Shown here piece after piece: positions 1 to 64,000 of a stretch of DNA of 64,000 nt (position 1 is its first letter; every line of letters starts with the position of its first letter). The stretch is from Mixophyes australis. Lineage: Eukaryota; Chordata; Amphibia; Anura; Limnodynastidae. The translations under genes and the position numbers were made by a program. The DNA is taken from NCBI GenBank assembly GCA_036250195.1, contig JAVHZZ010000001.1:396550117-396614116 (forward strand). Reading direction: 5' to 3'. The notes beneath the pieces were generated by a model. It ran no database searches, was not told the DNA's origin, and was given only the letters and a program-made list of their open reading frames with translations.

Positions 1-904
1 AAAGTTTGATGCGGTGGGAAAGTCTTCCATCCTCTCCAAAGGAGTTGCTCTTCTGGCCTGTAGCAGTAGCCTGGCCATTTCTCTAAGCTTCTGACAGATG
101 TACTGACGCCTGCCAACATCTGTCCGACCTGGTTGATGAGATGCTGTCCCATCTGCATGATGCATCGGTCATTTTTGACTGTGAGTAAGACTTCATCCTG
201 GGTCATGTCACTCAAGAGCTTCCAAAAGCCACCACTGATGTCAGGTGGAAAAGGCTGTGCAGTGACTGGAGACTGGACTCTGCCCTTGCCAGGTGTGAGC
301 TTGTTGAGCCTTCGGTTTAGCTTACATCTATTTATGTGTCACCACAGGTATTTCTTTGCAAACAAGCCCTGGCAGGCCACACAATGCATGAAGCCTTCGA
401 CATCCATCTCTTTGTCTGGAAGTTTGCACGGGACCAGAACACCATGGTCTGCCCTCATTGCCTCAGTGTTGTGTGCCAAGTATTGTGAAGATGTGCCATT
501 TGCATACACCTTTCATTCGAGTGCTTGGGAAATTTCAGGGCCAAGGTTACTTCAGTCTCATTGCGGTGAACATGCTCCATGTGCTAGGCAATTTTTAAGA
601 GGGGTGTCTCACAGTACAGGCAGTACTGCTTTTTGTTATACGCCATGAAGCCATCACTGTTTCTGGATAGCGTTTGGACAGATAACGTGTCGTCTCTCCG
701 ACCCTCTGTGTTTAAAAGACAGCTGCCAGAAGGTTGAGAATGGTCGTACATAGAACTCATCTCTGGGTACCTGCACTCTGCTGCGCTTGTAGGCAACGGA
801 CCATCACCAATGGTGTCTGAACCACTCTCCTTCGAAGTGTCAGGGGTATACTCATCACCACTGTTCTCAAGGCTATAGTCGGAGCTACCAGTGGGCTCGA
901 GCAT
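1..904 (-). pseudogene. Broken zinc-finger, transposon-related gene (N-terminal part)
   Basis: Reading leftwards from 904, the frame gives an acidic Ser/Thr-rich N-terminus, then a Cys-x2-Cys zinc-finger start (YCLYCETPLLK), a stop near 587, and then recognisable continuation in shifted frames: an EVTLALKFPKHSNER stretch, a second Cys-x2-Cys finger (FMHCVACQGLFAKKYLW) and a basic helix around 20-60. The order of short finger, spacer, second finger and basic helix resembles, from memory, a multicopy family of uncharacterised fish and amphibian proteins thought to carry a tyrosine-recombinase-like domain further on (Crypton-like). That domain would lie left of base 1, so it cannot be checked here. 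Several stops and frameshifts show it is dead. The opposite-strand frame at 133-648 is a shadow. I am sure of the coding ancestry and unsure of the family name. Confidence 0.45.
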
Positions 905-1014
905 GCTTCACTGTCCCTGCTTTACCTTCAGCAGCAGACAGATTCGACTGTGTTTTTACCCGCTTGGAGCATACCCAGCAAAGGTTGAAGACTGGCAAGG
1001 GTTAGGAGACCTAT

Positions 1015-1310
1015 TATGTGCAATATATGATATAAAAAGCTGGTTTGTGGTACTGTGCAATATATGGCCTGCAAATGGTAGATCCTTCTGCAATATATGA
1101 CCAGACATTGAATGGGATCTCGGTGCAATTTATGGTTGATAGTGATATATTTAAGAAATATATGTTGAGCAATGTTTGTGGTAGTTCAATGAAATATATG
1201 ACTGCCAATTGGGTGATATCACTGTGCAATATGTATCTGGCAATAGAAGTATCCATGTGCAATATATGGCTGTAAAATACAATAGGGGTGTCTCAGTACA
1301 ATGTATAACT
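1015..1310. repeat. Degenerate tandem repeat, ~35-bp period
   Basis: The phrase GTGCAATATATGG or a close variant recurs nine times, with its C at about 1021, 1058, 1091, 1126, 1156, 1192, 1227, 1260 and 1299, a spacing of 30-39 bases around a mean near 35. Units are strongly diverged. Short open frames on both strands here follow from the repeat and are not genes. Confidence 0.7.
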
Positions 1311-1554
1311 AGAAACAGAGAGATTCTTTCCAAAGTATTTCCATTTTAAAAATAATATGCAGTATTCACCTTCCTTCAGCAAAATATCTTTTTTCACCAT
1401 GCTATCTTTTGTGTAGTGCACTTTAAGTGTGGCTTTTGCTGTAATAGCATGCTAACTTCCAATTTCAGCCGTGCAGTTTTATCACCACACTAAATTAACA
1501 CATTAAGTTTATATTTTTATATTAAAAACTTTTTAATTCCATATTTAACTCCAT
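1311..1554. other. AT-rich spacer, nothing recognised
   Basis: AT-rich sequence without a convincing reading frame or repeat, lying between the tandem array and the truncated 5' end of the L1 copy. Confidence 0.5.
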
Positions 1555-4402
1555 TTTTAAAGGAGCCCTGTGGCCCCGGGAGCCCCTCGCAGCTAGGATT
1601 ACTCTGATTCCTAAAGAAGGAAAGGATCCCCATAATTGTGCTAGCTATCGCCCAATATCACTCCTCAATAACAATTTTGAACTCTACGCCAAGATTCTTG
1701 CCAATCGATTCAATTCTGTACTTCCTTCCCTAATCCACTATGATCAGGTGGGTTTTATCCCCGGTAGACAAGCCAGGGACAACACAAGGAGAGCTGTTGA
1801 CCTTATCCATATATTGAATACCAGAAAAACCCCCTCAATTATCTTGGCACTGGATGCCGATAAGGCCTTCGACAGAATCTCCTGGCAGTTCATGATCCAT
1901 ACATTGACACCTTTTGGTCTGTCTGGAGACTTTCTGTCCGGAATCCAGGCCTTATATTCCTTCCCTTCAACCAAGGTTGTGGTCAATGGCTCTCGTTCGG
2001 ATCCCATACTGATGTGCAATGGCACACTTCAGGGGTGCCCCCTTTCCCCTCTAATATTTGCCCTTGTTAATTAGCCCTTGGTGGCTACTATTTGAGCGTC
2101 CCCGGATGTGCGAGGGGTGCACATGGGGGACCTGGAGAGCAAGATCTCTCCTTTTGCCGACAACGTGCTATTGACCCTGCAGCAGCCGAGGACCTCGCTG
2201 CCCAACTTATTCACCATCATAACCCATTATGGAATTCTCTCCGTGTATAAAATTAACATCAATAAATTTGAGGCACTGCTCCTTAATCTCCCTCCCCGCG
2301 ATTGTCATGATATTACCTCCCAATTCCACTTTCGGTGGCAAAAGAAAAGGTTAAAGTATCTGGTGATTTGTATCACCGCCACCTACGAGTTCCTGTACCA
2401 GGAGAATTACCCAGCTCTTTTTCTCAAACTCATATCTGATATCTTTTCTTGGAGGCCCCTAATTATTTCATGGCTGAGCAGGATCATTGCCGCTAAAATG
2501 TCTGTCTACCTCTGCTCCTTTACCTATTCCAGACACTTCCCATCAGGGTCCCTAGCTCTGAATTGAATACTTTGCAACAATACTTAGTTAAATTTGTCTG
2601 GCAGGGCAGATCTCCCAGGGTCCGACTTGCACTACTTAAGAAACCCACAAATTGTGGAGGTAGGGGGTTTTCTGACCTCAAAGTCTATTACTGGGTGGCC
2701 CATCATAAGTTTGTTGTTACCTTCTTTGCTCCTCCGGCCTCCCACGCCTGGGCGGATATAGAAGCCACCTACCTCTCTCTACCAGACCTCTCTAGTATTT
2801 GGGGCCTAACTAAACAATCTAGACTTGCATTGATCAAGCGCTTTCCTATCTTACTATTTGCCGCTCGAAACTGGGAGACCTGCAGGAGCCATCTTTCCGT
2901 CCCTCTGACCCCTCTGAATATTACACCCTTATGGCATAACCCCCCCCCCCCCCCCTGGCAGACTTCGGTCTTTCTCCCTAGCATGGATCTCCTCTGGTAT
3001 ACGCTTTGCTTGCGACCTTTTGGACCGGAAAAGGACCCAAGACTTATGATGCAATCTGCTCTAAATACCCAGACCTAAACCCGCCCTTCTACCTATACCT
3101 GCAAATCAGGCACTTTCTTCTCTCTCTCCTGTCGGGCAATCCACCTCCATTGATATCCCCCTTTGAGACCCTCTGTCTCTCCTCACCGCTCCGGAGAGGC
3201 ATGATTTCTTTAATCTATAGCCTTCTGCTAGACAAGATGCTGGTCTCTAGGAATAGCCACAAGAGGGAGTGGGAGAGGGACTTGGCACCCCCCCCCTGGA
3301 GGAGGACTGCTGGGAGACCATCAGAATGAGCGTAGCATCCAGCTCCATATCTACTTTAATTAAGGAGAATGCGTACAAGATCTACTACTGATGGTATCTT
3401 ATGCCTGATAGACTAGCTATCCCTGGCCTGTTGGCGGGACTGCCTCCCTGGCCTGTTGGCGGCACTGCAGCCATAGTCATCTTCTCCTTCTGGGATAAAG
3501 TAGCTAGCCTCCTGTCCTCCCTTTTCCAATACCCTATACAGAAGGACCCTTGGTCCTTCCTACTATGCTATCCTATTCAAGATGTTGATATCCACTCTGC
3601 AAAACTCGCCTCGCATGTCCTGGCAGCCGCTAGGTGCTTGATAGCCAAATTGTGGAAAAGCACAGCACCACCCCGCGTCTCATCTCTAAAATCCTATGTT
3701 TGGTTCATTGCTAACATGGGGAAAATCACCTTCCACCTGCGAGATAAAGAAGACAAGTTTCAGCAAATCTGGGCCCCCTGGTTATATCAGTAATGCCCCC
3801 TGCATGCCCTCACCCTTATGGACTGTCTCTTCCTTACCAGGGACTCCTGCTTATAACATTCCTATAGGTGGAGTCAGGGGCGGGCTGGCCCGGGGGGCAA
3901 GGGGGCATCGGCCCAGGCCACTTGGTCAGGCCGCTATTAGGGCCGGGGGGTAGGCCACATCTGATGACATCAGATGCGGCCGTGTCAGCACACAGGCGGC
4001 CACATCACATGACAGGGGATGCGACCGCGTAAATCAATGACGCGGCTGCATCCCTTTTCATGTGATGCGGCCGCCTGTGTGCCCCCCGGCCACACCTCTC
4101 CCAGCCCGCGCCTGGGTGGAGTCATTCCCTTCGCTCTCTGAGGTATCTCCTTGTCTCAGTTCACTATGGCAGATGATCCCCCCACTCCCACCCCACCCAC
4201 TATCCCTTTAATAATTTGGATATTGTTTGAGCCAGCACGACTTTTCATTCAATATGTTTGGTTATGCATAGCAATTCTAAACATGTGTTGTGACAGTGTC
4301 TGTTGGATTTTGTTTTGTTATATTTTCTTCATTTTCTGTTATCCTCCACCTGATTGCTGTCACCCGTGATTGTTTAATAAAAAATTTTGAGTTAAAAAAA
4401 AA
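1555..4402 (+). mobile_element. 5'-truncated L1-type LINE (ORF2 reverse transcriptase and C-terminal part)
   Basis: From about 1561 the sequence encodes L1-type reverse transcriptase: LIPKEGKDPHNCASYRPISL, then DQVGFIPGRQARDN and LDADKAFDRISW in the frame open at 1748-2074, and GTLQGCPLSPLIFAL. The catalytic loop, usually F/YADD, reads FADN in the frame 2108-2566, so a metal-binding Asp is lost. The C-terminal region continues through frames at 2563-3078, 3006-3329 and 3401-3793 with frameshifts between them. The endonuclease half and ORF1 are missing, so the copy is 5'-truncated near 1555, as usual for LINEs. The 3' end is an A-run at 4394-4402 after an AATAAAAAATTTTGAG-like tail. A MITE splits the 3' untranslated part. 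The element is dead. Confidence 0.88.
3867..4122. mobile_element. hAT-type MITE, 240 bp, in the L1 3' region
   Basis: The element covers 3875-4114. It starts CAGGGGCGGGCTGG and ends with the inverse of CAGGCGCGGGCTGG. The 8-bp duplication GGTGGAGT flanks it at 3867-3874 and 4115-4122, which fits hAT rules (8-bp target duplication, CAGGG-type end). Internally, arms at about 3988-4030 and 4040-4082 (GCACACAGGCGGCC...) form a long hairpin. It has no coding capacity, so it would have been moved by a hAT transposase supplied elsewhere. It is younger than the L1 copy it interrupts. Confidence 0.85.
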
Positions 4403-5440
4403 CTACATACTTTGATCTACCTCCTAGTGGTTTTGGCTTAAAAGGTGATGTGGACACAGAATTCCCAGATTTATTTTTCAGACAACCTTACGTTATACTG
4501 GAATCACTGATGTGTCTGGTGCTCTAAGTAAATATCTTCTGCATCAGGTAGGAAGGCTCAATGAATTCCCTATAAATAGGGTAACATTTGTAAAATAAGC
4601 AAATGAAAGAAATTAAACATATCAAATGTTACATTTTATTTAATAAAACAGTTCTTTCAAACGTAAACTGACATTTAGCTGCCTTGACCTTCATTCTACT
4701 TGACTTATAAAATGTTCTCATTGAGGTAAAGCAGATTTGTGCTTGAGTCCTTTCGTTATCTAAGCTAAAGCCTGGCTACCTTCCCAGCACAACTAAGCAA
4801 TACCTCTAACATTTTTTTGCACAAATTGCCTTTACTTTAAGCTTTTGTTCTTGATCACATTTTCAGTGGTTGTTTGCTTTTTTATTTTTAAACTCAGAAA
4901 ACTTTTGTTAGCCTAAGTTTGTCCCTTATAAAGTTGTATTCAATAAATGGTAAATACATTTTAGTGAATAAAGATACAGTATTAATGGGGTATCAACAAT
5001 ATTGCAAGCAAGGAGTAATAGCCCTCTGTTGTAAAACATTATTTTTTTGTATGAATATATGAAATAAATAAAAGTAGAATTTCAGGAAGAATAATCTTGA
5101 CCACTCAAAGGTAAATCCTGTTGTTTGGCCTGATCACCCAAAAACCACACATGTATCACACATATGCCAAAGATGTGAAGGCTATGGAACCAGTTCCTAT
5201 GCAATCTCCTTAAACAGTAGATCACATAGGGCTCATGCAGTGCCATCAGTTGGTGACCTCACATACATTCATATTACAGTCGATGATAATTTACAGCATG
5301 CGCCATAAAAACTTCCTGGATTACATTTGGATTTTGGTTAGTTAGCTGGTTGTTTTGACCACACACATGGAATTGTGTATGAACATCTTAAGTGTTAAAA
5401 GCCACACTTTCCCCTCCTGCCTTCCTACAATTTATTTTCA
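4403..5440. other. AT-rich non-coding DNA, nothing recognised
   Basis: No reading frame with protein-like composition, no clear repeat boundary and no RNA gene seen. Confidence 0.5.
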
Positions 5441-5580
5441 CCTGTGAACTTATTTTGTCTGTCTTTTGTGTCCCTGCTTTATGGCCTTGATATATGTGTG
5501 CCCTGTATCCCCACTATTCAGTCCTGTGGAGCACTTTGGCACCTTATAAATCAACAATAATACCAATAATAATCTGCACA
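5440..5580 (+). repeat. SINE/LINE 3'-tail relic
   Basis: The run from about 5488 (GCACTTTGGCACCTTATAAA, then AATAATACCAATAATAAT) resembles the 3' tail of vertebrate tRNA-SINE/L2-type retroposons, which end in GGCGCTATATAAATAA plus a simple repeat. A second copy is at 9025-9130, and the intact SINE near 16.4 kb has a comparable tail. Confidence 0.4.
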
Positions 5581-8500
5581 TAATATTATTTGTCAATTTA
5601 GTTTTGACATGTTTTGCCCTGTAAAAAAAACAAACTGTGCCAAACATGAACAATTAGAATCTAGAAAGGATGATATCCTTATAGTCTACAGTCTCCTGCC
5701 ATGTGTATTGGATATTATGACTTAGTGAGTGGAGTAAAGGAACAACAGAATCTGATTTTCAGAGCTGTTTGATGCAATGTGTAAAAGCTGTTTTTGCACA
5801 TTGACTAATAAGAGACACATTATGCTTGAGAAAAATTACTACTAAATGATTTAAGGCAGTTATAAACGCATAAAATGAATACGAGCACCAACACGAGCAA
5901 ATGCACATGTCAAATACCAGAAATTTCTCAGTCTCTGAGTGGAAATATTTCCCTTGATGTCCTTTACTTTGAGAAAAAAAGAGAAACTCAGCAGTACCAA
6001 TCTAAATGTCAATCCATGCAGATCTTTCCATATGTAAATGTAACACTGCATATCAAGCCTGCTTTATTGCAGGATAAAGCCCACATAGCTCAGCAGTTAG
6101 CACCAGTTAGAGATCGTTACCCCATCTTTATCCCTTAAAATGAAGGGGTGCAACTGTGACATGTGCACTAGCAGCATATACACTAAAATGTGTTACATAT
6201 GTATCTCACATAATCCAGAAAGGTGATGAATGTAAAGTCTGGTCCTGTAAATAAAAGCGCACATGTCAGCAAGGGAAAATGTTTAAATATATTGTATACT
6301 TACTCAAGTTTCATACTTGCCCTCTGAGAGATGCATAATTGGAATATAAAAAGAAGAGGTGGGTGTATGTTGGCTAACTCAATTCGCCTCAAGTTGGCAG
6401 GTTGAGACCTATGATGACACTCAGTACATTATCAGGACCCTATCCACTCAAGCGCTCACAGAGAGTGTTAAACACAGCAATTTCTTTGCGTATCTGCATT
6501 GCACATGCGTACAAGATTCTTACACTTATAACTCCTTACATATTTAGAGATATAACAGGAAAGAGAAAGTCAAAACTATTCACTAGTACCGCATAGAGTA
6601 AAACCTTTAACCCTTTAGTATTCCATGTCAAATACCAAGTAGTGAGATAAATAATTCATATTTGATTGCCACCAAAGGGCGGTGCTCCTACACATATAAT
6701 ATAGCTAAACAACCAAAAAAGAAAGACCAGACATTTTTTTTTAAATAGAAGCTTTCTTGAGAAAAGCATCAAATCCTTCCCTTTATATCGATTGGGGTTT
6801 AATTCTCTTATGTCTTCCCTGTGTTTTGTACTTCTGGCTAAAAAAATCCCTCACTGAGAAATGCTCATAAATAACCAATGGAATGGTCCCATTGCCTCTG
6901 AAAAAGCTATTAGCAAAACACACGTTGACATCTCACCAAGCGCGCTGCTGGCTCCTAGTGAAACATAAAATTTATCTAATTCCTTATTTACCTAATAGCA
7001 CAATAGGGATATCTAGTGATTTGAGGGATCTAACAAGATAGGCGGACATACAACTCCCCAAGACCTGGAGAGGTAGATCAGGGCAACGAAGGTACTCCAG
7101 GAACTGATTGTTCCATTCCTGTCAGGGGCAGAGATCTATATCTCAATGCCAGCCTGACTTCAGCTATCACTTGGTAGTGAATGCCAATTTGCTGTTCTCT
7201 GTAGCTATCTTTTAAGTCCAAAAATGACCTCGTCAGCAATTTCAGGATCTGCCTGATTGGTCCTTTTCTGTGTTTACCTTTTCACAGGTAAACATACAGA
7301 CAAAGGGATAGCAGATGAGTCACTTCTGATTTAATTAGCAACAGGTATTGTTCTGTGCCTATACAGCAGAGTTTGTTTAAACAGGAGAGATCACAATCCA
7401 GACACATTTACATTTAAATACACAATGCAGTCCTCTGTAATTAAACATAGAGCTCTGTCTGTGGGCCTTTTCTGTATCTTAATACATGAGAGCTCCTAGT
7501 GTGATGTACATTCATACAGAACTGGTGGACAATAATCCTTTTGCCTAGACTGAAACAATGGACTAGTCTGCAAGATAACAATACGTGCTGGCAGACATTT
7601 TAACTACTTTCAAAATAGAATATATACAAGCTTAAATATGACTGACAAATATGGGAACCAGAGGGCTAGAAAAAGTATATGTTTTTATAGTCCACAGTTA
7701 CCTCCTTTCCCCACACTAGTGTAGCATGATTATCACTGTGTATGAATTATTTACTGTGAAATATTTTGCAGAAAATATTGACTGGACTGCTTCAAGAAGG
7801 ATATTAATGTGCTTTTAATTAGAGAAGAACTGATAAGTTACAGAATTAGACAGTAAAGTGATATTATTAATTTTAATATTCTGTATAAGGGTACTTTCAC
7901 TCGAAAATAAGGCATTTTTTCAACCATATGTGTCAAATATGGTTGTCATACAGATATGTAGGGATGTCATACATTTATATCTTAACTTTAGATACACTTT
8001 ACACACATTATACTAGCTAAACAGTAATACATGTGGAGAATGTATTCAATATACAAACATTTTTTACTTATTTCTAAGCAATTGTTTATATTTTGGAGTG
8101 GCACTGACGATGGCAGCAGTAGCAGCAGCAAAGGCTCAGGCACAAGGAGTGCACCTCCAGCGCATGTGTAATACCTGACACAGAAGTGCAAAGCCAGTTC
8201 AAACTTCCACTGAGGTCTTCATGAAAACTCTGTAGACTGTACAGAGAGACTCTGATAGACATGCACACAGTAATATCACAACTGAATAACTGGGTGGCTA
8301 TGCATTTGACTCATTCCATACCACAGTAGCAGTGGTGGCAGGAATGTCACAGTACACTTTTAGTCATGTGCTGAAACAGATGATATGGGCATTTCTGCTG
8401 TGCATCAACCAAGTTATTCATTTATTCAGTTGATAAGGACTCCCTTTTGTTGAAATTTTACAACACTGCTCAGTTCCTGCATGTCATTGGGGCAATTAAT

Positions 8501-9020
8501 GTTTTGTAACTGGAAACATTACCATTCTATCAATGTACAGGAGATATAGGATGTGTCTCCTCATCCATATCCATGAATCTTTCCTATTGAGATAATCACG
8601 GATATGACAAAGATTATCTCAGAGGGCAGGTGGACATGAGTGGCTATTCGTGTTTAATGTAAGAATGCTACATATTTCTAAGATAATGTTCTATGTACTA
8701 CATATTTTGCTATAATTAGGACCTGTATGCATTAATGTACATAGTGCGCCATTGCTGCAGAAAACTCCATATTTGTGTTGAAAACTTCATTTATGAATAT
8801 TCATGAATGCCAGAAGAAGGCCAGAGGATGAATAATCATGTTATTCAGCAATACTTCAGTTGTAAGTACAACATAAAATTATATAGAAGGAAATGTGTAT
8901 CCAATATGGGTGTGCTTGCAATTTATATCAATTACATCTTGCTGATGAGACCATGAGAGAATATGTTGCAATACAAGAGTTGCCAATATGATTGTAGCTC
9001 TCTTATATCTACATTTATTT
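5581..9020. other. Non-coding DNA, nothing recognised
   Basis: About 3.4 kb with only short open frames of non-protein-like composition. I found no transposon ends, RNA gene or clear tandem array. Confidence 0.45.
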
Positions 9021-9024
9021 TGTT

Positions 9025-9130
9025 TGCTTTGTATGTCCTTGTTTTATGTATGTCCACTTTTCCCTACTGTATGGTGCTGTGGACCACAGTGGCACCTAAC
9101 AAATTTACGATAATAATAATACTATTAATA
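9025..9130 (+). repeat. SINE/LINE 3'-tail relic, second copy
   Basis: TGGACCACAGTGGCACCTAAC followed by ATAATAATAATACTATTAATA parallels the relic at 5440-5580: a GGCACC core and an AAT-rich simple tail. Confidence 0.35.
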
Positions 9131-9960
9131 AGCAATGCATACAGCCCTTATAATGAATGATACATACAAATACTGGTCAGTTGTGATTTAATTCATGATA
9201 ATGTAATAGGCTTAGATAAACTTGTAATTGCCAACATACATTTGTATATATTATTTTGTGTAGAAGTTAACATATTTGATGTTGTAAATGTACTTCATAT
9301 CCTATGTTTTATTTTATTCAATATGTATGCCCATTATATAAATGGAAGCAGCCATTCTTTGGCTAAATAAATATTTTAATGAACAAAGCTGTAAAAAAAT
9401 ATGTATATTTTTTGTGTTTTTCTGATTCTATTATCATATCCTTCACTAACCTTTATAGATGCACCAGGCTACATGTGATCTAAGATGGCGATAACAGAAC
9501 ACATATTGTGGTAAACACCGACAGTGTTTACAGTGACATAAATAATCCGAATGAAAATACAGCGACATGTAAAAAACACAGACTTACGTATACACAGACA
9601 CAGAACAGTTCCAATGTGAGGAGAGCCCGACACTTTAAAATGACATGACTTTGAACACTTGCATATTTAAAGCAGCAATGCAACGGACCCGGCGTACGAT
9701 CATGTAATGTAAGTATGAAGCAAGTGATAATCTCAGAGTAAAGCACCTTCCCACCTTCCCACCATGCGATAGGTCAAAGAACTCCTAGAGGAAGGATGTG
9801 ATGCCTGGAGATCACTTCCTGCAGGTTTCACGTTCAGGGACAATATCAGCAAGGCCAGCCTGAGAACTACACCTACCTGTCTGTGATGAAGAGTCAACCA
9901 CAGGGTAGTTCATCGTTCTCTGCAACACCAAAGAGGGTCAATAGGAATAGAGACAGCAGG
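9131..9960. other. Non-coding DNA, nothing certain
   Basis: No gene. A short palindrome around GTAAACACCGACAGTGTTTAC (about 9511-9531) is visible. It might be an end of an old transposon, but I could not find a partner. Confidence 0.4.
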
Positions 9961-9961
9961 A

Positions 9962-10240
9962 ATATATGAATATGAATATGAATATTCATATATTCATTAA
10001 GGGACATACACAGCAATTTTGTGTATAAAATCTGCAAAATTTATCTGTGCATGCCCAGAACCGTACTATATGTCACAGAACACAGCAACGTTCAATATAT
10101 CTTTTTTCAAGTGTAAAGAACACTTACTACAGCCTACAGTTTCAGAGAGGGAACAGGACAGGGAAGAGACATTTGGCCGCAGTCAATGTACAGTAAGGCC
10201 GTGCCAAACTTGAGTGCCGATTCTAGCTCTGGACATCTCA
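9962..10240 (+). repeat. Interspersed repeat, copy 1 (partner at 61.4 kb)
   Basis: After an AT-rich palindrome (ATATGAATATGAATATTCATAT, 9965-9990) the sequence TCATTAAGGGACATACACAG leads into blocks shared in the same order with 61,420-61,690: ATGCCCAGAACC, ACTACAGCCTAC, GGCATTTG-like and TACAGTAA. The open frame at 10,019-10,213 is an artefact of this repeat. It is probably a DNA-transposon relic, because the 61.4-kb copy starts with the same GAGCCTGARTCAT motif as the MITE at 57.2 kb. Confidence 0.45.
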
Positions 10241-10529
10241 AAAGTATATCTAATGCCTATGACTACTTCATTACCCAACGTGTTTTCCTTTTCTAGAAAG
10301 GTTTCCTGTTGCATGCCCAAGTCACCACTCTCAAAAACATGGACTAATATTCGTAATGGTATGTTTTGAACAGTCACAGCAGACAGTAGCACAATAAGAT
10401 CTGCTATCAGGCTATGGATTTTCTTGGTTCCTTCAAAAATAGTGCTATTTCTTGATGCAGCTACTACTGTGAAGCTGACCTAAATCAGGCTCAGCAACTG
10501 GCAATACAAGACTACAGAACCACTCCAAC

Positions 10530-10530
10530 C

Positions 10531-10593
<63 letters not shown>

Positions 10594-10625
10594 AACACAC
10601 GTATACACACACACACACACACACT
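10530..10625. repeat. Compound microsatellite (TA)n-(CA)n
   Basis: A run of TA dinucleotides at 10,534-10,581 passes into CA dinucleotides to about 10,623. Confidence 0.95.
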
Positions 10626-13035
10626 TTTATTCTTTTCTTTAGGAGCAAGACTTAGTGACGCAGATGCTTCATAACTTCTTAGCATGATAATGTAAGGTGC
10701 GTCACTATGCCATGGTTGGCAGAATCAAATCATAACACTCAGTTCCACTGACTGCTTCTCTGTCCTCACTTCGCACAGACCGTGACGATGCAAATTACAT
10801 GCTGGTTTCTGTTCACCATTTCTCTTTCTGGCTCAACTTCAGGGAGATTGCCAGACTCTCTTAGAGATCACTCACTCTTTTGGGAGTTTTCTGCATTTAC
10901 TAAGTTGAAATGAAGGCATGATACAACATTTGAAGTTCTAGCTTTTGTTTCTAGCTTTTGCCAACAGTCCTGGAAATTTTTGTGTAATATAAAATAGCAA
11001 ACTAAATGAGCTGTAACTTCACATATTTGATAGTAAAGCTAAACAGTTAGTGGAAAATGTTTATTACCCACAATGAAGCTGAAAAATTAACACAATGCTT
11101 GCAGGACACTTTTTATCATTTGGGGCATTAAAGGTAAATATTAATTTTTAAATCCCATTTATTTAGAAAGACTTTTATAAATACAACACATGCAGTATGT
11201 ACATTGAATGTACTTTATTGACCATGTCTGTCAGTCAATAAAATGTACTCTTTGAACTGAGAATACAATTTTTATCTTAGTAGCTTACACTTAGATTTAT
11301 ATGTACAACAGTGCTAAATGCTTTATTGAAATCCAGATAAGACATATTTACAGCTCAGCTCCAGATATTATGTTGTAGTTGCACTGTAAAAAAATTCTAT
11401 TTGATGTGTTTGACATATGTGTCTAGCTCTTTAATGCACAACTCTGTCCCTACTGAGTTTGTACCAAAACAAACACTTTCCTTACAAATAAGATGCAACT
11501 TGAATATGTCTCTATCATTGTAAATCTAGTTATTATAATATTTTTAAAGTATGGCTGTTATTACATCAAAGTGCTAATTCCACCCAAAGGTGATAAAAAA
11601 GCAAGTTGAATTATGTAAGCTAAGGGCCAATACACAATGTTTCTTTCTTGAGCTGCTACCCCCTAATTTAGTGTGTGTCTCCATTCCAGTAATAGTCCAG
11701 CACAGGCGTTCCTCTTTCCAGCTTGAGTAGGCCTTTTGCAAACTTACAGCGTAATTGTCAAAGCCTCAGCCCCTTATGAATTTCCCGTTTGCACAGATGA
11801 GGACCTGCAGTATTGCAGGAGCACAGGTGAGTAAGGTTTTGTTGTTGATTTTTGATAATTTACTTTACTTAAATGCACTGGAAACAAATTTTGTGACTCA
11901 GTAAGAAAATAGAAGAAACAGGTGCACAATGTGGGCCTTATAATAATGTGGGTGGCAAATTGGGCATAATTTACTTTCAAATAAGTCACCTGTAAAAATA
12001 GCATTTTTACAGCCATAAGCTGATTCGTAGCCGTCTCAAAGATGTCCAGCTCTGCACCTGTAGCATTTATTTCAAGTTTTTGACAGGCATACATACACCT
12101 ACATATGCATACACACAGCCAGGTCATAAGTGCAAGAAGTTTGTTAATATTTGTTTTGATAGCGATAAATACATTCACATCAGGTCTGATTCACGTACGA
12201 ATGTAAGTAACATAAAAAATATTTTTGAAATATGCCCCAAAACCCTAAAACCCAGTGAAGAAAGTACCTATGCTGGTTGTGAAGTCAGAGGTGACTTCAC
12301 CTTCAGCTAATCAGAAGCATCTAGTTAGTACTACCAACCACCATCATCATCAGCATGCACCTGCGTCTACTCTCTAGAAGGTGCAAAAAATACGGTTCCT
12401 GAGAGACATATATGTATCTCTATGCTGATCTGCCTCAGCCTCATTTACATGGACATGATCTTGCTCTACTCGGCCTACGTTTGGTCACCCCGATCCTACC
12501 CTGTTATGCTTTTCCAGCTGTAAGGAGGTGTAAGTGTCAAGTGCGAGTAACTTTGCATATACGTTTGCGCTTTGTGGGAATGCACAGTGCATATTTTCAT
12601 AATTTACACTACACAAACCTTTAAGTTCAACTCAGCAACAGGCCCTGTGAGTTCGCTTATTAGCATTTAGAATCTTCCATTTTGCTAGTCTAATATTCTT
12701 ATTTAATCCATTACAAAAACAAGTAGACCAGGGCAGCAGATAGTAGTGTAAAGATCAACTGACAATTTGTTAAAAACCGTTAAAATATTTTTTCTGATAC
12801 ATGCAAACAGAGGATGGTTGGGAAATTTTAGCCTGGGGGGTAAGACTTGACTCAGCAGCTTATTAGGAATGTTTTAAAGTAAAAAAAAATGCAGGTGGCA
12901 CAGTGATCCAGTCCAAGGTATCCCACTATGGGACGGGCCTGGGAAGCATATGCCCCCCTGCACCCAGTACTAAAATATTAAGATAAGTGTCCAATGAACC
13001 TAATGGCACAGGTGTAAATTCATTATAAGTTGAAT
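10626..13035. other. Non-coding DNA, nothing recognised
   Basis: Short open frames only (for example 11,774-12,178 minus), with composition unlike protein and no recognisable domain. A stretch at 12,895-12,970 (CACAGTGATCCAG..., TGCCCCCCTGCACCCAGT) looks like an old transposon fragment but has no boundaries I can fix. Confidence 0.4.
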
Positions 13036-14688
13036 TATAGTGTCAGGATGAGAGCATAAATCTGATATGCTGAAATAGAATATTGGATGTCAGGACCCAA
13101 ATAAATCTTTGCATGAATACCCAAATTAACCTGATGTTCAATTCATATAAAGGTGTGACCAAATGAGCCCAGGAACAGGTAATTGAGTTAGGTAAACCCT
13201 TTGTGCAGAGACCAGCTTTAGATATGCAAATCACAGACATCCATTGTATTTGATCATGTATTTCCCTAGCTAATTTACTTCCTTTCAATAGGTAGTATAA
13301 ACACACACTAACCCCTAGGTGTAAATTAGAGAGCTTGCAGTTATTTACAAGGGATAAATCATAACTGCAGTGTAAATAGGTTGTTTCAAATGAATCCATT
13401 GATAAGTTAGTGTAACAGTTAAAGACGCAGAGTCTGATGTAATTGTGTTTGGAGGTTTTTACATCCCAGTGTGAGGAGATAAGCCTGCCACTTTTAGCAG
13501 CTTCCAGGACGTCGCACTGTTTGCTTGTGATACTTGAATAGACTTGTAGGTACCGCTCAGCATGTGGTCTGGCTCAATGAGGCCAGGTGCTAACATAGCC
13601 TATATGTAATACTGTATAGACAAAAAGAATTCCGTTTTAAAATATGCCACTTAAAATCAATAAAAGTAGTGATCAACCACATATTCCTCAATAGCATGAT
13701 GAAGGGCAGCTCATATGTTAAATTAAGAATTCTGCCCCACAGAGAAATTAAGAAAATGAGTGGAAGCTCTGCGAATGCCCTGTACTTAGGCATGTTTGAT
13801 ATGAAAAGATGGACAAAGTCATAGGGGATTTGTTAATGATAAAATTGGATCGATGTAACGCTGTCCAGGACAAATATATCACATTGTAGAATTGGTTAAT
13901 AAATCAGGCAACAGGTAAATTTGGTTTGAAAAAGTGTCCCAGGACACAACCCCCGATTAGCATTAACCCTGCCCCTGTGAATGCCGTCCCATTTGAGGTT
14001 GCTTAAAAATCTGTGTTCTGAGGGAACAAACTGTCAGACTTTTTAGGAAATCAATTGACATTGATAAGCTGTCCATCTTCTTAGCCACATTTCCCTTGGC
14101 CAGAAATGCAATTCATGTAAGTGCAAATCTGAATGTAATCCTTTTTATTTTAAACTGTTTTTGCTTGTTATGTCAAATTTATTATTTGTTTATTCATTAT
14201 TTTTCTTTATATCTGAATGCCCTGTACCTTTTGTATATTAAATCTAAAATTTAATAATTTGCGTCCTTGATACTCTAAAGAATCCATAGCCTGTGTAGAA
14301 GAGAGATTGCTTGTCCAGGTTACCCTGTGTGTGATTTGTTGATACATTTGATTAACAAGCTGTGTGTGCTTGTATTTACATTTGTGTAACAGTCTGGAGG
14401 TGTGAAGAGTTAACCCTGTGTGTGCTGGTGTAAGTCTTGCTAGTTTGTGGAACTAGAAGTCTGTGTGCCAGTGTGAGCCAGTATATTGGGGTCCTATTGC
14501 CCGTACCCAATAGGTGGTGGCTGATCCTTGAGGTGTCTGGGGGGTGTGAGAGCGCTGTGTTGGGGGCGATTCCGTAGGTCTAGTACCTGTGTGATAGGTG
14601 AGAGAGACTGCGGGCTGAAATCGTGTGTGACCTCGTACAGCAAACACCCCAAAGTCACGGCAGCTGGGAGCGCGTTCGTGACATATAG
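13036..14688 (+). mobile_element. Solo LTR of a retroelement, 1643 bp
   Basis: The segment 13,041-14,683 begins TGTCAGGATGAGAG and ends GCGTTCGTGACA (TG...CA). It is flanked by the identical 5-bp sequence TATAG at 13,036-13,040 and 14,684-14,688. That combination is what an LTR-retroelement insertion leaves after recombination between its two LTRs. No gag/pol is inside; the small open frames are spurious. It contains AT-rich polyadenylation-like sequence near 14,240-14,265 and a GT-rich 3' third (14,280-14,560). The family (ERV or gypsy) cannot be told from the LTR alone. The GTGACA end is shared with the gypsy LTR at 40.7 kb. Confidence 0.75.
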
Positions 14689-15765
14689 TAATAATTGTTT
14701 CTTACAAAGTCACAGTTCATGAATGTATTAAAATCGGACAGTCTTAGCCATGTAAACATGGTCACATATGAAGTAAACATGCAGCTTGGATGAAATGTAT
14801 GTCATTCACATGCTTTCTGTATACCTGCCATTTTGGCATGTCACATGCATGTGACCTATTTGCAGTGCAGCCATACTGTATGTGTAATTCATAGGTTTGG
14901 ATTTAAATAGTCAAACTGTTACCCCAAAGTAGTACTAGTTTTACTCAGAACAGATTACATGCATACCTTAACATGACTTTCCTACAATTTTAGTGAAATC
15001 AATTTTGTGATTTCCACATTAGGGATATTTGCAAGTTTCACTCTCTGGGAATATGGTAAGTAATAACGATATTAAATTCCTACTTTAATTCCACTTTAAG
15101 AGTATGCTTAAGAAAAACTTTGCCCAAAATCACATAAAAGAGAATCAGTAAGTCCAACGTTAAGGAGACCATATATAGCAATAAATGCAGTAATTTAATA
15201 AGTTCAAATTACTTAATAACTAAAAAAAAAAGATATTTCAGGCGCAGAATGGAAAAAACAAATCTAAAAAATGTAAATAAAAATATAGAGATGGAGTAAT
15301 ATCCTTCTATTAATTACATATATAAATGTGATTAGGCTTAGGCTGCTGTAAATTAAGAGACTGACAAAATGTCTCCTCAATATCAAATAACTACAAAACC
15401 AACTCAAAATAGCGCTCTATTAAGCCTAGTAAAATTTACCAAATAGTGGAAAACGGAGTAACGTATATATAGCAGAAGGTCTTTCCACCCCGGTGAAAAC
15501 TAGAATGATTTCTATATACAGGAGAATGTTTATGTTTGTGGACATCTGAACTCTAGTTGGAGATATCATCCCAGGATTTGGGTAATTGGAAAAGCAGTTT
15601 GCACAATGAAAGAACTTTCATATGTCATATTTTGAATTTACACTCCTTATATGTCTTACAAGTTATTTTCAGAAAAGAGTGTTTGTTTATTGGAACTCAG
15701 TTTTATAAGTTATAGAGAATATATTGAATGTGTTCTTGTATTAATGTGGTGATATTATATGTATT

Positions 15766-15770
<5 letters not shown>
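14689..15770. other. Non-coding DNA, nothing recognised
   Basis: AT-rich, no protein-like frame, no repeat boundary identified. Confidence 0.5.

Positions 15771-15816
<46 letters not shown>
15771..15816. repeat. (TA)n microsatellite
   Basis: Uninterrupted TA dinucleotides, directly bordering the ERV LTR. Confidence 0.95.
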
Positions 15817-15819
<3 letters not shown>

Positions 15820-16335
15820 ATAAGATTTTTCTATTCTTCTCTTTAAAAAATAATTGAGATGGGCAGGTTTCCAAAATATAATATTTCTATTCTTTATTAA
15901 CAGCTATTATGCATAGGTACAGTCATTACTGGACGAAGCAGACATGCGCCCAGGGTCTCAAATGCCAATTGCCAATCTTTATTTGATTAAGTCATTCTTT
16001 TATAGAAAATGTTATCATTGCCAAAACCACACCTTTCCAGCTTGCATCACTGCTGACACTCGAAGTCTCTATCATTAATCTTCATTAAAGTGACATGTTC
16101 TTGGAGGGGCCTTTTTGAAGGGTCTTCTTCACCTTATTTAGAGCAAATATTTCCTTTGGTCTTATATTGTGAAAATAAGAACATGTGACAATTATGTCAC
16201 TTGTTGTTCTCTGTATTGTGGAATCAGTGTTTTTTCCGTTCTCTTAAAAGCACAGACAGATAAAATTCAAGTTCATTAGTTCATTCTATTGAACTAATTG
16301 ATAATATAGGTTTTTTTTTAATTATTACTTCAACA
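15817..16335 (-). mobile_element. Endogenous retrovirus 3' LTR (minus strand)
   Basis: On the minus strand the segment begins TGTTGAAGTAATAATT just after a purine-rich tract (AAAAGGGTGGAAC, 16,336-16,348) that resembles a retroviral polypurine tract. It contains a TATAAAAG box near 15,995-16,003 and an AATAAAG polyadenylation signal near 15,885-15,892, and ends ...CA at about 15,817. Spacing of box and signal fits U3-R-U5 order. Upstream on the same strand are env and integrase remnants, so this is the 3' LTR of a degraded provirus. The outer boundary at the TA run is approximate. Confidence 0.55.
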
Positions 16336-16396
16336 GTTCCACCCTTTTATATACACATTTAAGTACCTTTTCATGTGACTATAATTAATTGAATGG

Positions 16397-16741
16397 GAGT
16401 ATATGGGCAGCACAGTGGCCTACTGGTTAGCACTTCTGCCTCACAGCACTGGGGTCTTGAGTTCAATTCCTGACTATGGCCTTTTCTGTGTGGAGTTTGT
16501 ATGTTCTCCCTGTGTTTGCGTGGGTTTCCTCCGGATGCTCCGGTTTCCTCCCACACTCCAAAAACATACTGGTAGGTTAATTGGCTGCTATCAAAATTAA
16601 TGCTAGTCTGTTTGTCTCATTCACATCATTCCCTGCCCCCAATGGGGCAGGGAATAATGTGAATGAGTTCTCTGTACAGCGCTGCGGAATTAGTGGCGCT
16701 ATATAAATAGCTGCTGATGATGATGATGATGATGAGTATAT
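16397..16741 (+). mobile_element. V-SINE-like tRNA-derived SINE
   Basis: The element 16,405-16,733 has an RNA polymerase III promoter: A-box TGGCCTACTGG at 16,416-16,426 and B-box-like GTTCAATTCC at 16,461-16,470. Its conserved body (GGAGTTTGTATGTTCTCCCT, TGCGTGGGTTTCCTCC) is the one I know from vertebrate V-SINEs. The 3' part ends GGCGCTATATAAATAG followed by a GAT simple repeat. An 8-bp duplication GAGTATAT flanks it at 16,397-16,404 and 16,734-16,741. It inserted into the ERV between the end of env and the LTR. A small inverted repeat (ATTCACATCATTCCCTGCCCC and its inverse) sits at about 16,619-16,665. Confidence 0.88.
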
Positions 16742-16748
16742 ATTTCTC

Positions 16749-17135
16749 TCAGCACTGATGTTCTCGGATTGGTTTGTCTCTCACAAGTCTTTGTATAGAA
16801 CACAAAGCATACTTGTAACAAGTATAAAGAAACAATATTGCCACAATCATTAGCACAATGCATTTCATGTAAATATACATTAGGTTAGATAGCCACTTTC
16901 CAAGTCCAAAGAACCATATGCTTGGATTTAACCATGAATATGACGAATCATTTTCAAAGTCTTTATCATAATTTTGTCATCGAAATCCTGCTTTCATATT
17001 GTGAGCGTTGTTTATATAACTTGTAATTACAGTTTCTGGATCAGAAGTGTCATTGGTTAGGTAATAAACAATGGACTCCAAATTCAGTCTCAAGGATTAA
17101 ACAATATCCTCTTGTTTGAGCCGTTATATAGTCCA
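16749..17135 (-). pseudogene. Endogenous retroviral env, transmembrane-subunit remnant
   Basis: Reading leftwards, the sequence shows the order typical of a retroviral transmembrane envelope subunit. First comes a short block LDYITAQTRGYC in the position of the conserved immunosuppressive-like/cysteine region, then DTSDPETVITSYINNA in another frame. Next are a tryptophan-rich membrane-proximal stretch (WLNPSIWFFGLGKWL), one hydrophobic membrane span (IVLMIVAILFLYTCYKYAL) and a short basic cytoplasmic tail ending at a stop at 16,749-16,751. In-frame stops near 16,975-16,990 and just before LDYI, plus frame changes, show it is not functional. The surface-subunit region further right is unrecognisable. 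It belongs with the integrase remnant and LTR on the same strand. Confidence 0.6.
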
Positions 17136-17465
17136 AAACTACTCAATGTTGTAAAAGTTCATTTTTAAAAATCTGTAATTCATAACAATAGGTTTCATCA
17201 TAAATTCTCAATATCAGTTATCAATAAATCAAACTAAACATTCAATTTCATATTGATTAGTCATAAATCCAAAATTTCCATATGTAAACATATTATCAAT
17301 ATTTATACTCACTTTATGTCTTATTGGTTTATTAATGAGTGGAACATATTTTTTATTGACAATATCTTTTACAACTCAGCGTACAGCACTGTATAAAACT
17401 GAGGAACCACTCTACCTAAAGAGCATAATTTAGAATTAATTGATAACCATTTAAATGCATATTTT

Positions 17466-17535
<70 letters not shown>

Positions 17536-18390
17536 TGTTGCTGTCCATATCTGAGGTGTTATCGTTTTAACCTCATTTATTGTTTTATTAAAACAAAAAA
17601 GAATTTATTCAGTTATGTGTGGTGCTAAAACTATAAGCGGAGGTTTAGTTACGTTATATATACTTTCAACAATTCGAACATAATCACTAAGATCTCAATT
17701 TTGTTCTTGACATTTTATATCAGGACTAATGTGTGTCAATTCTTCATAAGATACCGGAAATTGTAACATTGGCATATTTTTACTCAATAAAGGAGTTTTA
17801 GTACACACCCAACAATTTGTAACTCTTAACATTTCACTTAACATAACATGCAATGGGCAAATTGGATATTGTTTCTTTCAATAGTCATTGTTATCATACG
17901 CCATATTATACAGCTTTCTTCCAGTGGAGAACCACAATACTCACAAATCCATTTTGGAACTGATGGTAATACTTTACAATTTCTGAATTTCCTTGTTTTC
18001 CTGTTTAGAAAAGAAAGAGAAATGGTCTTATTAAAATCATCGTCATCTAATATTTCAGATGGGCTATCACTTTCCCACCTTCTCCTAAATTGCTTTCCAA
18101 AATATATATAAATAACGTGTTGAGGCTAGAAATATCATTGTTCCTATAAGACAAGCAACAAGGTTGAAGGTTCTTTGCATCATAAGTCGATAACCATATA
18201 GCTGATTATACATCATCACTTCTATCTTGATTGTAGAGTTATATTACATATAACTCAGACTCTTTATCTGTGTTCAGTTCTGAGTCCTTTGGTTCCTTTA
18301 AGCTTGGCTCTTTGACCTGTTTTCAAAGGGAACTGCGGATCCAAGTGTCTTTCTCTGCAACCTATACAGCAGTATCAGTCATTAATAGAA
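17136..18390 (-). other. Degraded provirus interior, including a (TA)n run
   Basis: Position between integrase and transmembrane remnants implies this held the env surface region, but I see no convincing protein similarity. A TA microsatellite occupies 17,468-17,531. The plus-strand open frame 17,848-18,111 looks accidental. Confidence 0.4.
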
Positions 18391-18777
18391 CTTGGTTTTA
18401 GTAGGACCATCCCATCGATCTGTAAGGGAACCAGAGCATAAGAAATTTCTTACCATAACATAGTCTCTAGGTTGTATCCCGTGTGTATGCCCAAGAGCTG
18501 CTCCTGTTTCAATGTCCAATGTTGTTCTGGGCCTTCTGAAGCTTCTGCAACTGTTCAGACAACCAGGGCCTGATCAGCCAACAGGCTGACCAGGCTGCAG
18601 CCTGGGGCGCTGGGTCCCGGGGGGCGCAGTGCCGGGCACAGTAACATTTGTTGTCATACTTCAATTTTTTTTTTAATTACCGGTTATCGGCGCCTTCTTC
18701 TTTTAATCTCTAGGCCGCCCCTTAGTCTCTAGGGGGCGGGCCCGACTGTCAGCGGATCCAATTAGGAAGCAGGCAGG

Positions 18778-18942
18778 CAGCTAACAGTAAATCCGAGGAT
18801 GTTAGCTGTCCTGTCAGTGCGGGCGCGCTGTCACTTCTTAGTGTGGTCACGTGAGATTATCACATCTCACGAGACCACACTAAGCAGTGACAGCGCGCCC
18901 GCACTGACAGGACAGCTAACATCCTCGGATTACTGTTAGCTG
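18778..18942. repeat. Long hairpin inside the hAT-like element
   Basis: The left arm 18,778-18,856 and right arm 18,865-18,942 (CAGCTAACAGTAA...GGCGCGCTGTCAC... and its inverse) match almost completely, around an 8-base loop. Confidence 0.9.
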
Positions 18943-19045
18943 TCTGTCAGAAGACAGAAGTTCCAGCGTCTGCAGAGAGGAGGAGCAGAAGACAGCCAGG
19001 TAAGTTCTGTCCAGAATATAAAGGAAGTGGATGTGATACAGGTGG

Positions 19046-19510
19046 CAACTGTGTAGGGGGAGGGGGGGAGATTACTGGTGTGGGGAGGGGGTTAATGACT
19101 CAGCAGCAATGGGTTTGAAGAACTGCCTGGGGGGGGGGGTAATGAGTTGCCTGCAATGGATTGATGATTTTGTGTGTGTGGGGGGGGGGGGAGTTAATTA
19201 ACTACCTGCAGCAGGTTGATTATTGAGGTGGGGGGTGTAATGCACTGCCTGCAATGGGGTGATCAATTTGACTGGGGAGGGGGTTAATGAATTTCCTGCA
19301 GTGGGTTGAAGAATCGTGGGGGGGGGGGAGCAATATATTGGCTGCAACAGGTTGATGAATTTACCTAGGGGGGATTACTGAATTACCTGCAACTGTTGAT
19401 GAACTAGCTAGAGGAGGATGGGTGTTAGTGTATTGGCTATGGAGGGTTAATGGATTTGTTAAAGTGAGGTGATTAATTGGCTGGGGGATGGGTGAGCAAA
19501 TAAGTGGTTG
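19046..19510 (+). repeat. G-rich degenerate tandem array
   Basis: Units of roughly 50-60 bases repeat the theme of a G-run of 5-12, TTAATGAATT, CCTGCAATGGGTTGATGAA. G-runs occur near 19,052, 19,076, 19,128, 19,182, 19,231, 19,274, 19,318 and 19,366. The plus strand could form G-quadruplexes. Confidence 0.75.
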
Positions 19511-20055
19511 GGTGGGTGATGATATGAATGGGGTGTCACACTTTCTGGTGAGGGTTTACAAAAATGACTGGGGTAGGTGATGAAATAGCTTATGGGGGCC
19601 ATGATCTCTGTATTGTGTGGCTGTGACGTGGATGCTCTCTGTAGTCTCAGCGGTCACTCATTAGAATGTTAAATACTAGACAGATGGGGCTGGTAGATGT
19701 TAGTGTACGATTATAAATAATTTTTAAATATTTTATTTTCTATATACGCCTGTACTAGGGGGTTGTTTTATTTGGTCATAGTGGAGTGTTGTGTTTGTAT
19801 CATTCAGGGTTTGTTAACATTTTGCACTATAATAAAATGTTTGCATATTTTTAATACAGGACTCCAAGTTTCCAGAATCCAGCCAGCTAGCAACAACGCT
19901 CCAAGTACAAGCAAGAGCATCAGGTAGCCTACGCTGCAAGATCAGGTAAGAGAACGGCGCAATTTGTCTAACTTTCACTGCGGAATCTTGCTGTAATGAC
20001 ATTTTAATATTTTTGCAGAATTAATTGTGTTTTATGTATTAATATTGTACAATTT

Positions 20056-20090
<35 letters not shown>

Positions 20091-20429
20091 TTATTACACA
20101 CACGCAGTGGTGGAAGTGGGTTGGTATAGACTGTTATATGCCCTATCGCCACTTCTACCGTCTTCATTGTAAAACTTTGACCACTGTTTATAAATTGGTG
20201 GTGGGTGGGGGGGGGGGGGGGGCAACCGGTGTATTAGCCTAGGGCGGCTGGAACCCTTAATCAGGCCCTGCAGACAACTGTATAACATATTGAACAGCTA
20301 GATCATGATGCAGCTTCTAATCAGCCTGTGGATTAATAACGTATCCTGGCAGAAGTCCAAATAACAGTTCATATGGAGAGAGATTGAGAAGAGGTTTAGA
20401 AGTGATTCTAACACTATGATACACTAAGG

Positions 20430-20505
20430 GAAGTATATACATACATACATATACATACATACATACATACATACATACTTACATATATATATATATATAT
20501 ATAGT
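20430..20505. repeat. (ATAC)n/(TA)n microsatellite
   Basis: Tetranucleotide ATAC repeats followed by TA dinucleotides. Confidence 0.95.
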
Positions 20506-22424
20506 TTTTAAACATTTTAAGTTTAAGTTTTAATTAAGCAGTTTTTAACAAGATTGAAAGTCTACAAGTTTAAAACTCCGGTCTCATATCTAACACATCA
20601 TTCTCAATCTATGTAACATAATTGCCACAGTTAAACTCCCATAATTTTTATTGACTAATTATTGCTCTTATAACTGATAGTTAGAAAGGTGTTGAAATGC
20701 CATGCATGGAGATATTTATAATCAATCAAAGTAAGAGTTATGGATGATGTTATATGAGAAAGGGGTATAACCAAAAGATTTATTAAGATAATATTTTTAT
20801 AGATTATAATTGTCCCTTTATATTAATAATCATTATAACAAATCCTAAAAATAATGATAACTTTGGATATCGATAATATCTTTAATATTCCAAAGAGCAA
20901 AATTCAGTATTGTAGGGAACATATCCCATTTCTAATGCGTGGTGCGCATGCCACTTATTCTTTAGCTTCACTCAACACTGTTAGTTATTTGGTCCGAATT
21001 GATATAACTCTAATCTCCTATTTCGCAGGCTTCACTACACTGTCTGATAAAGTACTGATAGTAGGTTATGGTATAACTGGCATATCATTGTTTGGAGCGA
21101 TCGCGGCTTCTTGCCGCACGCCGACTTCCTAATTCGGGGTCTGTGATGTCATACGTCACGTTTCGCAGTGTAGGCTTAATCATGGGAACTACTCGCTTGC
21201 TGTTAGGGTGTTGCTAAAGTACTCTAGCCACCCAATCACTGGGCTTATTTGGCTTATAAATGATTGATGCCATTTTTTACCAATCCTGTGTTACAAATAC
21301 ATATATCTTAATATTTGTGTCCCGAGGATAATCATATATAGGTATACATTATAAAAAGAAAGAATTTAGGATTCAAGTGCCTTATAGTATGTTAATAGCT
21401 TATAGTATATTAGTGGGAAGAGTGGTGAGTCCTTCTCATAGAAATCCATTATTAATTGTCATTAAGTATATAATAAATTTATGTGAAAACAGAATCAATT
21501 ATGATGGTACATCTATGTTAGGTCATTTTTAATTAATCATGTATAAATACATACATTTATATACCATTTAATCACTTTACTTATATAACAAAGTATTATT
21601 TCCCTATAAGCCTATATCCTGTGCAAAAAGGAGAATAAGGAAATTAAAGAAATAAATATATAAATATTAAAGTGTAGCTATAAATATAATGTGTTAGTGC
21701 GATGTCATGAAATATATATATAAAAGAATTTTAGAAAACAAAAATATGTGGTATAAATTATGTGAAAAAAGGGGGATGCAATATGAATGTGTTATCCATA
21801 AGCCTCTATAATAGAGGTATTACTGAAGTGTTAGATGACAGAATTAGTATCTTAATCACTCTTATATTGAGCTGTGATTGGTGCATAATCGAATATAAAA
21901 TAAAATAGAGTAAAAAAATGTTCCATGGTGATTTATGGAGCGGCAAGGAATAGTCTATTAGTCATTTTGTACCTTTCGCAAAGATGAAAATTGAACAAGA
22001 AGGATTTAATATCATGACCTTTAAATTACATTAGGTTTTATAGTATTTTATTCTTCTCCTAAGGATTATGGTATATCCTGGATTGACTATCTCTGTGATT
22101 TGTTATCAATAACAAATAAATATTAAATCTAAGCAATAAGTTGTACTAATTGTTGGTCAATTGACCTTTTATAATGACATATCCCAAGATAAGAAAAGAT
22201 CACCATCAATCCAGATGCCAAGAAGGAGCACCAAAACCCTCTCTCCAACATCCGGATCCCCATCAATCCAGGTAAATAATTCTACAAAAAAAAATAATGT
22301 TTTCTTTCAAACTATATGGCATTAGAGAGTTGAGAAGGAAAATCCACCTATTTTCCTTCTGGAGCAGTTCTTTCATATTGTCACCTACTCTTACCCCCAT
22401 TGTCACTTTTTCAATTCCAAATTC
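20506..22424 (-). other. Probable 3' untranslated region of a Penelope-like element
   Basis: No coding sequence. The GC-rich island around 21,100-21,180 (CGGCTTCTTGCCGC, GATGTCATACGTCACGTTTCG) resembles the GC-rich, GACGTCA-containing stretch I know from amphibian PLE 3' regions, and the segment follows the PLE endonuclease remnant on the same strand. The open frame 20,854-21,132 is not protein-like. The boundary with the retroviral DNA at about 20.43 kb is not resolved. Confidence 0.35.
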
Positions 22425-24565
22425 TCAATTCTCCAGCATTTCCTCCATGGGAAAGTAGGAAATGTTGTGCCAAAACAGTAAGTTGTTTAAAGTGTTGTTT
22501 ATCCAGGTGTGCTTCCATAATATGTTGGCGTGTTCCAAAATGCATTGTTTTAGGGGTCTGCTAGTCATTCCTACATAAGTCCTATTGCAAGGACACGTCA
22601 ATACGTATATCACCCCTTTGGTATTGCAGTTAATGAAACAGTTAATTTTGTGTTTCTGTCTATACCTGTCTTCAATATCTAAAGTTTTAACCAGTACTAA
22701 GCATGCTTTACAAGATCAACATTTATGTGAACCTTTTATTATCTCTGAATGTTTTCTTGAGGCAAAGTGACTTCTGATGAGTTTGTCGCCTATATTAGGC
22801 GTCCGTCTCCAAATAAAGCTCACTTTATCCCCCAGACATTTAGCCAAACCCTCATCTGTCACAAGTATGGGCCAATGTCATTGTACAACCGACTGGATGT
22901 TTCTCCATTCTTGACAAAAGTCTCCTACAAAACTAATTTTATTTATCAGTTGTAGTGTTCTTTGGATATATTAGATCATCTCGATCTGTTGATTTTGATG
23001 AATTTAGGGCTTTCTTACTAGATCACCTACTATATCCGCGTTGCAAAAGCCTTGTACTCAATTCATCCTCCCATTTGTTATAGTCCATAGGATTGAGCAG
23101 TTCCGTTTAATCAGAGGAATTCACCCTTTGCCATATTTTTAATGACAGTTGTAAAGTGTGAACTATCACTATGTAATATACTATTGGTGGCTGTTCTTTT
23201 TCTGTACAGATCTTTTTCTATTTTTCCATCTGCTGTTTTTTTTATGGTAATATCCAAGAAGTCAGATCTGTTCTTATCCATCTCATATGTTAGTCTAATT
23301 ATTATGATGGCATTCAAGATACAAATAAAATTCCTAAAAGACTCTTCATCACCTTTACAAAGGATTAGGATATTGTCTATGTAATTGATCCATACAATGA
23401 TATCATCTTTGTATTGAGTTATGTCTTCATGGAAGACGGTATCCCTCTCCCATCAACCTAAATATAAATTGGCAAAGGTTGGGGCACAGGCTGCCCCCAT
23501 TGCCATGCCCCTCACCTGTCGATAGAATCTATTTTCAAAAACAAAGAAGTTTCTCTTCAACACAAAATTCAAGAAGTCTACTATAAAGTTCCAAAAGTAG
23601 GATTGTTGTTTGTTTGTAGGAAGAACTCCACAACTTTTACTCGAATGTCGTGTTTAATGCTGGTATACAGCGACTCCACGTTGCAAGTAATTAGCCATGT
23701 GTCACCATCCAAAGTGACCCCATCCAATGATCTTAAAATGTTGTCGTATCCTTAACGTTTGAGGGTAAGGATGTGACATATTCTCTTAAATGAGTATCTA
23801 CAAAAATACTAGCCTGCTCTGTTAAACTACCTATTTCTGAGAGAATCTTTCTTCTGGGTGGTGCCTGAACATTTTTGTGGATTTTTGGTAATAATTAAAT
23901 AGTAGGCACTCTTGGATGGTCTACTTGTAGAAAATTGAATTGAGATTTGGTGTTAATTTGGGGGATAGTGGTACATTTCCCTCAAAAATGTTGGTTAATC
24001 TTAACTTCCTTGTAAAGAGGTTCAAGTCCTTTTCCCAGGAAAATCGGTCAAATCCAGTAGAGGGGGAGAACGACAAAATATGATCCTCTTCCTTTACTGT
24101 ATGGTCTGCCACCATCATTCTCATTTTCCGATGATTCAATCTCAGATGATTCATAACTCCTTGATCTCTCTTGATTCTCTTTAGGATGGGTGATTTTCTT
24201 CCACCTAAAGATATTCCCATTTCCATAGTCCTTCTTATCCCATGCAAATTTAGATTTTTTTCTCTCAAGATTTATTTTGAAAATGTCAATATCTTTTTGT
24301 GTTTATCATATGCTTTCTGAAAAGACTCTGATGTTTCAACATCTTAAAGTTTTGAACTTAATTGTTCAATATCCTTATAATAGGAATCAAATATAATCAA
24401 ATCGTGTTTCAATACAATTTGCATGAGTTCTTTAGAGCATCTAAGAAGAACATTCTCCCACTCTGATTGTAATTCAAGTGTGGCTAGATTGTATGTAGGG
24501 TACAATTTGGGTCTCAAACCTCGGGGAGTAATTGTTTGTTTTATATAATTTTGCGTGGTTGTCAT
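22425..24565 (-). pseudogene. Penelope-like element: reverse transcriptase and GIY-YIG endonuclease remnant
   Basis: Reading leftwards: a coiled, charged N-terminal region (frames 24,565-24,344 and 24,268-23,921, with SPSTGFDRFSWEKDLNLFTR). Then reverse-transcriptase pieces in broken frames between about 23,900 and 23,320 (PKIHKNVQAPPRRKILSEI and an MGA.CAP.FAN-like block). The thumb is in frame 23,317-23,111 (MDKNRSDFLDITIKKTADGK). A GIY-YIG endonuclease start follows at 22,613-22,500 (IYVLTCPCNRTYVGMTSR). PLEs use this reverse transcriptase with a GIY-YIG nuclease to insert by target-primed synthesis. Many frameshifts and stops make it inactive. Domain order and orientation agree with the PLE copies at 34.8-38.8 and 59.0-60.3 kb. 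Confidence 0.8.
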
Positions 24566-25414
24566 GTTTCACCAAATTTTTGTTTTTGAAGGAATATTTT
24601 CAGTTAGCTGAGATCTTTCATCCATGTGTTATTACTGTCATTCCCATAAAATTCTCCTTTATCTGGACAGATGAATTCTACTTCTCACATATTTTTTTTA
24701 AGATCTGCTTGCAAATTGAAAGTTGACATCCTAGGAAATAGTATTTATTTGCATAATAGGACAAAAAGAACTTTTGTTATCTTACCCTAATCGAGTACCT
24801 GTATCTAAATCCTGTATCCCAAATATCATTTAGTTGAATTATTACATTTTTATTGTCGAAATATAAGATAACTGTATCTGACCTTATATCTTGTGTCATA
24901 ATAACATTTTATGACTCTCACTACCCGAGCTGGATTAGGAGATCTCATCTTGTTCACAGTAAGTACATACATACAAACAAAGAAAAAAGAAGAACTAATC
25001 CACTCAAGGGATAGGACTATCCTCATTTACATATATACCCAAAAAACAAATAACAGTTGTAATATGAGGGGTTGCTCTCCCAACTAAGTAGACATAGCGT
25101 AAAGGACAATTGGTGAAACAGATCACCAAAAAAAGGAGTTGGTTTTCAAGGCACTCCAGTCTATAAACATAAAAGCAAATTTATTAGATAATTTATTAAA
25201 ATCTTATAACCAGGTTTCAAAAGTCGGCAAAATATTAATTGAAAACAAAGCAAGTGAGAAAGTGAGAAAAATAAGTGAATAAGAAATAAAATAGTTACAA
25301 ACACAAAATGTCACCGCACTAGATAGTAGGATAATCTCCTCCAAAAAATATAAATATTATAGACCCAGGATGAATTACCCAGGGGGTGCACCCTACACTA
25401 ATTGCATAATGAAC
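24566..25414. other. Possible PLE 5' or 3' flanking sequence
   Basis: No gene. At 25,160-25,200 the phrase GGCACTCCAGTCTATAAACA followed by AAGCAAATTTATTAG is built like the start of the inverted-repeat arm at 25,440 (GGGGCACTCCAATTAGAGAA...CATTTTATT), suggesting another PLE end here. Boundaries are unclear. Confidence 0.3.
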
Positions 25415-26437
25415 AAAAAGAGGAAAGCTGTGTGGATGGGGCACTCCAATTAGAGAATAAAAAGTAATACATTTTATTGGTATGCATTAAAAGGGGGGTA
25501 GAACTTGCAAGCGAAATATAAAATCAAACATATAACACACAGTGATACAAAATATAAAATGCAATCTGTATTGCAAGGACTCCGAAACGAAACTATTTGC
25601 ACTAGTATAGACAGCAGTGAGCTATAATAAGCTATGGCTGTCTAAATGGATAAGCATGCTAATATATGCCCATAGATTAGTATAGTGCAACTCCTGTATA
25701 GCGATATAATAGAACACTATAATGCCTGAATAGATATAGCGCTAATCAAATATGATAAGGCATGCTGATCTAAATATTATTAAACAGACATGCAATTAGC
25801 GACTAAAGATAATCCACTAAAATAGTAATGGTCCCACAATAGGAAGTCGCTAGTAACAACAAATGACAGGTAGCGAGTGGAGCCTATTCCTGCTGATCGC
25901 GGGAGTATGTGAAGGGTCCCTGCCTGTATAAACTGGGGAGCGATCAGGAGGATAGAAGATCAAAAGACAGGAGAGCAGTAACGGAGCCCTGAAACGCCAA
26001 CGCGCGTTTCGCTAGGCTGCTTTTTCAAGGCTTAGTGGATTATCTTTAGTCGCTAATTGCATGTCTGTTTAATAATATTTAGATCAGCATGCCTTATCAT
26101 ATTTGATTAGCGCTATATCTATTTAGGCATTATAGTGTTCTATTATATCGCTATACAGGAGTTGCACTATACTAATCTATGGGCATATATTAGCATGCTT
26201 ATCCATTTAGACAGCCATAGCTTATTATAGCTCACTGCTGTCTATACTAGTGCAAATAGTTTAGTTTCGGAGTCCTTGCAATACAGATTGCATTTTATAT
26301 TTTGTATCACTGTGTGTTATATGTTTGATTTTATATTTCGCTTGCAAGTACTACCCCCCTTTTAATGCATACCAATAAAATGTATTACTTTTTATTCTCT
26401 AATTGGAGTGCCCCATCCACACAGCTTTCCTCTTTTT
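25415..26437. repeat. 406-bp near-identical inverted repeat with 211-bp spacer
   Basis: The left arm 25,415-25,820 and right arm 26,032-26,437 have equal length and match as inverted copies with only about three differences that I can find (near 25,504, 25,590 and 25,727 in left-arm coordinates). The spacer 25,821-26,031 is GC-richer and contains CCAACGCGCGTTTCGC. On the minus strand that gives GCGAAACGCGCG, a phrase found after the hammerhead-like region of PLEs. The arms start with GGGGCACTCCAATTAGAG..., like a PLE 3' end. The likeliest reading is two PLE termini in head-to-head orientation. There is no open frame. Confidence 0.85.
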
Positions 26438-27760
26438 CTTCAAGAAATAAAATAGACCAACCCTAAATCCCACTGCACCTCACGGGGTAGCACAAGGCAA
26501 GCAAAAACTGCATGAAGGGCACAGTGTGAATCAGAGGAAACAGTACAAAATTGCATATGAGACTTTTTCCTTTTATTGCGGCCCACACAATCTTAGACTT
26601 TGATTGTTTGGCCCAATTGGGGTTTTGAGATTGACATGTATGTGTTAAACTCTTTACGATTCAATAACCCATGAATAAAAATTATGTATGCTTATATTTA
26701 AATTATTTGCAGCTTACTTTTTCTGCCAATTTTAAATAGACTTAATAGAGCTGTTTTGAGTTGGTTTTAAAGTTAATTAATAAGATAAAAGGAATTAATC
26801 AAATAAATCAAGTATATTCTTTAGATTTAGGGTTTCAAAGTTCTTGAAATGTCCATAAATCCAAGAGTTTTGCTAATTTTCAAACACCCATTATTTGTAG
26901 ATGATAGACCCTTCCTAATATTTGTGGAGAACCTTTATTTTTTAAAATGTTTCACTCAATCCTATTAACAGCAAAATACAGTGCTTTAACTACAAATTAC
27001 CCTGCTATGCCATCTTCTGCAATTTATACTTTGTCAACTGTATGCCCACAGGTTTTTACTTCATAACTAATTTCCAGATCTTAAAATTTAGTAAGTTAAT
27101 GTAAAATGGTATTTTTATATCAGGGTCATTAGAGTGCTTCCTGTTTTAAATAGGCTATTACTGTAATGCACACCTAACTTATTATTTGATGGGGCAGTGA
27201 TTGTATGAGCTTTCTTAAATGATGTAAAAATGTAAAACTTCCAATATTAAACTTCAATTATTGTAAATTAAGTTGACTTTAAATGACAGGCCAGTTGGCA
27301 GACATATGAAGTTCCAATACCAAACCTTTGTCCCAGGCGCTGCTGCATGCAGCTGTATTATCAGAGATTTGCCAGTAACATATAATTGGTGAATCAATGC
27401 CACTCACCACTTTAAAATGGTGATGGAGAGAATATGTAAGTGGGAGGACCAATCACAAGCCGCAATCTCTTCAGAGCCTCCAGAGCTCTGGCTCAGGGAA
27501 AGGGGCACCTTAGTAAAATTCTTTATTAGGTGGCAGTGCAGCATTAATGTCACCCCTTCTTGTCGGAATTATTCAGATAATGGGAATAAAAAAGTACACC
27601 ACCTTTAAAATATGTGTTTTTACATATCAGGACATAAATAACAATTGTCTAATCATCATCAGGATCCAAAATCTAATCTCATGGAACAAATATCTTACAT
27701 CATATTTGTAGACTTCTGGCCCATTTCTTCAAACAGTGTTCTAATTCATTGTTGCTTCAG
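26438..27760. other. Non-coding DNA, nothing recognised
   Basis: AT-rich. The short frame 27,417-27,608 has no recognisable domain and sits in no repeat that I can name. Confidence 0.45.
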
Positions 27761-27769
27761 AACACTTGT

Positions 27770-27860
27770 TTATGCATAGCTCTTTAAGGTCCTGCCATAG
27801 CATCTCAATGGGCTTGAGGTCTGGAATTTTCTGTTGTGTTAAGTTCATTGCCCCATGTAC
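27770..27860 (-). pseudogene. Tc1-like transposase fragment
   Basis: On the minus strand the sequence around 27,840-27,790 encodes PDLKPIEMLWQDLKELC, close to the SPDLNPIExLWxxLK signature around the last catalytic acidic residue of Tc1/mariner transposases. Only this short block is recognisable; no ends or upstream domains were found. Confidence 0.4.
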
Positions 27861-28409
27861 TTTCTTTTACACATAACTGTATGCTACCAACTACACAGGG
27901 GGAAAGGATGTAGGTGAGAGACATTTTGGATTTGGTTTGTCAGACTTTACACTAGAGATGAGCGCACTCGGATTTCGTGAATCCGAGCCCACCCGAACGT
28001 TTCCGATCCGAGTCGGATCCGAGACAGATCCGGGTATTGGCGCCAAATGAGAACTTGAAATGAGGCTCGGAGTCATAATCCCGCTGTCGGATCTCGCAAT
28101 ACTCGAAACCTATAAATTCCCCGCTAGTCGCCGCCATCTTCATTCGGGCATTGATCAGGGTAGAGGGAGGGTGTGTTAGGTGGTCCTCTGTCCTGGTAGA
28201 TCTCGTGCTGTGCTGTTTAGTTCTGTGCTGTGCTGTGCTGTGCTGTGTTCTGCAGTATCAGTCCAGTGGTGCTGTGTGCTGTGCTCTGTGCTTCTAAGGG
28301 CATAGTTATTTCCCCATTATTCCCAAGTGTTTAAAAAATTAAAAAAAAGTTATAAAAAAAACACAAAAAAATAATTAAAAAAAAAATTAATTACAACAAA
28401 ATTTGCAAA

Positions 28410-28835
28410 ACCAATCCTGCAGTATAAGCCCATTGGTACTGCAATATTACCAAGTTCACTGATTCAGCAGTATAAGTCCAGTGGTACTGATATATTACAA
28501 AGTTCACTGATTCAGCAGTATAAGTCCAGTGGTACTGATATATATCAAAGTTCACTGATTCAGCAGTATAAGTCCAGTGGTACTGATATATTACAAAGTT
28601 CACTGATTCAGCAGTATAAGTCCAGTGGTACTGATATATATCAAAGTTCACTGATTCAGCAGTATAAGTCCAGTGGTACTGCTATTACAAAGTTCATTGA
28701 TTCAGCAGTATAAGTCCAGTGGTATGATATATTACCAAGTTCACTGATTCAGCAGTATAAGTCCAGTGGTACTGATATATTACAAAGTTCACTGATTCAG
28801 CAGTATAAGTCCAGTGGTACTCTCCTGTGCCGCAT
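28410..28835. repeat. 48-bp tandem array
   Basis: About nine units of GTTCACTGATTCAGCAGTAT... start at 28,454, 28,502, 28,550, 28,598, 28,646, 28,692, 28,739 and 28,787, with partial units at both sides. Because 48 is a multiple of three, open frames run through it on the minus strand with a 16-residue repeat. These are not genes. Confidence 0.95.
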
Positions 28836-28899
28836 ATAATTTTTAAAGGCTTTGCCGAGTGTGTGTGGCTTAGGGGTACGCTCTCTTGTGCTTCATATA

Positions 28900-29615
28900 A
28901 TGGAAAACCAAAATTTGGAGGATAAAGTAGGGAAAGATCAAGACCCACTTCCTCCTAATGCTGAAGCTGCTGCCACTAGTCATGACATAAACGATGAAAT
29001 GCCATCAACGTCGTCTGGCAAGCCCGATGCCCAATCTCCTAGTACAGGGCATGTAAAATCCAAAAACCCAAGTTCTCAAAAAATAGCAAAAAGAGAAACT
29101 TAAAATCATCTGAGGAGAAACGTAAAGTTGGCAATATGCCATTTACGACACGTAGTGGCAAGGAACAGCTTAGGCCCTGGCCCGTGTTCATGACTAGTGG
29201 TCCAGCTTCACCCAAGGATCTAAGCCCTCCTCCTCCCCCCCCTACAAAAAAATTGAAGAGAGTCATGCTGTCAGCAACAACAACAAAACAGCAAAGAACT
29301 CTGCCTTCTAAACAGATGACATCACAAATCCCCAAGGCGAGTCCAAGGGTGTTGGTGGTTGTAAAGCCTGACCTTCTCATCACTGTACGGGAAGAGGTGA
29401 CTCCATTCAGCATTTGCAGCATGCCCTCTGCATATGCTGGAAGGATCACCCACAGTCCAGTTACAGATTTGGCTAATGAAGGTGTGAATGTTGTACACAG
29501 GGAGGAGGATATTGATGTAGCTGGCGCTGAGGAGGATGTTAATGATTATGATGCAGACAGATACCAAATTGCCTTTCTCAATTTCTATTTATATTCTAGA
29601 TTATATAACGGCTGA
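28900..29615 (+). pseudogene. hAT transposase, N-terminal remnant
   Basis: Frames at 28,900-29,103 and 29,136-29,615 encode a Ser/Pro/Asp-rich, low-complexity protein start (MENQNLEDKVGKDQDPLPPN; later VVHREEDIDVAGAEEDVND). Acidic, disordered N-termini of this kind precede the zinc-finger domain in hAT transposases. I do not see a BED zinc finger. It is upstream of, and collinear with, the recognisable transposase fragment at 29,921-30,529, with about 300 bases of internal repeats (GATGCAGACAGATACCAAA twice, TTCTAG.TC.ACAGTCT.TGC twice) in between. A frameshift separates the two frames. Confidence 0.45.
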
Positions 29616-29920
29616 ATAGTTTTCTATTTTACTCCTAGTGGAGAGAGGATCTGATGCAGACAGATACCAAACTGCCTTTGTCCATTTCTTTGTATATTTG
29701 AATTTCTAGTTCTACAGTCTATGCAGGCTGCTTTTTTTATATACAACTACAAGTGTAGGGTGGGGGGGCATAGATAGCCACCAAAGTAAGGTGGTCCATT
29801 TAATTTCACTTTCTAGCTCCACAGTCTGTGCAGCCTGCTTTTTTTTATCTTCAAAGTATTTACAAGCCTTGCAATCTAAATTAACTAGAGGTAGTGACGT
29901 GCTAGAACTCCACCCTCTAT

Positions 29921-30529
29921 ATGCTGCAGAGGATGGAGGTGCATCAAAAGGCCATTCAAGCCTACACAGCCACCTACGACATAGGAAAAGGAGTGGGGAT
30001 GCGCCTGAGTCAAGCGCACTGGAGAATGATTTCCGTGTTGTGCAAGGTTCTGCAGCTATTTGAACTTGCCACAAGAGAAGTCAGTTCCGACACTGCCAGT
30101 TTGAGTCAGGTGATTCCCCTGATCAGGCTTTTGCAGAAGCAGCTGGAGAAAGTGAGGGAGGAGCTGGTAAACCATTGCGATTCCACCAAGCATGTAGCTC
30201 TTGTGGATGAAGCCCTTCCTACGTTTTGCCAGGATCCGAGGGTGGTCAGTCTTTTAAAGTCAGAGGAATACATTCTGCCGACCGTTCTCGATCCTCGGTT
30301 TAAAGCGTATGTTGTGTCTCTGTTTCCGGCGGACACAAGTCTACAGCGGTGCAAAGACCTGCTGGTCAGGAGATTGTCCTCTGAAGAGGACCGTGACATG
30401 CCACCAGCTCCACCTTCATTTTCATCACTGTTTGTGCAGTTCCAAAAAAGAGGAACTGCCATTTCTATTGCTACCTTCTTTCTTTCTACGCAGTCCAGAT
30501 ACTTGTTTGGTGAAATTCTGACGAGTTGA
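29921..30529 (+). pseudogene. hAT transposase, C-terminal catalytic-region fragment
   Basis: This 202-residue open frame contains the signature QAHWRMISVLCKVLQLFELA, then TREVSSDTASLSQVIPLIR and YILPTVLDPRFKAYV. These correspond to the W-x-x-(I/L)...L.PF..AT..lS and LDPRFK blocks of hAT transposases, downstream of the second catalytic Asp. The first catalytic Asp region and the C-terminal dimerisation domain are absent, so it cannot be active. The 15 last residues (LSTQSRYLFGEILTS, stop at 30,527) are encoded by DNA that is clearly related to the 78-bp satellite units that follow. Confidence 0.8.
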
Positions 30530-31850
30530 GGGTGCATTAATTATATTGTGGCCCCGGTATCAAATTGGGTACCGGGGCCACCCCACTACGCAGTCCAGAA
30601 TTTTTTTTTGGGGAATTCAGACCCGTGGAGGGTTTTTTATTAATTATATTGTGGTGACCACTCCTCTACGCGGTCCAGATACATTTTTTGGTGCGATTCA
30701 GACCAGTTGATGGTTTTCTTATTATATTGTGGTGACCACTCCTCTACGCAGTCCAGGTTTATTATTTGGTGCGATTCATACAAGTTCAGGGTTCTTAAAT
30801 TATATTGTGGTGACCACTCCTCTACGTGGTCCAGATACATTTTTTGGTGCGATTCAGACCAGTTGATGGTTTTCTTATTATATTGTGGTGACCACTCCTC
30901 TACGCAGTCCAGGTACATTATTTGGTGCGATTCATACAAGTTCAGGGTTTTTAAATTATATTCTGGTGACCACTCCTCTACGCAGTCCAGGTACATTTTT
31001 TGGTGCGATTCAGACCAGTTGATGGTTTTCCTATTATATTGTGGTGACCACTCCTCTACTCAGTCCAGGTACATTATTTGGTGCGATTCATACAAGTTGA
31101 TGTTTTTTTTATTATATTGTGGTGACCACTCCTCTACGCAGTCCAGGTACATTATTTGGTGCGATTCATACAAGTTCAGGGTTTTTAAATTATATTGTGG
31201 TGACCACTCCTCTACGCAGTGCAGGTACATTATTTGGTGCGATTCATACAAGTTCAGGGTTTTTAAATTATATTGTGGTGACCACTCCTCTACACAGTCC
31301 AGGTACATTTTTTGGTGTGATTCAGACCAGTTGATGGTTTTCTTATTATATTGTGGTGACCACTCCTCTACGCAGTCCAGGTACATTATTTGGTGCGATT
31401 CATACAAGTTCAGGGTTTTTAAATTATATTGTGGTGACCACTCCTCTACGCAGACCAGGTAAATTTTTTGGTGCGATTCATACAAGTTCAGGGTTTTTAA
31501 ATTATATTGTGGTGACCACTCCTCTACGCAGTCCAGGTACATTTTTTGGTGCGATTCAGACCAGTTGATGGTTTTCTTATTATATTGTGGTGACCACTCT
31601 ACGCAGTCCAGGTACATTATTTGGTGCGATTCATACAAGTTGATGGTTTTCTTATTATATTGTGGTGACCACTCCTCTACGCAGTCCAGGTACATTATTT
31701 GGTGCGATTCATACAATTTCAGGGTTTTTAAATTATATTTTGGTGACCACTCCTCTACGCAGTCCAGGTACATTTTTTGGTGCGATTAACACCAGTTGAT
31801 GGTTTTCTTATTATATTGTGGGGACCACTCCACTACGCAGTCCAGAAAGA
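30487..31850. repeat. 78-bp satellite array with two-unit higher-order pattern
   Basis: About 18 copies of CTACGCAGTCCAG..TACATT begin at 30,487, 30,587 and then every 78 bases from 30,665 to 31,523, continuing to 31,832 with a small deletion near 31,590. Two variants alternate: A (TTTTTTGGTGCGATTCAGAC) and B (TATTTGGTGCGATTCATACA), with some hybrid units. The period is 26 codons, so long spurious open frames cross the array on both strands. The first copy lies inside the transposase frame. Confidence 0.95.
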
Positions 31851-32161
31851 TACCTCGTTGCAACGTTTTGTACTAATAACAATATTGTGAGGTGTTCAGA
31901 ATACACTGTAAATTAGTGGAAATGATTGCTTTTGAATGTTATTGAGGTTAATAATAGCGTAGGAGTGAAAATAAGCTCAAAAACTTGATTTTTGAACTTT
32001 TTATGCTTTTTTCCCAAAAAATCCGAATCCAAAACCTTAAATCCGAACCAAAACCTTTCGGCAGGTGTTTTGCGAAACAAATCCGAACCCAAAACATCAA
32101 GAAAATCCGAATCCAAAACACGAGACACCAAAAGACGCTGGTGCACATCCCTACTTTACAC

Positions 32162-33606
32162 TAATGGTCTAGCTCAGAAATTACCTGTTAAAGTAATTTT
32201 TAGTGGTACCTGGATCCTGTCAGGATCACTGGTCTCCTGGTACCAATATCAGTGGCTTTAATTTAAATAATATAAGTTATTGCGCTTAACACCAGTGTTC
32301 ATAGATTTCTGTTCCATAATTTTACTGCAACAAATCAGACTTTTGCTAAGGGTCGTCTATCAGCTTCCCTAGCTTTTAGTATGGTTCAACCTTTAGTTTT
32401 ATTAATGAAAAATTAATCAGTAGGATGTAGAACAATCATAAATGCATCAAGATCTGACAGTTATGGATTGCACTTACATGCCCATTTTCTTCTGATACTA
32501 GCCTTCCTTATCTATTATCTATATCCCATATCCCATATCCCATATCCCATATCCCATAACTGGCCATTGAGCTCTTCTTTTTTTCTCTACTCTCTTAATG
32601 CTTGTCCATCTGAATCCTTTATTTGTCTTGTTTTGGTCTTTCCGCTTCCACCTGCTCTTGCCATGCCATTCCCCATGTATTTTTTCGAAAGTGTTGCTTT
32701 TGTTTTTATATTATACATAAATAACATTTAAAAATTCTTTAGCAAAAAAACACATTTTTCAGACTAGTTTAAGCAAGTAATTTGTATAAGGTTAAATTAC
32801 TACATTTTTCAAATGCAGGTGACCTTCTACACACAATCACAAAATGGTATAATTTATGCAGTGGGAAGCAATCCTGCAAAGTAACCAAGTTACATTTGCT
32901 TTTACTACTGGAAAACATGAAAAGAATGGACGTGGTAGCTCTCACTCTCAGCACCAATTTTAAGCACCTCAAGGTCAGCTGTGTATTACACATCATGCTA
33001 AGTGCTTTGACTATAATAGTAAGACAGTAATGCACTGTGTAGCATTAAAGTTAAACGTAGAACATAAAATCATAATTATGATTGCAATAGAAGAAAATCA
33101 TGTAAAAACATGAACATAGTTACATTAAGAATAAACCATTAAAAGCAAAGATACAATTTATTATGCTTCAATCTGTATATATTCTGCTTTGTAAGTGACA
33201 ATACTGTTCTCATGAAGCCTATTCAATGCTTACTAGAGAATTGTATTGATTGATGTTTCCATCATATTCTCAGTAACAAATATATACATTCAAATAATAT
33301 TAATGTGACACTGATGCAGCCGTGCAACTGCACATGCTCCAGGATAGGAGAAAAACTACATCTCCCAGCAAGCTCCACTGCTGGTGGGGAAATACCAGAG
33401 AAGAGTTGAGCCAGCTTAGGGTAAATGCCTGCTCAAAGGGAGAGAAAAGGGTGCCAAAGCAAATGGTGGTGAGATCTGAGAGAGAAGAGGGATGTGACAG
33501 AGGAGCAGAGGGAGGAAGACATTGAGTTTGTAAGATGAGAGAAAACAGAACTGAAGTAGAGAGAGAGACAGCAGTAAAGTAGTGGAAAGAGACAATATGA
33601 ACGCAC
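32162..33606. other. Non-coding DNA with a 7-bp microsatellite
   Basis: CCCATAT is repeated in tandem at about 32,523-32,560. No gene or clear transposon end was found in the rest. The frame 33,300-33,842 (minus) runs into the adjacent MITE and is not protein-like. Confidence 0.5.
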
Positions 33607-34265
33607 TTAGGGGCACATTTATCATTAATCGGTAAAAGTGAGAAATAGTTATCAATCCTTATCGCAAGGATAAGGATTGAACTATTTCTCAAATTAATTA
33701 AAAAGGAACACAGAAACAGCAGTTCCAAAAAACTGCTGTTTCTGTGATAGAAAAAATCACACATACCCCCCTCTTCGGATGCGCTGTCTCGGGATCTCCT
33801 CTTCGTTCCTCTTCTTCCTTCAATTGCGCATGTGCACTGCACATGCGCACAAAGCCCCCACTCTGTCTCTGCAACTATCGTTGCAGAGAGAGCGCGCTGA
33901 GTGACAGGGAGGGATCATGTGATCCCTCCACACATGCGCTGTCCAGCTCTGCTCTTCGGAGCAGAGCTGACAGCAGTGGATTTCTTCAATTCGGATGATG
34001 TACGCCAGCTTCAGCTGACGTACATTATCAAGACAAGTTCCCGAAAAAAAAAAAATTTCGGGACTTGTTAGATTGCGGCCAGTAGCAGTCACCATTCTGT
34101 TGAATGGTGACTGCTCGCAAAAATGATCAGGAGTGCAAAGCAGCAGATATCCATGATATCTGCTGCGATGCACCTTTAATAAATTTGCGGAGGGCACATC
34201 GGGACTTTAATTCCACGGTAAGTGCACAATAGTGCACTACCGTGATTTGTTAAATATGCCCCTTA
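33607..34265. mobile_element. PIF/Harbinger-like MITE made of serial hairpins, 653 bp
   Basis: The element 33,610-34,262 starts GGGGCACATTTATCATTAAT and ends with the inverse of GGGGCATATTTAACAAAT. The 3-bp duplication TTA flanks it (33,607-33,609 and 34,263-34,265), as for PIF/Harbinger elements. Between the ends lie eleven successive, unrelated inverted repeats: 33,640-33,690; 33,709-33,746; 33,825-33,849; 33,866-33,889; 33,909-33,928; 33,944-33,969; 33,994-34,029; 34,033-34,068; 34,084-34,115; 34,133-34,172; 34,214-34,244. No protein frame is present. Confidence 0.85.
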
Positions 34266-34780
34266 AACTCATGAAGTTTGTACTTACGTACACAAAATAT
34301 ATCAAATCAATCTAAAACCAGTTCTAATATGGAACAGTATCTTGAATAAATAATACACTTGTAAAGAGAAACCTATAATACAGACCATATATGTTTTATA
34401 CTGCAGTATTCCATATTCAATGGAGCTGTGATCACTACATTCGACCAAAGTCTAATAGCAGGTGACTGGCAACCCAGCCGATAATCACAATCGTGAACGT
34501 TCAATCTTAACAATAGCCTCATAAAAATAAGAGAATAGATCATTTCTTCTACTGCAGCCCAAAAGAATTTGTAGGCAAATAATAATCTCATTCAAATGAT
34601 TGGTGTTTTGTCTCGTGCTTGCTCACTGTTAAAGATGTACATGGAGGGTGTATAACCACAAAATAATTTTTCCTTCTTAGCATGCTAATCCAGTAGTTAA
34701 TATAGTGCAGAACAAGTGGCTGTTTTAGGGGATCCTTTTCCCCACATACGGTTAGATGCAGCCAAATAAACCTTGTACTC
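34266..34780. other. Non-coding DNA, nothing recognised
   Basis: Between the MITE and the presumed 3' end of the next PLE; no frame or repeat boundary seen. Confidence 0.45.
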
Positions 34781-34784
34781 ACTA

Positions 34785-35420
34785 ATAGCTGTTTTATTAA
34801 AGGAATATCTCTTCAGGGTAAGGCAAGATGTTTTAGATGCATGTCATCTCAATAAGATCACATAGGCAGACCGGGGTAATGGTTTCCAAAAAGGTATTTT
34901 TTCCAATCCTCAGATCCAATAAATCACGGTCTAGGTTCCATAGAATTAGCCAAGCACTGATGCGTTTCATCACTCAGTAGTAACTTTTTCAATCATATTT
35001 TATGAATTAAATATCCACCTTTTTACATGGTCTCTCTGATTCTAATTATCCAATCACATCCTCATACTACAGTTGACAGTGTGTTCTTAATCATCCAGTC
35101 TGAAGGTACAAACAATCAACACAAACATTGCAATATCATTAAAAATGCAAATATACAAGATTACATTCATAGTTTGTAACCACAGGTATTTGGAAAATCT
35201 CTACAGCAGTGTAGCATTTTGGGGAGACAGTGTAGCATTTTGGTAAGATTTTACCACTGACATAATCCAAAATATTATCATTTCTCTTCATCTAATTCTT
35301 ATCAGTCAAATCCTTCCTAATTTTATATTGTTATCATATATATTGAATATAGACAATATACAGAGTTTATACAATTTCTTATTCATAAGTATATTTTTAA
35401 ATCTCTTATGATTAATAATA
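34785..35420 (-). mobile_element. Penelope-like element 3' region with ribozyme-like relic
   Basis: This follows the PLE coding remnant on the minus strand. At 34,935-34,995 (minus) the phrase GAGTGATGAAACGCATCAG is a decayed version of the hammerhead-like core seen at 58.8 kb (GAGTGATGAAACGCGTAGAG). The leftmost part (TACTCACTAATAGCTGTTTT ATTA, about 34,778-34,802) resembles a PLE terminus. Confidence 0.4.
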
Positions 35421-35424
35421 AAAT

Positions 35425-35750
35425 GGCTCCTATTCTACCCGGGACACAAAACTACAACCTCTGCCTTCATAAATCTAGTGTGACCAAATGAGCCATGTTG
35501 AGGTTACACAAGAGGTACAGGAATAATTGGAATACCTTTGCTACATATGAAATAAAGAAATAAAAAAAAAAAGGAAAAAAGAAAAAGAGAAATAAAAAAA
35601 AAAGCACATCTATTCTACCCAGGACAAGAACCCTCGAACTCTGTAATCCTAAACCTAGTGTAACAAATTGAGCCACATTGAGGTTATGTAACCAGTACAA
35701 GAATAAGTAGAATATCTTTATTACATTTGAAATAAACTACACTTGAAATA
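35425..35750 (-). repeat. Tandem pair of tRNA-like (SINE-head) units
   Basis: Two ~130-base related units (35,427-35,556 and 35,606-35,745), separated by an A-rich stretch, read on the minus strand as a degraded tRNA. An A-box-like TGGCTCAATTTG is followed at about the right distance by a B-box-like AGAGTTCGAGGGT and CCTGGGTAGAATAG. The first unit has the same pattern with more changes. They look like the tRNA-derived head of a SINE, duplicated. They are not a functional tRNA. Confidence 0.45.
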
Positions 35751-35924
35751 AACTACACAAAAATGTCTTATCTTTCACAGCAAAAGAGAGAAATATATAA
35801 TGACTCCAAATCTGAGTATTCAACTCATATCTAGTATTAATCAATCACGAAAAATCATTATTGAAAACTAAACTCAAGAGTTTCATTTAACCATTCAGGA
35901 GGAAGAGTTCTTAATTAAAAAATC

Positions 35925-38700
35925 CAGAGTATTTACTTTTTAAATAAAGCCTGAAATCTGTCACCACCTCCGCCCCCCGCCCCCAGACGGTAGATTTCAC
36001 TTGTTCTATAATGACAACACTGAGGTGTTCTGGGTCTGCATTAAGTCTCTCACAAAAATGTCGCAAGACACTATGAAAGTTCAATTTATTAGTAACATTC
36101 CTTCTGTGTTCCATGAACCTGACCCGCAACATCCAAGTTGCCCTACTATATTGTAACCTGCAAGGGCATTGCAATACATACATGACATAAGCCGTGTCAC
36201 AATTATAAAAATCTGTGATTGTAAAACTCTCCTCTGATACATAAGACTTGTTCCCTCCTTCAGCCGCTCTCCTCTCTGTAAACATCGCTGCGCTCCTGCT
36301 GGCGGGCGCCATCTTGCCAGGGCTTCTGCGCATGCACAGACCCAGCTTTTATAATCTGCCTTCATTCAAAACTATTGACAGATTGCCGGCTAGCTCCCTC
36401 TATAAAAAGCACTTCTTACCTTCCCTCAGTGCCAGATCTTCAGGTCTCCCTACCTGTAAAGACGTTCCTATCTCTGGCTCCTGTTTTCTCTCTGTTACCT
36501 GTGCTCCAGTGATCTCCTGCAGACCATTGCACCACCTATTAATCCTGCACCAGAGCTTACAACTCTTCAGGATCACAGCTCTATATTCCTCTGCAGACCA
36601 TTCACCCCTGTGACCTGTTGACTCATTACCTCTGTTACTTGGACTCCAGTATTCTCCTGCAGTGCCTCCTATTGATCCTGTACCAGGGCTTCCAGTTCTT
36701 CAGAATCTCTTCAGAATCTCAGGGCTATATTTCTCTGCAGACTTATCACTCCTGTGATCCTCTGACTCGTAATATCTCATACCTGGACTCCAGTAACCTT
36801 CTGCGAACTGCTGCATCTACTGCTGATCATGCTCCAGGGCTGCACGGCTGCACAACACCTCAGTGCTTCTCCTTTCTGCAGCTTAATGCACCCTATTACA
36901 CCATTACTGCCTATCACAGTCACTGAGTTCTCTGTACCTCTTCTATTTATGGTATATCTTTCCTGCAGCTGACTTTTGTCCATTAGACCTTAGTCTTTGG
37001 GCTCTCCACTAGGTGTCGCTTGTCGCCCAATAAGAGGACCATGACCTGTGGTCTGGGAGCTGTGAAGTCCATATTCCCTTGCAGGTATCGCTGGTGAAAA
37101 CCTCCCTCTCCATTAGACTCAGCACTTTTTTGTGGGTAGCGTCCCGCCAAACAGACCCCGAGGATCCTTCTGACCCTGAACTTGTGACAAGGTGACTTCT
37201 TTACATTTGTTCTTCATATGTCTACATGAAGTATACCTTGTTTAATTGTATTTGTAATTTTCTTTTGTTTTTTCAAAGAGACTATTCATTATTCCACTTA
37301 ACTTCTGTTCCTCTTTATTATTGTCTCTTAAAAGACTGGAAGCTAACATATTTTTCTAGATTCCTTTTTAAAATACTATTTGTCAGAATATAATCTTGTT
37401 TGCATGGATTATAATTTTTATTAACAATTAGTTTTATTTTCCCAGATTTTATTTTATATTTCCCAAAAAAATGTTGGACCTTCTATTTTATTGCCAACAC
37501 TTCTTTGTTCTTTTGTGCTAGAGATAAGTAATTTATCTCTTTCTAGTGCACTGGCATACTGTAAGGCTTCATAGAAAATATTGGGTTGGTAACCCCTTTG
37601 TTTAAAAGTAGTAACCATTTATAAGGCTTGTTTATTAAACCTCTCGTCAGAATAACATCTCTTACTGCTGTGGTTCAGTTAACTATTTGAAATATTACTC
37701 AACCATGGTCTATAATGGTTACTGGTGTAGCCAATATAATTATTGGCGTCAACAGGTTTCTGGAAGTTAGCAGCTATTATACATATGTCTTGGGCCAAGA
37801 GGGTCAAGTACAAATAACTAAAATATGAGTGAGGGATAAATTATATGATTTACAATTGAGGTGTGATGCAAATTGAAGGATGGAGTCTGAATCTCCATCC
37901 CAAATACTAAAAAGATTGTCTATATAACAGCCATAGAACACTAGGTTCGCCTTGTATGAGCCATCTCAAATAAACCAATGCTCAAAGTGGCCCATGTACA
38001 AGTTTGCATAACTAGGGGCACACTTGGTGCCCATGGCCATCCCGACAGTCTGTGAATATAATTGTGCATTAAATAAAAAATAATTGTGAGTGAGAAAATA
38101 TATGATTGAATTAATAATATATGCTCATTGTGTCGCTGAGATCCCACCATGCAGGGTAAATGACTTCACAATAATCTCCACGCCTTTGGTGTATGGAATG
38201 TTGGTTTATAGAGCTGCCACATCCAGGGTGAGGATCTAGTTGGTGGATTTCCCATCCGCAGGCAAGGAACCTCAGTATGTGGGTGATATCATTAATATCG
38301 GATATGAGCGAGACAACGAGTAGATCATTAATATGGGATTTCAGCGCGAGAACAAGTGGTTGGAGGTTAGAATCCACATAATGAGAAAGATAGGTACTCA
38401 GTGACCCAATACTAGAAACTATGGGATGCCCCAGAGAAGAAGTGAGGGATTTATGTATGATGGGTAAATGATAAAAAAATGGGAATGACTGAGTGTGATA
38501 CAAATAAATAATGCCAGAAATCTTTGGACAAAACTCCCTTGGCCATAGCTTTATCCAGAAGGGTTTTTAGCTCCCTCTGGAAAATAGCTGTGGGATCTTC
38601 ACAAGTACCTGATGAAACTTGTTGTCTTCCAATTGGAAGACAACAAGTTTTATCAGTTACTTGAGTAACTGCGTAAATTCAGTCCATTTTAGATTCTTTT
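35925..38700 (-). pseudogene. Penelope-like element coding remnant, interrupted by an insertion
   Basis: Reading leftwards: EDPTAIFQRELKTLLDKAMA (about 38,610-38,550) and FYHLPIIHKSLTSSLGHPIV (38,480-38,420), the start of the PLE reverse transcriptase. Then come a broken middle and, in another frame near 38,060-37,980, an [24 protein letters not shown] block. The catalytic block follows near 37,930 as YIDN, where YIDD would be expected. After an insertion (36,250-37,184) the GIY-YIG endonuclease appears in the frame 36,333-35,911: FYNCDTAYVMYVLQCPC, then RVRFMEHRRNVTNK. The expected GIY-YIG Tyr-Val-Gly is changed to SRAT, so the nuclease is also damaged. Same order and strand as the PLE at 22.4-24.6 kb, but a different copy. 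Confidence 0.8.
36244..37190 (+). mobile_element. LTR-like insertion inside the PLE endonuclease region
   Basis: About 935 bases interrupt the PLE frame. ACTTGT occurs at both junctions (36,246-36,251 and 37,180-37,186), as a 5-6-bp target duplication would. The insert has a TATAAAAAG box near 36,402, a GCGCATGCACAG-type stretch near 36,329, and about three degenerate ~150-bp repeats built around GGACTCCAGTA.TCTCCTGCAG. These features resemble solo LTRs of frog gypsy elements. The canonical TG...CA ends are not clear, so the class is uncertain. The open frames at 36,248-36,926 are spurious. Confidence 0.45.
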
Positions 38701-38789
38701 AATTTTGCATGTAGGGTTATTGCCATGGGCCAGGGTTTTTGTCAGACACTGCAACAGAACTTGCACAATCTTATGCTGCAGTTAATTTG

Positions 38790-40025
38790 TCAGAGAAGAT
38801 CAGAGCTGATCTTCTGGAGTGGTTGCAATTCCTAAATGGTTTAAACACAGTACAGATTTGGCCTTGTCTACCGGGTTTCCCACTTTCAGTTGGACATACA
38901 TACTGATGTCTCGTGTCCCAGGTTAGGAGGCGATCAGAACTTGGGTAGTGAGGAAGTGACAGCCAGGGACCAGTGACAAAAGGGAGAAGGTCCTGGGATC
39001 CCCTTTGTAATGTGTACAGCTGTTCCTTCGCCTGCTGCCACAAGGGGCCAAAGTACAACATTATAGACTGAATACTAATGAAATAGGACAGATTTGAGTG
39101 TGCAATTATCTCAGAATGTGGCAGGATGATAGAAAGGAGAGTCTACATTGCATCCACTGAAAAACACAACACAAGCTGCTTTCTTTTTAATCTAAGAACA
39201 GGGCAAAGTTTTCAGTGTAATATTTAAACTTAATTTTCCTTGTGAGACCATATCTGGATTTTCCACCTGTCTTAATTATGCTTCAAATCACTTTTCATTG
39301 CAGGCAACCTTGGACTTCTAACCCTATAGCAATTTATACACTTATTCTGTAGGCTGTCTTTTTTCAATGTCATGTCTAACAAAATCTGCTACTCTTCTTT
39401 AATTGAGATAGGCCTAATCTTAATGCACATATGAAAGGCTTATTGATAGATTTTATGTGTCAATATAAGTCTAGGGCACACAATGGTGCTCATTAACAAA
39501 GTGCAAAATGGCCGCTCCGCAGTGTAATAAATATAATAATAAATATGTAAACCTACTTTGGACCTAAAGTGCATCTTGCTATGCGCAAGTGTAAATAGTT
39601 GTGAAATAGTTGTGCGTTGGGGACATAGGTTTATGGAGTAAGATGGCCACATTTGCAGATGAGCAGCAGTTATCCTATGCAGAGGGGATGAGTTGGGTAG
39701 AGTGAAAGAATTCCTGCTGTGCAAACATGAGCCTTCATTTTTTAGTATTGTTTTTATTGAAATGAGATGGAGTGGGCACCAAAAAAGAACTACAACTTTG
39801 GGCCAAGCAGTATTTTAGGTGAAAAATAAAAAATGTATTTGATTGAAAGGGATGGTACTAGTAGTGGGGGGGTTGAAATTTGATGAAATGTTTCAAGTTT
39901 ACACAGTGCATCTTTGGAGATTTGTTTCCCTCCAACACATAGAAGTGCATTTACCAAAGGTGAGTGGAGGCATCTCCCAAGAGCGCAAGGTAAGGGTGCA
40001 CATTGAAGTACACTGGATGAGTACA
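38790..40025. other. Non-coding DNA, nothing secure
   Basis: No clear gene. The plus-strand phrase LSEKIRADLLEWLQFLNGLN (about 38,788-38,847) faintly recalls RNase H segments of tyrosine-recombinase retrotransposons, but the following sequence does not support it. Confidence 0.4.
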
Positions 40026-40027
40026 CT

Positions 40028-40305
40028 TTGAATGTTATTTTCACTGGTTTTTGCCGTCCATTGTTGTTGTGGTTTTCTAGTGCTTTGAACCTGCCTGAAC
40101 CCTGCTTCTTTGGAATTGAACTATTCTCCTGGATACGGGCTTGGTGACGCGTTTTCCTCACTATTGGTGAACCGGGCTGACCTTGACTTGCATTCTGAGT
40201 CTTTCCACTTGGATTTTGTTTTATACTATCTTGTAGCACACATTCCTTTTCAGAAGTCTTCTGGTGAGCAAAACTCGCTTTAACTGAAAGAGGGCTGCTA
40301 TAGAT
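40028..40305 (-). CDS. Candidate isolated host exon (hypothetical)
   Basis: Within the minus-strand open frame 40,362-39,790, the part from about 40,305 to 40,030 has protein-like composition, rich in Lys, Gln, Ser and Asn (for example TRHQARIQENSSIPKKQGSG). It sits just after a plausible splice acceptor (CTTTTTATCTATAG). I do not recognise the protein and see no clear donor site; the frame after 40,030 becomes hydrophobic and unconvincing. It is flanked by ordinary intergenic sequence and lies close to the nested LTR insertion. It may be an exon of a gene with very long introns, or an accidental open frame. I lean slightly towards accident. Confidence 0.25.
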
Positions 40306-40563
40306 AAAAAGCATGATACCTTGGTTTCTGGTGTTACTGACGGCCTGGCTCCAAATGTACAAACATATATCTTATATGTCTTAATTGTGCGCCGAACACT
40401 CCCATCTCCTTTTGCTCATCTTTAGTGTAATGAATATTCCATAAAGTTTTGAGGGGAAAAAAGTACACAAAATGTATTACATTTTCATATGAATAGGTCA
40501 ATATGACTTGATATTGAATGATGATTTGAGTTTTCTTTTGGGGAATGTGAAATGAATCACAAT

Positions 40564-40678
40564 TGTTAGGCTGCTGGTGGTCAGATAACGAACCTGCAGA
40601 ACAGACTGGTGGAGGTCTTCACCTATAGCAACCTCCTTTTCCGTAGAGCTAGACACGCTCACAGGTACTCAGATGCCC
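40564..40678 (-). mobile_element. Older solo LTR, part 1 (its 3' end)
   Basis: This block and 48,501-49,012 together form one LTR of about 627 bases lying in the minus direction. It ends TGTTAGGCTGC on the plus strand here and CTCGTAACA at the other side, i.e. TG...CA on the minus strand. The 5-bp duplication ACAAT flanks the pair at 40,559-40,563 and 49,013-49,017. It was split by the chromovirus, which duplicated TGCCC (40,674-40,678 and 48,496-48,500). Confidence 0.85.
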
Positions 40679-40806
40679 TGTCACTCACCAGACTGTGAAT
40701 GCTTCTTCCCGTGTGTTTAGGAACCGTGGCCGTCCACCATCCTGAGGGTCTGCGCATGCGCAGCCCTTTCAAACCTTCAGTACCTGTTCCTTTTAGTTAA
40801 TTGGCT

Positions 40807-40864
40807 GATCAGGCAACACTCCCTATTTAAAGCACCTGAGTTCCATACCTCGTTGCCTGATCTT
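40807..40864 (+). promoter_or_regulatory. LTR promoter: TATA box and presumed start site
   Basis: TATTTAAA at 40,824-40,831 is followed about 31 bases later by GCCTGATCTT (40,855-40,864), the expected start of the transcript. A perfect 11-bp inverted repeat, GATCAGGCAAC (40,807-40,817) and GTTGCCTGATC (40,852-40,862), brackets the box. The same arrangement is in the 3' LTR. The start site is inferred from spacing and from complementarity with the primer site. Confidence 0.6.
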
Positions 40865-40988
40865 GGAGTCTCATTCCCCATGAGCCTCTGAAGGTGTTCC
40901 TGTGTTTCCTCGTGTATTCAGCTCAGCTGATTCCTGTGGTTTCCAGACCACTTCAACTCTCCTGTGGTTTCCAGACCACTTCAACTCT

Positions 40989-41450
40989 CCTGTGTTTCAT
41001 CGTGACTGTATTAGCCGATTCCTATCCGCTGCCTCTGTGCACTACAGTTATCAACTCACTTCAACTCTCCTGTGTTTCATCGTGACTGTATTAGCTGATT
41101 CCTATCCGCTGCCTCCGTGCACTACAGTTATCAACTCACTTCAACTCTCCTGTGTTTCATCATGACTGTATTAGCTGATTCCTATCCGCTGCCTCCGTGC
41201 ACTACAGTTATCTACTCACTTCAACTCTCCTGTGTTTCATCGAGACTGCACCAGCTGATTCCTATCCGCTGCCTCCATGCTCAACAGTTCCAGCTCATCT
41301 CAACTCTCCCGTGTTTCATCGTGACTGCACCAGCTGATTCCTATCCGCTGCCTCCGTGCTCAACAGTTCCAGCTCATCTCAACTCTCCCGTGTTTCATCG
41401 TGACTGCACCTGCTGATTCCTATCCGCTACCTCCGTGTACCTGCAGTGTC
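40989..41450 (+). repeat. LTR tandem array, six units of 79-80 bp
   Basis: Units starting CCTGTGTTTCATCGTGACTG begin at 40,989, 41,069, 41,149, 41,229, 41,309 and 41,388. The matching array in the 3' LTR has four units (47,101, 47,181, 47,261, 47,341). Confidence 0.95.
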
Positions 41451-42061
41451 CTGCTTGCCGCTACCCTTCAGTTCTACTCGTGTCTGCAGCCAGCTGATCC
41501 GCTCTCCGTGCTTCTACAGTGTTCCTGCCTGTGTCAACTCGTCAGTCTGCATCGGATCAACGCCTCGCTGCTTTCATCTGGTCTAGACCATCTCTATTCT
41601 TCAGTGTTCTCCAGGTGTCCAGTTCTATATACTACTGCTTCCTGAGTATATGTTTCTATCGCTGCTGGTCTACCTACCTGTGCACTGCACCTACTTGATT
41701 ACCGCTTCCACCCTCCTGGGACTTTGCATCCTGCCGGCCTCCAGCCGTTCAGGTATCTCTGCACTCCTGTCTGACAGCCTGCTCCTGAACCACGGTATGC
41801 ATACTTCTCATTGACTGTGCTGGTGTATTGCATATCTTGCTGGACTGAGTTGTTCTCCTCTGGAGTTTACTATCCGCTGAGACTATTGCCATCATTTGAC
41901 TGTGTTACCTTTTGCCTGGATAGTTCCTGTGACTTTGTATTATTGTGCAGTGCTGTTCAGTCATTACTATATTGTGCATATCATCGTGGGATCAAGTTCA
42001 GTGTGCCCGTGTATACCCTGTATTGCATTTCTCTCCCCGTGCTCCCCCTCACATATATATT

Positions 42062-42322
42062 CAGTGGTACAGCTTGCTAGAGGCAGACCACTGTTCCCTG
42101 TTTCCTGAGTCACCTGGTTCCAGTATCCTTTCACATAGCAGTGTTACAACTTGCTAACGCAGACCACTGACTTCCCGGATACCTCCACCTGGATTCCATT
42201 CCTTCACCTAGACAGCGGTACAACTTGCTCAACGCAGACCGCTGACTCTCATCACCTCCTCGTTGCTTCTGGACATTCCTCCTCACTATAGCAGTGGTAC
42301 AACCTGCTACCGCAGACCACTG
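42062..42322 (+). repeat. Four serial hairpins in the 5' LTR leader
   Basis: CAGTGGT...ACCACTG stem-loops of 31-32 bases at 42,062-42,093, 42,139-42,169, 42,213-42,244 and 42,292-42,322, spaced 74-79 bases. Loops share ACAACTTGCTAACGCAG-like sequence. The third stem reads CAGCGGT with ACCGCTG, so both sides changed together. The second stem has one mismatch here (CAGTGTT) but is intact in the 3' LTR. Confidence 0.85.
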
Positions 42323-42541
42323 ACTACCCTCACGTTTCCTTTGTCCATTCAGTTCCTCGTGCACTACTACCTATATATTACAAGTGCTGCTAGTCATAGA
42401 CTTTCCACGAGCATTCTCTACCATCTGCTGTCTCCTGTTCCGTGATCACCCCGCTACCAGAGTACCATATTACCATCTATACTGCTCTGGTAAGTCCATC
42501 ACCTGGTGATCCCTGGGTAAAGACTCCTAGTGCCCGTGACA

Positions 42542-42554
42542 GTAAGATCAGGCC
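42542..42554 (+). promoter_or_regulatory. Primer-binding site, probably self-priming
   Basis: Directly after the LTR comes GTAAGATCAGGCC. Its part AAGATCAGGC (42,544-42,553) is the exact inverse complement of GCCTGATCTT at the presumed start of the transcript. Tf1/sushi-group chromoviruses prime minus-strand synthesis with the 5' end of their own RNA in this way. I see no match to a common tRNA 3' end. Confidence 0.65.
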
Positions 42555-43487
42555 ATGACAGACCCAGATTCGGAACCTACAGCTAAAGAGATGCTGCAGC
42601 ATCTGGTTACCCGTGTGGAGCAACAGGATGCTCGCCAACAGCTGTTACTACAATGTTACCAGGCGTTAGCCTCCCAAGGAACATCTGGACAGAATGTTAC
42701 AGCTAATGTTGAAGCTCCTGTGCTTTCCTCCGTTTCCCCAGTGCCATCCCAGGTGTCTACGGCTTCCATGCTTCACCTGCCTACTCCCTCAAAGTATGAT
42801 GGAGACCCCAAAACTTGTAGGGGTTTTCTCAACCAATGCTCAGTTCATTTTGAGCTCCAACCTGAAAATTTTTCTACCCATCGTTCCAGAGTGGCCTATC
42901 TTATTTCATTGTTTTCTGGACAAGCTCTGGCTTGGGCTTCCCCTCTGTGGGAGAGGAACGATCCAGTATTACAAGATAGTGCCAAATTTATTTCTATGTT
43001 CCGAAGTGTATTCGATGAACCAGGTCGTGTAATCTCCGCTGCTTCCAGCATTCTCCGTTTACGTCAGGGATCTCGTACAGTAGGCCAGTACGTTATTCAA
43101 TTTAGGATATTAGCCTCTGAACTTCAGTGGAACACTGAAGCATTAATTGCCGCCTTCTGGCAGGGGCTCTCCGATAAAATTAAAGATGCACTGACTACCC
43201 AAGAGCTACCTACGTCATTAGAAGATTTGATTTCCCTCTGCCATCGTGTAGACATGAGGTTTCGTGAAAGGGAATCTGAAAAAACAACTTCAGTTAAAGC
43301 ACCTCTTCGCTCAACCCCTCAACTTCGTCCAGCTTCATCTCCTGTGATCCCCATGGAGATAGGACGTTCCAAACTAACTTCTGAGGAGAGGAACCGAAGA
43401 GTAAAGAATAGACTTTGTATCTATTGTGCTGATTCCACACATATGCTCAATTCTTGCCCTAAGAAATCAGGAAATGCCAGGCCATAA
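42555..43487 (+). CDS. gag: Chromovirus gag (capsid and zinc knuckle)
   Basis: A 310-residue frame, intact from ATG (context GGCCATGA) to TAA at 43,485. It has a glutamine-rich helical N-terminus, then a central retrotransposon capsid region including MLHLPTPSKYDGDPKTCRGF and AYLISLFSGQALAWASPLWE, typical of Ty3/gypsy gag. A C-terminal zinc knuckle CIYCADSTHMLNSC (Cys-x2-Cys-x4-His-x4-Cys) at about residues 288-301 would bind the genomic RNA. Only 13 bases separate the LTR from the start codon. The pol frame overlaps its end in the -1 frame. Gag would assemble the particle in the cytoplasm. Vertebrate Sushi-class gags of this kind gave rise to domesticated genes such as PEG10; this copy looks like a transposon gene, not a domesticated one. 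Confidence 0.92.
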   Translation: MTDPDSEPTAKEMLQHLVTRVEQQDARQQLLLQCYQALASQGTSGQNVTANVEAPVLSSVSPVPSQVSTASMLHLPTPSKYDGDPKTCRGFLNQCSVHFELQPENFSTHRSRVAYLISLFSGQALAWASPLWERNDPVLQDSAKFISMFRSVFDEPGRVISAASSILRLRQGSRTVGQYVIQFRILASELQWNTEALIAAFWQGLSDKIKDALTTQELPTSLEDLISLCHRVDMRFRERESEKTTSVKAPLRSTPQLRPASSPVIPMEIGRSKLTSEERNRRVKNRLCIYCADSTHMLNSCPKKSGNARP

Positions 43488-46400
43488 CTAGTTCTGGAGA
43501 GGTGAAGTTAGGGTCCCTGGAGTCCTCTCCATCTTCTACGAAATTAAAAGTCTGCGCTTTTGATGTTACGATTTCCTTTGCTACCAAATCCTTTGAGTCC
43601 CAAGCACTGATTGATTCTGGAGCAGCAGGAAATTTCATTTCTAAATCCCTAGTGAATCAATGGTCCCTACCAGTGCTTACTTTGAAAACACCGATTACTG
43701 TGACTGCTATAGATGGATCACGTCTCATCAATGGTCTCATCACCCAGAGTACGTCTCCAGTAACGCTTCAGATTGGTGTGCTACACCATGAAGAGATTTC
43801 GTTTTTAATTCTTCCTGTTACTACAAGTCCGATTGTTTTAGGCCTTCCATGGCTTCAATGTCATTCTCCCCAGATTGACTGGCGCACTCCTCAAGTTACG
43901 TCTTGGGGAGCTGAATGTCATCATCGTTGTCTTTCTCAAGTCATTCCTCTTAAAATACAGCAATCTTCCATCTCCTCTTCCTCACCGGGACTTCCTCCTC
44001 AGTATGCTTCATTTGCCGATGTTTTTGATAAAGCTCAGTCTGAACGTCTTCCTCCTCATCGTTCATGGGATTGTCGGATCGATCTTCTACCTGGCAAGAC
44101 TCCTCCTAGGGGTCGGGTGTATCCACTTTCGTTACCTGAACTCAAGCTACATCTGAATACATCCAAGAGAATCTCCAGCGAGGTTTTATTCGACCTTCCA
44201 CCTCTCCCGCTGGAGCTGGGTTCTTCTTCGTAAAAAAGAAGGATGGATCACTACGCCCCTGCATAGATTTTCGAGGACTTAACGCCATTACTATTAAAAA
44301 TCGGTATCCCATTCCTCTGATTACTGAGTTATTTGATCGCATCAAGGGAGCTCGGATCTTTACCAAGTTGAATCTTCGTGGGGCCTATAATTTAATTAGA
44401 ATCCGGTCCGGTGACGAATGGAAGACAGCTTTCAACACCAGAGATGGGCATTATGAATATTTAGTAATGCCTTTCGGGTTATGCAATGCCCCCGCTGTTT
44501 TCCAGGGCTTCATTAATGAGATCTTTCGGGACTTGTTATATGTATGTGTCGTTGTCTACCTGGACGACATATTGATCTTTTCACAGGACCTGCCTTCTCA
44601 TCACCAACATGTGGCAGAGGTCCTTTCCAGACTCCGGAAAAATTCATTATTCTGCAAACTAGAAAAATGTTCATTCGAGTTGCCCCAGATTCCATTTTTG
44701 GGGTATATTGTCTCCGGAGTTGGTCTACAAATGGATCCAGAAAAGGTGAATGCTGTGTTACATTGGCCTCAGCCAACTACTCTTCGTGCCATTCAGCGTT
44801 TTTTAGGGTTTGCCAATTACTATAGACGCTTCATTCAAGACTTCTCGTCCATTGCATCTCCTATTGTGGCCCTGACTCGTAAAGGGGCCAATACTAAGCA
44901 ATGGTCATCTGAGGCTCTCCAAGCCTTTCAATTCCTTAAAGAGTCCTTCTCCTCTGCTCCCATTCTTCGACAGCCTGATGTGACACTTCCCTTCTTCCTA
45001 GAAGTAGATGCCTCTAATGTTGGCTTAGGAGCCATTCTCTCCCAACGATCGGAGCAACAAAAATTCCATCCTTGTGCCTTTTACTCTCGGGGTCTCCTGC
45101 CTGCGGAGAGGAATTACACTATCGGGGACAAGGAGTTGCTGGCAATCAAAGTAGCATTAGAGGAGTGGAGATACTTGTTGGAGGGAGCTCGTCACCCTGT
45201 GACGATTTTCACGGATCATAAGAACTTGTCATATCTACAGTCTGCTCAATGTTTGAATCCTCGTCAAGCAAGATGGTCTCTTTTCTTTTCTCGTTTCGAA
45301 TTAATCATAACCTTTAAACCAGCTGCCAAGAACAAGAAAGCTGACACTCTATCCCGAGCTTTTGTGACGTCCTCTGACGTTGAAGAGGTTCCCAACCACT
45401 CTATACTAGACCCCAAATGTATTTCCCTGGCTGCTTCTTCCACTAAAGTGCTACCATTTGGGAAGACCCTCGTGCCTCCTACTCTTAGGAGGAAAATCCT
45501 TTCGTGGTTCCACTCTTCTCGTTTTTCTGGACATGCTGGTGAACGCAAGACCTTTGAGATTCTTTCTCGAAGTTACTGGTGGACCTCGATGAGGAGAGAC
45601 GTCAAAGAGTTTGTATCTGCTTGTGAATTGTGTTCTCAGTTTAAGACCTCCCGCAGAAGGGGTTTGCTTCAACCACTACCCATTCCATCCAAGCCCTGGA
45701 CCCATATTAGTATGGACTTTGTTACTGATCTTCCGCCTAGTAAAAATTGTAATACTATTTGGGTAGTGGTAGACAGATTTTCAAAGATGGCTCATTTTGT
45801 CCCTTTGTCTGGTTTGCCTTCCTCTTCTACTTTGGCTGAGCATTTTGTCAAGGAAATCTTTCGTATTCATGGATGTCCGTCTGAGATTGTGTCAGATAGA
45901 GGAGTACAATTCGTTTCCAGATGCTGGCGGGCCCTATGTAAGTCCTTGGGCATACGATTAGCACGCTCATCTTCCTACCATCCTCAATCAAACGGACAAA
46001 CTGAAAGGGTCAATCAAGATCTCGAGACCTTTATAAGGATGTTCTCATCAGCCAATCAAGACAACTGGGTAGAATTGCTTCCTTGGGCTGAATTCGCCCA
46101 TAACAACATGTACCATGAGTCATCGTCCAAAACTCCATTCTTTGTGGTTTACGGTCACCATCCGTCTTTTCCGGAATTTCCTGCCCTCCCTCACACCCAA
46201 GTTCCTGCTGTAGAGACTGTTTGTCAGACCTTCAAAAATATTTGGTCTCAGGTCAAAACCTGGTTAAAGAAGACATCTGCCAAATATAAGTCTTTTGCAG
46301 ATAAGAAGAGGCGGGCTATTCCACCACTGAAAATTGGAGATCGTGTCTGGTTATCTACCAAAAATATTCGTTTGAAGGTCCCATCTATGAAATTCGCTCC

Positions 46401-46857
46401 CCGTTTTATTGGTCCATATAGGATCATTCAAGTGATAAATCCAGTTTGTTTCAAACTTCTACTTCCTAAGAATCTTCGTATTTCCAATGCCTTCCATGTA
46501 TCCTTGCTCAAACCTCTCATCATCAACCGTTTCTCGGCCCCTCATTCAGCACCTCAGCCAGTTCAAGTTCATCAGGAGGAAGATTTAGAGATTACTCATA
46601 TATTGGACGCAAAAATTTCGCGAGGAGTTCTTCGTTTCCTCGTTCATTGGAAGGGCTTTGGTCCTGAGGAGCGTTCATGGATCAAAGCTGAAGATCTCAA
46701 CGCTCCAGCTCTTCTTAAGAAGTTTTATTCCAAAAATCCGGACAAGCCCGGTTCCAGGTGTTCTGTGCCCACCTTTAAAAGGGGGGGTACTGTCACTCAC
46801 CAGACTGTGAGTGCTTCTTCCCGTGTGTTTAGGAACCGTGGCCATCCACCATCCTGA
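43463..46857 (+). pseudogene. pol: Chromovirus pol (protease, RT, RNase H, integrase, chromodomain) with one frameshift
   Basis: The frame is open from 43,463 and overlaps gag by 25 bases in the -1 phase. Protease: ALIDSGAAGNFIS with catalytic Asp near 43,613. The frame then breaks at about 44,141-44,150, where one base appears lost, and continues in the next frame. Reverse transcriptase: YLDDILIF at about 44,557 with both catalytic Asp. RNase H: EVDASNVGLGAIL and IFTDHKNL. Integrase: His/Cys finger ending ACELCSQF, catalytic blocks SMDFVTDLP, SDRGVQF and NGQTERVNQ, then the C-terminal barrel. Chromodomain: VLRFLVHWKGFGPEERSWI (about 46,590-46,730), which in chromoviruses directs insertion to modified chromatin. 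The stop (46,855) lies 65 bases inside the 3' LTR. Apart from the frameshift, key residues look intact, so the copy is young. Confidence 0.93.
46777..46787 (+). promoter_or_regulatory. Polypurine tract
   Basis: AAAAGGGGGGG followed by TAC and then the 3' LTR start (46,791). This is the usual site and composition of the plus-strand primer of LTR retrotransposons. Confidence 0.85.
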
Positions 46858-48495
46858 GGGTCTGCGCATGTGCAGCCCTTTCAAACCTTCAATACCTGTT
46901 CCTTTTAGTTAATTGGCTGATCAGGCAACACTCCCTATTTAAAGCACCTGAGTTCCATACCTCGTTGCCTGATCTTGGAGTCTCATTCCCCATGAGCCTC
47001 TGAAGGTGTTCCTGTGTTTCCTCGTGTATTCAGCTCAGCTGATTCCTGTGGTTTCCAGACCACTTCAACTCTCCTGTGGTTTCCAGACCACTTCAACTCT
47101 CCTGTGTTTCATCGTGACTGTATTAGCTGATTCCTATTCGCTGCCTCCGTGCACTACAGTTATCAACTCACTTCAACTCTCCTGTGTTTCATCGTGACTG
47201 TATTAGCTGATTCCTATCCGCTGCCTCTGTGCACTACAGTTATCAACTCACTTCAACTCTCCTGTGTTTCATCGTGACTGTATTAGCTGATTCCTATCCG
47301 CTGCCTCCGTGCACTACAGTTATCTACTCACTTCAACTCTCCTGTGTTTCATCGAGACTGCACCTGCTGATTCCTATCCGCTACCTCCGTGTACCTGCAG
47401 TGTCCTGCTTGACGCTACCCTTCAGTTCTACTCGTGTCTGCAGCCAGCTGATCCGCTCTCCGTGCTTCTACAGTGTTCCTGCCTGTGTCAACTCGTCAGT
47501 CTGCATCGGATCAACGCCTCGCTGCTTTCATCTCGTCTAGACCATCTCTATTCTTCAGTGTTCTCCAGGTGTCCAGTTCTATATACTACTGTTTCCTGAG
47601 TATTTGTTTCTATCGCTGCTGGTCTACCTACCTGTGCGCTGCACCTACTTGATTACCGCTTCCACCCTCCTGGGACTTTGCATCCTGCCGGCCTCCAGCC
47701 GTTCAGGTATCTCTGCACTCCTGTCTGACAGCCTGCTCCTGAATCACGGTATGCATACTTCTCATTGACTGTGCTGGTGTATTGCATATCTTGCTGGACT
47801 GAGTTGTTCTCCTCTGGAGTTTACTATCCGCTGAGACTATTGCCATCATTTGACTGTGTTACCTTTTGCCCGGATAGTTCCTGTGACTTTGTATTATTGT
47901 GCAGTGCTGTTCAGTCATTACTATATTGTGCATATCATCGTGGGATCAAGTTCAGTGTGCCCGTGTATACCCTGTATTGCATTTCTCTCCCCATGCTCCC
48001 CCTCACATATATATTCAGTGGTACAACTTGCTAGAGGCAGACCACTGTTCCCTGTTTCCTGAGTCACCTGGTTCCAGTATCCTTTCACATAGCAGTGGTA
48101 CAACTTGCTAACGCAGACCACTGACTTCCCGGATACCTCCACCTGGATTCCATTCCTTCACCTAGACAGCGGTACAACTTGCTCAACGCAGACCGCTGAC
48201 TCTCATCATCTCCTCGTTGCTTCTGGACATTCCTCCTTACTATAGCAGTGGTACAACCTGCTACCGCAGACCACTGACTACCCTCACGTTTCCTTTGTCC
48301 ATTCAGTTCCTCGTGCACTACTACCTATATATTACCAGTGCTGCTAGTCATAGACTTTCCACGAGCATTCTCTACCATCTGCTGTCTCCTGTTCCGTGAT
48401 CACCCCGCTACCAGAGTACCATATTACCATCTATACTGCTCTGGTAAGTCCATCACCTGGTGATCCCTGGGTAAAGACTCCTAGTGCCCGTGACA
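46791..48495 (+). mobile_element. 3' LTR of the chromovirus, 1705 bp
   Basis: It starts TGTCACTCACCAGACTG and ends GTGCCCGTGACA. Four units of the 80-bp array lie at 47,101-47,400 and hairpins at 48,016-48,047, 48,093-48,123, 48,167-48,198 and 48,246-48,276. The 5-bp target duplication TGCCC follows (48,496-48,500). Outside the array only scattered single-base differences separate it from the 5' LTR. Confidence 0.95.
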
Positions 48496-48500
48496 TGCCC

Positions 48501-49012
48501 CCATGACCTAACTCCAAGTAGTGTAGATTTTGTTATACTAAACCGCAGCTGCAGATCAGGAAACAGTGGAGATGGTAAAGGATGGTCAGATGAAAGCCAA
48601 GGTAAGGGGTCACTAGCAGGAAGAGTAGTCAGGAAACACGCCAAAGGTCAAGGTCACAGGCAGTACAGTAAAATCTGAGGAACAGGCCAAAGGGTCAGGG
48701 TCACAAGCAGGCAGGGTCCAATAAACAGGCAGAGGGTCACAACAAATAATCAGCAATCCAAGGATCCAAAAGCAGGTCAGCACAGTACAACAACTGGGAC
48801 GCTATAACCGGCCGGGAGGCTAAGCCCCCCCTGCCTTAAATACTAATGGCAGCCAATCAAAGCCTAGCTCTGCAAGGATCAATAGCCCAGCATAATAATT
48901 AATTAATTAACTTATCTAGCCCGCAGGCTGGTGTGGAGGCTTGCGCACGCGCCCGACTTCCTTCCATTGCTGGGACGCGAAGGTGACGACCAGGACGCCG
49001 TGGCTCGTAACA
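48501..49012 (-). mobile_element. Older solo LTR, part 2 (its 5' end)
   Basis: On the minus strand it starts TGTTACGAGCCACGGCGTCC at 49,012. It has GC-rich upstream sequence with GCGCGTGCGCAAGC, then a TATTTAAGG box near 48,835-48,843 and AATAATTAATTAATTAACTT near 48,891-48,910 on the plus strand. With 40,564-40,678 it forms one solo LTR flanked by ACAAT. Family undetermined; the architecture resembles other frog gypsy LTRs. Confidence 0.85.
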
Positions 49013-49017
49013 ACAAT

Positions 49018-49560
49018 GTTCTATTATCTCATTTGCTTGAAGTCACTTTTTAAGCAATTCATCAGATTCTGGGTCTCAATGAATAGAAACAATACTGCTC
49101 AAATAGACGTGGAAGTTCTATAATATGGTAAATCTTCAAAGGATGTGGGTACACGTCTTGCATCAACATTCTTGACACAGTACTTGAAAGAGGAGTATGT
49201 GAAAATGTTACAAAGATGTGACTGTTATTTCCTTTCATATTTACCTTTTGTATAGAGTAATTAGCAGCTCAAATCAGAGCAAATAGGAATATAACTAGAA
49301 TGCCAACACTATAAAATCTCTTTTTTGCCAATGATGTTCTTCTCCCTTTGACTAATGCTCATACCTCTGTACCCAACCCTTTCTCAGAACTTAACAGCAT
49401 TGGGTCCCTCGTCGGATACAAAATTTATGACACCATATCTGAAATCTGAAGTTCTGGTGCTTTATGTTCCCCACAGAAGCTTGAAATGCCTAGAAACTAC
49501 CCCTTCCCCCCTAATTAATTCAATGCTCAAGATCTGTCAAAGTGGAAATTTATAATATAT
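49018..49560. other. Non-coding DNA, nothing recognised
   Basis: Short spurious frames only; ends in a short TA run next to the Tc1 element. Confidence 0.5.
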
Positions 49561-49674
49561 ATATATGCCCTTCAACCAAAATATTAAAACCAGTGACAGG
49601 TGCAGTGAATAACATTGGTTAACTCATTACAATGACACCTGTGATGGAGTGGGATATATTAGACAGCAAGTGAA

Positions 49675-50315
49675 CAGTCAGTTCTTTAGCAAAATGTATA
49701 TATAAAAGATGGTAAACTGCGCTATTCCCAGTTGGTGCTGTTTTCTCTTAAGAGAACCACACAAACGTTCTTACAAAATGGTATATGTATGAAAAAAGAA
49801 GAGTATCCTGCACCACTGTGTATTCACATAACTCTATACATAAATTCTATACCACAATTGACAACAAATCAGTACTCAAATAATAAAATGTGAGTAAAAA
49901 ATACTTCTATTCAAATGATGAGAAGATCCACATGTCACAATAACATGATCCTGCTCTTCTTACAAATCCACAATGGTATATAACATGTGAAAGAATTAAA
50001 AAACAACAACATCATAGTGTGACATCGTTTAGACAATATTGTTATAAAAATTGATTAGAATTTCTTGAAAAAAATCACTTGATGTGAAACAATTCATGTG
50101 ATCAATTTCACCGTGTGCACTCTCCTATGTGATTCTACTTACTAGAAAGTAATAGGTAATCACTGTTATTGTTCAAAGAGTTGTAATATGTTGTGGATAT
50201 GGACCCATCTAATACACTATTGTACCACTGGTTTGAGTACTGATTTGTTGTTAATTGTGGTACAGAATGTATGTATAGAGTTATGTGAATACACAGTGGT
50301 GCAGTCAGTTCTTTA
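49675..50315. mobile_element. Insertion in the Tc1 element, with inverted terminal piece and 14-bp target duplication
   Basis: The insert 49,689-50,301 is flanked by identical copies of CAGTCAGTTCTTTA (49,675-49,688 and 50,302-50,315). Its last ~70 bases (50,232-50,301) are the inverse of an internal block (49,811-49,880, CACCACTGTGTATTCACATA...). A long duplication plus an inverted terminal copy fits a short PLE-type insertion. It is non-coding. Confidence 0.75.
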
Positions 50316-50334
50316 AATTGATGTGTTGGTAGCA

Positions 50335-51340
50335 GGAAATATGGTCAAGCGTTAGGATCTGAGTGACTTTCATGAGGGCCAACTTGTGATGGCCAGACGA
50401 CTAGGTCAGATGATCTCCAAAATAGCAGGTCTTGTGTTATGTTCCCAATATGCAGTGGTCAGTGCCTAGGAAAAGAGGTCCAAGGTAGGACAACCGATGA
50501 ACCGGTGATATGGTCATGGGTGCCCAAGGCTCATTGATGCGCCTGGGGTAAAAAGGCTAGCCTGTCTGTCCAGTCCCACAGAAGAGCTAGTGTAGCACAA
50601 TTTTCTGACTATTATAGAAAGGTGTCAGAGCACACAATGCATCACAGCTTGTTGTGCATTGGACTGTATAGCCACAAACCTGTCAGAGTGCTGAACCTTG
50701 TCTACCTTTAAATGTGACTACAATGGGCATGTGAGTGCCACAACTGGACTATGGAGCAATGGAGAAAGGTGGCCTGGTCGCATGAATTTCCTTTTACATC
50801 ATGTGGATGGCAGAGCGCATCTGTTATTTAACTGGGGAAGATATTTCACCTGAATACACTATGGGATGAAGGCAAGTTGGCGGACGCAGTGTGATGCTCT
50901 GTAAAATGTTCTGCTAGGAAATCTTTGGTCCTGGCATTCATGTGAATGTTACTTTGACACTTAATCTCCTACCTAAACATTGTTCACACCACAAGTACAC
51001 CCCTTCATGGCATCAGTATTCTCTAATGACTGTGGACTCTTTCGGTGGGATAATGCACCATGCCACACTGAAAAAAATGTTCAGGAATGGTTTGGGGAAC
51101 ATGACAAAGAGTTTAAGGTGTTGACTTGGCCTCCAAATTCCCCAGATCTCAATCCAATCCAGCATGTGTGGGATATGTTGGAAAAACAAGTCCAAGCCAT
51201 GGAGGCACCACCTCATAACTTACAGGACTGAAAGAATCAGCAGCTAACATCTTGGTGCCAGATACTTCAGAACACCTTCAGAGGTCATGTGGAGTCCATG
51301 TCTCAACGGGTCACAGGTGTTTTGGTCGCAGGAGCGTGAC
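50335..51340 (+). pseudogene. Tc1-like transposase pseudogene
   Basis: Transposase of the cut-and-paste Tc1 type. It is broken by frameshifts. The frame 50,980-51,231 keeps the second catalytic Asp in WDNAPCHTEKN and the WPPNSPDLNPIQHVWDMLEK block. In active relatives the last catalytic acidic residue is the Glu of NPIE; here it is Gln (NPIQ), an additional inactivating change. The N-terminal helix-turn-helix region is only visible at DNA level (around 50,340-50,560). No complete frame remains. Confidence 0.85.
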
Positions 51341-51629
51341 CTACACATTATTAGAAGGTAATTTTAATGTGGCTATACAGTGTACATATATATATATTGT
51401 GACAAAGGGAATGATTCAATTTAGCTTGTTGTTTTGAAGTGGTTTAAAGCATCTTATTCCATAGCTAACAGCATGCTGACAAGTTGTGTCTGCAGTGAAG
51501 AGTGCTTAAACAGAACACCTGCAGAGAACTCCCTTTTAAATGCAATGAGGGAGTTTCACCTGCCAATCAAGCTTGGACTACCATGGGGGAATTTACACCC
51601 TCGTCCTGCTGGTTTTCAAGAAAAATGTT

Positions 51630-52075
51630 TACTCCCTCTTTCTCTTCACTTTCAATACCTACAACTTTGTGGTTTTATCCAATCCTAGATACATTTAAAG
51701 ACCCTACATAATATGACCCCTTTTGAAAAAAAAACTGTATTTACAGTGGTGGCAAAAAGGGTACAATTTCCATCATATACCACTCGATTTCAACACCAGA
51801 ACCACCCAGAATTACATGGCCTCGAAGAGAGACCTTGGGGTATTACTGGTCAATGAATAAATGGTCTTCCCCATATTCTCCATATATGGTGAGAATGCCC
51901 CATCATACAATATTGGAAAATCACTATCACCCGTATCGAGCAGGTTTTTGAAGTTCGTACACCATGTGACCCATCCACACTCCACCTCAAAACACCCATA
52001 AAATCCATAAACAAACATTTAATATCTAAAGTATTCTACATGTGTGGATTAATTTCTTATCAGTCATGTTTTGCC
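51630..52075 (+). pseudogene. L1-type LINE ORF2 C-terminal fragment
   Basis: The plus strand around 51,880-51,950 encodes LHIWWEC-like and PIIQYWKITITRIEQVFE, matching the HIWW.CP.I..FW block near the end of vertebrate L1 ORF2, followed by PCDPSTLHLKTPI. Frames are broken throughout and no poly(A) end is clear. It is a different copy from the one at 1.56-4.4 kb, which lacks this block in readable form. Confidence 0.5.
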
Positions 52076-53320
52076 TCAGGTAGGTATTAAAATGTATAAC
52101 ATTTTTTTCTTTACTTTGCATGTTTCCTGTTGAAGCCACAATCTTGATACAATATGTGTTTAAACACCTCTGAAATGCAATGCAACTGGAGACAATAGTG
52201 AATTGTGGTGTCTGCCATGAATTAGCAATTGGACTATAACTATATTTTCATGTGTCACTCACCTGTTTGGTTGCTCTTTCACTTGGATTGAAGTGGAATG
52301 GTGGAAACTTATGGGTTCTGTCCTCAACATCTAGGGGGAGCGGTGTGGCATTTTGTTTCCCATTTCTCTAAACCTTTGGCGGCTCTCCGAGAGGAGGGGG
52401 GGTGGGTGAAGATTTAGGGCCTTGATGCTAAATTGGATACGTTCGGCATAATTTATGCTCAAAAAAGCCATCCATAAAAATACACCCATTTTCTGAGCTT
52501 GCATTACACTGTAGTGCAGTGGCTGATCTCTGGCACACTAAGGATGACATAACGCACTGGTATGATAATGTCATTATGCATCACCTCTCCACTGGCCCCA
52601 AACACTTTCAGGAAATACCATTGGTGGACTGTTAAGTGTGATTTAGAAATATTTTAACCTCATGTGTGGTAGGGACGAGTGTGACTTATCCTTAGCACTT
52701 TAATGGTATATGTGCAGAACAAGTCTCTCATGTCCTTAACATGAAAGGGGTTAATGAAGTGATAGCAGTGTCTAATTAGAGACATAGTAAATGAAGCATA
52801 TTGGATAAGAAGTCTGGGCATTCTTCAACCCCTAAGTATGAATATTGCCAATCCTATCAAGGTGCACTACTGGGTTCTCAAAAGACATACAGCATGGAGC
52901 CCACTATCAACTTAAACTCAGGTGAATGCATTCTACATGTTATAAATCAGTGGTGTATAACTTTATGGACATAGGGTGCCATACATTTACCCACATAACT
53001 GTCAGATATCAAGAACAACCTCATGGTCAATTTTCCAAACACACTTTACAGAAAGAAAATAATACAAGAATATGACATGTAATCATATTTACCTTGGATA
53101 ATCACAGCATTTGTTCTGAACATGCATAAAATGATATGCTTATGACTGTAGAGAAGCACTTTGCATTTATCTATACATAGAAAAATAAAAACACACAGTT
53201 GAACTACAACCAACATAAAGAACAAAATAAGATGTTTTGGCCATACATACAGAATAATAGCAGGCATTGGAAATTCTAGTCAGCATACAGAACAAGCTAT
53301 TGTACTTTGCAGTTCTCCAT
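52076..53320. other. Non-coding DNA, nothing recognised
   Basis: No protein-like frame, no clear transposon end. A short GC-richer piece at 52,330-52,430 is unassigned. Confidence 0.45.
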
Positions 53321-54235
53321 ATAATACAGAAGTGGAAGTTGCTCAATCAATTTATAGATTTATATCAGGTGCCTAAAAGGGTGGGGTTATCCCGAAAGGA
53401 ACAAATACAGAGACAATCCCCCAGCACACTACTAAAACCAGCAAAGGAGCTGCCATTTCTACTTGTACATAAAAATGCAGAAGTCTCAGTTGCACACATT
53501 TGCAAATGTATGTAAACAGCCACTTTACAACGCTTCTGCTAATAAGGTGGACCTAACTCTAAATTGTGAGAGTCCCTCTATTGGGCAATACATATGTGGT
53601 TTTAAATTGAGATCTAACTTACCAGAGAGGCCTCCAAATGACAATAGAGCACCAGCACTCCCCACCAGCTACTAATACCAACATGCCTCTCAAACAAACA
53701 ATACAGAAGTGGAAGTTGCTCAATCAATTTATAGATTCACATCAGGTGCCTAAAAGGGTGGGGTTATCCTGAAAGGAACAAATACAGAGACAATCCCCCA
53801 GCACAGGGTTTCCCAAACCCAGTCCTCAGGGCTCCCCAACAGTGCAGGTTTTCCAGGTCACATGTGACATAATTAGGACCACCTGTGGATCTGTTACAAT
53901 GTGTCAGTCAGTAATGAATACACCTGTGCTCCAGCAAGGAGATATGGAAAACCTGCACTGTTGGGGAGCCCTGAGGACTGGGTTTGGGAAACCCTGCCCC
54001 AGCACACTACTAAAACCAGCAAAGGAGCTGCCATTTCTACTTGTACATAAAAATGCAGAAGTATCAGTTGCACACATTTGCAAATGTATGTAAACCGCCA
54101 CTTCAAGATGCTTCTGCTAATAAGGTGGTTCTTACTCTAAATTGTGAGAGTCCCTCTATTGGGCCATGTATATGTGGTTTTAAATTGAGAGCTAACTTAC
54201 CAAGAGGTACCCAAAAAACCTACAAATGACAATAC
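53321..54235 (+). repeat. Tandem pair of a ~378-bp repeat, second unit interrupted
   Basis: ATACAGAAGTGGAAGTTGCT starts at 53,323 and again at 53,701, and the following ~370 bases correspond (CAATCCCCCAGCACACTACT, GCACACATTTGCAAATGTAT). The second unit contains a MITE. A third copy lies inverted at 62,405-62,825. Duplicate open frames here are by-products. Confidence 0.85.
53796..54004. mobile_element. hAT-type MITE, 193 bp
   Basis: The element 53,804-53,996 has ~50-bp inverted ends (CAGGGTTTCCCAAACCCAG... and its inverse) and an identical 8-bp duplication CCCCAGCA at 53,796-53,803 and 53,997-54,004. The uninterrupted sister repeat at 53.4 kb shows the empty site (CCCCCAGCACAC). Confidence 0.93.
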
Positions 54236-54368
54236 AGCAATCCATATAAATAGTATATGAAAAGATAATAAGGTACATCTCACATTTAGAAGAAACTAAA
54301 TAATACCCAGCAGTTGCTGATAAATAAGGCTTAAAAATTTACACTACTTATATGGAACAAAAGACCTG

Positions 54369-54546
54369 AGTGTAAATGTGTCAAGCTAAGAGTTTCCATA
54401 GGGTTTGGAAAGTGGGGATGTTGCTATCTAGCTATTATTTATTTAATATATTCTACAAAATGATCACTTGAATCTGATTGGTTGCTGTAGATAACATCTC
54501 CACTTTTTAAACCCGCTGGAAACTCTCAGTTGATACATTTACCCCG
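54369..54546. mobile_element. Harbinger-like MITE
   Basis: The left end GTAAATGTGTCAAGCTAAGA and the inverse of the right end (GGGGTAAATGTATCAACTGA) match, and so do the inner arms (GAGTTTCCA...GTGG.GATGTT). This is a compact hairpin element of a type that I know as very common in frog genomes. The first few bases of the left end have decayed. Confidence 0.75.
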
Positions 54547-54782
54547 TGGTATTGTACTATTTTGAGGCATACAGAATAAGTACAAATACTGAATATTTCA
54601 TCCAGAATACAGAATATGATTCCCAAACCACTTTACACACTTCTCTTTCCTTAGATTCCATTTGTTATTGCTCATATAGTTCACTACTATTTTCCTTTGC
54701 GCTGTAATTTTTATTTATTGTCCCTTTTTCCGTCTGAATTTTCCTTGCTATTCTTATTTAGTGTAGATAACTGCAGCTTGAA

Positions 54783-55051
54783 CAGCTGTTCAGGGCCCAC
54801 TTAAGAACATATTGGGCCCCCGGGCACAGCAGTGCACCGGGCCCCCTATATATACAAAAAAAAACTGCCAGCGCTGTACGGAGGTTGAGACCATGGAGGG
54901 AGCCGGATGGCCATCTGACCGCAAGGTAAGTATTGTCTTTTTTTTTTTCCAGGTTTGTTTTTTTTGCTGCCTCCGATGGGCCCCCCTGGGCTGCAGGGCC
55001 CCCGGGCACCTGCCCATTGTGCCCAATGGGAAAGACGGCCCTGAGGCTGTT
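54783..55051. mobile_element. hAT-type MITE, 253 bp
   Basis: The element 54,791-55,043 starts CAGGGCCCACTTAAG and ends with the inverse of CAGGGCCGTCTTTCC. Imperfect 8-bp duplications CAGCTGTT and AGGCTGTT flank it. Subterminal GGGCCCCCGGGCAC stretches are inverted relative to each other. The frames at 54,758-55,167 are spurious. Confidence 0.75.
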
Positions 55052-55398
55052 GAAAGATCAATGATCTTATGAGTAAACAGAATGTCAGTACACACCTGCA
55101 ACTTTCTGTAGTTTGACAGGCCATGAAGACTGTTGTCACAGTCCTGCTCTGTCAAGTGTTCAGACATTTACCAGTGTGTACTAACATCCGATTGCCTACA
55201 AAGTCCACTCAATTTTCACAGAAATTACTACTGCAGTTTGAAATAAATGCCCCATTGGTACAAAACCGAGCACATTGGTGTTTAAGCCTTTAAACCTATA
55301 TACCTGTTTTAGTTTGATTTTATTTTCACTCTTACCCTTCCTTGCAGAACTTCAATAAATTTCTCTTTAAAACACATATACAAGACATATACAATATA

Positions 55399-55560
55399 AA
55401 TGTACCCAGTGGTCATTGTGGGGGTGTATACGGTGGTATGCCATAATGCCACTTCTCTTACTGCCTTCATTGGAAAACTATAAAATTTAATTTACCTACA
55501 TTCCTATTAAATATTTCATACCACCACTTACAAATTTCCACTTCGACCACTGAATATACC
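55399..55560. mobile_element. hAT-type MITE, 146 bp
   Basis: The element 55,407-55,552 has inverted ends CAGTGGTCATTGTGG and CAGTGGTCGAAGTGG, extended by a GGTGGTATG word in both arms. Flanks are AATGTACC and AATATACC, an 8-bp duplication with one change. A related sequence is embedded in the hAT-like element at 20.1 kb. Confidence 0.75.
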
Positions 55561-56437
55561 AAATAAAGAATATTTAATGGTGCCCATATTTTTAATATAC
55601 TGTTTTCTTTTTTGATTGTCAGTGACAAAATGGGAGGTTTCAGGTTATACCCTTGGCCAGACTGACACATCAGTATATGATTTAATATTGAAATTGTAGA
55701 TTTATTTTGACTACAACTGGAAGCTGATCAGTTTCACAATGATAGCCTTACAGTCTGGATTCTCTGAAATATCATTGATTACTGAAATCAGAGCAGATAA
55801 TTAAACTGCTAGAAGTATCTGCAATTTCAGAGAATTTTGAGGACGCCAATTAAATCGTGGGTGGTTCAGCTAATTAAATCTCTGAGATCTCAGCAGCCAA
55901 TGAATTTGTAGCTGATGCAGACTGAGATTGGTGAGGATTCCCTTTATGTTCTGCTTATCCCAGAAGCCAAATAGTTTCACCACTATGGTTTTAATAGTTA
56001 AATCATGTATTGGTGCTTCAGTCTGGCAGCCCCTTGGGCAGGATATTCAATTCATGGGCCCCAGGTGCATGGGGCTAACATTTCTGATTATATCCATCCT
56101 TTTTTATGTATATTCTATTTTAAATACTGGATTGTCTCTGAGTGAATTACATTGATATGATTCATTCATGATGTGGATATGAAAAACTCTATGACCCAGT
56201 AATAACAGGAAATTAGCTATCTTTTGCACTGTGGGAACTGAGCTTCACATTAGAGTTTAATGCAGGCTTAGTTAAAAATCATATACTTTGACATGTCTAT
56301 AATAATAAATGATATACTTTTGCTCTACACAAATGAACACTATACATACAGTAAATGCTAAAATTGTTTATATTATACTAATATATTAATAAGTAACAGT
56401 ATAGTAAAAATTAAATGTCTAATATGTGCATTTGTGG
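55561..56437. other. Non-coding DNA, nothing certain
   Basis: No gene. GGGCCCCAGGTGCATGGGGC at about 56,058 may be a scrap of a hAT MITE like that at 54.8 kb. Confidence 0.4.
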
Positions 56438-56625
56438 TGACCAGAGTACAATGCGGGTAATGTATTCTGGTGACAATAGTACAATTCAAATCACATATTC
56501 TGGTAATCACAGCACAATTCAGATCACATATCTTGGTGATCACAATACAATGTAGGTCACATTTTTTGGTGATCACAGTACAAATGCAGATCACATTATC
56601 TGGTGCCTACAATAAAATATAGGAC
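56438..56625. repeat. 33-bp tandem array
   Basis: Six units of TGGTGATCACAGTACAATTC... start at 56,438, 56,470, 56,503, 56,536, 56,568 and 56,602. The period is 11 codons, giving a repetitive spurious frame on the minus strand. Confidence 0.85.
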
Positions 56626-57180
56626 TGAACATATATAGTCATGTTTCAGCAACTGAGACATGTATTGCTCATACATAGTCATGCATCAGCAATTCTATTT
56701 TTTGGATAATTACTGTCTTTGAAATCATTACTTTACACTGCAGAGACAATTCTGACACTACTCGCCTTTGATTGGCTGAACCTTATTAATTATGGTTTCC
56801 TAAATAAATTGGTATACAGATTACCCTGTATAGATGACTGGAGAAAGGTACAGTATGCTGAGACCGAGAAGCAAATAAATTGTTTACCGGTAAAGTGTGC
56901 TGTTTGACTACTTGAGACATAGTAATTACATATTTTATATAATGTGTATACAATGCAGACACGTTCAAATTCCATGTATGACTATTATATCCTAATTGAA
57001 ATTATTACATCTGTAACACCTAGAGGAAACATTTGAAGGTATTATTATATGTGAAATGTGTATTGGCACATACAGATATATACTATGACTACATCAAACT
57101 AGGTTATGGCAAGATTTTTAGTCACAATTTTTGTTTTTATGTACAATAAAAGGCTACATAATCTGATAATATAGATATAT

Positions 57181-57500
57181 AGAGCCTGAGTCATTAAGGA
57201 AAGTAAGGAAAAAAAGGAGTAAATGTTCTCTGGGACATATCATGTTACAATGCAAGGGGTGCTAATTAGTTTATTATTTTGCACATAAGTTGAACACTTG
57301 CTGTTTTTTCACCTAGCACACAAATACTTCATAGCTTTATTTTTACTGAAATGTAAAATTGATCAAGGACATGCCCTATCTCAACTATAGATCTGTTCCC
57401 ACATTTTAAATTTACCTCCCCCTCCAATGCAACATGGTTTTGCCCAGGTGCAAAGTTGCTATTTTTTTATGCTTTGCTCTCCTTGATGACTTAAGTCCAT
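57181..57500. mobile_element. MITE of the GAGCCTGAGTCATTAAGG type
   Basis: The left end GAGCCTGAGTCATTAAGGAA and the inverse of the right end (GGACTTAAGTCATCAAGGAG) form inverted repeats of about 35 bases, continuing as AAGTAAGGAAAAAAA against AGCAAAGCATAAAAAA. No coding sequence; target duplication not resolved. The repeat at 61,420 starts with the same motif. Confidence 0.7.
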
Positions 57501-58559
57501 AGTCTGCATGGTATTGTTTATTTTATCTATTTGTTCACGTTTTTATTGTAGATATAGCATGGAGTGAGAGTCTGGCAGTATGGCACTGCCAATATATTTA
57601 CACAGATTATGTACATAATTTATATGAGTGTCATTTTTTGCAGGTTAATAAATAAATGCAGTCTACAATGTAATAAAGTTATTTATAGTTATAGATATAG
57701 TTATTAATTTATACTTATAAACAATTATGAAGATACCAGTAATATAAGTTAATGTACTTACAAACAGATATTGTGCCATCTATATGTTCTTTGTGTAAGA
57801 TTATGTTATTAAAGATATGTTGTAACATTGTTGTATAAGTAAAGATTTAATTTCATACATATATATCTATCTTGTAATTATAGGCTTTAAATGGTCCTGT
57901 AACTATTATATAGAGAACTCTGGGCAGGTGGTACTGAAAGAGGAGTAAAGAACTGGACAGTGGGCGTGTGCCTTATGAGGAAAAATGTAAAACGACATGT
58001 GTTTTTTTTTTACAAGCCTATCTAGGAACAGGATATGAAGATAGCATGCACAATTAAAGTGCCACCTCCTGTCATTTACATATACATACATACATACATA
58101 TACATACATACATATACATACACATTTGATGGTATGTATATACATACACATTTGATGGTATGTATATTTGTGTACTATTTATGTGTTTTGACTTGTTTAG
58201 TTTGTTTATTTAATAAAATGCATAATAAGAGGAATGTGTCTGCACTTATACAGGTGAGTACAATAGTCCCAATAATATGAATAAACAGAAGTTTTAAACA
58301 AACCAATTCACTCCTACTTTAATTGTAGGTTGGCATCCTTCTCTATATGCACTGTTTGCTTCATCAGTATCCAGAAAAAACTATGAATAACGTTAGAAAT
58401 AAGTGCCCAATGGTGAAGGTTTTATATGCAACAAAATAATGCACACGTTCAAAAGTGGCCCATAGCAAACATAACAAACAAAAGCCGGTTCGCAAGCCTG
58501 ATCAGATCCCCTAAGTTCAGGTGGGTCGGTTTTCAGAAAACCGAGTTTGAGCATCTGTA
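57501..58559. other. Non-coding DNA with ATAC microsatellite
   Basis: (ATAC)n-type repeats at 58,077-58,170 contain a duplicated CACATTTGATGGTATGTATA. Otherwise AT-rich, with no gene seen. Confidence 0.5.
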
Positions 58560-58579
58560 ATAAATATATATATATATAT

Positions 58580-59043
58580 ATATATATTCCTAAAACATCA
58601 AAAAAGAAGGGGCGCTTCCATAGTGTGTTATCCAAGTTAAAAGTTTTATTCCAAACAATAAAATTGCACGTACCAAATGGTAAAGATATTCAGGCATAGA
58701 TAATATAACAGCTCAATTCTGATATCCACATACGAACGGCTCTATCTGAAGCAGCTCGAAATCAGAGAGTCCTCACGATCACCTCTACGCGTTTCATCAC
58801 TCAGGACTTCATCAGGAGGCGTGGATTATTACATCACAGCTCACCTATTTCTAGGGAGTTGTCAATTATTTCGCAGGTGAATCAAATTCTACCAATTACA
58901 GCTCTCAGTACTTGCACAAATAAAATACAACTTCTTAAAAACTCTTATATACATGGGTAATATAAACCAATACATACACAATCTATAATTACAGGACAGT
59001 CAATATAAAACACAGAATTAAAAGCATATTACATTCCAACCTT
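58580..59043 (-). mobile_element. 3' untranslated region of the 59-60 kb Penelope-like element
   Basis: Continuous with the PLE frame on the minus strand and ending at the TA run near 58,580. It contains a hammerhead-like ribozyme core and the terminal phrase that on the plus strand reads AGGGGCGCTTCCATAGTGTG. Confidence 0.7.
58782..58822 (-). ncRNA. Hammerhead-ribozyme-like motif in the PLE
   Basis: On the minus strand CTGATGA (58,815-58,809) is followed by a 13-base stem II region and GAAACGCGTA. The conserved core words CUGAUGA and GAAA are present, stem III can be the short ACG/CGU pair, and the base after it (A) is an allowed cleavage position. Stem I can form between CCTC before CTGATGA and GAGG after the cleavage point. 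Stem II is weak (GUC with GAU). PLEs are known to carry such minimal hammerheads. Confidence 0.6.
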
Positions 59044-60309
59044 TTATAAAAAAGGTGTCACTTCACATCCTTCATTAAGTCCCCAGGGTACAAAGGTGTT
59101 AAGCGTGTAAATCCAAAAGGTTTCCCTTTGAGATAATTTTAGCAATAAATCTCCTCCTCTAGCATTTATTTGCACATGTTCAATTGCTTTAAAACGGAAA
59201 GATTCAGGGTTAGCATTATGGCAGGTAGAAAAATGTCTCGGTACACTATGGTTATCAATCTTGTGCTGAATATTCCGTAAATGTTCTAAAATACGTATTT
59301 TAACTGCTCTTTTGGTTTTACCCACATATTTTTTCCCACAACCACATTCCAATAAATAAACCACATATGTGGTATTGCAATTCATAAAAGATTGAATAAC
59401 TCTCTCTTTTCTGTTTGACGTATCGATAAATGATTTATGGTCACCATGTACATATTTGCAGGTTTTACAATGCCCACAAGCAAAAAATCCTTTTGTGGGT
59501 TGTAACCAAGTATTTTTATTTTTACTCGATATTTCCTTCAGATGTGATGGGGCTAAAATACTTTTTAAAGTTTTTGGTTTTTTAAAAATAATGCGGGGTT
59601 TCAATGGTAGCACACTTGATAAACCAGAGTCTAATTTTAATACTGCCCAATGTTTTTCTAATGTGTTTATAATCTGTTTATTGGCCACATTGAAAGTAGT
59701 GACAAAGGCACAATCAAAAGTATTAGATTTAACTTGTTTCTTGTCTTTATACGTCAATAATTGTGTCCTGTCATATCGTCTAACCTTATCCAAACTCTCT
59801 GTTAGGAGATTTTCAGGATAACCCCGTTCTAAATTTTTTTTTATAAGAATAGAGGCCTGTTTTTCAAAAGTATCTGAATCTTGACAATCCCGTTTAATTC
59901 TAGTCAGCTGAGAGATGGGTATATTGTCCTTCCATCGTCTCATATGACAACTTTTATAGTCTATATAATTATTACTATCAACTTTTTTTAAAAAAGTGTA
60001 AGTATCAATATGATGCTTTTCTTCAAATAAATTAGTGTCCAAAACCAGATCAAGAAATTCAATCCTATCTTTATCTATAACGGATGTGAATTTCAAACCA
60101 AACGTATTCACATTAATTTCCTGAACAAAAATATGAAATTCCGATTCAGTGCCTCTCCAGATGATTATCATATCATCTATAAAACGTTTAAATAAAACAA
60201 TCTTATCCATATAAGCTGTATTTGTATAAATCACTTCACTCTCCCAGTATCCCATATAGATGTTAGCGTAACTTGGTGCGAAGGAACTGCCCATCGCAGT
60301 CCCTCGCAC
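59044..60309 (-). CDS. Penelope-like element protein, C-terminal 421 residues (RT fingers-to-thumb end plus GIY-YIG endonuclease)
   Basis: This is the longest intact PLE frame. It starts inside the reverse transcriptase (GTAMGSSFAPSYANIYMG, residues 3-20). It has the catalytic block FKRFIDDMIIIW (about 40-51) with both Asp, a connection region and a Cys-rich motif CGHCKTCK (from about 278). The GIY-YIG endonuclease is at about 305-400: TTYVVYLLECGCGKKYVGKT, then KIRILEHLRNI and the His/Cys positions typical of PLE nucleases. The first half of the reverse transcriptase is missing, and the upstream end falls exactly in a TA microsatellite (60,310-60,347), so this is a 5'-truncated copy without its own start codon. 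No stop or frameshift interrupts it, suggesting a recent insertion. It could not transpose alone. Confidence 0.88.
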   Translation of the reverse strand: MRGTAMGSSFAPSYANIYMGYWESEVIYTNTAYMDKIVLFKRFIDDMIIIWRGTESEFHIFVQEINVNTFGLKFTSVIDKDRIEFLDLVLDTNLFEEKHHIDTYTFLKKVDSNNYIDYKSCHMRRWKDNIPISQLTRIKRDCQDSDTFEKQASILIKKNLERGYPENLLTESLDKVRRYDRTQLLTYKDKKQVKSNTFDCAFVTTFNVANKQIINTLEKHWAVLKLDSGLSSVLPLKPRIIFKKPKTLKSILAPSHLKEISSKNKNTWLQPTKGFFACGHCKTCKYVHGDHKSFIDTSNRKERVIQSFMNCNTTYVVYLLECGCGKKYVGKTKRAVKIRILEHLRNIQHKIDNHSVPRHFSTCHNANPESFRFKAIEHVQINARGGDLLLKLSQRETFWIYTLNTFVPWGLNEGCEVTPFL

Positions 60310-60351
<42 letters not shown>

Positions 60352-60362
60352 GAGAGAGAGAG
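60310..60362. repeat. (TA)n-(GA)n microsatellite at the PLE junction
   Basis: TA repeats 60,312-60,347 and GA repeats 60,350-60,362 separate the two PLE remnants. Confidence 0.95.
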
Positions 60363-61240
60363 ACTACGGAGAGGAGTATTTCAATACCCAACTGTCCATT
60401 AATACATTTGTTAAGCTGGGTGCAAATAATGTGCCCATTACAGTTCCGCTTGTTTGTGGATAGTATAAATCTAAGAAATTTTAAAAATTGTACTCCAATA
60501 TAAATAATCTTAGTTTACAAGTGAAAGCTTTGTTTGATATTCTGACATCCATTCCATCTTTAAAACTTGTAGCATTGAAGTTATATCTTTTAAATATGAA
60601 GGTAAAGTTTTCACTATTGTTTAAAGAATACATCTACATAGACTGATGCATGAGACATTAATGAGTTGATACTTGCTATCATTGGGCATTCTGGAGGATT
60701 GGATAATAATGTATAGACCTTCGTTTGGGAGTAAAAGATATGTATTATAGGCTGAGTCTGAAATATATAGGAATATTCATCTTGATTAATAACTTCTTTC
60801 TTTAATGCAATGTTTAAGAGTTTGGATACAGTTATATTAAACTGAACAGTTGGATCTTTCTCAGGTGATCTATAGGAATCTATATCCTCTAATAGTCTAC
60901 CTTATCAGTTGGTTTTAGTATTAACTTTTCATTATTCATAAGGTTTTCATAAGGTATATATATTTTTACCCAATCAAAATGTTGTATTATTTCCCACCAG
61001 TGAAACCTCCTTTACAAAATGTCTTTTAAAGATCAATTTGGGATCATAGTTATTGAGGTCTACATAAACTTGAAATGTATTTTGTTTGTATGTGGGGGGA
61101 AATGATAAACCTTTATTGAGTAACAGCTCAGCTACAGAGAATTTATGGTTAGAAATATGCAAAACCGTATGTTTCTTGCTATGCTTATTATCTATTGTAG
61201 CATTTTAATGATAGGATATCCAAATAAACTCCTGGTAGAA
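60363..61240 (-). pseudogene. Second Penelope-like element, N-terminal part
   Basis: Reading leftwards: frame 61,162-60,974 has SNHKFSVAELLLNKGLSFPP and TFQVYVDLNNYDPKL, the conserved N-terminal block of PLE proteins. Broken frames follow, and near 60,480-60,370 a reverse-transcriptase block, SGTVMGTLFAPSLTNVLMDS. It ends where the TA/GA microsatellite starts. The last block overlaps in homology with the first block of the neighbouring PLE (GTAMGSSFAPS), so these are two copies and not one split copy. Stops and frameshifts are frequent. Confidence 0.65.
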
Positions 61241-61414
61241 GCCCAAATAAGAGGATATTTTAGTTTATAAACAGAAGCTGCTGAAATAGAATCTATCCCA
61301 TTAATTACACAATTTCAATTTTAAGGACAAATTAATTAGTAAAATTATTAACAAACATTGGGATATTCTACTGCTGCATCCTGTATTGAGAAATGTGTTG
61401 TCTGCAAAAACACA

Positions 61415-61690
61415 TACAGAGCCTGAATCATCAAGGCACAAATATGCCGATTTTCAGCATAATGTACATAAAATCACTGTGAATGCCCAGAACCAGACCA
61501 TATGCCAGAATACGCAGCCATGTCCGCTTTGTCATTGTACACAAAGGACGCAAAGGACGTTCACTACAGCCTACGATTTTGGGGAGTGAACGGGGCATTT
61601 GTCCGTACAGTAACGGCATTCCTCTCAAAGTTACTTGTTTTTCTGCCATATCTCTTGTTGCTCCAGCTACAGGGCTAGTCTAAGTCAGTA
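61415..61690 (+). repeat. Interspersed repeat, copy 2 (partner at 10.0 kb)
   Basis: It starts GAGCCTGAATCATCAAGG and shares ordered blocks with 9,990-10,240 (ATGCCCAGAACCAGACCATA, ACTACAGCCTACGATTTTGG, TACAGTAACGG). Open frames on both strands are spurious. Confidence 0.5.
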
Positions 61691-61925
61691 GTGATGACAG
61701 TCTCGTAAGCATGTCATAACATGTGTTTGCAATCAGGAGCAACTAAAAAATGTATTTTATGTTCAGTAGACATTAAAAACATCCTAATAAATATATTTCA
61801 TGGGTATTTTTTTTAAAACTGTTTTATCATTAATGCTTATATTATTAAGAGGTGATATTAATTCAATATTATTTTTTCTGGGGTTTTTATGTACAATATA
61901 TAATCCACACATTAATTAAAAGCTC

Positions 61926-62123
61926 AAGGACATATTCAATTATGGTTCCGGTTTGCGAAAAGTGTGCGTTATTGCTGGTATTACGGTACCGCAATAACGC
62001 AGATTTTCGTACGCAACCCTATGGGCTGCAAATGAAATCCACGTTATTGCGGTAACGTGGATTAAGTTTGCCGTCCGTTCTGGTGCAATCCCGCGAACCC
62101 GAACCCTAATTGAATATGCCCCT
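61926..62123. mobile_element. Harbinger-like MITE, ~198 bp
   Basis: Inverted ends GGACATATTCAATTATGG and GGGGCATATTCAATTAGG (inverse of the right end), followed by GGTT.CGG.TTGCG in both arms. TCA occurs at both borders and could be the 3-bp duplication. An inner hairpin around GCGTTATTGC...GCAATAACGC is visible. Confidence 0.8.
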
Positions 62124-62404
62124 CAGTGTCTTGTGTCAGCGCACGTATCTTCAGATCCATTCCTTGCTGAATTTGGGAGTGCACGGAGCCGATTTACATG
62201 CGTTCTAAAACAAACGCACATTTTGCTCAGTATGTAAAATGCATAATTTATTTTTGAATATTTTTATTTAATATTTTAGCAATGTATAGAAGTTATTATC
62301 TCGGAAGGTTACAAGTTAGAGAGTAACAAAAAATCAGATAGTTACAGAACATTTGAAATGACTTAACATTTCTGTAGTAACAAAGGAAAACTATAAAAAT
62401 CACA

Positions 62405-62825
62405 TAAATACAGTTGAAGTTGCTCAATCAATTTATAGGTTCATAGCAGGTGCTTGAAAGGGAGGGGTTTTACTGCTATGAGCCTATAAATTGATTGAGC
62501 AACTTCCACTTTTGTATTTGTCTGAGAGGCATGCTGGTGTCAGTACTTGAGGGGGACTGCTGGCACTGTATTGCCATTTGGAGGCTTCTGGGGTACCTCT
62601 TGGTAAGTTAGCTCTCAATTTAAAAACACATATTTGAATGGCCCAAATATATGGGACTCTCACTGTTTAGAATTAGGACCACCCTATTAGCAAAAGCGCC
62701 GCGGAATGGCGGGTGGCTTAAACATACATTTGCAAATGTGTGCAACTGAGTCTTTTGCACTTTCATGTACAAGTAGAAATGGCAGCTCCTTTTCTGGCTA
62801 TAGCAGTGTGCTGGGGGATTTTTCT
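62405..62825 (-). repeat. Inverted copy of the 53.3-54.2 kb repeat
   Basis: The minus strand from 62,822 matches the 53.4-kb units (CCCCCAGCACACTGC, CACACATTTGCAAATGTATG). At its left end, GAAGTTGCTCAATCAATTTA (62,417) and its inverse (62,488-62,511) make a terminal hairpin. Confidence 0.8.
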
Positions 62826-63895
62826 CAAAAATGACATAAAGCCTTCAGTTTGCCTCTTGTGTGGTTCTAATAATTTGTTGACTATTTTGCGAGTCATAAA
62901 ACAAGTACAAGTAATGAGGAGGGAGGAAGGGCAGGGTGAGTGAGGGTGGGGAGGGTGAGAAAGACAAGCCAGGAGGGAATAGGTGTAAACATTAGCCTGT
63001 AAAATTGTAATCTTGCTTATTTTGCTTCTGCCATGCATAATTTATTTTATATAAGATCATCAGTAATGCAATATATATATCAGGACGTTTAGCATGCTTT
63101 CTGTTGAGCATATGTAAATGCACAAGAAGATTGAATCCAAGCAAAAGACTTTTTAAATATTTTTTAGAGTGTTTTGGATAATCTATATTATTTTTGATCA
63201 TCTATACTATTTTCAAATATAAATGTTACCGCTAGCAAAATCGCAGTTCTTTCAACAATTAATTTACTCTACCATATGACCGTCTTTCCAACAACCTATT
63301 TAGTTTTCAATATCACCTCCTATACATATACAGCACATGTATGTAATATAAATAGCATGGCTGCTGTTTCTTTATAGTGTGCAGCTGTTAAAACATTAAT
63401 ATGTTCCCCAGAAGCTGGATCATGTGTGCACTAGTGTTAATATTATAGTGAAATGGAAAATTTTTATTGTTTCGATCTAGGCAAAACCCAATATGGCGCC
63501 ATAATCTCTGCTGCGCATGCTCACATTTTCATCAGCACGTGCACAGAATACAAATCTTATTGAATAATAAATCCTTATATGTATATCAACAATTGATATG
63601 AACCTGGATTCAATTTTTTGATGATAGAGGTTATTCAGATAATAGCAAATTTATAGAGACTACAGTCCCTGACTTGCAGGGACTTTGCAAAGATGGAACT
63701 GTTTTTATATATATCAACATGTTGTTATATTTATCCATTAAAGTATTTTCTTTATTTGCAAGATTAATTATTTCCAAACATAATGTTGTAGTAATTACTT
63801 TTATTCTGTGTGGAATTGAAATCAAAGTTAAGAGATCATGTGACCAATTAAAGATGGACACTGATCACACTGGTCACTACAAAAAGAAGCACATG
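62826..63895. other. Non-coding DNA, nothing recognised
   Basis: A purine-rich stretch at 62,915-62,975 and otherwise AT-rich sequence. The short frames have no recognisable domains. Confidence 0.45.
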
Positions 63896-64000
63896 CAACA
63901 CTGTAATACATGCTGAAGAGGGACCAAACCCCTAAAAAAGTCATAAAAGACATAAAACACTGGAATTGGTTTATTTCTGAGACCGGACCCACCTCCTGGA
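63896..64000 (+). mobile_element. Possible start of another Penelope-like element (runs off the window)
   Basis: TGCTGAAGAGGGACCAAACC and CCCTAAAAAAGTC have the layout of a decayed CTGANGA-stem-GAAA ribozyme core. The downstream phrase GAGACCGGACCCACCTCCTG resembles the leader found after such cores in amphibian PLEs. Truncated by the window edge. Confidence 0.3.

Follow-up and report, generated by a model that had tools for sequence, protein, structure and literature searches.

An array of unrelated palindromes inside a MITE family of Mixophyes australis may be maintained by selection for amplification

Introduction

MITEs are often thought to need little beyond their ends. The nearest described relatives of the element reported here are the Tourist-like MITEs of the PIF/Harbinger superfamily (PHIS), whose definition, as set out in PMC4482050, includes a 3-bp TWA target duplication; the same source describes a NuwaII target type, C|TNA|G. 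Conserved inner MITE regions thought to aid transposition are already known, since the CMITEs of Acropora corals have an inner region that is conserved between families and was proposed to act in this way (PMC2872659, in whose main text 'secondary structure', 'palindrom' and 'stem' are absent). Two further systems involve hairpins directly. Template switching is reported in PMC8794818 to create perfect stems together with compensatory changes, and the M1 and M2 repeats of pithoviruses are MITE-like, palindromic and hairpin-dense, with cruciform- and hairpin-cleaving enzymes discussed in PMC10664404 as helpers of their spread.

Here we describe an element in a 64,000-nucleotide stretch of the Mixophyes australis assembly GCA_036250195.1 (the window; contig JAVHZZ010000001.1), and its relatives in the 3.13-Gb assembly. 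The element resembles the Tourist-like MITEs in being short and present in high copy number, in having no transposase matched and ends that start with G, and in its 3-bp target duplication with a preferred A/T in the middle. Unlike them, it follows TWA only loosely, within a palindromic target that is close to the NuwaII type, and conserved palindromes in an array make up its interior. The coral CMITEs share a conserved inner region but are ~100 bp, use TTAA targets (piggyBac type) and are conserved in sequence. Template-switch hairpins are reported for RNA genes, whereas here some ten stems lie in one mobile element with no RNA-strand signature; the pithovirus repeats are units of two palindromes repeated in viral genomes, in contrast to about ten different conserved hairpins in a single element. 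Among the titles and abstract openings listed by full-text searches of open-access papers, a scope that leaves aside subscription papers and Repbase notes, none concerned a MITE in which an array of different hairpins is conserved or shows compensatory changes, which is weak evidence for an apparent novelty.

Results

Anatomy of the element

The features of the window copy are collected in Table 1.

Table 1. Coordinates of the element and its parts in the window.
Feature	Position	Strand	Remarks
Element	33610..34262	+	653 bp, subfamily A member, 1.8% from subfamily A consensus
5' target site duplication	33607..33609		TTA
3' target site duplication	34263..34265		TTA
5' terminal inverted repeat	33610..33624	+	GGGGCACATTTATCA
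3' terminal inverted repeat	34248..34262	-	GGGGCATATTTAACA on minus strand
Hairpin 1	33639..33691		23 bp here, 24 bp in consensus; 2-nt bulge
Hairpin 2	33709..33746		16 bp; alignment-free covariation
Hairpin 3	33825..33849		11 bp; 15-16 bp in subfamilies B and C
Hairpin 4	33863..33892		12 bp
Hairpin 5	33908..33929		9 bp
Hairpin 6	33938..33974		16 bp
Hairpin 7	33994..34029		15 bp here, 16 bp in consensus
Hairpin 8	34032..34069		14 bp here, 16 bp in consensus
Hairpin 9	34084..34115		14 bp; 19 bp with outer pairs in consensus
Hairpin 10	34133..34173		17 bp
Hairpin 11	34214..34244		13 bp; sole stem not conserved between subfamilies

In the minimum-energy fold the window copy forms eleven stem-loops of at least 9 bp between 33639 and 34244 (stems 9–23 bp, loops 3–9 nt), which bears out the original prediction of a row of separate hairpins. 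Perfect hairpins (arm at least 9, loop 3–10) number eight, whereas 300 dinucleotide shuffles averaged 0.03 and had 2 at most, and element-free 659-base stretches of the window, taken in 200-base steps, hold at most two each. Folding against shuffled sequences, the check that the prediction had proposed, gave −310 kcal/mol versus a shuffle mean of −172 for RNA (z −21.2) and a z of −20.6 for DNA (20 dinucleotide shuffles each). The hairpins also differ in sequence, as had been claimed: the mutual likeness of the eleven arms is not above that of shuffled arms. They do not fill almost the whole 653 bases, a description that was too strong; in the subfamily A consensus 338 of 653 bases are paired and stems plus loops make up ~400, and the stretch 33747–33824 is without a hairpin. 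MITEs tend to be homogeneous in length and often form a single palindrome; this element has no overall palindrome beyond its ends. Two stop-to-stop frames of 110 aa or more overlap it, and neither gave a Pfam match. Internal tandem duplication was considered as the source of the chain and rejected; the best gapped self-match (33779–33805 with 33934–33958) was equalled in 3 of 200 shuffles under strict scoring, and under loose scoring the best self-match was equalled in 168 of 200.

Several other features of the window are recorded for completeness. Inverted arms of 411 bp, 99% identical and ~210 bp apart, form a near-perfect long fold-back (25410–25820 and 26032–26442), and a tandem array with a period of ~78 bp occupies 30485–31846, with stop-free frames of 139–272 aa inside. 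A Ty3-type retrotransposon with gag, reverse transcriptase, integrase and chromodomain (40678–48495) has ~1.4-kb direct repeats on both sides, 97% identical. The window holds a further reverse transcriptase besides this element, and an open frame of 439 aa on the minus strand (59044–60363), with no Pfam match at E 0.001, which may be a Penelope-type element.

Ends, target sites and superfamily

In its 653 bp, high copy number, terminal inverted repeats, target duplications and the lack of a matched transposase, the element has the features of a MITE. Its ends (Table 1) have the form described for PHIS, mostly shorter than 60 bp with A or G as first base. Perfect 3-bp duplications were found at 63 of the 99 copies with both flanks (TTA 16, TAA 11, ATA 9, TAT 7, others 20). 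The middle base is A or T in 60 of these, strict TWA accounts for only 27, and the target context is palindromic, near AC-TWA-GT. The TTA duplication of the original prediction is present in the window copy; its label 'Harbinger-like', and with it assignment as a non-autonomous PIF/Harbinger-type MITE, is plausible but not proven, with target sites that fit PHIS but not strict TWA.

PHIS elements are mobilized by a DDE_Tnp_4 transposase with matching ends. In the genome, PF13359 (DDE_Tnp_4) gave 222 matches from the best 150 of 5,831 candidates. Matching ends were absent near four fetched DDE_Tnp_4 loci (L141–L144), within the stretches taken, and no pairs of 5' and 3' ends 1–8 kb apart were seen by eye among the matches listed. 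The four loci have transposase open frames of 437, 299, 418 and 429 aa, respectively; L141 and L144 have incidental matches in common and may be one family.

Copy number and subfamilies

The exact 5' end occurs at 1,764 + 1,730 = 3,494 places genome-wide, compared with 0 for a reversed-pattern control, and the best 40 of 3,801 candidates match the window copy at 96–100% identity along almost all of its length. Patterns for hairpins 9 and 2 occur at 4,409 and 2,347 places, respectively. A sample was drawn from one contig, comprising 80 of the 100 5'-end places listed, with hairpins not used as a criterion. The first 48 bases run on into family sequence in 79 of the 80, and both ends are present in 72, with lengths from 375 to 688 bp. 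Among these 72, the fold z lies below −5 in 71 (mean −17.0, weakest −4.8; 12 shuffles each), and stems of at least 9 bp average 8.2 per copy (range 2–13) versus 2.4 in shuffles.

Nine subfamilies were distinguished by 5' prefix (A, B, C, C2 and D–H), with 9 of the 80 copies unassigned. Each of the nine consensuses has 8–11 predicted hairpins, the common ones in the same order. The subfamily E consensus is without hairpin 4 and that of F without hairpin 9 (the F member L105 has a variant of it), so that neither hairpin is essential singly. Divergent members (L105, L108, L109, L127 and L140) carry hairpins at matching places with altered sequences. The prospect that other copies might lack the hairpins, which had been named as fatal to a functional reading, is therefore not borne out, the row being present in nearly all sampled copies and in nine subfamilies.

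Two further observations come from the survey. L025 and L026 represent the same pair of family copies twice, ~65 kb apart on contig C7, likely by segmental duplication. A candidate second hairpin-chain family at L040:90–770 (fold z −15.8) was rejected as a composite, of which only ~287–562 is a common repeat; in 39 of the best 40 genome places the match to this query is confined to a nested stretch of ~275 bp. That nested repeat contains a long palindrome and is common in the genome. The outer sequence starts GGGGCCTATTTA and has an AT-rich hairpin and a hairpin-9-like hairpin (L040:247–278).

Stems are conserved in lineages that kept transposing

A tree was built from 119 copies (29 A, 21 B and 72 sampled, minus L062, L127 and L140, pruned as long branches), with ancestors assigned by parsimony. 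The segmental-duplicate copies L026 and L032 were left out, and so were 8 of 29 copies of subfamily B in which a script did not find both ends. Also left out, from both the tree and the fold survey, were 8 of the 80 sampled copies in which no 3' end was found (L089, L109, L115, L118, L126, L128, L132 and L138). Internal branches were taken as the lineages that kept transposing. The 5' end served as search key and is thus unusable as a comparison; the 3' end was not used for sampling.

At non-CpG sites of internal branches, changes number 198/36,976 in stems (0.0054), 398/25,147 in spacers (0.0158) and 65/4,612 in loops (0.0141), so that stems change at 0.34 and loops at 0.89 of the spacer rate. 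The terminal branches give 0.0189 for stems and 0.0289 for spacers, a ratio of 0.65 (internal versus terminal, Fisher p = 8e-10). Since this ratio is not 1, either part of the change on terminal branches belongs to master lineages missed by the sampling, or dead copies undergo some correction. On gap-free columns the stem/spacer ratio is 0.34 internally and 0.60 terminally, and with long branches also out 0.27 and 0.68; the internal loop/spacer ratio is there 0.67 (26 changes) and 0.54 (17 changes), respectively, which makes the contrast between stems and loops weaker. The 3' end repeat is less conserved than the stems (16/1,755 = 0.0091). Hairpin by hairpin, internal rates are 0.0005–0.0074 for hairpins 1–10 and 0.0178 for hairpin 11.

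Pairing itself is conserved. Relative to the neutral rate, Watson–Crick pairs change at 0.23 on internal and 0.57 on terminal branches. Double changes from one Watson–Crick pair to another number eight on internal branches, as against 1.27 in within-hairpin permutations (0/200 reach eight) and 0–3 when partners are slid by 1–3. Terminal branches have six where 1.56 are expected (0/200 permutations); the double-change and transition counts omit L108 and L129, with which the terminal number is 17 instead of 6. The terminal excess may come from master-lineage change that the sample missed or from true correction in old copies. Changes from mismatch to Watson–Crick pair occur 41 times in 756 exposures internally (1.67 times the neutral pair rate) and 43 times in 818 terminally (0.81 times).

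Changes can also be followed in individual hairpins. Hairpin 1 has covarying changes in subfamilies C, D and E, and one pair of hairpin 8 is C-G or T-A depending on the subfamily. A pair in hairpin 3 also differs among subfamilies, with G:G in B, G-C in A and C-G in C; the direction of change is not established. For hairpin 2 we used an alignment-free pattern (outer and inner parts fixed, three pairs free). Among 50 distinct places listed of the 2,347, the three free positions are all paired in 44 and not in 6 by hand tally, the paired states being AAA/TTT (35), GAA/TTC (5) and GGA/TCC (4); for the first free pair Fisher p = 1e-8, a value to be read with the copies being related and not independent events. 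A hand tally for hairpin 9, whose copies are likewise related, found the three free positions all paired in 26 of 31 places listed (of 4,409) and not in 5, with 2 of the paired places in new states. Hairpin 9 arms of divergent members read AGCAGTCACCAT, AGCAGTCCCCAT or GAGCACTCCCCAT, each with an exact or near complement.

Dead copies after insertion

The 29 young subfamily A copies differ from their consensus by 1.1–2.2%. With CpG sites set aside, their rates are 0.0128 in stems, 0.0113 in spacers and 0.038 in loops, and one double change at pairs is seen versus 1.5 expected; removal of shared variants gives 0.0071, 0.0096 and 0.0130, and one double versus 1.1. On the tree the terminal branches of the youngest copies have stems at 0.0073 and spacers at 0.0089 (ratio 0.82, p = 0.31), with loops at 0.018. 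The A/T run of hairpin 8 accounts for part of the higher loop values. Once inserted, the youngest dead copies thus show no clear structural constraint.

In older sets, which mix sub-lineages, stems change at about half the spacer rate (B, 0.031 versus 0.051; C, 0.0225 versus 0.049). Double changes at pairs number 5 versus 5.95 expected in set B (2 paired), 3 versus 0.64 in 11 sampled A-group copies (2 paired) and 19 versus 2.1 in set C, where 15 of the 19 come from the misaligned L138, which also enters the set C deletion rates. Deleted sites per site are 0.077 in stems, 0.116 in loops and 0.028 in spacers for subfamily C, 0.046, 0.058 and 0.016 for B, and about nil in all three for young A. 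In B and C, stems and loops are thus deleted some 3–4 times as often as spacers, as expected for unstable palindromes. Retention of the hairpins in active lineages therefore needs a reason; keeping unstable palindromes would presumably cost the element something.

The original prediction had asked for compensatory changes in stems, and had set stem decay at the pace of loops, with no compensation, against a functional reading. Compensatory changes are found between subfamilies and on internal branches but not in the youngest copies. The youngest dead copies do decay roughly in that manner, judged by stems versus spacers, whereas between subfamilies the stems are conserved and compensatory changes are present.

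The constraint carries no signature of an RNA strand

Stem changes that leave G:U (A>G, C>T) and the opposite ones (T>C, G>A) number 24 versus 24 on internal branches and 109 versus 111 on terminal branches; changes of a Watson–Crick pair that would leave G:U versus those that break the pair (W>U versus W>M) number 22 versus 105 and 145 versus 448, respectively. G:U pairs make up 2 of 169 in the subfamily A consensus and number 2–9 across the nine consensuses, with 0–28 mismatches each. That the G:U-preserving direction is not favoured argues against constraint on the RNA of one strand, and suggests that duplex DNA is constrained or that both strands are subject to the demand. Rfam at gathering scores gave no match in the window, nor in L040, L105 or L109, and the marks of a structured RNA gene (G:U tolerance, a known family) were not found.

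Discussion

Our preferred reading, in which we place evenly balanced confidence, is that an array of DNA palindromes is kept by selection for amplification in a PIF/Harbinger-type MITE. Its main rival is mutational upkeep, in which the hairpins have no function and are simply carried along: template switching or the correction of quasi-palindromes, acting whenever DNA is replicated or only in transposition-linked repair, makes them and rewrites one arm to match its partner. We consider this rather unlikely. In its favour, template switching is a reported route to perfect stems (PMC8794818), conversion of mismatches to Watson–Crick pairs is frequent on internal branches and present on terminal ones, the excess of Watson–Crick double changes extends to terminal branches, and the three states of the hairpin 3 pair, G:G among them, fit such a process. 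A host-wide mutational process should hit dead copies too, and the young-copy data therefore count against it: the stem/spacer ratio of the youngest copies is not different from 1, they have a single double change versus 1.1–1.5 expected, and set B likewise shows no excess. Upkeep restricted to transposition escapes this test. Transposition-linked template switching is the main form of the rival. As to origin, template switching could have built the hairpin chain. The suggestion of successive hairpin capture by slippage thus keeps some force, in that slippage or template switching may explain how the stems arose and perhaps how they are kept up, but no such event was caught.

An RNA-level constraint, by which transcripts must fold to yield small RNAs or to hide splice or polyadenylation signals, would account for the very strong RNA fold and for the covariation of stems, and a need for transcripts of both strands to fold would likewise exclude G:U. 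We nevertheless find it improbable given the balanced G:U directions, the few G:U pairs in the consensuses and the lack of an Rfam match at gathering scores. Stems of 9–24 bp are, moreover, short for Drosha and Dicer. The proposal of selection for a folded transcript yielding several small RNAs survives in its structural half, through stem conservation and compensatory changes, while its transcript half is unsupported. Were each palindrome a site for a dimeric protein, be it the transposon's Myb-like protein or a host factor, the palindromes would be conserved and the constraint strand-symmetric, as found. However, the eleven arms have no common motif beyond chance, and in hairpins 1, 2 and 9 the stem sequence shifts while pairing stays, which would not be favoured by a protein that reads sequence, and we consider this quite improbable. 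It is highly improbable that the chain grew by short fold-back elements inserting into one another. Such elements do nest, as the ~275-bp repeat within other sequence at L040 illustrates, but direct repeats abutting the hairpins are at chance level (3 bp in 5 of 11 hairpins, chance fraction 0.475; none of at least 4), the arms are unrelated, and the common hairpins keep the same order across nine consensuses.

Returning to selection for amplification, some ten short DNA palindromes stand in a set order in the inner part of the MITE. We propose that they would act in cis, as hairpins or cruciforms of the DNA, and make it more likely that a copy is mobilized and multiplied. They might, for example, extrude under supercoiling, or fold where replication or gap repair leaves DNA single-stranded, and the candidate steps to be helped are excision, pairing of the ends, or donor-duplicating repair. 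The stronger statement, that this cut-and-paste family depends on a cis array of about ten unrelated palindromes selected for their shape, as extruded hairpins or cruciforms, and not their sequence, we put forward more tentatively.

If true, the array would be a signal for amplification that lies in DNA structure and, like the stems of RNAs, evolves through compensatory changes. The inner paired bases are held more tightly than the 3' end repeat and covary without an RNA signature, which makes the role of internal DNA secondary structure in transposon success testable. Because a single genome contains thousands of its copies, in many subfamilies, the family is a natural data set on whether palindromes are kept up by selection or by template switching.
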